From assembly GCF_001042655.1 (NCBI RefSeq), contig NZ_AP012332.1:186001-250000 (forward strand): a stretch of DNA of 64,000 nt. The letters are read 5' to 3'. Origin of the DNA: Gardnerella vaginalis ATCC 14018 = JCM 11026 (GTDB taxonomy: Bacteria > Actinomycetota > Actinomycetes > Actinomycetales > Bifidobacteriaceae). Below the pieces are notes generated by a model. That model was given only the letters and a program-made list of their open reading frames with translations. It was not told the origin of the DNA and did no database searches. The position numbers and the translations under genes are program-made. Positions 1-64,000 of the stretch are shown piece by piece (the stretch's first letter is position 1; each line of letters begins with the position of its first letter).

Positions 1-788
1 GTTTCTTGAATCCTTATGACGAAGTGTGGGATGGCAAAGACGCGGATCACAAGCCAGATAGCAACGATATTCCGTGGGCGCGTCAGCCTGAGCGCAAAGT
101 GACGGTTGAAGACGTTAAGTACGTGCTTAGCTCGCACTATCAGGGAACTGAGTACGATCCTTACGACAAGCTTGGCGATGAGCATACTCGTCATCTTTTC
201 CGTCCAATCGGCATCAATCGTCAAAGTCAGCTGGCTGTTATGCAAATCCGCCCTTACGTGCCAGAAGCGTTCCGCACAATTCAGTGGATGGCGTACGGCT
301 CTAACCCATTTAATGCGCTTGTGCCGTTCTATCCAAATGTAAACGAAACTCCAAAGTATTTGGAAGATACGACTACTCGCGTAACAAGCGAAAACTTCTA
401 TTGGGAGAATCGCATTATTGCAGCTCTTGCGGATGCCGCATTTAACGACACTGCAAACGCGATTGAGCGTTACCAAGAAGTTGTCGGTTCCCTTGGTCAC
501 GCAATGGTTAAGTCTACGGATGCTGCTGCGGCAGATCTTCTTGGCGTTTCTTTGAAGGATTACGAACCAGAACGTGAAGGTAATGAAGGCGAAGATTACG
601 ATGATTTAGTTCGCGATCCTGAAGCAATTATTGCAGAGCTTCGTAACGACAAAGTGCGTGAAGCTTTGGCTGAAGCGAACGACGATATGGCAGCAAAGTT
701 GAAGAAAGAAACAGATTCTTTGCTTGACACAGTGCTGTACATAACTAGCATGCGTATGAAGAATGGTTTTAATCGTTCCGATCACTGA
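1..788 (+). CDS. C69-family dipeptidase, C-terminal part (5' end outside window)
   Basis: The reading frame is open at the left edge (frame starts at base 3) and ends at the TGA closing at 788, leaving about 260 residues. The sequence resembles the C-terminal half of PepD-type C69 (Ntn-hydrolase) dipeptidases: it has the stretch with PIGINRQSQLAVMQIRP, then WMAYGSNPFNALVPFYPN, and a helical tail with EREG/EDYDD. The N-terminal nucleophilic Cys lies outside the window, so activity cannot be judged. Such enzymes cleave dipeptides in the cytoplasm. The internal TTG at base 6 is not a real start. Family assignment is by recognition and I am fairly sure of it. Confidence 0.82.
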   Translation, partial: FLNPYDEVWDGKDADHKPDSNDIPWARQPERKVTVEDVKYVLSSHYQGTEYDPYDKLGDEHTRHLFRPIGINRQSQLAVMQIRPYVPEAFRTIQWMAYGSNPFNALVPFYPNVNETPKYLEDTTTRVTSENFYWENRIIAALADAAFNDTANAIERYQEVVGSLGHAMVKSTDAAAADLLGVSLKDYEPEREGNEGEDYDDLVRDPEAIIAELRNDKVREALAEANDDMAAKLKKETDSLLDTVLYITSMRMKNGFNRSDH

Positions 789-1000
789 TCGCAAGCTGTT
801 ATAGACATTAGTGATAACGCGCATAGTTTTAATGTAATATTGTTATACCACGCCCATGCAATCGTATAGTATAAAAATTGTTCATTTACATTAGCTATGC
901 GCGTTTACTATTGAGCGTTTATTGGGCATCTGTTATTGAACGTTTGTTATTGAACACTATTGGGCATCTACTAGGCTTTTTGCTTATGAAAGTGGGGAAT
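789..1000. other. fhs leader with short direct repeats
   Basis: The 212-base gap between the dipeptidase gene and fhs is AT-rich. It contains TATTGGGCATCT twice (920-931 and 958-969) and TTATTGAAC twice between them. A TATAGT at 865-870 lies 19 bases after TTGTTA (840-845), a weak promoter candidate. No riboswitch fold was recognised. Confidence 0.3.
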
Positions 1001-2518
1001 ATGAGCATTCTTGATTCGTTTACTACGCAATTTGGATTAGTTAAAAAAATAGACGCCTTCGGATTTATGGATTATTTAAAGAAGAATCCAAGTGAGCAAA
1101 AAAAGCACGGTAAAGTGCTACTCGTTACAGCTGATACTCCTCTTAAGGCTTCTAGAGGAGAAGGCAAAACAACTACCACTATTGCGCTGGTAGACGCGTT
1201 GCGCGAACGCGGGGTAGATGCGGCGGCTGTTTTGCGCCAGCCAAGCATGGGCATTACTGCAGCGGGTTCAAAAGGCGGCGCTAGCGGCGGCGGAAAGTCC
1301 TCACTTTCGCACCCTGAGCTAATCGATTGGGGATTGTGCGGAGAAATGGCTGCCATTGAATGTGCGCAGAATTTGCTTGTTTCTTTTGCAGAAAAAGCGA
1401 TTGACGAGGGTATTTTAGACACGATTTTAGTGCCGCGCGTAAGTGAAGTACCTTCAAGATCTTTGCGTAGTATTGCTGTTGACTTTGGCAAGAGCACGGT
1501 TGCGGAGCGCGTTGTGTTAACGCCAACTTGTGAGCTTATGCAAATTGTAGTGCTTTCGAGAAGCATGGAAGAAATCGCAAATCGCGTTGCTGCCATGATT
1601 GCTGGCACAAAAGACGGGAATCCTGTTAAATTTGGCGATTTTGTTGACTTGTGGCGAATCACAAATATTCTTGCCGATGCTGTAAAGCCTGCAAAAACTG
1701 AGACGATTAATGGTTCTCCGATTTATGTTCATTGCGGGCCATTTGCCAACGTATCTCTTGGTATTCCAAGCCTTGTAAGCGTTGAAATGGCTTGTGCGTT
1801 GCACGATGTTGTTGTTGTGGAAGCAGGCTATGGCACGGATGCTGGTGCGCAAAAGTGGCTAGATATTGCTGCTCGCGAATTTGGCGCAAAGTGGCCTGCT
1901 GCTGCGGTTGTTGTTACTCGTGCAACTACTTGGCGAGATGACGAAACGCTTGCGTGGCGTTACCCGTTCCACGTTTCGCGCCTTGAGTCGCTTGATATTC
2001 CTACTTTCCCTCTGATTAATTTGTGGGAAGGGGAAGATGGACAAGTTCCAGATTTGCTTGAGCAAGCTAAGACTTTGGGATTCCGTAAGCCGATTGTTGG
2101 TAATCTTTTCCGAGATGGCGGAGATGGCTTGGCGGATCAGCTAGACGATTTTGTGTCTGTGATTACCGCTGATGCTGAAACGAAAGTTCCAGAAAGTAGG
2201 CGAGGAAAGTCGCTTCGCGAGCGCATTAATCTGCTTTGCTCCGAGGCGTATGGTGTGCCTGCTGAGCGCGTAATCGACAAAGCAGGTTTTGCTGATTCGT
2301 TGAAGGAAGCGCAGGATTTGTGCAATAAGGCTGGTGTTGATTTTGATAGCTTGGCTCTTGTTGCTGTAAAGTCGCCAGCAACCATGACTGATGACGATCA
2401 CGCGCCTGAAGATTCTCGCACTGTAACTTTAAAGAAAGTAGAAGTTCACGCTGGAGCTGGGGTTGTTCAAGTCAACCTTACATCTTCACTAACAACGCCA
2501 ATGCCAAAAATCGTGTGA
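1001..2518 (+). CDS. fhs: Formate--tetrahydrofolate ligase
   Basis: This enzyme joins formate to tetrahydrofolate using ATP to give 10-formyl-THF for purine and one-carbon metabolism. The chosen ATG at 1001 gives 505 residues, is preceded by AGTGGGGA, and begins MSILDSF; the frame is open upstream to 878 but that part looks like AT-rich leader. The P-loop GEGKTTTT is at residues 53-60, followed by RQPSMGITAAGSKGGASGGG, typical of the family, and later by VVVEAGYGTDAGAQKW. The length is slightly below the usual 550 or so, mainly because the N-terminus is short. It stands alone, with a hairpin terminator just downstream at 2562-2610. Confidence 0.93.
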   Translation: MSILDSFTTQFGLVKKIDAFGFMDYLKKNPSEQKKHGKVLLVTADTPLKASRGEGKTTTTIALVDALRERGVDAAAVLRQPSMGITAAGSKGGASGGGKSSLSHPELIDWGLCGEMAAIECAQNLLVSFAEKAIDEGILDTILVPRVSEVPSRSLRSIAVDFGKSTVAERVVLTPTCELMQIVVLSRSMEEIANRVAAMIAGTKDGNPVKFGDFVDLWRITNILADAVKPAKTETINGSPIYVHCGPFANVSLGIPSLVSVEMACALHDVVVVEAGYGTDAGAQKWLDIAAREFGAKWPAAAVVVTRATTWRDDETLAWRYPFHVSRLESLDIPTFPLINLWEGEDGQVPDLLEQAKTLGFRKPIVGNLFRDGGDGLADQLDDFVSVITADAETKVPESRRGKSLRERINLLCSEAYGVPAERVIDKAGFADSLKEAQDLCNKAGVDFDSLALVAVKSPATMTDDDHAPEDSRTVTLKKVEVHAGAGVVQVNLTSSLTTPMPKIV

Positions 2519-2561
2519 TTGCTTTTAAATATTACTTATTAATAACAAATAACAAATAACA

Positions 2562-2610
2562 AAACGTCGTCAACACATCAATCACGGTGTGAGGACGACG
2601 TTTCTGTTTT
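2562..2610 (+). terminator. Rho-independent terminator after fhs
   Basis: The arms AAACGTCGTC (2562-2571) and GACGACGTTT (2594-2603) are perfectly complementary, with an inner ACAC/GTGT pair, and are followed by CTGTTTT. It lies 44 bases after the fhs stop codon. Confidence 0.75.
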
Positions 2611-2710
2611 ATAAACGTTGTTTATAAACGTCTTTTAATCTTTTACATAGGATCCATGTTGTATTTGTCGTAAAGATATTTGTGTATTGAACTTGTAGAA
2701 TATTGTGAAA

Positions 2711-2726
2711 TGTGAAAAACCTCACA
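2711..2726. promoter_or_regulatory. CRP/GlxR-type operator (TGTGA-N6-TCACA)
   Basis: TGTGA AAAACC TCACA matches the CRP/GlxR consensus TGTGA-N6-TCACA exactly, and one more base pair (A2710/T2727) extends the symmetry. It lies about 290 bases before the surface-protein start, in a 495-base gene-free stretch. That stretch also holds a perfect 12-base palindrome TTGTTATAACAA (2747-2758). The regulator is not in the window, so function is inferred from the motif only. Confidence 0.45.
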
Positions 2727-2849
2727 TATATCATTTAATCATCATATTGTTATAACAACAGAAAATATTACGATTTAGCTTTATTATAAGAGAGTTAACA
2801 TGTATATTTTTCGTATTTTATCTTAATTAATTTAAATTTTTCTTCAGAC

Positions 2850-2880
2850 TCGCCGAAGGTGTTTTTTTTTTATTCGGCGA
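2850..2880. promoter_or_regulatory. Hairpin with 10-T tract in its loop, upstream of surface-protein gene
   Basis: TCGCCGAA (2850-2857) pairs perfectly with TTCGGCGA (2873-2880). The 15-base loop holds an uninterrupted run of ten T (2862-2871). It lies about 135 bases before the start codon at 3014. It could be a terminator or attenuator on the other strand, or a slippage-prone tract in the leader. Confidence 0.5.
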
Positions 2881-3013
2881 TTCCATAAATATAAAAAGGG
2901 TTTTAGTTGTCGGAAAATTTACGACAATTTTCAGTTTGAAAAATAAATTTTTTAGTGTTTTACTCGTGGCTTGTCTCATAACTATTTTCATGAGCGAAGG
3001 GAGAAAATACTTA

Positions 3014-5944
3014 ATGAAAATGAAAATAGTGACAGCTAGCTTATTAACGGCCACGTTATTAACAGCAAGTTTATCTTCTTCGGCGTTAGCTCAGTCGAGC
3101 AATGATAATGCTTTCACTAATCGTGAGAACATTCCAACGAATAAATCCAGTATTAACAACATTGATTTAATTCCTGCTCCTACCCAGCATTTCGGCAAGC
3201 CAGATGGGAAACTTCCAGAAGTAAGAACTTCAATCAGCTATGTTGATGGAGATTCTACTGACAATCATGCGGATACGAATAAAACTAATAAAATTCTGCG
3301 TCCAGGTAGCAAGCTTACGCTCCGGGCTACAGCCAAATTTATTGTTCCTGAAGCTGGCGATGTTTTTAGACCATATCTTCGACTAGCCATTCCGAAAATT
3401 CTTACAGTAAACGCAAATGATTTTGTTGTTGATGCTGGCAGTGTTGCAAATAAAGTAGTACAGATTTCAGATTCTAAGTCGTTTGATAACCACAATCTCG
3501 GTAACTATAATCTTTTTGACGTCTACTTTAATTACAACGAGTGGTCCTCTGATTTTGCAAACGAAATGCCATACCTTGCTGCCATAAAAGGCGTGAACCA
3601 CTCTGGCAATGTATTATCCAATGGTGATGTAGTAAAAAATAATCAAACAGTTTCCATTGAAATCCCCACAGTAGTCGACAGTAATGCAAATACTTCTGAT
3701 CTAGTTGATTTGCAAAATTACAAAAAAGGTGTGAAACCATTAATCCAAGGCAGAGTGTCTTATATGCCTTTCCCAACGCCTATAGAATATACTTCGACAA
3801 TCGGCGGATTAAAAGATTTTCCAAACGATAAGATACTTCAAGATAATCCATGCTTAGTGCGTTCGGATCTGGTAACTGGATGGGACGGCAGAGATGATTA
3901 TGGATTCTGGTTCACTGGGCTATCTATGGAAACGAGCGGCGTCGATTATGACAGTAGAAGCACTATGGTTGAGTCGCAGAATGGTGTTTGGTTACCACAA
4001 TTAATACCTGCAAATATTGAGCATAACCAATTCGTAACTATTTATCGCAATGGGAACGACAATAATCCGATTAAGTTGAGATTTAAAATTCCATTTGGTT
4101 CTAAGGACTATACTTTAAATGGAACTAAGCAAGCTCTTAAAAATCATCATTTAACAGTTTTCCGTTCGCCTAACAACAATGCTGAAGCTCGTAAAATTAT
4201 GGGCAATATCGGAATAGAAAAAGTTGCTTATGAGAATACTGAAGTTTTCGGCGATATTTTGGATTCTAAATATTTCGATGGTTGGGGAACTGTTCCAGAA
4301 CAAAGCAGACCTTCTGAATTGCTAATATCTGGAGAATTTAACCCAGATTCAACTGTGTTTGGTCCTGATAATATTAGCAACGGTATTTGGATGAGTGGAA
4401 AAGCAAGCGCATCTATAAAATCGTATTATCGTGCGTTAGATTGTAATGATAATTATCCAGATAGTACTTTGAAATATCCGCCAATTATTAACAAGATTCA
4501 GGAGACTGTTGCAACGTATGCGCGCAGCAATCGCAGCAAAGTTAGCACAGTTCCTATTGAAATCGTTATTCCTGCATCTTTGAGTGGACGCGTGTGGTTT
4601 GATGCTAACCATAATGGTATTCAAGATAAGGGGGAGTCGAGCATAATTGGTGCAAAAGTACAGCTTGTTAAACAGTATGGAGATAGTACAGTAATCGACA
4701 TAAATGGCAATGAAGTTAAGCCTATTACCACTACTTCGCCTGATGGATACTACGAATTTACTAATTTGCTGCCAGGAAGCTATGTTGTTAAATTCACACT
4801 TCCAGAAGGTAGTGAATATTTTGGTTTTACATATACGCATAAAGGGTCAGATTCCTCTGTAGATTCTGACGCGATTCCTGGAGAGCCTGTAACGGATAGG
4901 TCTGTTATAGAAAACGTATCTTCAGAAACTGATAATTCAACTTCAAAAAACTCATATGTTGGCAATATAAGTCTTTCTGCTGGCGAAGATAAAAAGCATA
5001 TTGATGCTGGAGCTTTTAAGAAGGATGAGCCTAAGGACCCTAAGCCAAATACTGAGCCTAAGAATCCGCAGCCTAAACATGAAGATCCTAAGGATCCTAA
5101 GCAAAATCCTAATCCGAAGGATCCTAAGAAGGATAAGCCGAAGTCTAAGGACCCTAAGCCTAAGGATCCTAATCCTGAGAAGGATAAGCCTAAGGATCCT
5201 GATAATAAGCCAAAGCAAAATCCTGAGCCGAAAAAGACTGATCCTAAGGATTACAATCCTGTAAAACCTGATACTCCTAAGTCTCCTGATCCTAAGAAGG
5301 ATGATCCAAAGCCTAAGGATAAGCCTAATAATCCAAATTATCAGGATAGGGATGTACCTGATACTAAACCTGAAGATCCTAAGAAGCCTGATAATCCTAC
5401 GAAACCTAAGGATGATAAGTCTGATACTCCTAAGGAGCCTGAGTCGAAGGAGCCTAAGGATCCTAAGCCTAATGATGAGCCTAAGAAGGATGAGCCTGAA
5501 GATCCTGATCCAAAGGATACTAATCCTAAGTCTGAAAATCCGAAGGACAATGAGAACCCTAAGAATCCTGAGTCTAAGCCTGATGATCCTAAGTCTGATA
5601 CTCCTAAGGATCCTGATACTGATGACACAGAGTCTAATGATCCCCCTCAGTATGAGGATTCCCAGCCTAAGGAGGATTCTTCAGGACCTAATCACTCTGA
5701 GATTCGTGAATCAGATAATCCGATACCAAACATTAATAATGATTTAGATAGCAATAATAGTCAGTCGAATGAAAGTTCGTTTGACAATAATAATGCTGAT
5801 TTTAAGCAAGAGCATGTGAGGGATAAGCTTGTAAACACTGGCGTAAGCACAGTTTTCACAGCTGTTGCGTCCGTTGCTATGCTCGCTCTGGGTGCTACAA
5901 ATAAAATAAAGAGTTATTTCTGCAAGGGCAAGCACAGGCAATAA
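3014..5944 (+). CDS. Sdr-like cell-wall-anchored surface protein with long K/P/D-rich stalk
   Basis: A secreted, probably sortase-anchored adhesin-like protein of 976 residues. The ATG at 3014 follows GAAGGGAGA at a suitable distance and starts a signal peptide (MKMKIVTASLLTATLL... to ALAQ, about 27 residues); the TTG at 2936 in the same frame is less likely. Residues 30-520 are a large extracellular region without a named domain that I can assign. Residues 523-662 form an SdrD-B/Cna-B-like domain (SGRVWFDANHNGIQDKGE, then DGYYEFTNLLPGSYVV). Residues about 665-876 are a repetitive Pro-Lys-Asp stalk (PKDPKPK-like units). The C-terminus has LVNTG (939-943), a hydrophobic helix and a basic tail: a variant sortase signal. 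Ligand unknown. Confidence 0.85.
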   Translation: MKMKIVTASLLTATLLTASLSSSALAQSSNDNAFTNRENIPTNKSSINNIDLIPAPTQHFGKPDGKLPEVRTSISYVDGDSTDNHADTNKTNKILRPGSKLTLRATAKFIVPEAGDVFRPYLRLAIPKILTVNANDFVVDAGSVANKVVQISDSKSFDNHNLGNYNLFDVYFNYNEWSSDFANEMPYLAAIKGVNHSGNVLSNGDVVKNNQTVSIEIPTVVDSNANTSDLVDLQNYKKGVKPLIQGRVSYMPFPTPIEYTSTIGGLKDFPNDKILQDNPCLVRSDLVTGWDGRDDYGFWFTGLSMETSGVDYDSRSTMVESQNGVWLPQLIPANIEHNQFVTIYRNGNDNNPIKLRFKIPFGSKDYTLNGTKQALKNHHLTVFRSPNNNAEARKIMGNIGIEKVAYENTEVFGDILDSKYFDGWGTVPEQSRPSELLISGEFNPDSTVFGPDNISNGIWMSGKASASIKSYYRALDCNDNYPDSTLKYPPIINKIQETVATYARSNRSKVSTVPIEIVIPASLSGRVWFDANHNGIQDKGESSIIGAKVQLVKQYGDSTVIDINGNEVKPITTTSPDGYYEFTNLLPGSYVVKFTLPEGSEYFGFTYTHKGSDSSVDSDAIPGEPVTDRSVIENVSSETDNSTSKNSYVGNISLSAGEDKKHIDAGAFKKDEPKDPKPNTEPKNPQPKHEDPKDPKQNPNPKDPKKDKPKSKDPKPKDPNPEKDKPKDPDNKPKQNPEPKKTDPKDYNPVKPDTPKSPDPKKDDPKPKDKPNNPNYQDRDVPDTKPEDPKKPDNPTKPKDDKSDTPKEPESKEPKDPKPNDEPKKDEPEDPDPKDTNPKSENPKDNENPKNPESKPDDPKSDTPKDPDTDDTESNDPPQYEDSQPKEDSSGPNHSEIRESDNPIPNINNDLDSNNSQSNESSFDNNNADFKQEHVRDKLVNTGVSTVFTAVASVAMLALGATNKIKSYFCKGKHRQ
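5007..5640 (+). repeat. Degenerate short tandem repeat encoding the (PKD)n stalk
   Basis: About 630 bases are built from variants of AAGGATCCTAAGCCT-like units, encoding PKDP, PKKD and EPKD. The repeat is in-frame, and other frames and the opposite strand also stay open because stop triplets are excluded by the unit. Such arrays change length easily by recombination or slippage. Confidence 0.85.
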
Positions 5945-5992
5945 TCGTAGAAAATTCAGGTGAATAATATAAAACGTCGACTTGCAATTTTG

Positions 5993-6032
5993 TGTAGTGC
6001 GTTTGCGCGACGACCTGCCTGAGCGCACTACA
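5993..6032. terminator. Hairpin downstream of the surface-protein gene
   Basis: TGTAGTGCG (5993-6001) pairs with CGCACTACA (6024-6032), about 50 bases after the stop codon. There is no T-run on the plus strand, so it may be a repeat element rather than a true terminator. Confidence 0.4.
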
Positions 6033-6047
6033 TGATTACGCCAAACC

Positions 6048-6450
6048 AGGTAGAGATTCGAGATTTTTCGCACTGAATGAGATGTATCGCTCGCGCGTTA
6101 CAGCGCGCTCACGTCTTCGCTTGCGTTGAAAGCACACTGTGCTTTCAGCTTTGAGCAAGCTCAGCGAATCGAAGTGCATTCGCGCGCTACGCTTTAAGCG
6201 AAAAGGCAGGTCGGAGCGCAAGTGAGGTAGAGATTCGAGATTTTTCGCAGCGAAAGAGGTGTATCGCTCGCGCGTTACAGCGCGCTCACGTCTTCGCTTG
6301 CGTTGAAAGCACACTGTGCTTTCAGCTTTGAGCAAGCTCAGCGAATCGAAGTGCATTCGCGCGCTACGCTTTAAGCGCTCATGCAAGTCGATTCGCAGCA
6401 TGAAATGGTGATTCGCTGAAGCAGCAAGAAAAATCAAGAATCTCGGTGAT
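6048..6450. repeat. MITE-like element A with an internal 177-bp duplication
   Basis: The left end GAGATTCGAGATTTTTC (about 6053-6069) and the right end (6424-6450), read in reverse complement, agree at about 15 of 17 bases, so the segment has terminal inverted repeats. The left end and the following 153 bases occur twice, at 6048-6200 and 6225-6377 (period 177), nearly identical. Each copy has a hairpin around GAAAGCAC/GTGCTTTC and CG-rich palindromes. No coding frame with a start and RBS is present. Element B at 12041-12134 shares both ends. Confidence 0.7.
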
Positions 6451-6481
6451 AAAAGATACGCAAAAGTGTTAGATATTCAGA

Positions 6482-6560
6482 AGGTTTGATGTATTTCTAT
6501 ACGAGCAATAAAAGAGGAGCGCAGCGACGGGACTTGCGAGGAGAGAAATACATCAAACCT
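6482..6560. repeat. 17-bp perfect inverted repeat with 45-base loop
   Basis: AGGTTTGATGTATTTCT (6482-6498) is the exact reverse complement of 6544-6560. It lies just beyond element A and before the 3' end of the hydrolase gene. There is no T-run on either side, so it looks like a small palindromic insertion or a transcript-end structure rather than a classical terminator. The region 5945-6615 holds only this, element A and the hairpin above. Confidence 0.65.
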
Positions 6561-6615
6561 CGCGCAATACCAAGCAATGGAACCGCGCTACGCTCTAAGC
6601 TCGAAGACAGGTCGA

Positions 6616-7461
6616 TTAGCACGCAAATGTGCGACGAAGCCAATCGCAAGCAAGATCAATCCACTGCTGAACCTCTGGCTGTACAAACTCAGGAATCACT
6701 GCGCCATTTTCATCGCGCTTAGCAGTTTCTTTAACAGCCAAAGCCAAGCCGTGCGGACCCTTAGGGAACAAATGTGCTTCCACGCTTACGCCAGCTTTAA
6801 CACAAGCATTAATAAACATAATTGAGTTTTGAACTGGAACCGTTTGGTCTGTAATCGTTTGCCAAACGAACACAGGTGGAGTCTTAGAATCAACGTGGTT
6901 TTCAAGCGAAAGCTGTTCAACGAGTTGCGCGCGAGTGTTAGAATCTACGCTTCCAAAAAGACGGTCGAAAGTTGGCTTATGTGCGTATTCGCCAGCGGAA
7001 ATCACTGGGTAAGCAAGCATAAGAGCGTTTGGACGAACATCATTTGCGTTGTATCCATTTGTTTCTTCAACATCGTCGCTAACGCTAGTCGCAAGATTTG
7101 CTGCAACATGGCCTCCTGCAGAGAATCCAATAATCGCCACTTTTTGCGCATCTACATGCCATTCTTTTGCATTATTGCGAATCAATTGCATAGCTTGTGC
7201 TGCTTCCAAAAGCTGAGTCGGGTGTGCACTAGGCACAAGAGAATAGCGCAGAACAAATGCGTGGAATCCAGCAGCAGCAAACTTCATAGCAACAGGTTCT
7301 GCTTCGCGATTAGAAACGCGCAAGAATCCGCCGCCTGGCAAAATCAGCACTGCTGGGCGTGTTTGATCCCCTTCGCTATCTAAGTTGTCGTCTAAAACAT
7401 ATCCAGTAAGAAGCGCGTTACTACCGTCAATGCCTTTAATTTGGCGTTCTATAATCTTCAT
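6616..7461 (-). CDS. Alpha/beta hydrolase, acetyl-esterase-like
   Basis: A 281-residue cytoplasmic serine hydrolase of the esterase/lipase group. The start is the ATG at 7461, with AAAAGAGA just upstream; a TTG start at 7491 in the same frame has no RBS. The oxyanion-hole motif LPGGGF is near residues 41-46, the nucleophile elbow GFSAGG near 112-117, an acid residue in TDQTVP near 206, and the catalytic His in KGPHGLAL near 236. This is the full triad in the expected order. Substrate is unknown; relatives deacetylate xylo-oligosaccharides or cleave small esters. It is monocistronic and its 3' side borders a repeat block. Confidence 0.82.
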   Translation of the reverse strand: MKIIERQIKGIDGSNALLTGYVLDDNLDSEGDQTRPAVLILPGGGFLRVSNREAEPVAMKFAAAGFHAFVLRYSLVPSAHPTQLLEAAQAMQLIRNNAKEWHVDAQKVAIIGFSAGGHVAANLATSVSDDVEETNGYNANDVRPNALMLAYPVISAGEYAHKPTFDRLFGSVDSNTRAQLVEQLSLENHVDSKTPPVFVWQTITDQTVPVQNSIMFINACVKAGVSVEAHLFPKGPHGLALAVKETAKRDENGAVIPEFVQPEVQQWIDLACDWLRRTFAC

Positions 7462-7616
7462 GGTATCTCTTTTCGTTTTGCTTATTTGCAATTCATGTTA
7501 AGCATAATTACTAAGCGCAATTACTAAGCATAATTCTAATCAAATATCTTATTTTTTAAGTGCGTTATTTTATAAATTCGTGTAGAGTCTTAAGAAGTTT
7601 CATAAGGAGATTTAAG

Positions 7617-8510
7617 ATGCGTAATGAAGAAGATAATTTAGGTAAAGTTGTTCTTGCAGCCACTCCTATTGGCAATATGGGAGATGCTTCATCGCGCTTG
7701 ATTAATCTTCTAGAAACCGCGGATATTGTTGCAGCGGAAGACACGCGCAGGCTTTACGATCTTGCAAATCGCCTTGGCGTGCATGTTTCTGGGCAAGTTA
7801 TTGCATATCACGATCACAATGAGCACAATAAGGCAGATGGCTTGCTGGACAAGGTTGAGCAAGGCAATACCGTTCTTGTTGTTTCCGACGCTGGTATGCC
7901 TACGATTAACGACCCAGGGCTTGCGATCGTTCGCCGTGCAATAGAGCGCGATTTGCCTGTTACTTGCGCTCCTGGGCCGAGTGCCGTACTAGATGCTCTA
8001 GCGCTTTCTGGCTTGCCAACAGACCGTTTTTGCTACGAAGGTTTTTTGCCGCGTAAATCTGGAGACAGACAGCAGCATTTGCGCTCGCTTCTTTCAGAGC
8101 GGCGAACAATCGTTTTTTATGAGGCGCCGCACAGAATTGCGGAGTCAATGGAAGATCTTCTTGCAGTTTTTGGCGCAGATCGCAAAATGGCGTTATGTCG
8201 CGAGCTTACAAAGGATTTTGAGGAAATAAGGCGAGGAACAATCTCTCAAATATGCAAAAGCGTAGAAAACGACCCTCCGCGCGGAGAAATTGTTCTTGTG
8301 ATTGCGGGAGCTAGCGATGAAGAAATCAAGCAGCGAAACATTGATTTGAGCGTTGAACAGCTTGCGCAAATGTCTTACGATCTTTCGCAAAATGAGGGTT
8401 TGCGTATTAAAGATGCTATAACGCGTATTGTTTCACAAAATCCTCTTTCAGACGGTTCTTTTGCGAATCGTAAAGAAGTTTATGCTGCTTGTTTAAACAT
8501 CAAGTCATGA
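7617..8510 (+). CDS. rsmI: 16S rRNA (cytidine1402-2'-O)-methyltransferase
   Basis: RsmI methylates the 2'-OH of C1402 in the decoding centre of 16S rRNA using S-adenosylmethionine. The ATG at 7617 follows AAGGAGA (7604-7610) and gives 297 residues, the usual size. The TP-methylase hallmarks are visible: LAATPIGNMGDASSRL near the N-terminus, VAAEDTRR, VSDAGMPTINDPG, APGPSAVLDALALSGLPTDRFCYEGFLPRK, and FYEAPHRI. Its stop codon overlaps that of the convergent gene: the palindrome TCATGA at 8505-8510 supplies both stops. In related genomes metG often follows directly; here two minus-strand genes lie between. Confidence 0.95.
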   Translation: MRNEEDNLGKVVLAATPIGNMGDASSRLINLLETADIVAAEDTRRLYDLANRLGVHVSGQVIAYHDHNEHNKADGLLDKVEQGNTVLVVSDAGMPTINDPGLAIVRRAIERDLPVTCAPGPSAVLDALALSGLPTDRFCYEGFLPRKSGDRQQHLRSLLSERRTIVFYEAPHRIAESMEDLLAVFGADRKMALCRELTKDFEEIRRGTISQICKSVENDPPRGEIVLVIAGASDEEIKQRNIDLSVEQLAQMSYDLSQNEGLRIKDAITRIVSQNPLSDGSFANRKEVYAACLNIKS

Positions 8511-8816
8511 AATCTGTTTCGCGTAATCATAGCTTTCTAAAAGTACGTCTAAGCTATGCTTAACATCTGGACCTCCTTTCTGTGAAATATACTCCAGTAT
8601 TTTTGCGTCAGCGGCTGGGTTTGCTATAACCCATTTTCGTAAGTGCGGAATGTTTCTCGCTATGTGCCAAAGTATTTCTTTGTCTGTATTTTCACAGCAT
8701 GCTACTTGTTCTGTGAGAATAATTGGCGGTTTTGGTGGTAGATCTTTTGTTTGTGTTTTATGGAAATTTTCTGTATTTTCTTGTACTTGATTTAAATGTT
8801 CAATATTAATATTCAT
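8505..8816 (-). CDS. Small protein resembling the actinobacterial variant leucine-rich repeat (LRV) domain
   Basis: A 103-residue protein. Its C-terminal part (ILWHIARNIPHLRKWVIANP, then ILEYISQKGGPDVKHSL) resembles the short helical variant-leucine-rich-repeat domain common in Bifidobacterium proteins. The N-terminal 40 residues are polar and probably disordered. The ATG at 8816 has AGGAAG about 9 bases upstream and overlaps the end of the upstream minus-strand gene by 11 bases, so the two are likely translationally coupled. Its stop overlaps the rsmI stop. Function unknown; the domain assignment is by eye and moderate. Confidence 0.6.
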   Translation of the reverse strand: MNINIEHLNQVQENTENFHKTQTKDLPPKPPIILTEQVACCENTDKEILWHIARNIPHLRKWVIANPAADAKILEYISQKGGPDVKHSLDVLLESYDYAKQIS

Positions 8817-9660
8817 AAAAAATATCTTCCTGTTCTATAACGTTTTTTAGCCAATCTTTTGCTTTTTGCGCTCCTGGAAAATGTGGGTTGCTATTTATGA
8901 TTTTTTCGCATTCTTTAAAGCTTGTGCCATATTCTTGAATCAGATTGAAAATTGTGTCTTTTTTGCGTATCTCGTCGTAAATATTTTTAGATGGTGTTAA
9001 TGCTATGTCGCAGATTGTTCGAGCAGGAGATGTTATGCGCAAATCTTTAATCACCTTTTGTTCTCTCTTCAACAATTTTCGTCTGAATACTCGTAATGGA
9101 TGATCATGTGGCACTACACGATAATGGCTGCCAGAGATAATGTCTAATATGTTTGGAATTGTTCCTCCAAGCCAAATCCATGATGCTGTAAACATGCATG
9201 CTGCAGAGTCTCGTGGTATTAGTTTTTTGAGTATTTTGCACCGCCCCTCAATGGACTTTGCAGTGGAATGTGCAAATCCGCTTCTTATTGACAATCGTTC
9301 AAAAGCTCCGAATTTAGATAATTTCTTCATGCACAATGGTCCTGGCAGATGCGTTGTGTCTAGTAAGGTTGGAAGATTTTTACTAATGTCAATGTGTTGA
9401 TTTTTATTGTCGTAATTTTCAAGAATTATTTTTGTTTCTTGAGCTATATCTTTAGTCGTACTGTATTTATTCGCATCATAGTTTCTGCTTTTTGAAGTCT
9501 GTCTTGAAGTCTTTTTTAAATTTTTAGCGATTGGCTTGATTGTGGGTTTATCTGTTCTTTTATTTGTTCGCTTATCGGTTGTTTTGCATGTGTATTTACT
9601 TGTAGTATTAGTCGAATTGTTAATAGTTTTGTTTGCAATAATTTCTGCTTCGTTATTCAT
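8806..9660 (-). CDS. AbiEi-like (type IV antitoxin / DUF559-superfamily style) protein
   Basis: A 284-residue protein starting at the ATG at 9660, behind a strong AAGGAGG; an ATG at 9711 in frame has no such site. The first 90 residues are Thr/Lys/Asn-rich and look disordered. The rest follows the pattern of the AbiEi-like family of actinobacteria: SAACMFTASWIWLGG, a basic strand with RVVPHDHPLRVFRRKL, then DLRITSPARTICDIAL, which corresponds to the family's 'G..VTSPARTLLDLA' signature. No AbiEii-type nucleotidyltransferase toxin is next to it, so a functioning toxin-antitoxin pair is not shown. AT-rich composition and opposite orientation between rsmI and metG suggest an acquired gene pair. 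Confidence 0.6.
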   Translation of the reverse strand: MNNEAEIIANKTINNSTNTTSKYTCKTTDKRTNKRTDKPTIKPIAKNLKKTSRQTSKSRNYDANKYSTTKDIAQETKIILENYDNKNQHIDISKNLPTLLDTTHLPGPLCMKKLSKFGAFERLSIRSGFAHSTAKSIEGRCKILKKLIPRDSAACMFTASWIWLGGTIPNILDIISGSHYRVVPHDHPLRVFRRKLLKREQKVIKDLRITSPARTICDIALTPSKNIYDEIRKKDTIFNLIQEYGTSFKECEKIINSNPHFPGAQKAKDWLKNVIEQEDIFYEY

Positions 9661-9869
9661 AATCCCTCCTTTCTTGTTAGACATAATGATTGGGAATAAT
9701 TTTTTAGACATATGGTTTTAGACAGAATAGATACGTTTGTTCATGTTGTCCATAAGATTTTTGCGAAATGTGTAAAAGTGGATTTTTAAGCATTTTTACA
9801 TTAAAAAATGTGCATATGTGTATATGTTTTTTATTAAGGTGTCCTCGCTGAACAAGATAATATTTGGCT

Positions 9870-11735
9870 ATGAGTCATATTTTGGTGAATGTTGCATGGC
9901 CTTACGCAAATGGCCCTCGTCATATTGGTCACGTTGCAGGATTTGGTGTTCCTTCAGACGTGTATGCGCGTTATGAGCGTATGAAGGGCAATGACGTGCT
10001 TATGGTTTCTGGTACAGACGAACATGGCACGCCGATTTTAGTTGAGGCAGATAAAGAAGGCGTTAGTGCTCAGGAGCTTGCTAACCGCTATAATCGCGTG
10101 ATTACTAAAGATTTGTGCGATTTGGGTTTAAGCTACGATTTGTTTACGCGCACGACTACAGCAAATCATGAGCACGTTGTTCAAGAGATGTTCCGTCAGT
10201 GCTTAAAGAACGGCTACATTTATAAGGGTACTCAAAAGGTTGCGATTTCGCCTTCTACAGGTCGTACTCTTCCAGATCGCTACATTGAGGGCACATGCCC
10301 ACTTTGCGGCGCGGATGGAGCTAGAGGCGACCAGTGCGATGCTTGCGGTAATGAGCTTGATCCAGATGAGCTTATTAATCCTGTATCCAAGATTAACGGC
10401 GAAACTCCGCGATTTGAAGAAACAGAGCATTACTTCCTCGATTTGCCTGCTTTAGCTGATGCTAATTTAAGCTGGCTTAATTCAAGGGATGGTTGGCGTA
10501 CAAATGTTATTAACTTCTCGATTGGATTATTTAAGGAAGTTAAGCCTCGAGCTATAACTCGTGATATTGACTGGGGTATTCCTGTTCCTGTAGAAGGATG
10601 GGTTGATAACCCGAATAAGCGCCTGTACGTGTGGTTTGACGCTGTTATTGGCTACTTGTCTGCATCTATTGAATGGGCACGCCGTCAAGGTAAGCCGGAT
10701 GCTTGGCGCGATTGGTGGTGTGACCCTAAGTCTCCTGGCTATTACTTTATGGGCAAAGATAACATCACCTTCCATTCTCAGATTTGGCCTTCAGAAATGC
10801 TTGCATATAATGGCGCTGGCTCTAAGGGTGGCGAGGCTGGAGTTTATGGCCCGTTGAATATGCCTGAGCAAGTTGTTGCTTCTGAGTTTATGACTATGGA
10901 AGGCAAGAAGTTCAGTTCTTCGCGTGGAATTGTGATTTACGTGAAGGATATTTTGGCGCGTTATCCTGTGGATGCTGTGCGTTACTACATTTCTATTGCT
11001 GGTCCTGAAAATTCTGATGCCGACTTTACTTGGGCAGAATTTGTTCGTCATAATAACGAAGAGCTTGCTGCCAGCTGGGGTAATTTGGTAAATCGTGTCG
11101 CTAATTTGATTCATAAGAATTTCGGAGAGATTCCTGCTCTGGATGAAAATTCAATGACAGATATGGATCGCGCTTTGCTCGATCAAACCTCTAATGCTTT
11201 TGAGATTGTTGGTGGTTTGATTGAACGTCATCATCAGAAGAATGCGCTTAACGAGGCAATGCGTGTTGTGTCGGATATCAACAAGTACATTTCTGCAACT
11301 GAGCCTTGGAAGATTAAAGATGATGAAGCACGTCTTGGTACTGTTTTGCACGTTGCAGCTCAAGCTGTTTCTGATGCTAATCATTTACTTGCTCCATTCT
11401 TGCCGCATTCTGCGCAAAAAGTGTGGGAAGCTCTTGGTGGTACGGGTGTGTTCTCGCCTCTGCCAAGAATTGAAGAGGTGACTGACTTAGATAATCCAGA
11501 TTTTAAGTATCCGATTATTACTGGCGACTATCGTCTTGGCGAAACTGTCCACCCATGGGAGAGCGAAGAATTAGTGACTGGTACACCTGTCGCTAAGCCA
11601 ACTCCGATTTTTGCCAAAATTCCTAAAGAGGCTATTGATGAGGAGCTTGAGCGTTTTGAATCTGCGCTTGCCGCTCGTCGTAAAGCTGACGAAGAAAGAT
11701 TGGCTGCAGCTAAAAAATCACTAGAATCTAAGTGA
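9870..11735 (+). CDS. metG: Methionyl-tRNA synthetase
   Basis: MetRS charges tRNA-Met. The ATG at 9870 gives 621 residues and starts [21 protein letters not shown], with the class I HIGH signature at residues 18-21. A zinc knuckle with CPLC...CDAC is near residues 143-160, and the KMSKS equivalent is KFSSSRG near 350. The anticodon-binding helical domain follows. There is no C-terminal EMAP-II domain, unlike longer MetRS proteins; the tail is a charged helix ([23 protein letters not shown]). A clear Shine-Dalgarno was not found before this start; a TTG at 9864 in frame is an alternative. Confidence 0.95.
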
Positions 11736-11857
11736 TTAAACGAAAAATTTTAAGTTATAGTGATGCATGTAACAAAAAATAGGTTGACTATCAGGATTTA
11801 AAAAATTTTTTAAGGAAATTTTTAGGTTATATGCGTGTTTTGCGAGAAAAGTGTGGT

Positions 11858-11990
11858 TATAATGAGTATTGCTGATGGTTATCCATCAGTGAGGTTCGTT
11901 CGCGAACCCCATAACTGAAACCTTCTTCTCTCTTTCTCTCTGCCCCGGTGGGTCTTCTCTTTCCCACCGGGCTTCTTTTATCTTTTTTAA
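11858..11990 (+). ncRNA. Candidate small RNA with its own promoter and terminator
   Basis: A perfect -10 hexamer TATAAT (11858-11863) predicts transcription from about 11870. The predicted RNA of about 105-115 bases would fold into hairpin 1 (CTGATGG 11872-11878 with CCATCAG 11883-11889), hairpin 2 (GGTTCG 11893-11898, UUCG loop, CGAACC 11903-11908), a pyrimidine-rich single-stranded stretch (about 11919-11941, CCTTCTTCTCTCTTTC), and a strong terminator (CCCGGTGGG 11944-11952 with CCCACCGGG 11963-11971, then T-rich). No ORF with an RBS fits. The -35 is poor. It is not 4.5S, 6S or tmRNA by any signature I know. The terminator could also serve metG. Confidence 0.55.
11944..11987 (+). terminator. 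Strong GC-rich terminator
   Basis: The 9-bp perfect stem CCCGGTGGG/CCCACCGGG with a 10-base loop is followed by CTTCTTTTATCTTTTTT. It ends the candidate small RNA and any read-through from metG. Confidence 0.8.
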
Positions 11991-12040
11991 CTGTTCGCCG
12001 CTTACCCTACCATTTGTTCCTTTATTTCTGCCAAGTGTGG

Positions 12041-12134
12041 TGGAGATTCGAGATTTTTCGCAGCGAATGAAGCGAACCTCAGCATGAAATGGTGACTCGC
12101 CGAGAGAGCAAGAAAAATCGAGAATCTCGGTGAT
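12041..12134. repeat. MITE-like element B (short form)
   Basis: Terminal inverted repeats GAGATTCGAGATTTTTC (12043-12059) and the reverse-complement-matching right end (12108-12134) enclose only about 94 bases. The right 70 bases, including CAGCATGAAATGGTGA, match the right end of element A (about 6396-6470), and similarity continues a little past the TIR (ATACGCAA). It has no coding capacity. Confidence 0.65.
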
Positions 12135-12163
12135 CAAGCAATACGCAATTGTTCAAGTACGTA

Positions 12164-12348
12164 AGAGGGCTGGGTGATTCTTGGTCGAACAGTATAAGAG
12201 CGGCAGCCGATATCAAACAATCCAATGATCAACCACTACAAACAAACTTCAACCCAAAAACAAAAATCAAAGACAAAACGGAACAACCGCAACTCTAGAC
12301 TACACGTAATAGGCGGAGCGTTGTGAGACAAGAATTAGCCAGCCCTCT
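12164..12348. repeat. 185-bp segment bounded by about 20-bp imperfect inverted repeats
   Basis: AGAGGGCTGG followed by GTGATTCTTG at 12164-12183 corresponds to the reverse complement of 12328-12348 with few mismatches. The interior is A/C-rich and carries no ORF. It directly follows element B and looks like another small non-autonomous element or a long-range RNA stem. Confidence 0.5.
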
Positions 12349-12376
12349 AGCAACAGTAAACAGAGAATGTCGCGAG

Positions 12377-12532
12377 CGTTATATTTGCATCACGAGCGAG
12401 ACAAATGTAACGAAATTAAGCCAAAAAACGTTACAAATATCTCATCGATGATGCAAATATAACGAAATTAAGCCAAAAATCGTTACAAATGTCTCACGAG
12501 AGAGACAAATCTAACGAATTTGGGTCAAAAAA
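12377..12532. repeat. Three tandem 52-bp units, each a palindrome
   Basis: Units start at 12377, 12429 and 12481, exactly 52 bases apart. Each begins CGTTA(C/T)A, contains a central dyad of the type ACAAATGTCTC ... GAGACAAATCTAACG, and ends in AAATTAAGCCAAAAA or a variant. There are no unique spacers, so this is not a CRISPR array. It lies just beyond the pepC terminator. Confidence 0.75.
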
Positions 12533-12560
12533 ACGCAGACTGCGTTGGCAATCTGCGTTT
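12531..12560 (-). terminator. Terminator of pepC
   Basis: AAACGCAGA (12531-12539) pairs with TCTGCGTTT (12552-12560). Read on the minus strand, the stem lies about 28 bases after the pepC stop and is followed by a T-run (the AAAAAA before 12531). Confidence 0.75.
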
Positions 12561-12587
12561 ATAAATCAGTTACACTCTATATCGAGT

Positions 12588-14027
12588 TTAGCGGCAGCGC
12601 TTTGAAAGCGGCTCCCATGGTTCAAGCATTACTGGCTCTTGGTCTAAGATAGCTAGAGTTGCTTCGTCGAGATACTTCTTGTTGATGATTACCTCGGTAA
12701 CGTAGCGGTCGAACCACTGCGCGGATCCAACATAGTATCCGTCTTCGCCGTTATCCTTGCCCCAGCTATTCTCAATCTTCCAGCGATCTGGCTCGCCGTT
12801 TTCATTGAGGTTCACACCTGTGAATGTCATTGCATGGTTGCCTGGGCAATCCATGTATTCCAAACCTTTAGCTTTGTCGAATGTGAATTTCACATCAAAC
12901 AGTTCATCTACGCGCACAACTGCAGGATCAAAGAATCCATCTTGTCGGAGTGAGAACTGAGTGCAATCGCATGCGAACCAGATTGGATGTCCGTCTTTTA
13001 GCTGATCGACAGCTGCTTTTCGGAATACTTCAATTGGAACGTTAACAAATTCCAGTTCTTCAGTTTCAGCTACGTTCGTGCTGTACTTTAACTGATAGAG
13101 CTTGTTGAACGGAGTGCGTTTCATAGGTGAGTTGCACATTGTTACGAAGTCGTTTACGTCAATTGGAACGTATTTCTTTGCGAATTCTAGTGGTGTAATT
13201 CCATATTCGCGAATCATTGGACGATCGTCTTTGCCAGTCTTTGGCTTTTCGTCTTTCTTTTCGTCTTCTTTGGCTTCGTTCTTTTTGTCGTCCTTTTCGT
13301 CCTTCTTATCGTCGTCATCTTTAGTACGTGCAATAAAGTCGAAGCGCTCTGGTGGCTCGCCAAGTGCGATAGCTGTCATACGGTATACGGTTTCAAGGTC
13401 GCGGATTTTCATTTCGCGCAACTCTTCTATGGAAGTACCATTCTTGTGTGCTTCGCGCAATTCAGCCGCGAATTCGCGCAACTTGGTATTTATGTATTGT
13501 ACGAATGCATCTGAGTCAATAGCATTTTGTGAATCTGGGTATGCGCTCTTTGGCACGAGTCCGTACTTGTTTACCAAGTTAACGAACATTTGCCACCATC
13601 CGCCGTCGTCGATCGGACCGTAGTTAATGTTTTCAAAGATTCGACTATCTAGGGTTTCGTCTAATGTTGCCAACACGTTTTCCAAGTACGCATTTGCCTT
13701 TTCAATCTTGTCCCAGAAGAACAAGTAGCTTTCGGAAAACTCGAAGTCGTCTAAATTCCACTTGTGCATTAATTCGTAACGCAAAGTGTTAAGGGAAGCG
13801 AACATCCAGCAACGTCCAGAGTGCTGTTGGTTTGTTATTGATCCTTGTTTTAATTCTATGGAGAAGTTGCGTGGTAAAGCGCGTTGTCCTTGATAGCTTG
13901 TTGCAGCTTTAAGAACGCCGCTTGCTACAGAAGCGTTTGCGGCTACTCGATTTGCTCGCTGTTCGTTAAAATGCTTGGAATATTCGCGCACGTTGTCTAT
14001 GGTAACGGCTTTTACGTTTTCAGACAT
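12588..14027 (-). CDS. pepC: Aminopeptidase C (bleomycin hydrolase family, C1 cysteine peptidase)
   Basis: A cytoplasmic, usually hexameric aminopeptidase that trims peptides. The ATG at 14027 follows AAAGGAGATAT and gives 479 residues. The papain-like triad is intact: Cys73 in SGRCWMFASLN, His398 in PGNHAMTF and Asn420 in IENSWG. Residues 236-269 are an unusual Lys/Asp/Glu run (KDDDDKKDEKDDKKNEAK...), about 34 residues long, which accounts for the protein being longer than the usual 440-450. The tail lacks an obvious export signal. Its neighbour across the intergenic region is a peptide importer, which would supply substrates. Confidence 0.94.
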   Translation of the reverse strand: MSENVKAVTIDNVREYSKHFNEQRANRVAANASVASGVLKAATSYQGQRALPRNFSIELKQGSITNQQHSGRCWMFASLNTLRYELMHKWNLDDFEFSESYLFFWDKIEKANAYLENVLATLDETLDSRIFENINYGPIDDGGWWQMFVNLVNKYGLVPKSAYPDSQNAIDSDAFVQYINTKLREFAAELREAHKNGTSIEELREMKIRDLETVYRMTAIALGEPPERFDFIARTKDDDDKKDEKDDKKNEAKEDEKKDEKPKTGKDDRPMIREYGITPLEFAKKYVPIDVNDFVTMCNSPMKRTPFNKLYQLKYSTNVAETEELEFVNVPIEVFRKAAVDQLKDGHPIWFACDCTQFSLRQDGFFDPAVVRVDELFDVKFTFDKAKGLEYMDCPGNHAMTFTGVNLNENGEPDRWKIENSWGKDNGEDGYYVGSAQWFDRYVTEVIINKKYLDEATLAILDQEPVMLEPWEPLSKRCR

Positions 14028-14513
14028 ATATCTCCTTTTGTTGTTAGGTTGAAAATAGGCGAATAAGCGTTATTGTAGCGTGTTCAATGCACGAGTAGCG
14101 TTTTGCGTGGTCTGTGCTTTTTTAATAGGATGCTAGTAAAACTAATTGCAATGTGTTTTGTTAGTACGAAATGTTATTGTATTTACACTTTTATTACGAT
14201 TTACGAAACTAATTTTCGTAAAATTTAAATAATTCCGTTAAATATTCTGATGTTTTGTTGATTTTGTGTATTAATTTTTGTGATAATTGATATTTATTCC
14301 GTATTATTGCATGTTTATTTTAAGCAATGTACATAGGTTAGCTAAAAATATACTAATTACATGTCCCATTTATGAGGGCTTACTTAAGTGTGCCTTGAGT
14401 ATGCTTTTGATTTGCTTTTGCAACTGGGTATAGCAAACGATGGCAGTGTGCAAGCTTTAGGCTTGCAGTTACCAGATGGAGGTAACAATGGTTAGACGTA
14501 GAAAAGAGTCACA
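14028..14513. promoter_or_regulatory. pepC / peptide-importer intergenic region with operator-like palindrome
   Basis: This AT-rich divergent control region of about 486 bases contains a perfect 9-bp inverted repeat, TTTACGAAA (14200-14208) and TTTCGTAAA (14214-14222), with a 5-base gap. It also has a hairpin TGCAAGC/GCTTGCA shortly before the importer genes (about 14450-14467). No clear consensus promoter was identified. Confidence 0.4.
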
Positions 14514-14517
14514 ATGA
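14488..14517 (+). CDS. Nine-codon leader peptide overlapping the permease start
   Basis: A mini-ORF, ATG GTT AGA CGT AGA AAA GAG TCA CAA TGA (MVRRRKESQ), sits behind a good RBS (GATGGAGGTAAC). Its TGA overlaps the permease start in ATGA (14514-14517). The permease itself has no comparably good Shine-Dalgarno, so the small ORF probably feeds ribosomes to it by termination-reinitiation. Confidence 0.5.
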   Translation: MVRRRKESQ

Positions 14518-15497
14518 TACGATACATCGTTAAACGATGCCTGAATTATGTTGTGATGCTGTTTGTCTCCGTATCCATGACGTATTTCTTGGCAAGTGCT
14601 TTTATGGATCCGCGATCGAATTATATGTCTAGGCATCCGCATCCACCAATTCCTTCGATTAACCGTTCTTTGGATTTGGCGAACATTAACGACCAAACTC
14701 CAGTTATTACGAGATATTTGCGTTGGATTACTGGCGTTCTTACTCGTTGGGATTGGGGATTAAGCCCAGAGCAGGCTCCTGTTGGTCCTGCGATTGCGGC
14801 TCGTATTGGTGCGTCTGTCCAATTAGTTACTTGCGCAACTGTTCTTGGTATTGTTTTCGGTGTTAGTGTTGGCGTTTATACTGCTATTCGTCAGTACAAG
14901 TGGCAGGATCGAGTTCTTAACTCTATTGCTACGTTCTTGCTTGTTGTTCCAGCTGCTGTGTTTGGATTGCTTATTGTGTTAGCTGCAATTAGCGTTAACA
15001 ATGCTGCTGGCTCTCGTTTATTCTTTGTTACGGGATTGCATTCTTATCAAGGTTCTAACCCTATTGCTTTTGTTCTTGACTTCTTACAGCATTTGATTTT
15101 GCCGACAATTGTTATGACTGTTCCTGGCATGGTTGGATACCATCTTACGCAGCGCACTTATTTGCTTGACACTATGAATGCTGATTATGTTCGCACTGCT
15201 CGTGCTAAGGGCTTGCCTTTGAACATTGCTATTCGCCGCCACGCTTTGCGTACTTCGTTGATTCCTACAGCCGTAGATGTTGCCTTCTCAATTGCAGGTG
15301 TGTTTACGGGCGCCGTTATTACTGAAACCGTGTTTGCAATTAACGGTTTGGGTAGCTATTTTGTGCAGACGATTTCTAATAACGACATTAATGGTTCTGT
15401 TGCTATTGCTGCATTCGGAGCTGTGTGTACTTTGGCTGGAGCTTTGCTGGCAGATATCTTCTCTGCTTGGCTTGATCCTCGTATTCGCTTGAATTAA
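14514..15497 (+). CDS. Peptide ABC transporter permease, DppB/OppB type
   Basis: An inner-membrane permease of 327 residues with an N-terminal helix MIRYIVKRCLNYVVMLFVSVS and the binding-protein-dependent permease core; the EAA-like loop reads DYVRTARAKGLPLNIAIRRHALR. With the next two genes and the lipoprotein at 18712 it forms an oligo/dipeptide importer. The ATG overlaps the stop of a 9-codon leader ORF. Spacing to the next gene is 25 bases, so they are cotranscribed. Confidence 0.9.
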   Translation: MIRYIVKRCLNYVVMLFVSVSMTYFLASAFMDPRSNYMSRHPHPPIPSINRSLDLANINDQTPVITRYLRWITGVLTRWDWGLSPEQAPVGPAIAARIGASVQLVTCATVLGIVFGVSVGVYTAIRQYKWQDRVLNSIATFLLVVPAAVFGLLIVLAAISVNNAAGSRLFFVTGLHSYQGSNPIAFVLDFLQHLILPTIVMTVPGMVGYHLTQRTYLLDTMNADYVRTARAKGLPLNIAIRRHALRTSLIPTAVDVAFSIAGVFTGAVITETVFAINGLGSYFVQTISNNDINGSVAIAAFGAVCTLAGALLADIFSAWLDPRIRLN

Positions 15498-15522
15498 TTG
15501 TGCAACAGTGTAGGTGATTGAT

Positions 15523-16470
15523 ATGAGTAAAAAAGATGTATCTTCAAAGTCTCAAGAGTCTGTTGCAGACAAAAAGGCAAATGCTAATTCTTGGGGTAAT
15601 TTTAAGCGAACTGGCAAAATTACGCTTTATACGCGTCGCTTCTTTAGGCGACCGTCTGCCGTCGTTGGCTTGGTTTTGCTTGTGTTCTTGATTCTTCTTG
15701 CTTTGTTTGGATCTAAGATTAGTAAGTGGGGCTACGATGAGCCTGATTTTACGGCTCTTGCAACTCCTCCTAGCGCAGAGCATTGGCTTGGTACAACTCC
15801 TGGCGGATCAGACATGTATGCAATGGTTGTTCGCGGACTTGGTCGCTCACTTTCTATTGGCATTGTAAGCTCCATTTCTATTACAATTATTGCTGCTTTG
15901 GTTGGTACTGCTATTTCTTACTTTGAGGGTTGGTTTGAGCAAGTTGGCATGTGGGTTTTGGACATGCTTTTGATTGTTCCATCCTTCTTGCTTATTGCTT
16001 TGATTGTTAGCTCCGCGACTGGTGGCAATGATTGGCTTTGGCTTGCGTTTGGTATGACTTCCTTTGGTTGGATTGGTTATGCTCGTACGCTTAGAACTTT
16101 GACTTTGAGTTTGCGCGAGCGTGAATATGTGCGCGCAGCCAAGTTTGAAGGTGTTTCTTCGTTCCGCATTATTGTTCGCCACCTTGTTCCAAATCTTGGT
16201 TCTGTATTGATTATTAATACGGTTCTCGGTGTTATTGGTGCAATCAACGGCGAAACCGCATTGAGCTTCTTGGGTCTTGGTATCAAGGCTCCAGATACTT
16301 CTTTGGGTACTCTTCTTAATGTTGGTCAAAGTAGCGTTATGACCTCTCCTTGGGTTCTTTTGGTTCCTTCTGCGGTTTTGGTTATTTTGACTTTCTCTGT
16401 TCAGCTTATTGGCGATGGTCTTCGCGATGCGATTGATCCATATTCTAGGTCTGTTGGTAAGGCCGAGTAA
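15523..16470 (+). CDS. Peptide ABC transporter permease, DppC/OppC type
   Basis: The second permease subunit, 315 residues from the ATG at 15523 (GTAGGTG upstream; a TTG at 15514 is in frame). The first 35 residues are polar and cytoplasmic; then come a first helix (VVGLVLLVFLILLALFG), the periplasmic-type loop with HWLGTTPGGSDMYAMVVRG, and the core with an EAA loop REYVRAAKFEGVSSFRIIVRH. This order is characteristic of the OppC branch. It is in an operon with 14514 and 16491. Confidence 0.9.
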   Translation: MSKKDVSSKSQESVADKKANANSWGNFKRTGKITLYTRRFFRRPSAVVGLVLLVFLILLALFGSKISKWGYDEPDFTALATPPSAEHWLGTTPGGSDMYAMVVRGLGRSLSIGIVSSISITIIAALVGTAISYFEGWFEQVGMWVLDMLLIVPSFLLIALIVSSATGGNDWLWLAFGMTSFGWIGYARTLRTLTLSLREREYVRAAKFEGVSSFRIIVRHLVPNLGSVLIINTVLGVIGAINGETALSFLGLGIKAPDTSLGTLLNVGQSSVMTSPWVLLVPSAVLVILTFSVQLIGDGLRDAIDPYSRSVGKAE

Positions 16471-16490
16471 GGCTTGTTGGAGGTTTAAAC

Positions 16491-18386
16491 ATGACTGATA
16501 TGGTGAATGACGCAATTAAGGAAGATTCTGTGATGGAAAATCAGAACAACGAACCACTTCTTTCTGTACGCAATTTGCAAATTAGCTTTGCTTCGGAAGC
16601 TGGTACGGTTCATGCAGTACGCAATATGAATTTTGATTTGTACCGCGGAAAAACCATTGGTATTGTAGGTGAATCTGGATCTGGTAAGTCGGTTACTTCT
16701 CTTGCTGTTATGGGTTTGCTGGATAAGAACGCGTCTGTTAAGGGTTCTGTTGTTTATAAGGGCGAAGAGCTGTTAACGAAGTCTGATGCAGAGATGAGTA
16801 AGATTCGTGGCAAGAATATTGCTATGGTGTTCCAGGATCCTCTTTCTGCTTTAACTCCAGTGTTTTCTATTGGAGATCAGCTTAAGGAAGCTTTGGTTAT
16901 TCATAATCCAAATATGACCGAAGATCAGATTCGTGAGCGCTCTATTGAATTGCTTAACTTGGTTGGTATTACTAAGCCAGCTGAGCGCTTAAAGGCTTTC
17001 CCTCACGAGTTTTCTGGCGGCATGCGTCAGCGCGTTATGATTGCAATGGCAATTGCTAACAACCCAGATATTATTATTGCTGATGAGCCTACTACCGCTT
17101 TGGATGTTACGATTCAGGCTCAGGTTTTGGATGTTTTGAAGAAAGCGCAGAAAGAAACTGGCGCCGCAATGATCTTCATTACTCACGATTTGGGTGTTAT
17201 TGCTGGCGTTGCAGACGAAGTTATTGTTATGTATGCGGGTCATTTGGTTGAGCATAATAGCGTTGAAGAGATTTTTACTCACCCAACTCAGCCATACACA
17301 ATCGGCTTGCTTGGCGCTGTTCCGCGCGTTGACCAAAAGCGTACTCGCCGCTTAACTCCAATCTCTAAGCCAACAATGGATATGTTGATGGCAGAAGAAA
17401 AGAGTGGAGATACTAGCGATATGATGGGTCTTGAGGCAGAAAGCGAAACCGTTCGTGCGCTGCTTCATGCAGAAACCGAAAAAACTATTAAGCCAATGTT
17501 TGAGGGCATTCCTCGCGAGGATCGCAAGGTTGTTTTGGATGTTAAGGGCTTAGTTAAGACATTCCCAATTACTGGTGGCGGTTTCTTGCGACGCAAGGTT
17601 GGCGAAGTTCGCGCTGTTGATGGCATTGACCTTGAGATTCGCGAAGGCGAAACTGTGGCCCTTGTTGGCGAATCTGGTTCTGGTAAGTCAACTACTTTGA
17701 TGGAAATCATGAGTTTAAAGAAGCCAGAAGCTGGCTCTATTACAGTTTTTGGCACCGATCTTAACGATAAGTTGACTAAAGAGCAGCGTCGCGAGCTTCG
17801 TTCTAAGATCCAATACGTGTTCCAGGATCCTATGAGCTCTCTTGATCCTCGTATGCTTGTTTACGATATTTTGGCAGAGCCTCTTCATGTTCAAAAGAAG
17901 TCTAAAGAAGAGATTCGTCAGCGTATTGCGGAGCTTATGCAGCTTGTTGAGCTGAATCCAGATCAGGTTGATCGCTTCCCAACGCAGTTCTCTGGTGGTC
18001 AGCGTCAGCGTATTGCTATTGCTCGCGCTTTGGCTGTAAACCCTAAGCTGCTTCTTCTTGATGAGCCTGTTTCGGCTTTGGATGTTTCTATTCAAGCTGG
18101 CATCATCAACTTGCTTGAAGATTTGCAAGACAAGTTGGGTGTTGCTTACTTGTTTGTGGCTCACAACATGGCGGTTGTTCGTCATATTTCTAGCAGAATT
18201 GCTGTTATGTACCACGGACGCATTGTTGAATCTGGCGAAACGGATGAGGTGTTTGATAATCCTAAGCATCCGTACACTAAGGCTTTGATTAGTGCTGTGC
18301 CAATTCCAGATCCTGCGATTGAGAAGAATCGTAAGCGTATTATTCTCAATGAAGAAGATTCGTTTGATGACGTTGCAAGCGTCTGA
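16491..18386 (+). CDS. Peptide ABC transporter, fused double ATPase (DppD-DppF)
   Basis: A 631-residue protein with two complete nucleotide-binding domains in one chain, energising the two permeases. Start: ATG at 16491 after TTGGAGGTTTAAAC. Domain 1 (about 20-290) has GESGSGKS, signature FSGGMRQR and Walker B IIIADEPTTALD; domain 2 (about 345-620) has GESGSGKST, FSGGQRQR and LLLLDEPVSALD. Each is followed by the Opp-type C-terminal segment with HPTQPYT or HPYTKAL. Fusion of the two ATPases is common in actinobacterial peptide importers. Both catalytic sites look intact. Confidence 0.93.
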   Translation: MTDMVNDAIKEDSVMENQNNEPLLSVRNLQISFASEAGTVHAVRNMNFDLYRGKTIGIVGESGSGKSVTSLAVMGLLDKNASVKGSVVYKGEELLTKSDAEMSKIRGKNIAMVFQDPLSALTPVFSIGDQLKEALVIHNPNMTEDQIRERSIELLNLVGITKPAERLKAFPHEFSGGMRQRVMIAMAIANNPDIIIADEPTTALDVTIQAQVLDVLKKAQKETGAAMIFITHDLGVIAGVADEVIVMYAGHLVEHNSVEEIFTHPTQPYTIGLLGAVPRVDQKRTRRLTPISKPTMDMLMAEEKSGDTSDMMGLEAESETVRALLHAETEKTIKPMFEGIPREDRKVVLDVKGLVKTFPITGGGFLRRKVGEVRAVDGIDLEIREGETVALVGESGSGKSTTLMEIMSLKKPEAGSITVFGTDLNDKLTKEQRRELRSKIQYVFQDPMSSLDPRMLVYDILAEPLHVQKKSKEEIRQRIAELMQLVELNPDQVDRFPTQFSGGQRQRIAIARALAVNPKLLLLDEPVSALDVSIQAGIINLLEDLQDKLGVAYLFVAHNMAVVRHISSRIAVMYHGRIVESGETDEVFDNPKHPYTKALISAVPIPDPAIEKNRKRIILNEEDSFDDVASV

Positions 18387-18406
18387 TTCTAATCTTTTGT
18401 GAATAC

Positions 18407-18469
18407 GCCTAAACTTTTGTTTAGGGCAATTTTGATCGCGTGTGTTATGCAAGACACACGCGATTTTTT
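18407..18469 (+). terminator. Terminator after the importer ATPase gene
   Basis: A first hairpin, CCTAAAC TTTT GTTTAGG (18407-18424), is followed by a strong stem ATCGCGTGTGT (18435-18445) / ACACACGCGAT (18454-18464) and TTTTTT. It separates the permease/ATPase operon from the binding-protein gene. Confidence 0.85.
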
Positions 18470-18711
18470 GTTACAGGCACATAAATTCTAAAAAAAGTAA
18501 TATATTTTGTTTTTTAATTAAAATAAACTAAAAAATTTTCTGTTTGACTGTTTTATGTATTTAATTTTCTTTTTTATGGATTAAATCTTAAGTAACAAAA
18601 GCTTAAATTCAGTATTTGTTAAAAAAGTCGTAACACAAAATGTCAAAAGATTAGATATACTCTACACACATACCAGAAAGCGGACATCATTTCTGGGGAA
18701 TGAGAGGAATC
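18470..18711 (+). promoter_or_regulatory. Promoter and leader of the peptide-binding lipoprotein gene
   Basis: The AT-rich region has a -10-like TATACT at 18656-18661 with no good -35. A hairpin CCAGAAA (18673-18679) / TTTCTGG (18690-18696) precedes the RBS GAGAGGAAT. Separate transcription of the binding protein from the permease operon would allow its higher expression. Confidence 0.45.
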
Positions 18712-20460
18712 ATGAAAAAAACTAATGCAGGCAAATTAACTGTATTCGCCGCAGCTGCACTTTCTGTTGCAATGCTACTCGGCGCTTGCGGTGGCACAAC
18801 TGCTACTACAGCAGATAAGGCCAAGGGCGGTATGACCGAAGAGCCAGCCGCAGGTGTGGATACTTCCTACACTGGCGCTCTTCCAATGCCTAAGGTTGAC
18901 AAGCGTTATGACAATCCACAGCCTCGTGACAATGTTAAGGATGGCGGTACTTACACGTTCTCGCTTTCCGACATGGGTCCAAACTGGAACTACGCTTCTA
19001 ACGACGGTAATACCGCTTATATGAGCACTTTGTGGGGCTTCTACCAGCCATCGCTTCCTTATTACGACACTGTTAAGGGCGAGAAGGTTAAGTACAACCC
19101 TGATTACATTACTTCTGTTAAGAAGGTTAGCGACAAGCCACTCGTAGTTCAGTACGATTTGAACCCAAAGGCTAAGTGGAACGATGGTACAGACATCGAT
19201 TACACTGCTTTCAAGGCTACTTGGGAAGTTATGAATGGCAAGAACGAAGCCTACTCTGTACCATCTCACGAGGGCTATGACTGCATTGAGTCCGTTGAGC
19301 AGGGTGCAAATCCTAAGCAAGTAATCGTTAAGTACAATAAGCCATGCGCAACTTGGGAATTGCTTTTCGCTCCATTGGTTCATCCAAAGGCAACCGATCC
19401 TACTGTGTTCAACCAGGGTTGGGTAAATAATCCTCACAACGAGTGGGGTGCAGGTCCATTCGAGATTCAGTCCGCAACCGAAGATCAGGTTGTTTTCGTG
19501 CGCAATCCAAAGTGGTGGGGCAAGAAGGCAAAGCTCGATAAGGTTGTTGTAAAGCGTATGGAAGATACCGCTGCAATGAACGCCTTCCAGAACGGCGAAA
19601 TCGATTCCGTGGATTCCATCTCCACCAAGGATAAGATCAAGGCTGCTCGTAGCGTTAAGGGCGCTCAGCTCCGTTACGGCTACAGCACCAAGATTCGTGT
19701 TATTAACTTAAACGCAAAGGCTGGCGCATTCAAGGATAAGGCAGTGCGTAAGGCTGTTGTTCAGGCATTCGACGTTGCTACCTACAACAAGATTCAGTTC
19801 CAGGGTATGAGCTGGAAGATCGAGCAGCCAGGTTCTGAGCTTCTCTCCATGTTCCAGGCTGGCTACAAGAACAACCTCCCAGCTGATGCTAAGTTCAACG
19901 TAGAAAACGCTAAGAAGACTCTTGAAGCCGCTGGCTACAAGATGGGCAAAGATGGTTACTACGCTAAGAATGGCAAGACCGTTCAGTTCACATTCACCTT
20001 CTTCGGCGATGACTCTACTCAGGCAGCTCTTGCTAACGCATTCCAGGCCATGATGAAGAAGGCTGGCATGAAGTGCAAGACTGTAAACAATCCTGCATCT
20101 AAGTTCTCTAAGACTGTAAGCTCCTTCGACTTCCAGATGCTTCCAATGGCTTGGGTTTCCCAATCTCCATTGAGCTTCTTGGCATCCGCTTCCCAGGTAT
20201 ACGGTTCTAAGAGCGATTCCAACTTTACTGGCACTGGCAGCAAGAAGATTGATGCCGTTCTAGCCAAGATTGGCAAGACCTACGATTACAAGGAACAGAC
20301 TGCATTGGCCAATAAGGGTGAGTCCATGGCTTTCGCCGAGTATGGTACACTCCCAGTTTCTGCTCCTCCAACCTATCAGGCATACAAGAAGGGCTTCGCT
20401 AACGGCGGTCCTGCTGGATATGCTAACGTTTTTGTTGAAAACATTGGTTGGCAGAAGTGA
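18712..20460 (+). CDS. Peptide ABC transporter substrate-binding lipoprotein (SBP family 5)
   Basis: A 582-residue extracytoplasmic lipoprotein. The ATG at 18712 follows GAGAGGAATC; the signal peptide MKKTNAGKLTVFAAAALSVA ends in the lipobox LLGAC, with Cys26 as the lipidated residue. The mature protein has the family 5 fold motifs, for example YDLNPKAKWNDGTDIDYTAFKATWEVM and WGAGPFEIQSATEDQVVFVRNPKWWGKK. Codon use is strongly biased (AAG, AAC, TCC, GGC), consistent with high expression. It follows the permease/ATPase genes and has its own promoter region and terminator. Ligand specificity (di- or oligopeptide) cannot be read from sequence. Confidence 0.93.
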   Translation: MKKTNAGKLTVFAAAALSVAMLLGACGGTTATTADKAKGGMTEEPAAGVDTSYTGALPMPKVDKRYDNPQPRDNVKDGGTYTFSLSDMGPNWNYASNDGNTAYMSTLWGFYQPSLPYYDTVKGEKVKYNPDYITSVKKVSDKPLVVQYDLNPKAKWNDGTDIDYTAFKATWEVMNGKNEAYSVPSHEGYDCIESVEQGANPKQVIVKYNKPCATWELLFAPLVHPKATDPTVFNQGWVNNPHNEWGAGPFEIQSATEDQVVFVRNPKWWGKKAKLDKVVVKRMEDTAAMNAFQNGEIDSVDSISTKDKIKAARSVKGAQLRYGYSTKIRVINLNAKAGAFKDKAVRKAVVQAFDVATYNKIQFQGMSWKIEQPGSELLSMFQAGYKNNLPADAKFNVENAKKTLEAAGYKMGKDGYYAKNGKTVQFTFTFFGDDSTQAALANAFQAMMKKAGMKCKTVNNPASKFSKTVSSFDFQMLPMAWVSQSPLSFLASASQVYGSKSDSNFTGTGSKKIDAVLAKIGKTYDYKEQTALANKGESMAFAEYGTLPVSAPPTYQAYKKGFANGGPAGYANVFVENIGWQK

Positions 20461-20515
20461 GTAAATTTGTAGCGATAACTCGCGCAAGTTTACTAAGCTG
20501 ATTGCTTAACTTATA

Positions 20516-20557
20516 GCATGTGGCGTGTGGTCTTTGGCTGCACGCCACATGCTTTTG
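20516..20557 (+). terminator. Terminator after the binding-protein gene
   Basis: GCATGTGGCGTG (20516-20527) is perfectly complementary to CACGCCACATGC (20541-20552) and is followed by TTTT. Confidence 0.85.
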
Positions 20558-20561
20558 AGTG

Positions 20562-20657
20562 CGCTTTGACTGAGCTTGAAATCAACAGGATTTCAAGCTC
20601 CTTCAAAGCGTGATTTGGCTCAATTGTGAAGCACGGTGTGCTTCACATGCCAAATCA
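20562..20657. repeat. Two consecutive long hairpins (intergenic palindromic repeats)
   Basis: Hairpin 1 (about 20562-20610) nests GAGCTTGAAATC/GATTTCAAGCTC inside CGCTTTGA/TCAAAGCG. Hairpin 2 (20612-20656) nests GTGAAGCAC/GTGCTTCAC inside GATTTGGC/GCCAAATC. A small CGGC-TAT-GCCG stem follows. The design, a nested stem with a variable inner arm, resembles the palindromes inside element A and at 60465-60605. The rest of the gap up to 20792 is AT-rich with no further recognised signal. Confidence 0.65.
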
Positions 20658-20792
20658 GCCGAACGGCTATGCCGTGAGGAATAAGCGCTCGCTATGAAAC
20701 TCGCTCAACACCAAACAAGAGCTGTCGATTAAACTATAAATTTAAGATTAAGTCTCAAAAAACAAAGTCAAAAATAAGGGAGAATCTAGCGC

Positions 20793-22619
20793 ATGTATGT
20801 AAATCCAAATAAACGCAAAGACGCGAGTAACGTGCGCTGGGTTTTGCAATATTGTAAGCCAGATATGTGGAGAGTAGGCGTATCGCTAGTTCTTTTTACT
20901 ATAAACGACACAATGGCAATGACAATGCCTCTACTTTCGGGCTTTATTGTAGACAAAATAATTATTGGCAAACAGCATGATTTGCTTCTTAACGTATGCG
21001 TGCTAATGGTTGCAATGATGATTGTTCGCGTTGGCTCAAGGTATATCTACCAGCTTCTAATGGAAAAGTTTGGCCAAAATGCCGTGTATCGCCTTGTAAG
21101 CGACGAGTACGAGAAGCTACATTCGCTTGATTTTACGTACTTTAATCACACGCGCACAGGCGACATTATGAGTCGCATGACTTCGGATACGGATGCGATT
21201 CGCCACGTTTTAAGCTGGGTGTCTTATATGGCGCTTGATTGTGTAGTGATGTTTGTGTTTGCGCTAGTTATAATGTTTTCAATTCAATGGCAGCTAGCGC
21301 TAGCACTTATGGCAATTACGCCATTTTTGTTCTGGCTTGCAAGACTTATGGGCAAGAATGCTAGGCCAAAGTTCCTTGCGATTCGCGAATCGTTTGCGCG
21401 AATGAATTCAATGGTAGAAGAAAATATTGAAGGCAATCGTGTTGTAAAAGCTTTTGTGCGCGAGCCTTTTGAAACACAGAAATTCGATAAATGCAACGAA
21501 GATTATTTTAATTGCAATATTACGCTTGCAAAAAACACGCAAAAATACATGCCATGGCTTGACGGCATGGGCTTTGCGCTAGAGCTTGTAACAGTAGGAT
21601 TTGGCGGATGGCTTGTGCTTAACGGAAGCATGACTTTGGGCGCGTTTGTAACGTTTAACAGTTTTCTTTGGATGCTCCACATGCCAGTAAGAATGGTTGG
21701 GTGGCTTATTAACGATTGGCAGCGATTCAACGCAGGATGCGTAAATATTCGTAAGCTTCTCACGCAAGAATCGCATATTGATTTGCCATCTGCCTCCGAG
21801 AAAAACGTTAAGGTAAAGGGCCATGTAACTTTTGAACACGTTGATTTTGCGTTCCCAGATGATCTTGATTCCCCAGTTTTAAGCGATATTGATTTAGATG
21901 TTCCAGAAGGAACAAAGCTTGGAATCTTAGGGGAAACGGGGTCTGGAAAGTCAACGCTTGTAAGTCTTATAGCAAGATTCTATGATCCTACGCGCGGCCG
22001 CGTTTTAATTGATGGAAAAGACGTGCGCGAATGGCCTTTAGAAATTGTTAGAAATCAAGTTAGCATAGTTGCGCAAGAAACATTTCTGTTTTCCGATACG
22101 ATTGCAGGAAATATTGGCTTTGGGTTGCCTCAAAACGAGGAAAATTGCAAAGAATTAGATAACACGATTAGGCGTATGGCAAGAATCGCAGATGCAGACG
22201 ATTTTATTATGAATATGCCAGAAGGCTACGAAACTGTAGTAGGCGAGCGAGGAGTTGGTCTTTCGGGCGGCCAAAAGCAGCGCTTAAGTCTTGCTCGCGC
22301 GCTAGCTAATAATCCTGCAATCTTGATTATGGACGATACAACTTCTGCAGTAGACATGGAAACTGAGGAGCATATTCAAAAAGAGCTAAAAAAGTTAGAT
22401 GGTTCTCGCACAGTAATCACAATTGCGCACAGAATCTCGTCTGTTAAAGACGCAGACATGATTATTGTGCTAGATCACGGCAAAATCGTAGAACGCGGAA
22501 CGCATGAGCATCTTGTGGTGTCGCATGGAAGATATTGGGAAATCTACAAAAAGCAGCTTGGTATGCAAATGGGCAAAGCTTTGGGATTTGAAGATTTAGA
22601 CAAGGCTAAAGGTGAGTAG
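20793..22619 (+). CDS. ABC exporter half-transporter A (TMD-NBD), with degenerate catalytic site
   Basis: A 608-residue half-transporter: six membrane helices (residues about 25-330), then a nucleotide-binding domain. Start: ATG at 20793 behind AAGGGAGA. Walker A is GETGSGKST and the signature is the canonical LSGGQ, but Walker B reads ILIMDDTTSAVD, with Asp where the catalytic Glu should be. The next gene starts one base after this stop and has the complementary defect (LSAGQ), so the pair is a heterodimeric exporter with one hydrolytic and one degenerate site. Such pairs export drugs, lipids or peptides; substrate unknown. Confidence 0.88.
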   Translation: MYVNPNKRKDASNVRWVLQYCKPDMWRVGVSLVLFTINDTMAMTMPLLSGFIVDKIIIGKQHDLLLNVCVLMVAMMIVRVGSRYIYQLLMEKFGQNAVYRLVSDEYEKLHSLDFTYFNHTRTGDIMSRMTSDTDAIRHVLSWVSYMALDCVVMFVFALVIMFSIQWQLALALMAITPFLFWLARLMGKNARPKFLAIRESFARMNSMVEENIEGNRVVKAFVREPFETQKFDKCNEDYFNCNITLAKNTQKYMPWLDGMGFALELVTVGFGGWLVLNGSMTLGAFVTFNSFLWMLHMPVRMVGWLINDWQRFNAGCVNIRKLLTQESHIDLPSASEKNVKVKGHVTFEHVDFAFPDDLDSPVLSDIDLDVPEGTKLGILGETGSGKSTLVSLIARFYDPTRGRVLIDGKDVREWPLEIVRNQVSIVAQETFLFSDTIAGNIGFGLPQNEENCKELDNTIRRMARIADADDFIMNMPEGYETVVGERGVGLSGGQKQRLSLARALANNPAILIMDDTTSAVDMETEEHIQKELKKLDGSRTVITIAHRISSVKDADMIIVLDHGKIVERGTHEHLVVSHGRYWEIYKKQLGMQMGKALGFEDLDKAKGE

Positions 22620-22620
22620 A

Positions 22621-24417
22621 ATGGCGCAACGCAACACTTATAAAGAAGATGAAAGCCAAGAAGAGCACGTAAATTTACACGAGTTGATGCGCGTTCGCAA
22701 ATACATAAAGCCGTACGCATGGCAGCTAGTCAAAATAGTTTTAGTTGTTATTAGCGGAAGTTGCATTATGACAATAACGCCAATGATTACAAAAACACTT
22801 ATAGACGTAGTTTTGCCTAATAAAAACGTTTCTTATTTGTATGCGCTTATTGCATTGTTTGGCGTGCTTATTGTATTGTATGAGCTTGGTTTGGCATACA
22901 GAACGCTTGCTATTACGCGACTTGGTCAAATGATAATTAAAGATATGCGACGCGATATTTTTACGCACGTGCAATCGTTGTCGTTTGATTACTTCGATTC
23001 GCGCCCACACGGCAAAATTTTGATTCGCATAGTAAACTACATTAATACGCTTTCCGACACGCTTTCGTCTGGTTTAATCAACGTATTTTCCGATGTTTTT
23101 GTGCTAATCATTACGCTGATCGCAATGTTTTCTATAGATTGGCGAATGGCATTGTGGAGCCTTGTATTATTCCCAGTTTTTATAATCTGGACTCGCACTT
23201 TGCAAATTTTGCAACGAAAAGCGTCTAAAAAACTGTCAAATAAGCAAAGCAATCTTAACGCATATTTGCACGAATCAATCGCAGGCGTAAAAACCACTCA
23301 AACTTTTGCGCGCGAATCAGAACAATACGCTACATTCCAAGATCAGCAGTCGGGAGTCAGAAAAGCGTGGATGCGAAACGTTAGAGTGCAAATGCTACTT
23401 TGGCCAGGAGCTTCGATTATTGAAAGCGCAGCAATTTCGCTGCTTTACTACGTTGGCATAATGAATGCAAGTAGTATGAACATAAGCACGGGTACGCTTA
23501 TAGCATTTGTGTGGTATTCGAGTACTTTTTGGGAGCCAGTTGTAAACATTGGTAACTTCTACACGCAACTCGTAACATGCTCAGTGTATTTGGAGCGTAT
23601 TTTTGAAACGCTAAGCATTAAGCCAAATATTGTAGATAAGTCAGATGCAAAAGAATTGCCGCAAATTAAAGGCAGGGTTGACGTAAACGACGTTGTGTTC
23701 CGCTACGAAGAGAACGGAAAGCCGATTTTGAATTTAGTTGACTTGCACATTGAGCCTGGAACAACGGTTGCGCTTGTAGGTCCTACTGGAGCGGGTAAAA
23801 CAACGCTTGTAAGCCTGCTTTCTAGATTCTACGACGTTTCCGAAGGTTCAATCACAATTGACGGCTACGATGTGCGCTCAATAACGTTAGCATCTTTGCG
23901 AAAGCAAATGGGCGTTATGCTTCAAGACAGCTTTATATTTAGCGGAACTGTTAAAGAAAACATTCGCTACGGCAAGCTTGACGCAACAGACGAAGAGATT
24001 GAAGCTGCAGCTCGCGTAGTTCACGCTCACGAGTTTATTGAAGAATTGCCTAATGGCTACGATACGGAAATTGAGGAGCGAGGAGCCACTCTTTCTGCAG
24101 GACAAAGGCAGCTTATATCGTTTGCCAGAGTATTACTTGCGAATCCGCGAATTCTAATTTTAGACGAAGCAACAAGCAATATAGATACGCGTACAGAAGA
24201 GGCGTTGCAAGCAGGATTAGCTCAATTGCTTAAAAATCGCACTTCTTTTGTAATTGCACACAGGCTTTCTACAATAGAGAATGCGGATTTGATTTGCGTG
24301 ATTGACCATGGGCAAATCGTGGAGCGCGGAAGCCATGAGCAGCTTATGGCGCAAAAAGGTGCGTATTACAGGCTTGTGGAATCGCAATACGCTGCGATTA
24401 GTGCTGCGATCCAGTAA
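22621..24417 (+). CDS. ABC exporter half-transporter B (TMD-NBD)
   Basis: The 598-residue partner of the preceding half-transporter. The ATG at 22621 begins one base after the upstream TAG and uses AAGGTGAG inside the upstream gene as RBS, so translation is coupled; an in-frame GTG at 22612 is less likely. It has an N-terminal polar region, six membrane helices, Walker A GPTGAGKTT, an altered signature LSAGQRQ and a canonical Walker B ILILDEATSNID. The catalytic Glu is here, and its site is completed by the LSGGQ of the partner. Confidence 0.88.
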   Translation: MAQRNTYKEDESQEEHVNLHELMRVRKYIKPYAWQLVKIVLVVISGSCIMTITPMITKTLIDVVLPNKNVSYLYALIALFGVLIVLYELGLAYRTLAITRLGQMIIKDMRRDIFTHVQSLSFDYFDSRPHGKILIRIVNYINTLSDTLSSGLINVFSDVFVLIITLIAMFSIDWRMALWSLVLFPVFIIWTRTLQILQRKASKKLSNKQSNLNAYLHESIAGVKTTQTFARESEQYATFQDQQSGVRKAWMRNVRVQMLLWPGASIIESAAISLLYYVGIMNASSMNISTGTLIAFVWYSSTFWEPVVNIGNFYTQLVTCSVYLERIFETLSIKPNIVDKSDAKELPQIKGRVDVNDVVFRYEENGKPILNLVDLHIEPGTTVALVGPTGAGKTTLVSLLSRFYDVSEGSITIDGYDVRSITLASLRKQMGVMLQDSFIFSGTVKENIRYGKLDATDEEIEAAARVVHAHEFIEELPNGYDTEIEERGATLSAGQRQLISFARVLLANPRILILDEATSNIDTRTEEALQAGLAQLLKNRTSFVIAHRLSTIENADLICVIDHGQIVERGSHEQLMAQKGAYYRLVESQYAAISAAIQ

Positions 24418-24482
24418 GCGCAAAAGTTGCGTTTTAAGTCACGTTTTAAGCCACGTTAAATATGCGACTACACTTGTAAATC

Positions 24483-25463
24483 ATGAGTAAGCATCATCGC
24501 GAACACAATTGGGCGCCTTCTTTAACAGAGCAGTCTGAAATATGGCAGAATCTAATTAAAGAAGGCATAACAATCGCAGACGACCACACGCACATGTTAA
24601 GCGTAGTGGATTTTGCAAAAAATCTTAATCAAGAATTATCGCAAAAAGGGCGAGAACCAATTGCGGAACCAAGTGCAGATGACTTAGTAAATAGTGCAAA
24701 AGCATCAGGCGTTTCTAAAATGATTGAGGTTGGATGCGAATATCCAAATTGGCAGCCAACAATAGATTTTGCGGCAGCTCACGCGGATTGCGTGCGTGCT
24801 GCAATAGCGATTCACCCCAACGAAGCGCCTCTACACGGTCATAGGGGAGCAGAAGGACCAGACGGCTTACCGGTGGTTTATAAGCCGTATCATGATATTT
24901 CATTTGACGAAGCAATGCAACACTTGCGCTCGCTAGTCGTAGATAACGCAGAAGAAGTAGTGGCAATAGGTGAAACGGGATTAGACTATTTTCGCACAGG
25001 CGAGTCTGCAAGGATTTACCAACGCGAATCATTCCGCGCGCATATAGCACTTGCAAAAGAGCTTAATTTGCCGCTTCAAATTCACGATAGAGATGCTCAT
25101 AGTGATGTTGTAGAAATTTTGCTAAAAGACGGAGCGCCAGAGCGCACAGTGTTTCACAGCTATTCTGGCGGGAAAGACTTAGCTCAAGTGCTAAAAGAAA
25201 ACGGATGGTACGCAAGTTTTTCTGGAACGATTAGCTATAAAGGTAACGAAGATTTACAAGAATCTGCGCGAATCATTGGCAAAGATCATATAACTGTTGA
25301 AACAGATGCGCCGTACCTTACACCAATGCCGTATCGAGGTCGTCCGAACGCGCCTTATATGGTTCCTTATACACTTGAATCGTTAGCAACCGCGCTTGAC
25401 TGTTCTTTGCTAGAAGTAGCAAAGTCAACTTTAAAAACAACGAAAGAAATCTACGGTTTTTAG
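24483..25463 (+). CDS. TatD-family metal-dependent DNase/hydrolase
   Basis: A 326-residue TIM-barrel metallohydrolase. The metal motif is DDHTHM (residues 33-38, H-x-H), followed by GETGLDYF (Glu ligand), LQIHDRDAH, VFHSYSGG and ETDAPYLTPMPYRG (final Asp). These are the TatD signature blocks in the right order. The family acts as 3'-5' exonuclease or endonuclease in DNA repair and turnover. No good RBS precedes the ATG at 24483. It is 65 bases after the exporter, same strand. It is longer than the 260-residue norm because of an N-terminal extension of about 30 residues. Confidence 0.88.
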   Translation: MSKHHREHNWAPSLTEQSEIWQNLIKEGITIADDHTHMLSVVDFAKNLNQELSQKGREPIAEPSADDLVNSAKASGVSKMIEVGCEYPNWQPTIDFAAAHADCVRAAIAIHPNEAPLHGHRGAEGPDGLPVVYKPYHDISFDEAMQHLRSLVVDNAEEVVAIGETGLDYFRTGESARIYQRESFRAHIALAKELNLPLQIHDRDAHSDVVEILLKDGAPERTVFHSYSGGKDLAQVLKENGWYASFSGTISYKGNEDLQESARIIGKDHITVETDAPYLTPMPYRGRPNAPYMVPYTLESLATALDCSLLEVAKSTLKTTKEIYGF

Positions 25464-25585
25464 ATGATCTAGTCTTATATTCTTGCTTTGATTAAGCCTT
25501 ATTTTTCAAGGATTCTATGCTGACTTTGCTTTATATATCTGTTATTGTATACAATATTTAGGTACAAATAAATAAAACTGTAAGC

Positions 25586-25652
25586 AGTAAGACCATATGC
25601 GACTTCTTATTATGGCAGATTATTGCAAAGAAGAGGTCTTACTTTTTGGAGG
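25586..25652 (+). promoter_or_regulatory. Attenuator-like hairpin fused to the kup ribosome-binding site
   Basis: AGTAAGACC (25586-25594) pairs perfectly with GGTCTTACT (25635-25643), and an inner CTTCTT/AAGAAG pairing is possible. The stem runs straight into TTTTT and then GGAGG (25648-25652), the RBS of kup 12 bases before its ATG. The shape is that of an intrinsic terminator inside a leader. I could not match the leader to the c-di-AMP (ydaO) riboswitch. Confidence 0.55.
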
Positions 25653-25663
25653 AAAAATCAAGC

Positions 25664-28165
25664 ATGACTAAGTCACGCGTTTCAGCGCTATCTAACGATG
25701 ACGCTAAGGATCTTCGCAACGGGGCGAAGGAGTCTGAGAAGGCTGCTAAGGGAGTAACGAACCCTAAAGAGGCGATCCTAAAAGCCGCTTCTTTTACAAA
25801 AGCGCCAAAAGTTTCTCAGAAAACCACCACTCGCGAAGAACGAGAGGCGTTGGCGTATCAGCAGGCTAAAGAAGTTAAAGAGGCTGAAAAGCTTGCGGAT
25901 AGTGCGGTTAGAGGTCCACTTGGCAGATGGTGGGCAAAGATACAAACCAGCTCAGATAAATTTACTTTAGGTATGTCGATAGTGGCATTGGGCGTTGTTT
26001 ATGGAGATATTGGAACTTCTCCTTTGTACACTGCTCAAACATTCTTAGCTGGTCAAGGCGGATTGCAAAACATTAGTCGCGAAGCCGTTTACGGAATGTT
26101 ATCCCTAGTGTTTTGGTCAATCACGCTGATCACAACCGTAAAATACGTGTTTGTAGCTATGCGCACAGACAACAAAGGCGAAGGTGGAATTTTTGCACTC
26201 TATTCGCTTATTAGGCGAAAAGGCGCGTGGCTTGCGATTCCAGCAATGATTGGCGGTGCTGCGTTCCTTGCGGATTCTGTTCTAACTCCAGCAGTTTCAA
26301 TATCTTCTGCAGTTGAAGGTCTGCGAACTATATCTGCGTTTAGGCCTATTTTCTTAGAAAACGACAATCTATCTTTAATGATTACCGTGGTTATTATTGT
26401 GATTCTGTTTTCGGTTCAACAGCGAGGAACTGAAAGAATAGGCAAAGTTTTCGGCATAGTAGTTATGATATGGTTCGGATTCCTAGCGCTTGTTGGAATC
26501 ATGAATATTGGAGAAGATTGGGCAATTTTTGAAGCTTTGAACCCAATTTACGGCTTGAAGTTTTTGTTTAGTTCGCACAATGTGCAAGGAATGGCGTTAA
26601 TGGGCATCATATTCCTTTCCACAACAGGTGCGGAAGCCTTGTATTCTGATATGGGTCATGTTGGGCGTGGAAACGTTTACGTTACGTGGCCATTTATTAA
26701 AGTTGCTCTTGTTCTAAACTACTTTGGTCAAGGCAGCTGGATGCTACAACATCAAAACAATAAAGCATTATGGTCTATAGAAGGCTTAAATCCTTTCTTC
26801 CAGATGCTCAGCCCGAATTTACGTTATGTAGCAGTTGTGCTTTCTGTAACAGCAGGCATTATTGCATCACAGGCTTTGATTACTGGTGCATTCACTATGG
26901 TTTCAGAAGCTACAAGCCTTAATTGGATGCCTCATCTCCAGGTGCGTTACCCTGCGCGTACTCGTGGTCAGCTTTATATTCCAGTTGTTAATTTTGTGCT
27001 TTGTCTTGCAACTCTTACGGTTTTAGCTGTGTTTAAAGATTCAGAGCATATTTCGGGAGCATATGGTCTTGCACTTACGCTTACCATGATTGCTACAACA
27101 ACACTTCTTACTGTTCACATGTGGTATCAAAAGAAGAAGATTGCTGCTTTAATTTTTGCCACTGTGTTCTTGATTATCGAGATTTTGTTCTTTATAGCAT
27201 CTATGGCAAAATTCATGCATGGTGGTTGGTTTACCATGATTCTTGGGGCTACGATTCTTATCGTTATGCTCACTTGGAAGGATGGCACTAAGATTGAGCG
27301 TTCTCAACGCTTGCACATGAAGCCTAAGGATTTTCTGCCTGTGCTAGATAAGCTTCATCGTGATTTCCGTATTCCTTATTTTGCGGATAACATTGTTTAT
27401 TTGACTTCCGATAAGGAAATGAAGCGTTTGGATACTGGAATCTTCTTCTCTATTTTTGCGGATCATCCTAAGCGTGCGCGCGCGTGGTGGGCTGTGTCAG
27501 TGGAAACGGATGATGCTCCGTTTACTCGCGAATATTGCGTGGAGAATTTTGGTACGGACTATTTGTTCCGCGTTAAGATCAAACTTGGGTTTAAGGTTTC
27601 TCCTTCGATTCCTGCGTATTTGCATCAGATTATGCACGATTTGTCGCATACTGGCGAGCTTCCGCAACAGCAATCTGTGTACCCTAAGGTTGATGCGGAT
27701 CCAGATATTGGTCCAATTCGTTACGTGCTTTTACATAAGGCTTTGATGCCTGAGTCGAATATTTCTTTGCGTGGTGCGTTATCGCTAAAAATGAAGTATG
27801 CGATTCGTCATATTGCTGGTACGCCTGTTAAGTGGTTTGGATTAGCTCCGTATAATCCTGTTGTAGAAGTTCAGCCGTTGTTTGTTTCCACTCGTAGACC
27901 TCCTCGTTTAAAGAGAGAAGAAGTTGCTTCTTCTAGAGCAGTTCAGTCTTTGCAAGGTTCAGGAATTGTGTCTGATGTTGCGTCGGATGCTGAACAAACA
28001 ACTATTATGAACGCTAGAGATATTGTTAATGCAAATGTTTCTAGCGATGGCAAGTCTGAGAAGTCTGAAAAGTCTGCAAATAAGGAGACTAAGGAATCTA
28101 AAATATCTAACACTGGCAAAATCGCTAGAATAGATACTGGTCAGATTAAAGCAGTTAAAAAGTGA
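25664..28165 (+). CDS. kup: Kup-family potassium uptake protein
   Basis: A K+/H+ symporter of the plasma membrane, 833 residues, with about 12 membrane helices. The ATG at 25664 lies behind GGAGG; a TTG at 25646 is inside the RBS and is not the start. The family hallmark GDIGTSPLY is at residues 114-122, followed by RTDNKGEGGIFALYSLIRR. The first 100 residues are a Lys/Glu/Ala-rich cytoplasmic extension, and the C-terminus ends in a Ser/Lys-rich tail (SEKSEKSANKETKESK); both are longer than in E. coli Kup (622 residues). Expression may be controlled by the leader hairpin. Confidence 0.94.
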   Translation: MTKSRVSALSNDDAKDLRNGAKESEKAAKGVTNPKEAILKAASFTKAPKVSQKTTTREEREALAYQQAKEVKEAEKLADSAVRGPLGRWWAKIQTSSDKFTLGMSIVALGVVYGDIGTSPLYTAQTFLAGQGGLQNISREAVYGMLSLVFWSITLITTVKYVFVAMRTDNKGEGGIFALYSLIRRKGAWLAIPAMIGGAAFLADSVLTPAVSISSAVEGLRTISAFRPIFLENDNLSLMITVVIIVILFSVQQRGTERIGKVFGIVVMIWFGFLALVGIMNIGEDWAIFEALNPIYGLKFLFSSHNVQGMALMGIIFLSTTGAEALYSDMGHVGRGNVYVTWPFIKVALVLNYFGQGSWMLQHQNNKALWSIEGLNPFFQMLSPNLRYVAVVLSVTAGIIASQALITGAFTMVSEATSLNWMPHLQVRYPARTRGQLYIPVVNFVLCLATLTVLAVFKDSEHISGAYGLALTLTMIATTTLLTVHMWYQKKKIAALIFATVFLIIEILFFIASMAKFMHGGWFTMILGATILIVMLTWKDGTKIERSQRLHMKPKDFLPVLDKLHRDFRIPYFADNIVYLTSDKEMKRLDTGIFFSIFADHPKRARAWWAVSVETDDAPFTREYCVENFGTDYLFRVKIKLGFKVSPSIPAYLHQIMHDLSHTGELPQQQSVYPKVDADPDIGPIRYVLLHKALMPESNISLRGALSLKMKYAIRHIAGTPVKWFGLAPYNPVVEVQPLFVSTRRPPRLKREEVASSRAVQSLQGSGIVSDVASDAEQTTIMNARDIVNANVSSDGKSEKSEKSANKETKESKISNTGKIARIDTGQIKAVKK

Positions 28166-28234
28166 AGTGATTTAAGCAACTAAGCAACAAGTGCTTTGTT
28201 TGTGTTGCTTTGTTTTAAGGAGCGCGGTGTAATT

Positions 28235-29068
28235 ATGCTTGCAGATTTGCCTGATTTTAATAGGATCGAAAAGTTGCATCGCGCTACTGCGCCAAGTGAA
28301 GCTGCGTACAATTTGATTCACTGCCATTGTGTTGTTATTGCTACGATTTCTTGGATGATCGCAAGACGTCAAAATCAGTTGTTGGCTTTTAAGCAGCTTG
28401 GTAGTATTGAGGATTTTGCGGATAAGTCGCCAGCATCCGTCGAACGGATTATGCTTTGTCAAATATCTAAAATCAATAAAGACTTAAAAAATAGATGTGA
28501 TTTAGCAAAGTCGTGTCTTGAAAAATTAATAAATTTAGATCCGTTATCTCTTCCTCAAATCGATGGAGGTGCGGCTCCAAGTGATTATGTAGACGAATAT
28601 GCTGCATTTGCTGGAGGATTGTTGCACGATATCGGAACTTATTTTGTTTTAGATAAAGACGGTTCGCGCGAAGAGAACAGTAAGTTGGAGTTTGACGGTC
28701 CTCATTATATTTTGCACGGCTTGCGCGGCTACAACTATTTGATTGATAACGGTTTTAGCGAAGATACTGCGCAATTTGCGCGTAATCATACTGGTGTAGG
28801 GCTGACTCGCGAGCAAGTTGTTTCTCAGAATTTACCGCTTCCAGCTGGCGACTATATTCCGCAAACTATTGAACAAGAAATTGTGATGGTCGCAGATAAA
28901 TACAACAGTAAGTCGATTCCGCCGCGATTTTTAACAGTTGATACATATAGATGTAAAGCTGAACGATTTGGCGAAGAAAATGCAAAACGATGGATGTTCT
29001 TGGTTAATAAGTATGGCAGAGTGAGTGTTTGCAAGCTTGCAGATTTCTTTGGGCTTAAGGTTGATTAG
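28235..29068 (+). CDS. HD-domain protein
   Basis: A 277-residue cytoplasmic protein starting at the ATG at 28235 (AAGGAG at about 28218). Metal-binding HD features are visible: a His in LIHCHCVVIATI, the HD pair in FAGGLLHDIGTYFV, a His in HYILHGLRGYNYLI, ARNHTGVGLT, and an Asp in VADKYNSK near the end. HD proteins of this size include small (p)ppGpp- or nucleotide-hydrolysing phosphohydrolases; the reaction here is unknown. It follows kup by about 70 bases on the same strand and may be cotranscribed with it. Confidence 0.75.
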   Translation: MLADLPDFNRIEKLHRATAPSEAAYNLIHCHCVVIATISWMIARRQNQLLAFKQLGSIEDFADKSPASVERIMLCQISKINKDLKNRCDLAKSCLEKLINLDPLSLPQIDGGAAPSDYVDEYAAFAGGLLHDIGTYFVLDKDGSREENSKLEFDGPHYILHGLRGYNYLIDNGFSEDTAQFARNHTGVGLTREQVVSQNLPLPAGDYIPQTIEQEIVMVADKYNSKSIPPRFLTVDTYRCKAERFGEENAKRWMFLVNKYGRVSVCKLADFFGLKVD

Positions 29069-29097
29069 GCAAAGTTGATTAAGCTTTGCTTTTATGG

Positions 29098-29838
29098 CTA
29101 TAAAGCCGCTAATCCAAGTGCAGTGTTTACTTCGGCTACAATATCGTGCATAGCAGCGCTTGCTGCAGCTGCGTCACCTTCCATAATTGCCTGCGTTACC
29201 TTTTTATGGTTTAATATCGCTTCTTTATTTGGTTTTTGCGGATAAAGATTTAGCTCAACTCTGCCGCGTAATACGCTTTCGACTATTGAACTAAGTTTTG
29301 CAAAAATCGGGTTACCGCTATTTGCAAGCAAAAGAGTATGGAACTGGATATCTAATTCATGAAAATCTGCCAGTCTATTTTCTTCTACCGCTTTTACCAT
29401 ATCGTGACCAATTACGCCCAATTTATAGCGTATTTCTACATCTCCGCGTAATGCACACCCAGCTGCTGCGGCAGGTTCTACAACAAGACGAAGTTCTGTT
29501 AATGCTCGTAGTTCATTTTCTCTGTATGGTGAATGTAGTTTCCATGTGATTACTCGTGTATTTAAATCGTCCCAATTTTCTGGATTGCAAGCTATTACGC
29601 CTGTTCCGCGTTGAAATTGTACGCAACCCAAAGATGCTAATAGTCTTGTTGCTTCTCGAGCTACTGTTCTAGATATTCCATATTGTTTTTGAATATCTTC
29701 TAGTTTTCGATTAGTTTTTGGCTCCCATTTGTTATTTACTATTTCATCTGCGAGAGAATCTGCTATAGATAGATGTAAAGGAGCGTTTTCGGTCACTAAG
29801 TCACTAGAAATTTGACTTTGTGTGGTATTAGACACCAT
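29098..29838 (-). CDS. gntR: GntR-family regulator (FadR/FCD subgroup), probable gluconate repressor
   Basis: A 246-residue DNA-binding regulator. It has an N-terminal winged helix (about residues 22-95, with DIQKQYGISRTVAREATRLLASLGCVQFQRGTGV) and a C-terminal all-helical FCD ligand domain containing ELRLVVEPAAAAGCALRG and the metal-ligand His in FHELDIQFH. ATG at 29838, with GAGG upstream. It is transcribed away from gntK-gntP-gnd, the classical layout of a local repressor whose effector is gluconate or 6-phosphogluconate. The target is inferred from position. The likely operator is the palindrome at 29926-29957. Confidence 0.85.
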   Translation of the reverse strand: MVSNTTQSQISSDLVTENAPLHLSIADSLADEIVNNKWEPKTNRKLEDIQKQYGISRTVAREATRLLASLGCVQFQRGTGVIACNPENWDDLNTRVITWKLHSPYRENELRALTELRLVVEPAAAAGCALRGDVEIRYKLGVIGHDMVKAVEENRLADFHELDIQFHTLLLANSGNPIFAKLSSIVESVLRGRVELNLYPQKPNKEAILNHKKVTQAIMEGDAAAASAAMHDIVAEVNTALGLAAL

Positions 29839-29925
29839 ATTTGCCTCGTAGTTTTATGTATATTTATGGTTTCATCCTAGCAAATAGAAAATGAAAATAT
29901 AATCATGCTCAAAAAATAACATATC

Positions 29926-29975
29926 AAAGACTCTTAATTCTTTGACAAAGAGTCTTTGTGTGGTATTCTTATAGT
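29926..29975 (+). promoter_or_regulatory. gntK promoter overlapped by a 10-bp-arm palindrome (operator candidate)
   Basis: AAAGACTCTT (29926-29935) and AAGAGTCTTT (29948-29957) form a perfect inverted repeat with a 12-base gap. A consensus -35 TTGACA (29942-29947) sits inside the gap, and TATTCT (29964-29969) follows 16 bases later as -10. A repressor bound to the palindrome would block RNA polymerase. Confidence 0.6.
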
Positions 29976-29999
29976 GTTGTCAATAACAAAGGAGCTATT

Positions 30000-30527
30000 A
30001 TGGCGATTCACATTGTAGTGATGGGCGTTGCTGGTTGCGGCAAGTCTACTGTTTCTGAGGCAATTCGCGATCAACTTGGTTACACTCTGGCAGAAGGTGA
30101 TGATTTTCATCCAAAAGCTAATATAGATAAAATGTCCGCAGGAATTGCGCTAACAGATGAAGATCGTTGGCCTTGGTTGGATCTTATTAACAAATGGATG
30201 GTTGCGCGTGAAAGTCTTGGAGAAAACACAGTTGTTTCAAGCTCTGCATTAAAACGGTCATATCGCGAAGTTCTTTCTAAAAATCTAAACGTGTACTTCT
30301 TGCATTTAAACGGAAGCCATGAGTTAATAGCGCAGAGGCTAAAAGATCGTAAAGGACACTTTATGCCACCATCTTTATTGCCAAGTCAGTTTGCAATTTT
30401 GGAGCCTCTAGGTAAAGAAGAAAACGGAACCGTTATATCGATTGAAGGTTCTGTTGAAGATATGGTTCATAGAGCTATCAAAGCAGTGAAAACATATGAA
30501 CAATCGCAGCTGCAAAAACAATCATAA
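30000..30527 (+). CDS. gntK: Gluconokinase
   Basis: Phosphorylates gluconate to 6-phosphogluconate with ATP. The ATG at 30000 follows AAAGGAGCT and gives 175 residues, the normal size for the P-loop gluconokinase family. Walker A GVAGCGKST is at residues 9-17; GDDFHPKANIDKMSAGIALTDEDRWPWL is the substrate-binding signature, followed by VSSSALKRSYR and KGHFMPPSLLPSQF. It is first in the operon gntK-gntP-gnd. Confidence 0.95.
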   Translation: MAIHIVVMGVAGCGKSTVSEAIRDQLGYTLAEGDDFHPKANIDKMSAGIALTDEDRWPWLDLINKWMVARESLGENTVVSSSALKRSYREVLSKNLNVYFLHLNGSHELIAQRLKDRKGHFMPPSLLPSQFAILEPLGKEENGTVISIEGSVEDMVHRAIKAVKTYEQSQLQKQS

Positions 30528-30707
30528 ATGCAAAACAATAGCAATTGTAAAGTGGCGCAATTGTAAAGCAGCACAAAAATATACATTCAAAAATTACTAA
30601 CGCAAATAACAAAGTTGTTAGCGCATTGATCGTAAACAAAAGATCACAAGGAATTATAAATAAAGCATCACAATAATTAAAACAATTCACAAAATCATGG
30701 AGGATTT

Positions 30708-32048
30708 ATGAGTGGGTTAATTCTTGCGGCAATATTAGGTATAGCGCTTATTGTCGTACTTATTGCAGTGGTAAAAGTACATCCCTTCCTATCGTTAATG
30801 ATTGGTTCGATTGCAACTGCAATCATTGCAGGAGTTCCATATGATAAAAGTCTTACAAGCTTTACTAATGGAGTTGGTTCCACAGCATCAGGAGTTGGAT
30901 TACTCATTGCTTTAGGCGGAATTATTGGAATTCTTCTTACGCGTTCTGGTGGAGCAGACGTGATTTGTGACACCATACTTAAGAAAGCTCCAGAACATAA
31001 GCTTCCATGGGCTATGGCGCTGAGCGCATTTATTGTTGGAATTCCACTGTTCTTTGAAGTTGGTGTAGTGATACTTATACCAATTATTCTTCTTGTTGCT
31101 CGTCGTACAAAAATGCCAGTAATTGCTTTAGGAATACCGGCGCTCGCAGGCTTATCGGCTTTGCATGCTTTTGTACCGCCACATCCTGGACCACTTGTTG
31201 CTATTGATGCTTTGCACGCAAACCTTGGATTGACTTTGGCTTTTGGTTTGATTATCGCCATACCAACTGTAGCAATCGCAGGACCTCTAATGGTTCATTG
31301 GATGGTAAAAATGGTTCCTATTCAAGCTAAGCAAGACGAAGACAATAAGAAGGAAGATAAGCCACAAAATCGTCCTACATTCGCGGAAGCATCTAGCGTA
31401 ATTTTACTTCCAGTAATTCTTATGCTTGCAGCCAGTGTTGTTGATATTACGGGGCAATCAAAATCTACATTTGGTAGTGTAATCGCATGGATTGGAACAC
31501 CACTTGAAGCTCTTACAATCACTACTATTTTTGCGATGATATTATTTGCTATTCGCGCAAAGTGGAGTAGGGATACATTAAATTCTCTGGTAGGCCTTTC
31601 GTTCTCCTCAATTGCAAGTATCTTGTTGATCGTTGCTGCTGGAGGTGGATTCAAGCAAACCCTTGTAGATTCTGGAATTGGTAAAGTTATTGCTACGGGC
31701 ATTGTTCAGGCAAATCTTAATCCTCTTCTTGCTGGATGGATTGTTGCTGTACTAATTAGACTGGCGACTGGATCTGCAACCGTTGCAACCGTAACGGCAT
31801 CTGGTATTGTTGCACCTTTGGCTGCAAATCTAAATCAAGTACAATTAGCGTTACTCGTACTAGCTATTGGTGCTGGATCAATCTTCTTATCTCATGTAAA
31901 TGATGCTGGATTCTGGTTGGTTAAAGAATATTTCGGTATGAGCGTAGGACAAACATTTAAAACATGGTCATTAATGGAAACAGTATTGTCTGTTGTTGGA
32001 CTTGCAATTATTATGCTAGTTTCCGCTGTTGTTCCTGTGTTCATATGA
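30708..32048 (+). CDS. gntP: Gluconate:H+ symporter, GntP family
   Basis: An integral membrane carrier of 446 residues with about 12-14 hydrophobic helices. Start: ATG at 30708 after ATGGAGGATTT. Family blocks seen: HPFLSLMIGSIATAI, ALGGIIGILLTRSGGAD, a loop with AFVPPHPGPLVAI (the GntP signature), RLATGSATVATVTASG, and LSHVNDAGFWLVKEYFGMS near the C-terminus. It imports gluconate for GntK. The 180-base gap after gntK is A-rich with AATTGTAAAG repeats and no terminator, so cotranscription is likely. Confidence 0.95.
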   Translation: MSGLILAAILGIALIVVLIAVVKVHPFLSLMIGSIATAIIAGVPYDKSLTSFTNGVGSTASGVGLLIALGGIIGILLTRSGGADVICDTILKKAPEHKLPWAMALSAFIVGIPLFFEVGVVILIPIILLVARRTKMPVIALGIPALAGLSALHAFVPPHPGPLVAIDALHANLGLTLAFGLIIAIPTVAIAGPLMVHWMVKMVPIQAKQDEDNKKEDKPQNRPTFAEASSVILLPVILMLAASVVDITGQSKSTFGSVIAWIGTPLEALTITTIFAMILFAIRAKWSRDTLNSLVGLSFSSIASILLIVAAGGGFKQTLVDSGIGKVIATGIVQANLNPLLAGWIVAVLIRLATGSATVATVTASGIVAPLAANLNQVQLALLVLAIGAGSIFLSHVNDAGFWLVKEYFGMSVGQTFKTWSLMETVLSVVGLAIIMLVSAVVPVFI

Positions 32049-32145
32049 AATTAAAAAGATTATCTGAATAAGTTTTGTGACAGTTTTGCAAAAGTTATTA
32101 AAAGTTATTAAAAGTTATCAAAAAATTTGAAGGAAGGAATTTATT

Positions 32146-33021
32146 ATGCAATTAGGTGTTATCGGTTTAGGGCGCATGGGTGGAAACATGGTTAAGCGCT
32201 TGCGCGAAGGAGGTCATGAAGTTGTTGGATATGACGTTAGTGCCGAATCAAATCGAGATGTTGATTCTTTAGAAAAATTGGTACAAAGACTTTCTAGTCC
32301 GCGTATTGTATGGGTTATGGTTCCAGCTGGTTCTCCTACAGACACAACTATCGAAAAATTAAGCAATCTTCTCGAAGATAATGACCTAGTAATTGATGGA
32401 GGCAATACTAGGTATATTGATGATCAACGTCATTCTGCTGAATTAAAAGCAAAGGGAATCCATTTTATGGATGTTGGAGTTTCAGGCGGAGTTTGGGGAT
32501 CGACTCGTGGATACGCATTGATGGCTGGCGGCTCCGATGAAGATTATCAGAGAATGCTACCAATTTTCGAGACTTTGAAGCCTGAAGGCCCTGACGGACT
32601 CGTTCACGCTGGTGCTGTTGGCGGTGGTCATTTTGCCAAGATGGTTCACAATGGAATTGAATACGGGATGATGCAGGCTTTTGGTGAAGGCTTTGCAACA
32701 ATGATGCGTTCAGAATTAATAGATGATCCAGCTAAGGTTATGTCTTCATGGCGCCAAGGTTCTGTTGTTCAGTCTTGGTTGCTTGACTTATTCGCGCGCG
32801 CTGCAAAAGACGATCCAACATTAGAATCTATGCCTCCTGTTGCTAATGAATCTGGTGAAGCAAAGTGGATGGTTGAAGCTGCACTTGAACTTGGTGTTCC
32901 AACCCCAGTTACCGCATGCTCATTGTGGGCTCGTCAAGTATCTCGCGGAGGTGGAGATGACACTTTGCGAGTAGTTTCATCGTTGCGCGCGCAGTTTGGT
33001 GGCCATGTCACTAAAAAATAG
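32146..33021 (+). CDS. gnd: 6-Phosphogluconate dehydrogenase, decarboxylating, short NAD type
   Basis: Oxidatively decarboxylates 6-phosphogluconate to ribulose-5-phosphate. ATG at 32146 with GAAGGAAGGAAT upstream. The 291-residue length places it with the short GndA/YqeC-like enzymes rather than the 470-residue NADP type. The Rossmann motif GLGRMGGNM is at 7-15, with Asp30 ending strand 2 (suggesting NAD preference), GGNTRY near 85-90, the substrate loop DVGVSGGVWG near 109-118, and catalytic Lys165 in HFAKMVHNGIEY. It completes a gluconate-to-pentose route with GntP and GntK. Three AAAGTTATTA-like direct repeats (32092-32120) precede it. Confidence 0.93.
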   Translation: MQLGVIGLGRMGGNMVKRLREGGHEVVGYDVSAESNRDVDSLEKLVQRLSSPRIVWVMVPAGSPTDTTIEKLSNLLEDNDLVIDGGNTRYIDDQRHSAELKAKGIHFMDVGVSGGVWGSTRGYALMAGGSDEDYQRMLPIFETLKPEGPDGLVHAGAVGGGHFAKMVHNGIEYGMMQAFGEGFATMMRSELIDDPAKVMSSWRQGSVVQSWLLDLFARAAKDDPTLESMPPVANESGEAKWMVEAALELGVPTPVTACSLWARQVSRGGGDDTLRVVSSLRAQFGGHVTKK

Positions 33022-33080
33022 TCAAAATAACTAGAAAATATCTAAGGTAAAAATAGGTAAAAAATAGATAAAGATTGTAT

Positions 33081-33117
33081 AGATGGGCAGTTATGTGTTA
33101 ATTGCCCATCTATTTTT
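33081..33117 (+). terminator. Terminator of the gluconate operon
   Basis: AGATGGGCA (33081-33089) pairs with TGCCCATCT (33103-33111), followed by ATTTTTG. Confidence 0.8.
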
Positions 33118-33582
33118 GTTTGCGACACTCCCGGGTTTTGTGTTTTTTATGGTTTTTTGTTTGTTTTTTGGGTTGTTTTTGGTTTTGTGTTGGTGGTTGT
33201 GGTGGTTTGTTGTGGTTTTTTGCGTGTTTTCGACACGCCGATGTTTTGGCTTGTTTTCAATGGTTTTGTGGTGTTTGTTTTGTGTTGGTTTGCGTTTTGG
33301 TGGGGTTTGGTGTAAGTTTATCTCTTGCTGCTCAGCGCGGCTGGTTCTCCTCGGTTGAGGTTGATGAGCCGGCTGGTGTGGTGGTGGTTTGAGAACTCAA
33401 GAGCGTGTCTGTACTACTTATTAGTTAATTATTGCCAGTTCATTGTCAGCCTCACGGATTGTGGGGTGCCTGAGAGATGGTTAAATGATGGTGAGGTTTT
33501 TTGTTGGGATGTTCTTTCCTTAAAGAATGTCTCGTCTTTTTCTTTTATATTGGAGCCTTTTGTTGGCTCTTCATTGAAGTTT
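33118..33582 (+). promoter_or_regulatory. rRNA operon promoter and leader
   Basis: About 200 bases of almost pure G/T sequence (33135-33320) lead to a promoter candidate, TTGCGT (33290-33295), 17 bases, TAAGTT (33313-33318). The leader carries TGGTGGTTTGAGAACT (33382-33397), repeated in the 16S-23S spacer, a boxA/antitermination or processing-type element. A small hairpin GAGCC/GGCTC precedes the 16S start. ORFs in the G/T stretch have no codon bias or RBS and are not genes. Confidence 0.5.
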
Positions 33583-38545
<4,963 letters not shown>

Positions 38546-38710
38546 CTTGTATTGCTTATCGTTTAATTCTCTTAGATAGTATGGAGTGTTAGACGGTCAT
38601 TTTATGGTTAAGTTGTTGATTTTGATGATTGTTTTTCTGTTGCTCGCGTTCATGTCCGGTTCCCAAACCGCCAATTTGCCGCTCGTTTAAAGCGAGTGTA
38701 TAATCTAGTT

Positions 38711-38828
38711 TTGCGGTGGTCATGGCTCAGGTGAGACGCCCGGTCCCATTCCGAACCCGGAAGCTAAGGCCTGACACGGTGAGGGTACTGCACTCGATAG
38801 GGTGTGGGAGACTAGCACGCTGCCGCAT
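38711..38828 (+). rRNA. rrf: 5S ribosomal RNA
   Basis: About 118 bases, from TTGCGGTGGTCATGGC to CTGCCGCATT, with terminal stem TGCGG/CCGCA. It has the conserved CCCGGTCCCATTCCGAACCCG block. It follows 23S by about 165 bases. Confidence 0.95.
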
Positions 38829-38838
38829 TATTCTTTCT

Positions 38839-38869
38839 AGCGGGGAACTTGATTGTTCCCCGCTTTTTT
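38839..38869 (+). terminator. rRNA operon terminator
   Basis: AGCGGGGAAC (38839-38848) / GTTCCCCGCT (38855-38864) with a 6-base loop, followed by six T. Confidence 0.9.
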
Positions 38870-39009
38870 ATTATTTAAGTTTAGGTTATCGTCGAACACG
38901 TTCATATTCTTGTAGTGCGATTGTACCAAAACATGTTAGTGTAAAGAATCTTGTTAGCGTAAAGAGTAGTGTGTAAGTGTAGCTTTAACACAATTAGACG
39001 GAAGTATGT

Positions 39010-39564
39010 ATGAAAAAGGCTCTTATTAACATTGATTATACGAATGATTTCGTTGCAAGTGATGGCTCGCTTACAGTAGGAGAGCCTGCACAAAAGCTCG
39101 AGAAGCGAATTACAGAGATATCGCAAGAATTTCTAGACGCTGGAGAATTCGTTGTTTTTGCAATCGATACGCATCATCTAAACGATCCGTATCATCCTGA
39201 AACTAAGCTTTTCCCACCTCACAATATTGCTGGAACACACGGTCAGAAACTGTATGGCATGCTTGGCAATTTTTATGAGGCAAATAAAGATAAAAGCAAC
39301 GTTTATTACATTCATAAGACGCGCTACTCGTCGTTCAATGGCACTGATTTGCTGATTAAGCTTCGCGAACGTCATATTGAGGAGCTGTATTTGGTAGGCG
39401 TTTGCACAGATATTTGCGTGCTTCACACGGCTGTCGATGCGTATAATCTTGGATTCAAGATTGTGGTTCACAAAGATGCAGTCGCAAGCTTTGATCCTCA
39501 AGGTCACGAGTGGGCTTTGCGCCACTTTAAGACTTGTCTTAATGCAGATATTGTAGAAGGCTAA
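39010..39564 (+). CDS. Isochorismatase-fold cysteine hydrolase, nicotinamidase-like
   Basis: A 184-residue enzyme, probably converting nicotinamide to nicotinate in NAD salvage. ATG at 39010, RBS GACGGAAG. The triad is Asp9 (NIDYTNDF), Lys103 (IHKTRYSSF) and Cys136 (GVCTDICVLHT), and Asp53/His55 (AIDTHHLNDPYHPE) are metal ligands of the PncA type. The family includes other amidases, so substrate is not certain. It is monocistronic, with a terminator after it. Confidence 0.85.
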   Translation: MKKALINIDYTNDFVASDGSLTVGEPAQKLEKRITEISQEFLDAGEFVVFAIDTHHLNDPYHPETKLFPPHNIAGTHGQKLYGMLGNFYEANKDKSNVYYIHKTRYSSFNGTDLLIKLRERHIEELYLVGVCTDICVLHTAVDAYNLGFKIVVHKDAVASFDPQGHEWALRHFKTCLNADIVEG

Positions 39565-39618
39565 GATCTTTAGCTAAAAATATAAATAATTATTAAATAA
39601 TCAATTATTAAATAATCG

Positions 39619-39650
39619 ACGCTGGTTGCTTTGAGCTGCCAGCGTTTTTG
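39619..39650 (+). terminator. Terminator after the nicotinamidase-like gene
   Basis: CGCTGG (39620-39625) pairs with CCAGCG (39639-39644), with flanking pairs, followed by TTTTTG. Direct repeats of AATTATTAAATAATC lie just before it. Confidence 0.75.
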
Positions 39651-39668
39651 TTTAATCGGAGTGTCGAC

Positions 39669-39698
39669 TTGACTATTAATGAGAATCATTATTATTAT
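39669..39698 (+). promoter_or_regulatory. Promoter with Fur/Zur-like palindrome between -35 and -10
   Basis: A -35 TTGACT (39669-39674) and -10 candidates TATTAT (39690-39695 or 39693-39698) bracket a perfect palindrome TAATGA-GAA-TCATTA (39677-39691). This closely resembles Fur-family boxes (E. coli Fur GATAATGATAATCATTATC; actinobacterial Zur TGAAAATCATTTTCA-like). Metal-dependent repression of the downstream locus is inferred. Confidence 0.6.
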
Positions 39699-39797
39699 TG
39701 ATAGACGTTGTAAAGATGTCTTCGAGTAGTTATGTGTAAAAGAAGAGTACACATTGCGAAATAGAGAAGATGAAGTGTAGAGAGCGAAATAGTAATT

Positions 39798-42197
39798 ATG
39801 ACTCAGGTCATTAAGAATATGGTAAAACGCGCGTTTGCAATGTGTGGCGTTGTGGTGCTTGCGTTTGCGGTGCTGGTATCGGGGTTCAGTGCTGCAAATC
39901 CTGCGTATGCGGATGAAGAACAAACTATCTATAAGTATGATGCAAGTGCAAAAGATGTGCTGGCAAACGGTCATATGGACATCTTCTATCCATTTATGCA
40001 TAATGGCAAGCTCATAATGGGTTTTGAAGCCAACTCTATGCTATACAAGCCTGAAAATGTAACAATGAAGGTTGGTCAATCATCATACAGTACGCAAGAT
40101 TTTGATAATTACAAAAACAAGTTACCATTCGATGCTTCACAAGGTTATTGGCTTTTAGACGAATCTGGTAATAAACAAGATAAAGAGCTATTCCCAGGGT
40201 GGGATACTTCCATTACTTCTAAAGCAGTTGGATCGGAAAATCCAGATGGCGCATCAGCAGATATTGTTATACAAAAAGTAACAGCTCCTAAAGGTGCAAA
40301 AGTATTAATATGGCAGTCTGCAAAAAATAAGGATAAAGAATCCATAGCAAAATCATTTGAATATCAAGATAAAGATGATGAAAAAGAGGAAGGCAGCCGA
40401 TTCGAGCTTCCAGGAGTGATTCATCAATCTCAAGTTACACATCAACATACAAACTGGGTATTCACTCAGCCTGGAACTTATACATTAGAAGCGTACGCTG
40501 TTATTAAAAATAAGACGACGAAAGAAACTAAAACCACTAATACTGCCAAATATACTTTTATTGTTGAAGCAAGCCATAATCATACCGTGTCATCTGAGTC
40601 TGTTGTTAAAGAACGCGGAAAAGCGGAAATTCCAGTTTTGGATGCAAACACTAAAGACGATAATCCTTCTGAAAACTCTGACTGTGCTGATGGCAATCTG
40701 TGCATACTAGGGATTCGCAATACAGGTAGCCACCCACATTATCATTCCTATGAGCCAGGCGGTGGATTGAATCTTTACACGTATCGTGAAGGATTCAAAA
40801 AAGATATTGAAGATGGAAAAATAAGGCGACCATCATACGAATGGTGTATAAACAGGGCTGACGAACAAGAAAACACGTTTGCATCATGCTTCTTAGGTGA
40901 AAGGCTAAAGCTGCCAGCAGAACCTGCGATGAACGGAATGAAAGTTCGCGTGATTCTAACAGGTGAAGGAATCGGAGCTTTCGATAGAGATAGAGCTTTC
41001 GGAACAATAGTCGTAGAAGATCATGGCGCTGACGGACGCCCAGTAGTACAAGCATACGGAAAGTCCAAAGTCAATTTAGGAGAAAAAGTTCATCTAAAAG
41101 CTAAACTGTTCTCCCCACGAGTTCCTACTGTAAAAGGTGAAGCGTCTGATCCAGAAGAGCCAGCTACATCCATAGTAAAAAAATACAAGTGGATGATTAA
41201 AAAAGATGGCGAAAAAGAGTTTAAAAATATTGAAGGTTCTGCCGATGGAAGCACATGCGAATTAACAATTGATGAAAGCATGCAGGATGCTGTCGTTCGC
41301 GCTTATCTTGTGCTAGACGACGGAACGTTATATAGGAACGCAGGTTTCGATGATTTTTGCGATTGGAATGTCAATATAAAGAATTTAGACAAAAAAGATC
41401 ATGCGCAACCTGAAAACTCAAAAGATTCTAAGAATAAGAAGAACAACAAGAATAAAAACAACAATAAAACAAAGAATAAGAAGAATAAGAAAAATAAGAA
41501 GAATCGTAAAAAGAATAAGAACCATAAGTCTAATGGAAACGATGAATCTGATAGTCAGAATGAGATAGAAGACGGCAATCAGAACGAAGAATCCAATAAC
41601 ACAGGTGAATCAAAGGAAAAGAATAACAACAAGGAATCAGAGTCAGATAATAAAGATTCTAAGAAGAACAAAAAGAAAAACGATAAGGATAAAGATAAAA
41701 AGAAGAATAAGAATAAGTCAGATGAAAGCGAAGATGATTCCAATTCGTCTGAGTCTTCCAATTCGCATAACTCTTCCGAATCGTCAGACTCTGACAATAA
41801 CAGTTTTAAGCAATCCGCAACCACTCCGTTAGTTGCAAGAGCTAATACTAATAATGTATTTACAAATGCTAGTGGAAGCTTCACAAAATCTTCTTCTAAA
41901 GGATTAGGCGGATTGTCAAATGGTATTTCTTCCTCAAAACATTCTAAGAAGATGAAAAAAGTGAAACTGCTTAGTAAAAAAAGCAAAAAGTCAAATAAGA
42001 CTAAAGCTGCTTCATACAATTCTGATGATGAAAACATTGAGGATTCAGAAGTACTAGAAGATTCAGAAGAAGAACAAGAAGCAAAAAGTCACAAAACAAA
42101 ATGGGTAGCTGCTGCTGTAGGAACTGCAAGCGTGAGCTTATGTGCTGTAACAGGAGCTGGGGCTTTCTTGATGAGACCACGTATGAAGTTGTTGTAG
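39798..42197 (+). CDS. Choice-of-anchor M surface protein 1 (ABC-transporter-associated repeat protein)
   Basis: A 799-residue secreted, membrane-anchored protein. The ATG at 39798 starts a signal peptide that ends near AYADEEQ (residues 1-40). Residues about 58-262 are one anchored-repeat (choice-of-anchor M, TIGR03769/TIGR03773-like) domain: GHMDIFYPFMHNGKLIMG at the start and HQHTNWVFTQPGTYTLEAYAV at the end. A His-rich turn (GSHPHYHSY) and an Ig-like region follow (to about 520). Residues 535-690 are an extremely Lys/Asn/Asp-rich stalk. The C-terminus is a membrane helix (WVAAAVGTASVSLCAVTGAGAFLM) with a short basic tail; there is no LPXTG. First gene of the metal ABC locus; its role is probably surface ligand capture. 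Confidence 0.82.
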   Translation: MTQVIKNMVKRAFAMCGVVVLAFAVLVSGFSAANPAYADEEQTIYKYDASAKDVLANGHMDIFYPFMHNGKLIMGFEANSMLYKPENVTMKVGQSSYSTQDFDNYKNKLPFDASQGYWLLDESGNKQDKELFPGWDTSITSKAVGSENPDGASADIVIQKVTAPKGAKVLIWQSAKNKDKESIAKSFEYQDKDDEKEEGSRFELPGVIHQSQVTHQHTNWVFTQPGTYTLEAYAVIKNKTTKETKTTNTAKYTFIVEASHNHTVSSESVVKERGKAEIPVLDANTKDDNPSENSDCADGNLCILGIRNTGSHPHYHSYEPGGGLNLYTYREGFKKDIEDGKIRRPSYEWCINRADEQENTFASCFLGERLKLPAEPAMNGMKVRVILTGEGIGAFDRDRAFGTIVVEDHGADGRPVVQAYGKSKVNLGEKVHLKAKLFSPRVPTVKGEASDPEEPATSIVKKYKWMIKKDGEKEFKNIEGSADGSTCELTIDESMQDAVVRAYLVLDDGTLYRNAGFDDFCDWNVNIKNLDKKDHAQPENSKDSKNKKNNKNKNNNKTKNKKNKKNKKNRKKNKNHKSNGNDESDSQNEIEDGNQNEESNNTGESKEKNNNKESESDNKDSKKNKKKNDKDKDKKKNKNKSDESEDDSNSSESSNSHNSSESSDSDNNSFKQSATTPLVARANTNNVFTNASGSFTKSSSKGLGGLSNGISSSKHSKKMKKVKLLSKKSKKSNKTKAASYNSDDENIEDSEVLEDSEEEQEAKSHKTKWVAAAVGTASVSLCAVTGAGAFLMRPRMKLL

Positions 42198-42210
42198 AAG
42201 GAGAAGAAAA

Positions 42211-43599
42211 ATGACTAAAAACAAGCACTATATAGCAACGGCAATAATAGCATCAATATGCACAGCAATTATGCTACTAGCTACGGCTCTACTCCCATCT
42301 CCATTTATGGGGTCCGCCAAAGCTGCAACAAGCAACCAGCCAGTTATGATTCAGGCAGGTCACGCAGATTTTGGACCAACACTTTCTGGCGGAAATTGGA
42401 AAATACAAATTCGCGATGATACTGGCGACGAACCAGTATGGAGAGACCCAGAAAACGTAGTATTCAAACTTGGCAACAGCTCAATAGTTCCTATGCCAAA
42501 CGATGCAACGTACAACTTTATCGGCGAAAAACCAGGAACAAAGCTTTATGTGATTCCACAAACACAAAACTCTAATGTGGTATGGCTCGGATGGAACACG
42601 CAGGAAGGTGGAGTGCTTAACGAGCTAGATCGCGGAGCAAACCTTTCGCTTGATGGCGTTAGCGGACCTGGAAAACTGCACGTTTACCTTGAAAATGGCA
42701 ATAATGCTCCACAGCAATTATGGGATAGTACTAAAGGATATCCACAAAACAGTTGGATTGAAGCGAACGCGCACACTCACGTAAATTGGGTATTCTCGAA
42801 GCCTGGAATTTACCATGTAAAGCTCACTTTTTCTGGAAAACTAAAGAATGGTCGCGCTGTAAGTGACACTCGTGTGCTTAATTTTGCAGTGGGAGAAAAA
42901 ACAGATCCACAAGCTGCGTTATCTGGAGCAGCAGGAGCAGCATCTTCAGGCGCGCACTCTCAGTCTGGCTCATCGAATGCAAACGAAGGAAACGACGGAG
43001 AAAATAACGAAGAGTCTGACGCAGACAACAATGATGAGAATGCGGAAGGAAGCGAATCGAGCAATGCTTCCGCCAGAAAGCATAAGAAAGCTAGTAGCGC
43101 TGACGATACAGTAGCGATAGCGCAAATTGTGATGATTGTATTTGTAATTCTAACAATCGTAATTATTGCGTTTATTGTATTTGCTGTAATTAAAAGCAAG
43201 AAGGCAAAGCAGCAGGCGATTAGCCAACATGGCGCGAATCAGCAAGTTTCGCCAATGGCTCCTATGCAGCAACCAACGCAACCGCAAATGGTGGCTCCAG
43301 TGCAGCAAATGCAACCGCAGTACGTACAACAGCCTGTACAACAACAGCAGTATGGAGTTCCGCAGCAACCAGTGTATGCTCAGTCTAATGTGCCAGTGCA
43401 GCCAGTTGCTCCAGCACAGACTTATGCTCAGCCATATTCGCAGCAGTACGTTCAGCCTCAAGCGAATCAGACTTATGCGAATCCAAATCCTCAGTATGTT
43501 GAAAATCAAAGTTCACTAAGTGACTTAGTGAATCCTACAGAAGAAACAACGATCTTACCGAACACAGATTTTAATAATTTAGGACAAAACAATGCGTAA
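42211..43599 (+). CDS. Choice-of-anchor M surface protein 2 with Gln/Pro-rich cytoplasmic tail
   Basis: A 462-residue protein. ATG at 42211 after GAAGGAGAAG, signal peptide to about SAKAAT (40). One complete anchored repeat: GHADFGPTLSGGNWKIQIRDD (50), VIPQTQNSNVVWLGWNT, GVSGPGKLHVYL, and HTHVNWVFSKPGIYHVKL (about 187-205). An acidic/Ser linker leads to a membrane helix (about 302-328), followed by an unusual Gln/Pro/Met/Val-rich tail of some 130 residues (QQPTQPQMVAPVQQMQPQ...), which should be cytoplasmic. It is 13 bases after the previous gene and overlaps the next by 8. Confidence 0.8.
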   Translation: MTKNKHYIATAIIASICTAIMLLATALLPSPFMGSAKAATSNQPVMIQAGHADFGPTLSGGNWKIQIRDDTGDEPVWRDPENVVFKLGNSSIVPMPNDATYNFIGEKPGTKLYVIPQTQNSNVVWLGWNTQEGGVLNELDRGANLSLDGVSGPGKLHVYLENGNNAPQQLWDSTKGYPQNSWIEANAHTHVNWVFSKPGIYHVKLTFSGKLKNGRAVSDTRVLNFAVGEKTDPQAALSGAAGAASSGAHSQSGSSNANEGNDGENNEESDADNNDENAEGSESSNASARKHKKASSADDTVAIAQIVMIVFVILTIVIIAFIVFAVIKSKKAKQQAISQHGANQQVSPMAPMQQPTQPQMVAPVQQMQPQYVQQPVQQQQYGVPQQPVYAQSNVPVQPVAPAQTYAQPYSQQYVQPQANQTYANPNPQYVENQSSLSDLVNPTEETTILPNTDFNNLGQNNA

Positions 43600-46039
43600 T
43601 AAATCAACCTTAATCTGCTTTAGACTACTAAGCGCGATTTTAAGCGCAATAATATCTTTTGGATTCTTGGCATCGATGTGCTGCTGCAATTGCGGCAGTG
43701 CGTATGCGAGTGAAGCGCAAAAAAATGGGCTTTCTGCTACAGAAAGTGATAATAGTAGCGACGAGGATAAAGATCCTGACGAGAATGTATATTCGGATGA
43801 TTCAAGTAGTTATGATTCTTCCAATATGCCTAAAACTGATCAGAATCCTGCAAAAGATCCAAAAAAGAGCGATAATCCTAATAAAACCAGTAATGAAGAA
43901 GCTTGCAAGGCCGCTGTTGTAGCTAAAGATTCCAGTAAGCCAAAGGATTCAGACACACGATACGAAAAGTGTAAGGTGTACAAGGGTCATACTGATGGCA
44001 TTGCTGTGTATATGGATAAAAGCAGGCATCTTGTGTTGGGAACGCAAGGAGATTATTTCCCAGGCGTACCCCAAAACGGTGTTAGGTACAATTCTGATCG
44101 CATAGAATTTATGCTTGGAAGCAACACAAAATTAAGAAAATCTGATTTTGCTAAAGAATTAAGTTTTCTTTCTAAAGATAATAGTAGCGAGTATGTTTGG
44201 GCTTTGCCTCAAGGACAGGAAGATAACAAGTTGTGGTTGGGTTTTACAACACAAACATTGCCTCGTAAAACTGTTTCCGCTGTAAAGTTTCACTTAAAGT
44301 CTGCGACTATTCCAGAAGGCGGAGCAGTGTATGTTTATGAGAATGATTCTCACGGTAAGGTAATACCTGTTTTAGGATCGCCTAATACTGATTTTCCTCA
44401 TAAGTTTTATAGAAACGACAATACGCATTTGCATGTTAATTGGGTGTTTACCAAACCAGGTGAATATGGTCTGTGCATAGAAGTAACAGTTAAAACAAAA
44501 GACGGGAAAATCCTTAAAGATTCGCAAGGATACACGTTTAATGTGGATATGCAAGGTGATGCTACTGGTGAATATTTTCGTATAGAAGATAAAGATCCTG
44601 ATAACGATAGCGAATTAAATAAACACGAAAATCAGAATACAAACGAAAGTGACGAAGACGGTAACGATAGTGATAATGAAGATGAAGAATCTGAAGACAA
44701 CGAAGATGAAGATGGTGAAGATTCTTCCACTTCGATTGTCATAAACGGAAACAACAACAGAGTTTACGTAACCCCATGGCCTGGTGCCAAGCCAAATGGC
44801 GGACTAGCTAACCAAAGTTCCGACGAGGAAGATGGCAATGGGAAAAGTGAAGGCGGTAACGGATCTGAAGGCGAATCTGGATCTGAAGCCGAATCTAAAG
44901 GCAAAAACAAAAAGCAAAAAACCGTCAAAAAATGCTCAAAATTTAAGGATTTACAAGGCGATAAGCTAGTTATTAAACATGGCCACGTTGATTTAGCAAC
45001 CTATTCAACTGGTAACGGAATAGGATTTGCTGTACAAGAAGACGTGACTGGAAGCCACGTAAAGCGTGACCCGAGCAAAGTTGTGTTTTATGCTGGAAAA
45101 TCAGCTAAAGACGGTAGCGTGTGGCGACTTCCACAAACGCAAAAAAATAGCGTACCGTGGGTTGGCTGGAGTAACCAGAATTTAAGCCCACACAAGCCGA
45201 GCAAGATCAGCCTTAAATCCGTAAAAGGACCAGGAAGTGTGCGAATTTGGTTGCAAGGCGGACTTGGTGTAAAAGCTAAAACACTCATGTCTAGCAGTGG
45301 AAACAGTACGTATACAATCCCAGCAAACACGCATATGCATTTAAACTGGGACTTCTCAAAGTCTGGATATTATACGATTACTTTTGCTGTAAGCGCAAAT
45401 GGAAAAACAGTTACAAAAGACTTCCACTTTGCAATTGGTGTAGACCCAATGGAAAAGCCAATGAGCTGCTCTATGACAAAGGTTGATGATGAAGACGGAG
45501 ATTCAGACGATAAGTCAAATGAAACTGATGAAAATGGTGATGACTCTGAGAATAACTCCGACGACGAAGACAAACAAAACAACAATAAAAATAACAAAGA
45601 TAACAATAATAACAGCGACAATTCTGGCAATAATAGTGGCGTTACTCCATTAGCAGCTGCAGCTAGAGGAAACTCTGGTTCAGGAGCGTCATTCTTTGGT
45701 GGTGGAATTGTAGCATCGAAAAGCGCTAATCGAGGCAAAACTGGCAGGTCTGTAAGTCTTTCTGGCGGAATTGGAAATCATGCAAACAAAGGCATCCAAT
45801 CAAAATACAATTCCAAACGAGTTAAAGGTCTAAGAAAAAGTTTGCAAAGCGGCGTTAAAAGCGAAGAGCCTAGAGGAATAGTAGGATTGTTCAAACACAA
45901 GCCAGTAGTTGCATACACGGCTTTAAGCCTTGGTATTACAGCAATTTCTGGAACTTGCGCAGCTGGATTGTTTATTCTACGCAAACGTGGACTAATACCT
46001 GCAGGAGGCTTATTTAGAGCACTTATGAATTTGAAATAA
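43592..46039 (+). CDS. Choice-of-anchor M surface protein 3, two repeats
   Basis: An 815-residue secreted protein starting at the ATG at 43592, inside the end of the previous gene. It has a signal peptide with a Cys-rich end (MCCCNCGSAYA). Repeat 1 spans about 132-320 (GHTDGIAVYMDKSRHLVLG to HLHVNWVFTKPGEYGLCIEV). A strongly acidic linker with Asp/Glu/Ser/Asn follows (about 335-445). Repeat 2 spans about 463-640 (GHVDLATYSTGNGIGFAVQ, RLPQTQ, VKGPGSVRIWL, HMHLNWDFSKSGYYTI). Then come another acidic linker and a C-terminal membrane helix (VAYTALSLGITAISGTCAAGLFI) with a basic tail. No sortase motif. It is part of the anchored-repeat metal ABC operon. Confidence 0.82.
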   Translation: MRNKSTLICFRLLSAILSAIISFGFLASMCCCNCGSAYASEAQKNGLSATESDNSSDEDKDPDENVYSDDSSSYDSSNMPKTDQNPAKDPKKSDNPNKTSNEEACKAAVVAKDSSKPKDSDTRYEKCKVYKGHTDGIAVYMDKSRHLVLGTQGDYFPGVPQNGVRYNSDRIEFMLGSNTKLRKSDFAKELSFLSKDNSSEYVWALPQGQEDNKLWLGFTTQTLPRKTVSAVKFHLKSATIPEGGAVYVYENDSHGKVIPVLGSPNTDFPHKFYRNDNTHLHVNWVFTKPGEYGLCIEVTVKTKDGKILKDSQGYTFNVDMQGDATGEYFRIEDKDPDNDSELNKHENQNTNESDEDGNDSDNEDEESEDNEDEDGEDSSTSIVINGNNNRVYVTPWPGAKPNGGLANQSSDEEDGNGKSEGGNGSEGESGSEAESKGKNKKQKTVKKCSKFKDLQGDKLVIKHGHVDLATYSTGNGIGFAVQEDVTGSHVKRDPSKVVFYAGKSAKDGSVWRLPQTQKNSVPWVGWSNQNLSPHKPSKISLKSVKGPGSVRIWLQGGLGVKAKTLMSSSGNSTYTIPANTHMHLNWDFSKSGYYTITFAVSANGKTVTKDFHFAIGVDPMEKPMSCSMTKVDDEDGDSDDKSNETDENGDDSENNSDDEDKQNNNKNNKDNNNNSDNSGNNSGVTPLAAAARGNSGSGASFFGGGIVASKSANRGKTGRSVSLSGGIGNHANKGIQSKYNSKRVKGLRKSLQSGVKSEEPRGIVGLFKHKPVVAYTALSLGITAISGTCAAGLFILRKRGLIPAGGLFRALMNLK

Positions 46040-46064
46040 AGCGTAGAAAACGTTGGTAAAATTA

Positions 46065-47909
46065 ATGAAAATCGTTGATTTACTAGGTAAAAAAAGTGTG
46101 AAGCGCGCGGTTTCTGCTGCTCTAGCAGTTTTAACCGCGCTGCCGCTGGGCGCGTGCGGTGCGCCTAACAACGCGCTTCGTGCAAATAGCGCGAATAACG
46201 CAAAATCTGGGAAAATTAACGTTGTAACAACAACGGGCGTTTTGCGAGACATGGTGGCGAATGTTGCAGGAGACGCAGCAAATGTAAGTGCGATTGTGCC
46301 AGATAACGCGGATCCGCATTCGTACGAGCCGCGTTTGCGTTCAATTCGAGATGTTGTGTACGCGGATGTAGCTTTTAGCAACTACATGATGCTGGAAGAG
46401 CACGGCGTAATTACAGCTTTGGACGCGAATTTGCGAAAAGGCGTGCCAAATGTGCAACTTGCAGAAGAAAGTGTGAAGCACGCTGCAGATATTATTCCGA
46501 TGGTAGAAGACGTGTCTTTAGACACGATTTGGCTAGGTCTTGCTACAGAACGCATGGCTGCGCAACCGAGCGAGGAAGCGCATAGTGCGCAAGACGGTGC
46601 AAGCACAAATACGCAAAAGCGTGCGGAAGAATCGCCCTCGGCGGCGGCTGGTGAGTTAGCATCGCTAAACAATCTCAATAAAACAAAAACAAATTCACAG
46701 CATGCTAGCCAACTAGAAAAGTCAGGTCAATCTTTGCAATCAAATGCGCCTTCAACTGCAACAAAAGAAGGCCGCGCAACTGTAATAAAGCCGAACGCAT
46801 ACGACATGAAGCGCTCCGATAGAATACGCTTAACGGCAACGAAAGTAAGCGGACCAGGTGCGCTATTCGCATACTTGACTGGCACTTTTGGAAGCGTAGA
46901 AACATACTTTAACAGCGCAAACGGCATAAGCGCAGAAGACCACGTAGACTTGCCAGCAGACGCGCACACGCATTTAAGCTGGGCGTTTAGCAAGCCAGGC
47001 GAATACACGCTTGAATTGCACGCCGACATGCTAAACGCGCAAAACGAGGTAGTGTCTAGCCTTGGAAACACCAAAATGCGATTTGCTGTAGGCGTAAATG
47101 CCCAAAAAATAGCCAAAAAGCGTGGAGCTAGCGTAGTGCTGAACAAAGGTCATGCAGATTTAGCTTACGACTTAGCAAAACGTGGATTTGTGTACCGCGT
47201 AGATACTTTGCAAGAAAAACGCTTCACTACGCCAAAACGCGTGTATTATGCGCCTCGCGATGTGGTTGTAGAAGTTCCAACTAACGCGCTAAAAGAGATA
47301 CCAGCCGAACAAGGATACAGGTTTTTGGGAGCTGCAAGGCAAAAGATTTATCAGCTGCCGCAAGCAGTTTTAGGAAAGCACGTTCACGGAGATATTGACC
47401 CGCATTTGTGGCAATCCGTAAAAAATGGCATAGCATACGTGCGCACAATCGCAGATCGCCTTTGCGAAGTGGACCCTAAAAATGCTCGTAAATATCGCGA
47501 AAATGCGGATCGATACATTAACAAGTTGTTAGACGTAGATGCGTATATGCGCAAAAAAGTGGCGTCAATACCAAAAGAGAAGCGCAATTTAGTTACAACG
47601 CACGACGCTTTTGCGTACTTAGGTAAAACTTACGGCGTGAATATTGCAGGATTTGTAACGATTAATCCTTCGAGCGAGCCGAGCGTGCAAGATAGGCGTA
47701 GATTGCAGCAGATTTTGCGCGATTTAGAGATTCCAGCTGTGTTTTTGGAGCCAAATTTAATATCGCGTTCGTCTGTGCTTAAAGAGCTTGCGGCGCAAGC
47801 ACACGTAAAAGTGTGCCAGATTTATGGAGATGCTTTCGATTCTAAAGTGCGAACTTATGCGGATATGATGCGAGCGAACGCAGATTCTTTAGCGAAGTGC
47901 TTGAAGTGA
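46065..47909 (+). CDS. Metal ABC transporter substrate-binding lipoprotein with inserted anchored-repeat halves
   Basis: A 614-residue ZnuA/cluster A-I-type lipoprotein (TIGR03772-like) from the ATG at 46065; lipobox LPLGAC with Cys31. N-terminal lobe about 45-145 with His85 in NADPHSYEP; C-terminal lobe about 440-614 with His447 (GDIDPHLW), His513 (TTHDAFAYLG) and Asp589 (YGDAF), which are plausible Zn/Mn ligands. Between the lobes lie a Ser/Gln-rich linker and pieces of the same repeat as the surface proteins. Their order is reversed: the C-half (GPGALFAY 263, HTHLSWAF 301) comes before the N-half (GHADLAYD 362, YQLPQA 429). Its RBS is weak. It follows surface protein 3 by 25 bases. Confidence 0.85.
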   Translation: MKIVDLLGKKSVKRAVSAALAVLTALPLGACGAPNNALRANSANNAKSGKINVVTTTGVLRDMVANVAGDAANVSAIVPDNADPHSYEPRLRSIRDVVYADVAFSNYMMLEEHGVITALDANLRKGVPNVQLAEESVKHAADIIPMVEDVSLDTIWLGLATERMAAQPSEEAHSAQDGASTNTQKRAEESPSAAAGELASLNNLNKTKTNSQHASQLEKSGQSLQSNAPSTATKEGRATVIKPNAYDMKRSDRIRLTATKVSGPGALFAYLTGTFGSVETYFNSANGISAEDHVDLPADAHTHLSWAFSKPGEYTLELHADMLNAQNEVVSSLGNTKMRFAVGVNAQKIAKKRGASVVLNKGHADLAYDLAKRGFVYRVDTLQEKRFTTPKRVYYAPRDVVVEVPTNALKEIPAEQGYRFLGAARQKIYQLPQAVLGKHVHGDIDPHLWQSVKNGIAYVRTIADRLCEVDPKNARKYRENADRYINKLLDVDAYMRKKVASIPKEKRNLVTTHDAFAYLGKTYGVNIAGFVTINPSSEPSVQDRRRLQQILRDLEIPAVFLEPNLISRSSVLKELAAQAHVKVCQIYGDAFDSKVRTYADMMRANADSLAKCLK

Positions 47910-47972
47910 GATTTATGTGAGATTGATGTTGGATTAAGTGAGATTTAAGCGATGAGGATTGACGAGGGAAAT

Positions 47973-48773
47973 ATGGATACAATTATGGACGCGAATACTG
48001 TTATAAGCGCGCAAAACTTAAGAGTAAGTTACGGCAGTCGCACTGTTGTAAAAGACGTTTCGTTTACGATTAAAAGCGGCGAATTTGTGGGACTTCTTGG
48101 TGCAAATGGAGCGGGTAAAACAACGCTTTTTCGTGCGATTATGGGGCTAATACCGCATTCTGGAAAGCTTGAAGTACACGCTAATAAAAGCGGTGAGTCT
48201 TCGATTAATACGCGAGTAAGTAACGTTGGATACGTGCCACAACGCCACGATATTGCGTGGGATTTCCCACTTTCCGTATTAGACGTAGTAATGATGGGCC
48301 GCATTCGTCACATTGGCTACGTGCGTCGCGCAAAAAAAGAAGACTACGAGATAGCGCTCGCTTCTCTTGAGCGCACAGGAATGGCGGATTTTAGAGATCG
48401 CACAATCGGAGAGCTTTCAGGAGGACAAAGGCAGCGCGTACTCGTTGCGCGCGCTCTCGCAGGACAGCCGCGATTGATGCTTTTAGACGAGCCATTTACA
48501 GGCTTAGATATGCCTACTCAAGAGCTACTCACGAGTCTTTTTTTGGACTTAGCAAAGTCGGGAGAAGCAATTTTGATGAGCTCGCACGACATAATCGGAT
48601 CCATAAACTCGTGTTCTAGAATCATGCTTTTTGACGGAAGCATAGTAGGAGACGGCGTTCCAGAATCGTTAAACGCAAATCAATGGGTGCAAACTTTCCA
48701 TGTGGATGCGCAAAATCCACTAATCAAAGCAGTAGAGCGCGTCATGGCGCATGAAAGTGTGGTAGAAAAATAA
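47973..48773 (+). CDS. Metal ABC transporter ATPase
   Basis: A 266-residue ATP-binding subunit of the anchored-repeat metal importer (TIGR03771-like). The ATG at 47973 follows GAGGGAAAT; other in-frame ATGs at 47952 and 47985 are alternatives. It has Walker A GANGAGKTT, the Q-loop VPQRHDIAWDFPLSVLDVVMMGR typical of Zn/Mn ATPases, LSGGQRQR, and Walker B LMLLDEPFTGLD. Its stop overlaps the permease start (TAATG), so the two are coupled. Confidence 0.92.
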   Translation: MDTIMDANTVISAQNLRVSYGSRTVVKDVSFTIKSGEFVGLLGANGAGKTTLFRAIMGLIPHSGKLEVHANKSGESSINTRVSNVGYVPQRHDIAWDFPLSVLDVVMMGRIRHIGYVRRAKKEDYEIALASLERTGMADFRDRTIGELSGGQRQRVLVARALAGQPRLMLLDEPFTGLDMPTQELLTSLFLDLAKSGEAILMSSHDIIGSINSCSRIMLFDGSIVGDGVPESLNANQWVQTFHVDAQNPLIKAVERVMAHESVVEK

Positions 48774-49645
48774 TGCTATCTCCAATCGACTTTATACAAG
48801 ACCTTACAAACCCAGACCTTTGGTTCTTACTAAAAGCGCTTATAGTAGCGTGCCTTTCTAGCGTAATATGCGGAGTTGTAGGATGCTACGTAGTGCTGCG
48901 CGGAATGGCGTTTATTGGAGATGCAGTAGCTCACTCCGTTTTTCCAGGACTCGCAATCGCATTTGTGTTGCAAGGAAACTTGCTATTTGGTGGCGCGCTA
49001 GCAGGAGTTGCAACCGCACTAATCGTATCAATCTTTAGCCAAAATCGAAGACTTCGCGAAGACTCATTTATCGGCGTATTTTTTGTGTCTGCATTTGCGC
49101 TCGGAATCGTAGTAATATCAAAAGCTTCAGGCTATGCGGGATCCCTGGAATCGTTCCTATTCGGCTCCATTACAGGAATCCCAGACTCCGACATTGCTGT
49201 AGTAGCAATAACAGGGCTAATAATCGTAACGCTTCTAATGATGTTCCACAAAGAGCTAGTATGCGTTTCAATGGATCGAGAAACAAGCCGCGCAATGGGA
49301 TTGCCAGTAGCGTGGTTAGATGGAATGCTATACGTTTTAGTTGCGATTGCTGTAGTAGTATCTGTGCAAATAATCGGAAACGTGCTTGTTTTAGCGCTTT
49401 TGATCACGCCTGCAGCGACTGCGCGATTGCTCACCGACCGACTTGGAAAGATGATGATTTTAGCGCCTGCTATTGGGTGCGCTTCTTCGATTCTTGGAAT
49501 GTACCTGTCTTGGAGTTTAGACACTGCCACTGGCGGAACAATCGTTTTGGTTGCGACTTTTATGTTTGTTCTAGCGTGGGTGTGCTCGCCTAAACACGGG
49601 TTGGTAGCGAGGATTGTGCCAAAACTGCGATCAGTCGTTGCGTAA
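48773..49645 (+). CDS. Metal ABC transporter permease
   Basis: A 290-residue integral membrane protein of the ZnuB/TroC family (TIGR03770-like) with 7-9 helices. It has the family blocks CYVVLRGMAFIGDAVAHSVFPGLAIAF, LFGSITGIPDSDIAVVAITG, FHKELVCVSMDRETSRAMGLPV and LVLALLITPAATARLLTDRLGKM. The ATG at 48773 overlaps the ATPase stop. Last gene of the anchored-repeat ABC operon; substrate by family is Zn2+, Mn2+ or a related ion. Confidence 0.92.
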   Translation: MLSPIDFIQDLTNPDLWFLLKALIVACLSSVICGVVGCYVVLRGMAFIGDAVAHSVFPGLAIAFVLQGNLLFGGALAGVATALIVSIFSQNRRLREDSFIGVFFVSAFALGIVVISKASGYAGSLESFLFGSITGIPDSDIAVVAITGLIIVTLLMMFHKELVCVSMDRETSRAMGLPVAWLDGMLYVLVAIAVVVSVQIIGNVLVLALLITPAATARLLTDRLGKMMILAPAIGCASSILGMYLSWSLDTATGGTIVLVATFMFVLAWVCSPKHGLVARIVPKLRSVVA

Positions 49646-49679
49646 AATCGCGGTTTATAGTTTGCGGCACAATAGACGT

Positions 49680-50561
49680 ATGGTATCTAAAGGAAAACCT
49701 TCGCCTAGAAGCGCAGTTAAGCCGCTCAGCGATGAGCAAGTAGAACGCTTAGCGCGTGCACACAAATTAGTTGACCCTACTTATTACTATCCAACGGGCG
49801 CGCGCACGCCAAACACCGCAGAAATCAACGCGCAAAATCCAAAGGCAACTGAACGCCTCCTCGAAGGAACGTCTAGAGTTCTTAGATCTCGGTGCAAAGT
49901 GCGCGCTTGGGGATTAGAAAATGTGCCAGAAGAAGGCGTGTTTATAACCGCTTGCACGCACGTTACAATGTTCGACGTTTTTGTGCCAATGACGTCGCTA
50001 TTCCACCAAGGCCGCAGGCCGCGATACATGGCAAAAGCAGAACTCGCGCATTGGCCAATCATGGGAAAATGGTTCCAGCTTGTTGGAATGCAACCAGTAC
50101 CTCGTAGAAGCGGAAAAGCGCGTGAAATCGAGGAAGAATCGATTAAAATCCTAACAAATGGTAGACCTCTTAGCGTATGGCCAGAAGGAACGGTTACGCG
50201 AGACCCACAAAAATGGCCTATGAGTATGAAGCCAGGAGTGGGTGTGATTGCACTAGAAGCATCGCGTAGGCTGGGGCATCAAATTCCGCTATTTTGCGCC
50301 GTTGTCTGGGGTGCTGCAAGTATCAATCATTGGTGGCCATGGCCAAAGAAGAATGTAGTAATGTGCTACGATGCGCGTCTTGATTATTCGGATCTTCTTA
50401 AAGATATGGAAAATTGGGGTGATTTGCCTCCTATGGACTCTGCTGCTGAATTAGCTCGTCGTATTCGCGTGCGAATGACGGAAATTATGGAAGAGATTCG
50501 CGGCGAAAAAGCACCAGAAGGATATTTTGACTATAGACTTATGAAGAGAGTCAAAGAATAG
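49680..50561 (+). CDS. 1-acyl-sn-glycerol-3-phosphate acyltransferase (PlsC-like)
   Basis: Acylates lysophosphatidate in phospholipid synthesis at the membrane. The ATG at 49680 gives 293 residues; an earlier in-frame ATG at 49614 overlaps the permease gene. The HX4D motif is HVTMFD in ITACTHVTMFDVFVP; later MQPVPRRSGKAREIEEE and SVWPEGTVTRDPQ (the EGT block) are present. It lies before gpsA, which provides glycerol-3-phosphate, although a separate 206-base gap with three TTGACT-like repeats (about 50668-50694) precedes gpsA. Confidence 0.88.
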   Translation: MVSKGKPSPRSAVKPLSDEQVERLARAHKLVDPTYYYPTGARTPNTAEINAQNPKATERLLEGTSRVLRSRCKVRAWGLENVPEEGVFITACTHVTMFDVFVPMTSLFHQGRRPRYMAKAELAHWPIMGKWFQLVGMQPVPRRSGKAREIEEESIKILTNGRPLSVWPEGTVTRDPQKWPMSMKPGVGVIALEASRRLGHQIPLFCAVVWGAASINHWWPWPKKNVVMCYDARLDYSDLLKDMENWGDLPPMDSAAELARRIRVRMTEIMEEIRGEKAPEGYFDYRLMKRVKE

Positions 50562-50767
50562 AGTCAAAGAATAGTGGCTGTAAATTTGCGGTTCATTAAG
50601 CCGTAAAACTTTTGTGAATCATCCGTAAAGCGCACTGTGTAGAATTATGTAATAGTGTGATTAAAAGTTGACTAAGTTGACTATAACTTGACTAGATGTA
50701 AATCGCTACAAATGGCTTACGACCAAAGTAATTTACAAACTCATAAATCGAAAGGCAAGGCGTAAAC

Positions 50768-51763
50768 ATGAATGTTACGGTGTTGGGTGCTGGAGCTTGG
50801 GGTACTGCGTTTGGGCAAGTGCTTGCAGATGCAGGAAATCAAGTGACAATGTGGGCAATAGAGCCACAGATTGTTGAAGGCATTCGAGATAATCACCGCA
50901 ACGAAGTGAGGCTGCCAATCGTAGAGCGATTGCCAGAAAACATGACAGCTACTGGGGATCGCGAAGAAGCCGTAGCAAACGCGGATATTGTAGTCGTGGC
51001 GATTGCAGCACAATTTGCGCGCGTTGCGCTCGAAGAATTTGCTGGCAAAATTCCGCAAAATGCGATTGTTGTTTCGCTTATGAAAGGCATTGAGCGCACA
51101 ACAGGAAAGCGTATGGACGAAGTTGTGTGCGAAGCTTTAAGCTTACCTCGAAGCCGCTTCGCAGCACTATCGGGTCCAAACTTAAGCAAAGAAGTGGCAT
51201 TAAGGCAGCATGCGGCGGCGGTTGTTGCGTGTGAAAATCGCGCAAATGCCGAAGTCGTTGCAAAAGCATGCTCAAACAGCTACTTTAAGGCGTTTGTTTC
51301 AACCGACGTAATCGGTGTAGAAATGTGCGGATCGCTTAAAAACGTGGTTGCGCTCGCAGTCGGCATGGCTCGAGGCGCAGGATACGGAGAAAACACGGCT
51401 GCGATGATTGAAACGCGCGGTCTTGCAGAGTTGACGGCATTGGGCGTTGCGGAAGGCGCAGATTCTCGCACTTTTGCAGGTCTTGCAGGCTTTGGTGATT
51501 TAGTCGCAACTTGCGGATCTCCTCTAAGCCGCAACTACACTTTCGGATCAAATCTTGGAAAAGGCATGAGCGTTGAGGAAGCAACTGCCGTAAGCAATGG
51601 TGTGGCTGAAGGTGTGCCAACAACTGGCGCGGTTGTAGCGATGGGTAAGCGTTTAGGCGTTGAAACTCCGCTTGCAAGCGCAATGGCTCGCGTGCTTGAA
51701 GAAGGAATCTCTTGCCAAGAAATGCTTGCAATGCTTTTTAAGGAAGATGTTTGCGAAGAATAG
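50768..51763 (+). CDS. gpsA: NAD(P)+ glycerol-3-phosphate dehydrogenase
   Basis: Reduces dihydroxyacetone phosphate to glycerol-3-phosphate for lipid synthesis. ATG at 50768, AAAGGCAAGG upstream, 331 residues. N-terminal GAGAWGTAFGQVLADAG; substrate and catalytic blocks LSGPNLSKEVALRQ, SLKNVVALAVGMARGAGYGENTAAMIETRGL, and GFGDLVATCGSPLSRNYTFG are as expected, including the catalytic Lys of CGSLKN. Confidence 0.96.
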   Translation: MNVTVLGAGAWGTAFGQVLADAGNQVTMWAIEPQIVEGIRDNHRNEVRLPIVERLPENMTATGDREEAVANADIVVVAIAAQFARVALEEFAGKIPQNAIVVSLMKGIERTTGKRMDEVVCEALSLPRSRFAALSGPNLSKEVALRQHAAAVVACENRANAEVVAKACSNSYFKAFVSTDVIGVEMCGSLKNVVALAVGMARGAGYGENTAAMIETRGLAELTALGVAEGADSRTFAGLAGFGDLVATCGSPLSRNYTFGSNLGKGMSVEEATAVSNGVAEGVPTTGAVVAMGKRLGVETPLASAMARVLEEGISCQEMLAMLFKEDVCEE

Positions 51764-51856
51764 TGAAGCGCCTGATAAGCAGTGCGCGTAGATAATTCAA
51801 GATAACTAAAATAACTAAATAACTAAGATAATTAAAATAATTTTCAAAGGAAAAAA

Positions 51857-53002
51857 ATGACTAAAAAGCGTGTAGTGTTCTTGTATGGCGGTAAAGCAGA
51901 CGAACATTCGATTTCTTGCATATCTGCTGCTGGAGTGCTCAGTGCTGTAGACGAAAGTCGATTTGAAATCGTGCGCATTGCAATCACAAAGCAAGGCGAG
52001 TGGATTGTTGGCGGCGAAGATCCGCGAAACTTCCGCATGGAAGAAGGAGAGCTTCCGGTAATAACAAAAACCGCGGAAACGCGCGATGTTGTACTAGACC
52101 CTGCAAAGGGAGCAGATGGATTTTTGGTGCGAGAGGCGGATGGCACGCTTACAAGCTTAGGTCATATTGACGCAGTTTTCCCAGTTCTTCACGGTCCAAA
52201 CGGCGAAGATGGCACTTTGCAAGGCTTGCTAGAAATGATGCAAGTTCCATACGTTGGTTGCGGAGTTTTGGCATCCGCCGCGTGCATGGATAAGTATTAC
52301 GCTAAGCAACTTTTTAAGGCAGCAGGAATTGATGTTGCTCCAGGAATCGCGCTGGATGTGCGAAAGTTCGCTAGCGACGCGGCAAATCACTTTGATGCGT
52401 ACGCAAACGAAATTCTTGAGCAAGTTGAAGAAGCAAAACTCGAGTATCCGCTTTTTGTAAAGCCAAGCCGAGCAGGATCTAGCTTTGGCGTAACAAAAGT
52501 TGAATCGCGCGATGCTAAAGCTTTAGCAGATGCCGTTTATGAGGCTTCAAAGCACGATTGGCGAGTATTGGTAGAGCAGGGAATTGACGCGCGCGAAATC
52601 GAGTGCGCTGTTCTTGCGGCGCGCGACGGCGACGAGCCTCAGGCAAGCTGGCCTGGAGAAGTTGTGCTTGACAAGCGCGAGGCTGGAGAAGACCAGTTCT
52701 ACGATTTTGACAGCAAATACATGGATTCTGCAGCTTCACACGTGGAAGTTCCAGCAAATCTGCCAGAAGAAACTTTGCAGCGCGTTCGCAATACTGCGCT
52801 CGCAGCGTTCAAAGCGGCAGATGGCAGAGGACTTAGTCGCGTGGATTCATTCGTTACTCCAGAAGGACATGTAATGATTAACGAAATCAACACAATGCCT
52901 GGATTTACGCCAATCTCCATGTATCCAAAAGCTTGGGAAGCAACCGGAATAAGCTACAGTGATTTAATCACAAAGCTTATTGAAGGCGTGATTTTAGACT
53001 GA
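51857..53002 (+). CDS. ddl: D-alanine--D-alanine ligase
   Basis: Makes D-Ala-D-Ala for peptidoglycan, ATP-grasp fold. ATG at 51857 after CAAAGGAAA, 381 residues. It begins KKRVVFLYGGKADEHSISCISA, then DAVFPVLHGPNGEDGTLQGLLEMMQVPYVGCGVLASA, PLFVKPSRAGSSFGVTKV, and ends GHVMINEINTMPGFTPISMYPKAW, the metal-binding end. The D-Ala-type loop (YDFDSKYMD, not a lactate-type signature) suggests a normal D-Ala-D-Ala product. It is adjacent to gpsA, as in many actinobacteria. Confidence 0.96.
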   Translation: MTKKRVVFLYGGKADEHSISCISAAGVLSAVDESRFEIVRIAITKQGEWIVGGEDPRNFRMEEGELPVITKTAETRDVVLDPAKGADGFLVREADGTLTSLGHIDAVFPVLHGPNGEDGTLQGLLEMMQVPYVGCGVLASAACMDKYYAKQLFKAAGIDVAPGIALDVRKFASDAANHFDAYANEILEQVEEAKLEYPLFVKPSRAGSSFGVTKVESRDAKALADAVYEASKHDWRVLVEQGIDAREIECAVLAARDGDEPQASWPGEVVLDKREAGEDQFYDFDSKYMDSAASHVEVPANLPEETLQRVRNTALAAFKAADGRGLSRVDSFVTPEGHVMINEINTMPGFTPISMYPKAWEATGISYSDLITKLIEGVILD

Positions 53003-53143
53003 AACAATCTTAGAAATCATAGTTTTTTAAGGATTAGTCGCCAGCAACCGAAGAATTTGTGCAATTCGCGCAAATATCAAATCTTAAAGTCTGTATAAAA
53101 TCAGATTTAAAAGAAAACTTAAAACACAAACGAAGAGGTAAAA

Positions 53144-54136
53144 ATGCGGAAAACTCAGCATAACGACATGTACCATCTAGCGCGAAAACGTCAAGGAGAT
53201 GTTGGTATATCGCTATGCTTATTCCTATTTGTTTGGATTATTGCAACTATTTTAATAGGTGAACTTATAGGCTTGTTCGTTCCAAAAGGTGTTCTAAGTC
53301 CTTCGCTAAGCTCCTTCGTTTCGTCAGACATTGCGCAATACTTAATAGCGTTGCCGATAGCGATGCTTGTTTTAAGACGAGTGCCAGCGGTAGAAACACG
53401 CAAATTCACAATGACGTTCAGACAGTTTGGTGGATTTTTCGCAGTGAGCGTACCGATAATGTACGCAGGAAGCTACCTAGGTTTGGCGATTTCTGCGCTT
53501 ATATCTGGCGGCAAAGCTGAAAACAGGATTGCAGACATAGTGGCAGGCGGAAACGTATGGGAAACCATAATTTTCGTTGTTTTCCTTGCTCCAGTTGTGG
53601 AAGAATGGCTGTTTAGAAAGCAGATTATAGACAGACTGCGAGTGTATGGCGAAAAGCGCGCAATTGTGTTCTCGGCGTTGGCGTTTGCGCTGTTCCATAT
53701 GAACATGTTCCAGTTCTTCTACGCTTTTGGGCTGGGGCTTGTGTTCGGCTACATGTATGCGCGCACATCGCAGCTTAGATACAGCGTATTTTTGCACATG
53801 ATTGTGAATTTCCAAGGAAGCGTTATAGCGATGTGGATTTCCGACAATATGATGGATTCAAACGGGAACTTAATTAAAGTGGAGAATCTTACACCGCAAG
53901 AAATAGCGGATCTGGCTCCTGGATTCATGTTCATCGGTCTTTACGCGATGTTCATTATTGTTATGTTTGTGTTTGGAATTGTGTTGTTAGCAAGGAGCAA
54001 AAAATATCTTGAATTCTACGAATCGCCGCTTGAAATTCGCGGAAGTACTGGAATAAAGGCGCTTTACGGAACAGTAGGCATTATGGGTTTCCTTGTGGTT
54101 TCAGTGCTTATGAATATGATAATGCTTTTTGTGTGA
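53144..54136 (+). CDS. CPBP-family intramembrane metalloprotease
   Basis: A 330-residue membrane protein (about 8 helices) with the CPBP/Abi motifs: EE-x3-R in APVVEEWLFRKQI (Glu153, Glu154, Arg158), a His in FALFHMNMFQFFYAFGLGLVFG, and a His in VFLHMIVNFQGS. ATG at 53144 after CGAAGAGGT. Family roles include prenyl-protein-type proteolysis and self-immunity to bacteriocins; the substrate here is unknown and no bacteriocin gene is nearby. Confidence 0.88.
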   Translation: MRKTQHNDMYHLARKRQGDVGISLCLFLFVWIIATILIGELIGLFVPKGVLSPSLSSFVSSDIAQYLIALPIAMLVLRRVPAVETRKFTMTFRQFGGFFAVSVPIMYAGSYLGLAISALISGGKAENRIADIVAGGNVWETIIFVVFLAPVVEEWLFRKQIIDRLRVYGEKRAIVFSALAFALFHMNMFQFFYAFGLGLVFGYMYARTSQLRYSVFLHMIVNFQGSVIAMWISDNMMDSNGNLIKVENLTPQEIADLAPGFMFIGLYAMFIIVMFVFGIVLLARSKKYLEFYESPLEIRGSTGIKALYGTVGIMGFLVVSVLMNMIMLFV

Positions 54137-54241
54137 GCGAGAACGCGTTTAGTGTGATTTCGGATTACGGGATTATTTGGGATTGATTCTGGATTTATTC
54201 CAGATTAATTTGGGATCGTTTGGGGTATTGGAGGCGATTTT

Positions 54242-55630
54242 ATGGTTACGGTAAATGCAGAAAATGCAGAAAATAGTGATGGATTGGTTGCTGGCGACTT
54301 TTCTGCTGAGCCAATCCGCGTGGGTCTTTTAGGAGCCGGAACAGTAGGATCGCAAACAGCGCGTCTAATAGTGGAAGAAAACTCTGACTTATCGTCGAGA
54401 ATCGGCGCCCCGCTAGAGCTTGCAGGAGTAGCATGCTTGCATCCAGAAGATGTGGATGCTCCATGGATTGCCAAAAATCTTCTAAGCGCAGACGCTCTAG
54501 CATTATGTGAACGCGAAGATATAGACATAATCGTTGAGCTAATTGGCGGTTTGGAACCAGCGCACACATTTGTAAAAACCGCTCTAGAATGCGGAAAGTC
54601 GGTTGTAACAGCAAACAAAGCATTACTTGCAAAGTTTGGTCCAGAACTCTACGATTGCGCGCAAAAAAACGGAGTGGATTTAAGTTTCGAGGCGTCTGTT
54701 GCAGGTGCAATCCCAATTTTGCGTCCGCTTAGAGAGTCGCTTGTAGGCGACAAAATCACGCAAATTTTTGGAATCGTAAACGGAACTACAAACTATATTC
54801 TTGACGAGATGACGGTTCGCGGTCTTGATTTTGATTCGGCTTTACGCGCGGCTCAAGAAAAGGGGTACGCGGAGGCGGATCCTACAGGAGACGTTGAAGG
54901 ATTTGATGCAGCAAACAAGGCTGCTATTCTTGCAACACTTGCATTCCAAATGCCAATAAGCATTGATGACGTCAGCGTTGAAGGAATTAGCGCGATTACG
55001 GCTGAAGACATTGCTGCGGCAAGTGCAGAAAATCGCGTGATTAAGCTGCTTGCAGCGGTTGCTTGCGATTCGAATGGATTGGTGAGCGCAAGCGTTTACC
55101 CAGCGTTGGTTAGCAAAGAGCATCCGCTGGCTTCCGTTCATGGCAGCTTTAACGCCGTTTTTGTTAAAGCGCAAGCGGCGGATGATCTTATGTTCTACGG
55201 CCGCGGCGCTGGTGGTGCGCCAACAGCCAGCGCGGTTGTTGGAGATATTGTTGGAGCTGCTAGAAATATAGCGCGCGGTTTCAGCGATGCCAGCGTGCCA
55301 ATGTATAACGCAAAATCTTTGGCTTCCACGCGCTCGATTCGTGCGGATTTTGTTGTGCGATGCAGCATGGAGGATACTTCACTTGCTCTTTGCAGCGAAG
55401 TGATGGATGTGTTTGATGCGCATGGAGCTAACGCGGAACGATTGCCTATGCTTTGCCAAACTCAATATGAGGGCGAGGGTGATTGCCCAGCTTGCGGAAT
55501 CGGCGGTCCTGGTGATTTGCGTGTGCTTGTAAAAGATTGCACAGAGGCTGATTTGCGCGCAATTCTTGCTGATTTGCAAAAAGTGGATGTTGTGTGTGCA
55601 AAGCCTCTTGCTTTGCGAATTATTGAGTAA
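54242..55630 (+). CDS. hom: Homoserine dehydrogenase
   Basis: Reduces aspartate semialdehyde to homoserine. ATG at 54242 after TTGGAGGCGA, 462 residues. NAD-binding GLLGAGTVGSQTARLI; VVTANKALLAKFG; catalytic domain with GIVNGTTNYILDEM and GYAEADPTGDVEGFDAANKAAILA; and a C-terminal ACT-like regulatory region from about residue 360, fitting threonine feedback control. It is followed 64 bases later by thrB, so a threonine operon. Confidence 0.96.
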   Translation: MVTVNAENAENSDGLVAGDFSAEPIRVGLLGAGTVGSQTARLIVEENSDLSSRIGAPLELAGVACLHPEDVDAPWIAKNLLSADALALCEREDIDIIVELIGGLEPAHTFVKTALECGKSVVTANKALLAKFGPELYDCAQKNGVDLSFEASVAGAIPILRPLRESLVGDKITQIFGIVNGTTNYILDEMTVRGLDFDSALRAAQEKGYAEADPTGDVEGFDAANKAAILATLAFQMPISIDDVSVEGISAITAEDIAAASAENRVIKLLAAVACDSNGLVSASVYPALVSKEHPLASVHGSFNAVFVKAQAADDLMFYGRGAGGAPTASAVVGDIVGAARNIARGFSDASVPMYNAKSLASTRSIRADFVVRCSMEDTSLALCSEVMDVFDAHGANAERLPMLCQTQYEGEGDCPACGIGGPGDLRVLVKDCTEADLRAILADLQKVDVVCAKPLALRIIE

Positions 55631-55694
55631 TCGCGTAATTGAGTAATTAAGTAATTGAGTATTAAGTAGGCTGCTCGAACGGAAAAGGTGCGAA

Positions 55695-56726
55695 ATGAAA
55701 CCAGTATGCAACAGTGTGTCAGTTTGCGTGCCAGCAACCAGCGCAAATCTTGGGTCGGGATTTGACGTTGCAGGAATTGCGCTTGATTATGCGGATTCGC
55801 TAGTTTTTACGCTTAATGATACGCTTGACGATTCACAAGATGTTCGCGTGATTATTCATGGCGAAGGCGAAGATACGTTGCCCAAAGACGAGACTCATCT
55901 TGTTGTTCGCGCATTTCGCAAAGCGTGCGAAGCGTTTGGCTTGCCGCATTTGCGCTTTACTCTAGAAGCGCATAATCGCATTCCGCAAGCGCGAGGAATG
56001 GGATCTTCCGCCAGTGCGATTGTTTCGGGCGTGGCTGCAGCTTGGGCTTTTGCGCATAATGGAAATCTTAATAAGCAGGCGATTTTTGAGCTTGCAGCTG
56101 CGATTGAAGGACACCCAGATAATGTTGCTCCAGCGGTTTTTGGCGGATTAACAACCAGTTGGAAGAATGGCGATGAGTTCCACACAGTTCGATACGGCGT
56201 TTCTAAGCAAATTCGTGCAACGATTTTTGTGCCAAACTTTACTCTTTCAACGCAAATGGCTCGTAAAGCTCTTCCAGAAAAAGTGCCATATGCAGATGCC
56301 GTATTTAACGTTTCGCGCGCTTGCTTATTGCCGATTGCGTTTGGCGATTTTGGTGATTTTGGTGATTCTCGCGATTCTGCCAACTCTTGCGATTTTTGCG
56401 TAAAAACAACTCTTTCAAGAAACGATTTGCTTTTTACAGCTACTCAAGACGCTATTCACCAGCCATACCGAGCAAGTCTTATGCAACCAACTTGGTATTT
56501 AGTAAAAGCTTTGCGAGATAAGGGGTTTGCAGCTGCTATTTCTGGAGCTGGATCTTGCGCGGCGGTGTTCTATGAGGAAAAGTCGCAAGCAACCGTAGAT
56601 GAAAATAACGCTACTAATATAAGCGAAAAAATAGAAAAAATTGCAGAACCGCTTTTAAATGGCTGCGATTGGAAAGTTTTGCACGTGCATGTTGATTCTA
56701 TTGGCGTTGCAATAACTCGCGAATAA
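55695..56726 (+). CDS. thrB: Homoserine kinase
   Basis: Phosphorylates homoserine on the way to threonine; GHMP kinase fold. ATG at 55695 after GGAAAAGGTGCG, 343 residues. N-terminal VPATSANLGSGFDVAGIAL, the ATP loop GMGSSASA at 101-108, AAIEGHPDNVAPAVFGGL, and a C-terminal SGAGSCAAVFYEE block. An Asp/Ser-rich insertion (GDFGDFGDSRDSANSCDFC, about residue 218-236) from short GATTTTGGTGATTTT-type repeats is not usual for the family. Confidence 0.95.
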   Translation: MKPVCNSVSVCVPATSANLGSGFDVAGIALDYADSLVFTLNDTLDDSQDVRVIIHGEGEDTLPKDETHLVVRAFRKACEAFGLPHLRFTLEAHNRIPQARGMGSSASAIVSGVAAAWAFAHNGNLNKQAIFELAAAIEGHPDNVAPAVFGGLTTSWKNGDEFHTVRYGVSKQIRATIFVPNFTLSTQMARKALPEKVPYADAVFNVSRACLLPIAFGDFGDFGDSRDSANSCDFCVKTTLSRNDLLFTATQDAIHQPYRASLMQPTWYLVKALRDKGFAAAISGAGSCAAVFYEEKSQATVDENNATNISEKIEKIAEPLLNGCDWKVLHVHVDSIGVAITRE

Positions 56727-56759
56727 TTTGTGCGAAGTTGTAAAAAGGAAGAGTAAGGT

Positions 56760-58193
56760 ATGACAGTTTCGTTGATTTTGGCTTCTCAATCGCCATCGCG
56801 TAGAGCAGTGCTGGCTGCTGCAGGCGTGATTCCTGTGATTCATGTGAGCGAGGTGGATGAGCCAGCGGCGTTGCGTAATGCTGCAAATGCGCAAGGTGTT
56901 AGCGTGGAGCAGATGAGCGCCGAGGAGCGCGTTTCGATTTTGGCGCAAGCAAAGGCTCAAGCTGTGTACAATGCGTGGAAACTGGTGGCAGATACGGCGG
57001 CGAGCGCTAGTGGCGATTTAGTTGTGGGGTATCCGCTGGAGGCTGAGGCTGAGTCTGCAGAATCTGAATCTTCTGAAACTGCTAGTAGCGCTTTAGCAAG
57101 TGATTCGCAATCGCATATAACGCATAACGTAGATACTGCACAGACTCGCGATTTTTCGGGCGTAAAAGTTCCTACTAAGACTTTTGATATTCACGATTTT
57201 GCGTACGTGAATAAGTCTTCCGCTGATTCCAATAGTGTGCTTATTGTTGGCTGCGACTCCATGTTTTTGCTAGACGGCGAATGCTACGGCAAGTCGCATA
57301 CTCCTGAAGTGGCATTTGAGCGGATTAAGCGAATGAGCGGAAAAACTGGAGAATTGTTTACTGGCCATTGCTTAATCGACACGAAAAGTGGCAAAACAGT
57401 GTGCAAAGTGAGCCGCGCAAGCGTGACTTTTGCGCATATGAGCGATGAGGAGATCCGCGCATACGTAGAAACTGGCGAGCCATTGGAAGTTGCAGGATCC
57501 TTTACGCTAGAAGGCTTTGGCGGGGCATTTATTGAGGGAATTCAGGGCGATCCGCATGGAGTTCTTGGGATTAGCTTGCCGCTACTAAGGCAGATGGTTT
57601 GCGATTTTGGGTACGCTTGGCCAGATTTGTGGAATAGTCGCAAGTTAGAGGGAGAGGCGATTAAGGACGATCCTGCTTCCGCGCAAGTGCCTAAAGAAAA
57701 CGTGCACCAGCCTGGAGACGGATGGGTTATGTGCGATTGCGGGCGCAAGCATTGGGGCCATAATGGCGCGGCTGGCGTGTTGCTCGCTAGGCGAGATGAG
57801 ACCACTGGGCGCGTGACTCATGTTGTTATGCAACATCGCGCGCTTTGGAGCGCGGAAGGTGGAACGTGGGGGATTCCTGGTGGCGCAATATCTGATGGCG
57901 AAACTGCGATTGAGGGTGCGTTGCGCGAGTCGTTTGAAGAAGCTAACATAACGTCTCAAGACATTGATGTTGTTGGAGCGTATTGCGAAAATCACGGGAA
58001 TTGGCGTTATACAACGGTTTTTGCGTTTGAAAAGCCGGGGCATAGTGTGAATCCGTGCGCGCACGACGACGAGAGTATGGAAATCAAGTGGGTGCCGATT
58101 GATGATGTTCCGAAGCTAAAGCTGCTTACGGCAATGCGTACGGATTGGCCGTCTTTCCGCGCTCGCCTTGATTCTCTTGCCTCGATTCGTTAG
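56760..58193 (+). CDS. Maf-like nucleotide pyrophosphatase fused to a Nudix hydrolase
   Basis: A 477-residue two-domain protein; ATG at 56760 behind AAGGAAGAGTAAGG. Residues 1 to about 290 are Maf-like: LASQSPSRRAVLAAAGV, IVGCDSMFLLDGECYGKSHTPEVAFERIKRMSG (Maf core Asp), SFTLEGFGGAFIEGIQGDPHGVLG. A Ser/Ala/Glu-rich insertion (about 80-125) splits the Maf domain. Residues about 330-477 are a Nudix domain with the box beginning GGAISDGETAIEGALRES and ending FEEANI (about 374-396, fits GX5EX7REUXEEXGU with Asn at the last Gly position). Both halves act on nucleotides, so the fusion is probably a house-cleaning enzyme. Two genes upstream are hom and thrB. Confidence 0.9.
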   Translation: MTVSLILASQSPSRRAVLAAAGVIPVIHVSEVDEPAALRNAANAQGVSVEQMSAEERVSILAQAKAQAVYNAWKLVADTAASASGDLVVGYPLEAEAESAESESSETASSALASDSQSHITHNVDTAQTRDFSGVKVPTKTFDIHDFAYVNKSSADSNSVLIVGCDSMFLLDGECYGKSHTPEVAFERIKRMSGKTGELFTGHCLIDTKSGKTVCKVSRASVTFAHMSDEEIRAYVETGEPLEVAGSFTLEGFGGAFIEGIQGDPHGVLGISLPLLRQMVCDFGYAWPDLWNSRKLEGEAIKDDPASAQVPKENVHQPGDGWVMCDCGRKHWGHNGAAGVLLARRDETTGRVTHVVMQHRALWSAEGGTWGIPGGAISDGETAIEGALRESFEEANITSQDIDVVGAYCENHGNWRYTTVFAFEKPGHSVNPCAHDDESMEIKWVPIDDVPKLKLLTAMRTDWPSFRARLDSLASIR

Positions 58194-58195
58194 CT

Positions 58196-58260
58196 GCGCG
58201 AAGGCAGTTCTCGCGCCCGTGTTTGTAGTCAGATTTGCTTAAAAGGGAACAAATGCGGGA
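58196..58260 (+). repeat. Direct repeat, left copy, of the surface-protein cassette
   Basis: The 65 bases starting just after the Maf-Nudix stop (GCGCGAAGGCAGTTCTCGCG ... AACAAATGCGGGA) recur at 60572-60637 with about 58 identical positions. The core TGTTTGTAGTCAGATTTGC is exact. Confidence 0.8.
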
Positions 58261-58590
58261 ATTTAGTTGTGTGTGATTTTTTGTAGCGTGGCATTTCGTT
58301 TGACGTTGGTGTGACGTTGGTGTGGCGCTGGTGTGGTGTTGGTTTGTGTCGGCGTGTTGCGTGTGTGGTGTGTGTGGAATGTTGATTTTTCAATGGTTTT
58401 ATAGTGTTAGTGTTCTTGCTCGAGTAGTTTCCTGAGAAAAGTCTGGGAAAATTCTTTAAAAACCTTGAAATAATGTGTTTTTACGGTTTTATTAGTGTTA
58501 ATCCGCAAATATTATGGTGAAAATAGTTTTTATTGTGGATTAGTTTGTGTGTAACATTATTTTTTTCTGTTTGTTTTATGTGGGTGCCTC

Positions 58591-58626
58591 TTGACTTTTT
58601 TAAACGGGGGGGGGGTATGTTAATAA
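58591..58626 (+). promoter_or_regulatory. Promoter with a 10-G tract between -35 and -10
   Basis: The -35 TTGACT (58591-58596) and a -10 candidate TATGTT (58616-58621) are separated by 19 bases, of which ten are an uninterrupted G run (58606-58615). An alternative -10 TAATAA (58621-58626) would be 24 bases away. Tract-length changes would move the spacer toward or away from 17. The leader then runs about 115 bases to the start codon at 58742. The rest of the gap 58261-58590 is G/T-rich with GTTGGTGTGGCGC-like repeats. Confidence 0.65.
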
Positions 58627-58741
58627 AAGCTGCTAGCTAGATGCTCTAGATGGTGGTTATCCACAATGTTTTGAATATTGTTGGATGTTTAAGATTTTTC
58701 TTCGTGTACCTGCACGGAGGAGAAGAAGAAAGGAAATTAAA

Positions 58742-60109
58742 ATGATGAATAAGAAGGCTATCGCTGCTTTCGCTGCTGGCGCTACTTTGCTTGCCGGCTT
58801 CGCAATGGCAACCCCAGCAATGGCTGCAAAAGTTCCTGCTACTGATACTGAGCGTACTCAGTTAGCTCAAGAGGCAGAACAGCGTGGACTTGGTTTTGTA
58901 GCAAATAGTATTCGCACCTCTAAAACAAGCTCTTACCAAGAGCTTAAAGCCATGTTGCAAAAAGCTGAGGATGAACAAGACGCTGCAGAATCTCACCGTC
59001 TTCTTGATTATCCAAACGGTACATTGAATAATTCTTCTGCTGAGGGCGTTGCTGCTGAAGCTCGTAAGCGTGGTATTGCGAATCCTACGGTAGATGAGTT
59101 CCAGCCTGATTTGCTTGCTCAGTATGCTGGTACTCGTGCTGAGAAGCTTGGTAAGGCATACAATGATTTGCTTGATGGCAAGATTACTGAGGCTCAGTAT
59201 CAGGCTGTGAAGAAGGCTGTGTTTGGTAGCAGCGAGTACACTGAGGATTCATTGGATTCAAAGCAGGACGACAAGCAGGCTCCTAAGAAGGATGACAAGA
59301 AGGACGATACTACCACTCCTGATCAGAAGATCAAGGATCTTGGTAAGTTGAACTTGTCTGATGCTGCTAAGAAGAAGCTTGCTGTTCATTACGTGTATAA
59401 GGCTAAGCTTGCTTTGGATGAGGCTGATAATAATCTTGCTGAGAAGAAGGCTGATTATGCTGCTAAGAGGAAGACTCTTGTTGAGACTATGACTGAGCTT
59501 GCTGCTCGTAAGGCTGCTGCTGAGAAGGCTAACCAGGATTTGACTGATTTCTTGGCTTCTGGTGAGAATAATTCTGCTAAGGAAACTGCTCTTCGTGATG
59601 CTTTGAACCGTGCTCATGCTCATGAGCAGCGTGCGTTTGATGCTGAGCAGAAGGCTGAAGCTGAGTTTAATGCTGCTCGTGATGCTGCTTTCGCTGCTGT
59701 TGCTGCTTATAACAAGGCTTTGGCTGAGTATAAGGATGCTTATAACGATGCAGTTCGTTTGGGTGTGAATCCTGCTGCTCTTCCTCCTGTTGTGACTTCT
59801 GATCCTTTGGCTGCTGATTTCCCAGCTGTTCCTGGTACGAAGCAGATTTATGCTGATGCTTTGAATGGTAAGTTTGGTCCTGCTGCTCAGGCTTCTGCTA
59901 AGAAGACTGAGGCTGCTAAGGCTCAGGCTACTGCTCCAGCCGCTGCTGGTAAGGCTGCTGCTAAGGGTGAGCTTGCTGCTAAGGGTGCTAAGGGTCATGG
60001 TAAGGCTGGCGAGAAGCTTGGTAATGCTGGTGTTGGTGTTGCTTTGACTGCTTTGGCTGCTTCTATGCTTGCTGGTATGGGTGCTGCTGTTCGCAAGATG
60101 CGTCACTAA
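58742..60109 (+). CDS. Helical, Ala/Lys-rich secreted surface protein, variant C-terminal anchor
   Basis: A 455-residue protein from the ATG at 58742 (AAAGGAAATTAAA upstream; in-frame TTG/ATG at 58685 makes an Arg-rich leader and is unlikely). Signal peptide of about 28 residues (MMNKKAIAAFAAGATLLAGF to AMA). Residues about 180-195 are Asp/Lys-rich; about 200-330 is a long charged helix likely to form a coiled coil (EADNNLAEKKADYAAKRK...). Pro/Ala/Lys-rich end, then LGNAG, a hydrophobic helix and RKMRH, a degenerate sortase-like tail. Codons are highly biased (GCT, AAG, CTT), suggesting strong expression. Not recognised as a named family; function unknown. Its promoter has the poly-G tract. 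Confidence 0.85.
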   Translation: MMNKKAIAAFAAGATLLAGFAMATPAMAAKVPATDTERTQLAQEAEQRGLGFVANSIRTSKTSSYQELKAMLQKAEDEQDAAESHRLLDYPNGTLNNSSAEGVAAEARKRGIANPTVDEFQPDLLAQYAGTRAEKLGKAYNDLLDGKITEAQYQAVKKAVFGSSEYTEDSLDSKQDDKQAPKKDDKKDDTTTPDQKIKDLGKLNLSDAAKKKLAVHYVYKAKLALDEADNNLAEKKADYAAKRKTLVETMTELAARKAAAEKANQDLTDFLASGENNSAKETALRDALNRAHAHEQRAFDAEQKAEAEFNAARDAAFAAVAAYNKALAEYKDAYNDAVRLGVNPAALPPVVTSDPLAADFPAVPGTKQIYADALNGKFGPAAQASAKKTEAAKAQATAPAAAGKAAAKGELAAKGAKGHGKAGEKLGNAGVGVALTALAASMLAGMGAAVRKMRH

Positions 60110-60147
60110 GCATTATTTACCACCTTATTTAGGGTTTGCGCTCAACG

Positions 60148-60210
60148 ACTGGTGTGGTGTTTTGTAGGGAAGCATCACACTGGTTTATTCCCAGTCCTCT
60201 TTGGTTTTAT
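60148..60210 (+). terminator. Terminator-like hairpin after the helical surface protein
   Basis: ACTGGTGTGGTG (60148-60159) pairs with CATCACACTGGT (60173-60184) using a few G-U pairs. T-rich sequence follows only later (TTTGGTTTTATTGTTTT), so termination efficiency is uncertain. Confidence 0.45.
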
Positions 60211-60464
60211 TGTTTTAACATTGGTTTGCTATTGTTTTTCTTTTCTTCCCAGTGTTGATTCGTTTAGCTTGTTGGGTTTTGGGTGTTGAGTGTTGTTGCT
60301 TTCGGTTTTGTTTGCTACTAGGGGCTTGCAAAACCGGAAGCATTTTTGTGTTTGAGGGCTTATTGTGTTGTTTTGTGGATATTGTGTTTGGTGTAGAGTG
60401 CGCTCACGTTTTTGCCCGTGTTTGTTTCCAAAATCTCCAAATACGTAAACAATCTCGGGAAAAT

Positions 60465-60605
60465 CGCTCGCGCGTTACAGCGCGCTCACGTTTTCGCCGC
60501 GCGTAAAGTCCACTGGACTTTACGTTTGAGCGGCTCAGCGCTCCGAATTGCCTTCGCGCGCTACGCTTTGAGCGCGAAGGCAGGTCTCGCGCTCATGTTT
60601 GTAGT
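60465..60605. repeat. Dispersed palindromic repeat, related to element A
   Basis: TCGCTCGCGCGTTACAGCGC and GCGCTCACGTTTTCGC are shared with the units at 6048-6377. The variable inner hairpin here is TAAAGTCCA/TGGACTTTA, and a second perfect stem GCCTTCGCGC/GCGCGAAGGC (60550-60582) follows. The rest of 60110-60644 holds a G/T-rich stretch and nothing else recognisable. Confidence 0.65.
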
Positions 60606-60637
60606 CAGATTTGCTTAAATATGGAACAAATGCGGGA
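60572..60637 (+). repeat. Direct repeat, right copy, of the surface-protein cassette
   Basis: Matches 58196-58260. The left 10 bases of this copy are also the right arm of the GCCTTCGCGC stem, which the left copy lacks. Confidence 0.8.
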
Positions 60638-60644
60638 GGATTAG

Positions 60645-61586
60645 TCACCCTAAAACTGCTGCGATTAACGCAATACAAATCGGACTCGTAACCGTAGAAA
60701 ACAGGATTCCATCGCGCGCAAAACTCAAGCCAACATTGTATCTTGCAGCGTAATTGTACACGTTTTGGCCAGTCGGAAGAGCTGCCAGCACAACACACGC
60801 GTAAAGAGTGGCACCTCGGAAACCCATAACAAAATAAGCCAATAAAAACGCAATAATTGGCATAATCAAGTTTTTCAGAATAGCAACAGTCGCAATAGCA
60901 GCACGATTAGAATCTTTTTGTAGCGGCTTGCTGCCGTAAAGTGACATTCCAAAAGCCATTAAAATCATAGGAACCGCTGAATCGCCAATCATTTTAATCG
61001 GGTCATAAAGAAAATTCGGAACAGGAAAATAGCCAATTTTTGCGGAAATTGCCGAAATAATAATTCCTCCAAGTGAACCAATTAAAAGTGGTTGTTTAAG
61101 CGGCTGTTGAGCAATGCGTTTAAGCGAGCACTTTCCAGTAGTTGTAACGTCTAAAACCGTTAGTCCAACAGGCGTAAAAACAGCTTGCTGCATAACTAAA
61201 ATCGGTGCAACAAGTGCAGGGTTTCCAAGAATATAAGTTGCAACAGGCAAGCCAATGTTGTTTGAGTTTAAGTAAAGCGAGTTAAGCGCGCCAATTGTGC
61301 AATCTGCCGCAGGAAGGTGGAAAAACAGGCGATTAAGCAGAATAAATGCAACGCCAACAATCATTGCGGAGAAAAACGCAACAAAAATTGACGAGTGGAA
61401 AATCTCAAAAATTGGCTCTTTTGCAAGTATTGCAAACATTAAACAAGGACTTGAAACAAAAAAGCTTACGCGATTAAGCACCATTTGTGCTTGCGATCCG
61501 CCGATGCGAAGACGCGCGGTTACGTACCCTGCGGCAATGACGATGCCGATTACGCAAAAGCCCTGCATAGCGCTGATTAAACCCAT
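60645..61586 (-). CDS. AEC-family (auxin efflux carrier-like) transporter
   Basis: A 313-residue membrane protein with about ten helices, from the ATG at 61586 (61568 starting MQGFCVIGIV is also possible; a TTG at 61631 is in frame; none has a clear RBS). Family features include IVIAAGYVTARLRIG, SLYLNSNNIGLPVATYILGNPALVAPILVMQ, ISAISAKIGYFPVPNFLYDPIKMIGDSAVPMILMAFGMSL, and LAALPTGQNVYNYAARY. AEC members export or import organic acids or amino-acid-like compounds; the substrate is unknown. It converges on the surface-protein cassette. Confidence 0.87.
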   Translation of the reverse strand: MGLISAMQGFCVIGIVIAAGYVTARLRIGGSQAQMVLNRVSFFVSSPCLMFAILAKEPIFEIFHSSIFVAFFSAMIVGVAFILLNRLFFHLPAADCTIGALNSLYLNSNNIGLPVATYILGNPALVAPILVMQQAVFTPVGLTVLDVTTTGKCSLKRIAQQPLKQPLLIGSLGGIIISAISAKIGYFPVPNFLYDPIKMIGDSAVPMILMAFGMSLYGSKPLQKDSNRAAIATVAILKNLIMPIIAFLLAYFVMGFRGATLYACVVLAALPTGQNVYNYAARYNVGLSFARDGILFSTVTSPICIALIAAVLG

Positions 61587-61899
61587 GAAAACGATTTTAG
61601 CGCTGATTTTTGGATTGTGGGTAATGCGCAATCGACTTTTATTGGCGTATGTTACTTTTATTGGCGCATGTTATTTGACGTTGCAATATGGCATACTAGA
61701 AAACGGTGGCGCTGCAAGCCGCCAGAGCATTCGACGGCGTCGATCCCCTCACGTGATTTTCACGCATGATTTTGGGCGAGGCTGGTGTCCGCTGTCGTGC
61801 AGCTAGACTTTATTGATAGCCTTAGGGGTGGCTCGCATAAGCGTGTGCATTCTTCAGGCTAAGAGCGCGAAACTATTGCAGAGTTTCGCTAGGAGCATA
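61587..61899 (+). promoter_or_regulatory. Structured leader of the RNase E/G gene
   Basis: This divergent region shows several stems before the start: TAGCCT (61817-61822) / AGGCTA (61856-61861) enclosing smaller GC pairings, then GCGAAACT (61867-61874) / AGTTTCGC (61882-61889) directly before AGGAG (61891-61895). A stem this close to the RBS could limit initiation. No known Rfam-type fold was recognised. Confidence 0.45.
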
Positions 61900-64000
61900 G
61901 TGCCCAGAGTAACACGAGAAGGCTTCACCGTGCCCGAAGCCAATAATGATAAAAATGAAGATAAAAATCTTTCATTCGTAGCAGCAAATTCAAGCGCGAA
62001 CGAATCTACTAACGCAGCTGACGAGCAAAGATCAGCAGCTGCTTCAACTGTTACATCACCCGTTACAGCAGGTGTTGTCAATGTGGTTTCAGGTTCGCAA
62101 GACGCAGCGTCAAGCACAAGACGCAGGCGTGCTGGAAGACGCGTTGTAAGAGTTGCAGGAGCAGCTGGCGAATCGATGAAACTACACGTACAAGGCGGAA
62201 ACGATTACGATACACGCTCTGAGGAAACTGAATCTGAAAGTGTTGTTGAGCACCAAACTCCTGTAAGGCCGATAACATCGCTACTTTTTCAGGAGCCTGT
62301 TTTACCTCATCGTTTGCCTGAAAACAATAGTCGTATGCGCGATTTAGATTACGACGATGATGCAAATGAAAGCGATAGAGAAAACAGTCGAGATGATTTA
62401 GACAAAGACAATAGTCGCAGTTCACGAAAGTTGCGTAAAACGCGTTCTGGCAGGAATGACAGGAAGAATCGCAATGAAGACGAGGATTTAAGTAGAGTAC
62501 GTAGTCGCAAAAATCGCAATAATCGTAACAATTTTGACGATAACTATGATTCTGAATCTGACGATGATACACGTGTTATTCGTGTGCGTTCCAGAGTAAA
62601 TCGTGCAGATCGTACAGATCGATCCAATCGTGCAAATCCTGAAGATTTAAACGAAATTGATAATAGAAGCGATAGCAGAATAAGTAGAAATAATCGAGAT
62701 TATCTAGATAAGGATAGCTTGGATAAGTCTAATTTTGATAAAGCTAACCTTGACAAAGATAATGGTGACAAATATAGCGAGAATAACAATAATGGTCGTA
62801 AGAATCGTGACAATCAGGATAATTACGATGATCAAAATCATAGAAAGTCACGCAAGAATCGCAGACTAAACGCTGCCGAAAGACGCGCCGCCGCAGAAGT
62901 CGAGCAAATAGAAGAAGACCTTGAATACGACGACATAGTTTATTCTCCAATCGATGATGTAATTGACGAAAGAATTGAAAATAGTGTTGAGTCAGATAAT
63001 GATGTAGATTCTGAATCAACCCGCAAGTATACAAAAACTTCTGATTTAGAAAATAATGATGATGAAGACGGAGAAATGATAACCCGTCGTCGCCGTCGTC
63101 GCAGACCGTCTCGCGCAGATAAGGAAGATAGGACAGATAAGTCTGATAGATCAAGCCGTAGAACAACATCCGACCTATCTTCGGATGATTCTTCATACGC
63201 CGACGATTATGACATAAACGAAATAGAAGTTTCTCAAGAAGACCGCGATTTAATTCCAGATCCAGACGAGTTGCGATCTCAAGATGACGAGGAAGTGTAC
63301 ACTCGTCGTCGCCGTCGTCGCAGGTCGAAATCTTCTGACGATTCGTCTCAAAGTTCCTCAAGTTCGCAAAGTTCGCAAAATTCACAAAGCACACAATCGC
63401 GTTTTGTGTCAATAGACTCCGATTCATCTAGTCGAAGATCTAGAAAACAGCAGTATATTGATGAGATTACGGATATTGAAGGTTCTACGCGACTTGAAGC
63501 CAAAAAGCAGCGTCGTCGTGACAATCGCAGGGAGCGTAATCGCCAAAACTTGCTTATGGAGCAAGACTTTTTGGCAAGGCGTGAAAACGTTGACCGACTT
63601 ATGGTTGTGCGTGAACGCGATCGTCACACGCAAATTTCTGTAATCGAAGACAATATTCTTGTAGAACACTATGTTTCTGATATTCAAGAAGTTGCAACAG
63701 TAGGAAATATTTACCTTGGTCGTGTACAAAATGTGCTGCCAAGCATGGAGGCTGCATTCGTAGACATTGGTCAAGCCCGAAACGGCGTGCTTTACGCTGG
63801 CGAAGTCAACTGGGATACAACACGATTAGAAGGACAGCCGCGAAGAATGGAGCTTGCGTTTAAGGCAGGAGACCCTGTTTTAGTGCAGGTTACTAAGGAC
63901 CCTATAGGCCATAAGGGTGCGCGACTAACATCTCAAGTAACGCTTGCTGGTAGGTTCCTTGTGCTTGTTCCGTCTGGAGCTATGACGGGCGTAAGTCGCA
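61900..64000 (+). CDS. Ribonuclease E/G (5' part; runs off the window)
   Basis: The frame is open from the GTG at 61900 (AGGAG 4 bases before the start) to the window end, at least 700 residues; another in-frame GTG at 61930 behind GAGAAGG is possible. The first about 580 residues are low-complexity, rich in Asp, Arg, Ser and Asn, with three Arg clusters (TRRRRAGRR; TRRRRRRRP; TRRRRRRR) likely to bind RNA. The S1 domain starts near 63640: ISVIEDNILVEHYVSDIQEV, VGNIYLGRVQNVLPSMEAAF, then DIGQARNGVLYAGEV, and KDPIGHKGARLTSQV. Such N-terminal extensions are typical of actinobacterial RNase E/G, the main mRNA-decay enzyme. The catalytic Asp/Zn region is outside the window. Confidence 0.88.
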   Translation, partial: MPRVTREGFTVPEANNDKNEDKNLSFVAANSSANESTNAADEQRSAAASTVTSPVTAGVVNVVSGSQDAASSTRRRRAGRRVVRVAGAAGESMKLHVQGGNDYDTRSEETESESVVEHQTPVRPITSLLFQEPVLPHRLPENNSRMRDLDYDDDANESDRENSRDDLDKDNSRSSRKLRKTRSGRNDRKNRNEDEDLSRVRSRKNRNNRNNFDDNYDSESDDDTRVIRVRSRVNRADRTDRSNRANPEDLNEIDNRSDSRISRNNRDYLDKDSLDKSNFDKANLDKDNGDKYSENNNNGRKNRDNQDNYDDQNHRKSRKNRRLNAAERRAAAEVEQIEEDLEYDDIVYSPIDDVIDERIENSVESDNDVDSESTRKYTKTSDLENNDDEDGEMITRRRRRRRPSRADKEDRTDKSDRSSRRTTSDLSSDDSSYADDYDINEIEVSQEDRDLIPDPDELRSQDDEEVYTRRRRRRRSKSSDDSSQSSSSSQSSQNSQSTQSRFVSIDSDSSSRRSRKQQYIDEITDIEGSTRLEAKKQRRRDNRRERNRQNLLMEQDFLARRENVDRLMVVRERDRHTQISVIEDNILVEHYVSDIQEVATVGNIYLGRVQNVLPSMEAAFVDIGQARNGVLYAGEVNWDTTRLEGQPRRMELAFKAGDPVLVQVTKDPIGHKGARLTSQVTLAGRFLVLVPSGAMTGVSR

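What the first reader, a model, noticed from the sequence alone, without database searches (positions are those of the whole stretch)
58585..58745. Poly-G tract placed exactly in the promoter spacer of a surface-protein gene: candidate phase-variable switch
Seen: TTGACT, then a spacer containing ten consecutive G, then TATGTT, with a 19-base spacer. Loss of two G would give the optimal 17. Known: Neisseria opc and porA use homopolymer tracts in this position to vary transcription. Inferred: this Gardnerella-like organism may switch a strongly codon-optimised, secreted helical protein on and off by slippage. A 10-G run is exceptional in a genome of this low GC content.
Basis: partly seen in the sequence, partly recalled or inferred. 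Interest (0 to 1): 0.85.

Follow-up and report, generated by a model that had tools for sequence, protein, structure and literature searches.

The report
Poly-G promoter switch, Gardnerella surface-protein family
A run of ten Gs sits between the two recognition boxes of a promoter, and the same promoter with 9 to 11 Gs stands before a whole family of related Gardnerella surface-protein genes, so each copy could be turned up or down by gaining or losing a G during DNA copying.

Summary
In detail: TTGACT (58591-58596), a 19-nt spacer holding G10 (58606-58615), TATGTT (58616-58621), 120 nt before the ATG at 58742. The tract is exceptional in the window but not in the genome, which has 24 G-runs of 9 or more (about 1 expected). 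Abundant, variable homopolymer tracts in Gardnerella are already published (PMC11287997). What I did not find in print is the architecture. The window gene belongs to a paralogous family; the cassette TTGACTTTTKYRAAC-Gn-TATSTT precedes 36 loci in 12 of 112 genomes of the genus, with n = 9 (11), 10 (23) or 11 (2). The -35, tract and -10 persist while the flanks diverge, and cassettes with identical flanks differ in n. A tract-free sibling in each of nine species has a spacer of exactly 17 (three more, all in one genome, have 16, 18, 18). Unrelated large surface-protein genes carry tracts in the same position. This supports a promoter-spacer slippage switch of the porA/fetA type. Within-clone switching and expression change were not testable. 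'17 = ON' agrees with the siblings, but no assembled allele has G8, so the ON length is open. A second layer appears: N-terminal modules are exchanged between family members.

The parts
58591..58596 (+). -35 box TTGACT (5 of 6 to TTGACA)
   Evidence: Read; identical in all 36 cassettes, although tolerated two mismatches anywhere in the pattern
58597..58605 (+). fixed part of the spacer, TTTTTAAAC; 9 nt in the 36 cassettes (this length was set by the search pattern)
58606..58615 (+). G10 tract, the proposed slippage site; 9, 10 or 11 G in 36 cassettes
58616..58621 (+). -10 box TATGTT directly after the tract
   Evidence: commonest base at mean frequency 96% in the first 9 bases after the tract against 59% in the next 41 (35 cassettes)
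58622..58741 (+). downstream promoter edge and 5' leader with ribosome site AAGGAAA (58730-58736); no Rfam family at its gathering score
58742..60109 (+). surface-protein gene, 455 aa, no Pfam family over its cut-off, no NCBIfam family; member of a paralogous family
58742..58825 (+). signal-peptide region (residues 1-28), 78-100% identical in 34 aligned relatives
58826..59353 (+). exchangeable N-terminal module (about residues 29-204)
59354..60106 (+). conserved C-terminal half (205-455) ending LGNAG + hydrophobic stretch + RKMRH; relatives end e.g. LPTTG, LPGTG, LAKTG, LSKTG

Best explanation
The G10 tract is the variable element of a transcriptional phase-variation switch. RNA polymerase reads TTGACT and TATGTT; slipped-strand mispairing during replication adds or removes Gs, changing the -35 to -10 distance and so the promoter strength. 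The same cassette drives several paralogous, signal-peptide-bearing surface proteins, each with its own tract, so a population would carry a shifting mixture of expressed family members. Shown here: position, conservation, length differences between near-identical cassettes, and tract-free siblings at 17 nt. Inferred: slippage inside a clone, that length sets transcription, surface location, and which length is ON.
For: 36 cassettes in 12 of 112 genomes, n = 9/10/11 in 11/23/2 (the 37th match, L098, has no tract and was dropped). Mean frequency of the commonest base over 35 cassettes: core 94% (partly fixed by the search), first 9 bases after the tract 96%, 50 nt upstream 66%, bases 10-50 downstream 59%. 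Pairs with 0 changes in 115 flanking nt differ in n: L043, L067 and L069 (10) against L070 (9). Tract-free siblings of nine species: spacer 17 in each; B. breve optimum 17, rarely over 20 (PMC5746004, passages). In the window's genome 7 of 10 non-family upstream tracts have a TTG-starting hexamer 6-11 nt before and 8 of 10 are followed by TA (reached in 0.015% and 0 of 20,000 random placements). TTGA-N8-19-G9-TA: 65 matches against 3 for the reversed pattern in 12 Gardnerella-type genomes; 35 of the 65 are the cassette, 30 are not. MutS in 0 of 4 of these genomes, NucS in 4 of 4; mycobacterial NucS does not repair 1-2 bp indels (PMC11551767, passages). Strong codon bias.
Against: No read-level or same-strain data: one assembly per species, and homopolymer lengths in assemblies can be wrong. 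No allele has G8 (spacer 17); lengths lie tightly at 9-11, which also fits a fixed weak promoter. Three divergent family members in G022 have spacers 16, 18 and 18 (two only with looser boxes). Only 4 of the 10 non-family tracts have both boxes at 4 of 6 or better, and their spacers run 17-25. Four of nine other tracts are also followed by TA, so that feature is not specific. No transcription start is mapped.
Confidence: 0.8

Rival explanations
1. The tract is a fixed structural spacer. Poly-G DNA sets the geometry of a weak or regulated promoter, and selection keeps it at 9-11 without switching.
For: Lengths are confined to 9-11 in 36 of 36 cassettes, narrower than the 9-15 seen over the 24 tracts of the genome.
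Against: Length differs between cassettes with otherwise identical flanks, and tract-free siblings do without it at a spacer of 17. Garcia et al. saw 9 and 10 among sibling colonies at another tract (PMC11287997, section 11).
Confidence: 0.11
2. The tract varies but acts otherwise: by moving a regulator site relative to the promoter, or by an alternative -10 such as TTAATA just downstream.
For: Upstream sequence is conserved in close relatives; nadA of the meningococcus works by repressor spacing (PMC2791445, passages).
Against: Upstream conservation falls to 66% over the 35 cassettes while -35 and -10 stay; no other + strand consensus promoter was found in 58190-58760 (a weak scan that allows spacers of 16-18 only and therefore also misses this one).
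Confidence: 0.06
3. Tract-length differences are sequencing or assembly error, and the biology is just a conserved G-rich spacer.
For: The genomes come as one assembly each, mostly in several contigs, and G/C homopolymers are error-prone (PMC4235727, passages; PMC11287997, section 11).
Against: Lengths 9, 10, 10, 11, 10 occur within one single-contig genome, and the published Sanger check at another Gardnerella tract found real variation (PMC11287997).
Confidence: 0.05

Closest known systems
Meningococcal/gonococcal porA, fetA and opc promoter tracts
   Same: Homopolymer between -10 and -35 whose length is thought to alter sigma-factor binding (PMC2791445, passages)
   Different: Single genes in a Gram-negative; here a family of cassettes in an actinobacterium, with tract-free siblings at 17 nt
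Variable homopolymer tracts of Gardnerella (Garcia et al. 2024, PMC11287997)
   Same: Same genus; tracts of 8 or more, about 70% of G/C tracts upstream of ORFs, often surface proteins; Sanger-shown variation at one tract
   Different: Promoter spacers and this family's cassette do not appear in what I saw (abstract, sections 11-12, passages; in the main text 'spacer' and 'paralog' do not occur and 'promoter' occurs only in a reference title; supplements not seen)
NanH3 sialidase slipped-strand mispairing in Gardnerella (Kurukulasuriya et al. 2021)
   Same: Slippage in a Gardnerella gene
   Different: By its title the slippage is in the gene encoding the enzyme; seen only as a citation in PMC11868660, paper not held
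Vlp lipoprotein family of Mycoplasma hyorhinis (recalled, no call)
   Same: Multigene surface family, each gene with its own homopolymer in the promoter spacer
   Different: Poly-A rather than poly-G, lipoproteins, other phylum; similarity is functional only

Membership tests
Promoter-spacer homopolymer phase-variation loci (porA/fetA/opc type) | Homopolymer of 8 or more between -35 and -10 | tested here: met
   G10 between TTGACT and TATGTT; boxes by sequence only
Promoter-spacer homopolymer phase-variation loci (porA/fetA/opc type) | Tract length differs between otherwise identical promoters | tested here: met
   0 changes in 115 flanking nt with 9 against 10 G; between paralogs and sister species, not within one locus of one strain
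Promoter-spacer homopolymer phase-variation loci (porA/fetA/opc type) | Length changes reversibly within a clone | not testable with these tools
   No reads; one assembly per species
Promoter-spacer homopolymer phase-variation loci (porA/fetA/opc type) | Transcript level depends on tract length | not testable with these tools
   No expression data for this gene
Gardnerella homopolymer tracts (Garcia 2024) | Run of 8 or more within 300 bp upstream of an ORF | tested here: met
   Tract ends 126 nt before the ATG
Rib / GA / FIVAR surface proteins | Pfam domain over its cut-off | tested here: not met
   No family over its cut-off in the window protein; other tract-bearing genes of the genome do have such domains
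LPXTG sortase-anchored proteins | LPXTG-like motif, hydrophobic stretch, basic tail | tested here: not met
   Window protein has LGNAG; hydrophobic stretch and RKMRH present; other family members have e.g. LPTTG, LPGTG, LAKTG or LSKTG (read by eye)

The most novel reading that the evidence does not exclude
Bifidobacteria use poly-G promoter spacers as a general, independently recruited regulatory device, and in Gardnerella it has become a two-layer antigenic variation system: several copies of one switchable promoter cassette (plus a locked 17-nt sibling, found in 9 of 12 genomes) set which family members are expressed, while N-terminal modules are exchanged between family members to change what is displayed.
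Probability: 0.45. Interest if true: 0.75.

Novelty: new member of a known kind. Interest (0 to 1): 0.58.

Why it matters
Gardnerella is tied to bacterial vaginosis, and colonies of one strain differ without a known switch (PMC11287997). A defined promoter, present in 1 to 6 copies per genome, often with a natural tract-free sibling as control, makes the question testable: measure 9/10/11-G alleles and transcripts in single colonies. If true, surface antigens of this family would be unstable markers, and reference genomes would hide real differences within a strain.

Tried and rejected
Rejected: that the tract is unique (24 tracts); that the gene encodes a known domain (no solved relative by sequence profile); that the leader holds a known RNA element (only matches below the gathering score, including microRNA models). 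The first synteny test for the tract-free copies gave nothing; blastn then showed homologous upstream DNA. Two viral contigs and one Litoreibacter contig that match the core pattern have G6 and no TATGTT directly after it; I take them as chance, though one viral site looks promoter-like. A first leader-length regex failed and was repeated. L098 (no tract) was dropped from the 37 matches, and one locus with unread bases beside the tract from the conservation count (35 of 36 used). For the tract-free spacers the box patterns were chosen after looking at the sequences; G014's distant copy (L175) gave no start and was not measured.

Led nowhere: structure prediction, busy on every try. Papers PMC8097274 and PMC176907 are not held.

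Full report
WHAT IS THERE. The window holds TTGACT (58591-58596), TTTTTAAAC, ten G (58606-58615) and TATGTT (58616-58621), then a leader and ATGATGAATAAG at 58742. The window is 186001-250000 of a one-contig genome of 1,667,406 bases. That length is the one I recall for G. vaginalis ATCC 14018 (AP012332); the name comes from no call. Both primers of the Sanger test in PMC11287997 match this genome, giving a 545-nt product against 546 stated, around a different tract that lies inside an ORF (L058; primers read).

HOW UNUSUAL. A first-order model expects about 1 G/C run of 9 or more in the genome; 24 are present and none of exactly 8. The G10 is therefore not chance, but it is one of many. PMC11287997 (abstract, sections 11 and 12, passages) already reports abundant, mostly upstream homopolymer tracts in Gardnerella and Sanger-shown 9/10 variation at one of them.

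A REPEATED CASSETTE. The protein (455 aa) has relatives in 5 of 59 genomes searched. In its own genome five of six family genes carry the same promoter with G9, 10, 10, 11, 10. A pattern search (6 G sufficient, 2 mismatches) over 112 genomes of the genus gave 37 matches in 12 genomes; 36 are cassettes with n = 9 (11), 10 (23), 11 (2), so spacers 18, 19, 20. A scan of genome contigs (one genome for each of about 85,000 species, by the tool's description) gave 25 stretches: 20 from records named Gardnerella, 4 from Bifidobacteriaceae NR021/NR047, one Litoreibacter; the window's own genome may be left out there. Over 35 cassettes the commonest base has a mean frequency of 94% in the 15-nt core, 96% in the first 9 bases after the tract, 66% in the 50 nt before and 59% in bases 10-50 after; the core figure is partly built in by the search, the -10 figure is not.

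LENGTH CHANGES WITHOUT OTHER CHANGE. L043 (own genome, G10) and L070 (G009, G9) have no difference in 115 flanking nt; nor do L067 and L069 (G10) against L070 within G009.

AN INTERNAL YARDSTICK. An 18-nt ribosome-site pattern (2 mismatches allowed) matched in 12 of 12 of these genomes. Nine tract-free copies, one from each of nine species, have TTGATT/TTGAGT and TATCTT/TAAGTT with a spacer of exactly 17 in all nine (gaps 14-22 were allowed, box patterns chosen after seeing the sequences). Against this, three divergent members, all in G022, have other spacers: 18 with an interrupted G stretch, 18 with G6 and looser boxes, and 16 with looser boxes. Eight of the nine share homologous upstream DNA (L063 against seven). 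In B. breve the optimum is 17 and spacers rarely exceed 20 (PMC5746004, abstract and passages). Either most assembled alleles are attenuated, or poly-G DNA shifts the optimum: in a review's example 12 G is the high state of porA (PMC4235727, table passage). I leave the ON length open.

SAME POSITION ELSEWHERE. Of ten other tracts ahead of genes in this genome, 7 have a TTG-starting hexamer 6-11 nt before the tract and 8 are followed by TA (p 0.00015, and 0 of 20,000 random placements); 4 have both boxes at 4 of 6 or better (p 0.0005). Their spacers run 17-25, two of the better ones (L040, L056) at 21 and 25, which is long. Among nine other tracts the TTG and TA counts are 1 and 4. Seven of the ten genes were searched in Pfam: FIVAR, aRib/GA, RibLong, Listeria-Bacteroides-repeat and pilin domains (which also held the in-gene L058). 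TTGA-N8-19-G9-TA gives 65 matches against 3 for the reversed pattern in the 12 Gardnerella-type genomes, and 18 against 3 in the other 100. Of the 65, 35 are the cassette; of the 30 others 18 have spacers 17-20, and of the 18 in other bifidobacteria 11. At least one of the 65 (L058) lies inside a gene.

WHY SLIPPAGE WOULD PERSIST. MutS was found in 0 of 4 and NucS in 4 of 4 of these genomes (4 of the 12 searched). NucS of M. smegmatis does not repair 1-2 bp indels (PMC11551767, passages). Extension to Gardnerella is inference.

THE PRODUCT. The gene has the strongest codon bias of 35 window ORFs, which suggests high output when ON. In seven relatives (P0003-P0008, P0010) residues 206-370 are 92-100% identical to the window protein while residues 29-140 fall to 6-20%. 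Of 20 proteins sharing the C half (the window's own included), one is too short to have an N module; the other 19 carry four N-module types (from the best 120 hits of 510). The module of P0006/P0010 is that of the paralog L062 of the window's genome (93% and 85%). The G009 copy, beside the same downstream transporter gene, has another module. So modules are exchanged; the mechanism (gene conversion or recombination in the near-identical signal-peptide DNA) is inferred. Some relatives come from metagenome assemblies; P0004, P0006, P0007 and P0008 have a longest contig of over 1 Mb.

VERDICT. A phase-variable promoter of a known type, in a new and multi-copy setting. Searches for prior description: (listings); none showed promoter-spacer tracts in Gardnerella, but most subscription papers are not held.

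Noticed in passing
L054 (G000:C1:1148512) and L050 (G000:C1:820889): In L054 a G10 tract sits inside a terminator-like hairpin (CAGCCTA-G10-TCCTCT-CTAGGCTG-T6), which could make termination length-dependent; L050 (G11) shares the downstream arm but not the upstream one.
   Followed up: no
L058 (G000:C1:1305825): G11 tract inside the signal-peptide region of an aRib-domain gene; the primers of PMC11287997 flank exactly this tract, though that paper names the gene as GAVG_0299 with a GA module.
   Followed up: partly
L063, L065, L162, L169, L171, L172, L173, L174: The tract-free family gene has a conserved leader with a CCCTAGTT...GCGGGAAACCGC element that no Rfam family matched at its gathering score (three of the loci searched).
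   Followed up: partly
100 other genomes of the genus: 18 matches such as TTGACAAA...G9-10-TA, 10 of them with spacer 18-19, against 3 for the reversed pattern: promoter-spacer poly-G may occur across bifidobacteria.
   Followed up: partly
window 56760-58193: The gene just upstream seems to fuse a Maf-like N-terminal part to a Nudix-like C-terminal part (by eye, recalled motifs, no search).
   Followed up: no
24 G tracts of G000: G lies on the + strand in 11 of 12 tracts below 0.83 Mb and on the - strand in all 12 above 1.03 Mb, which looks like one replication arm each.
   Followed up: no
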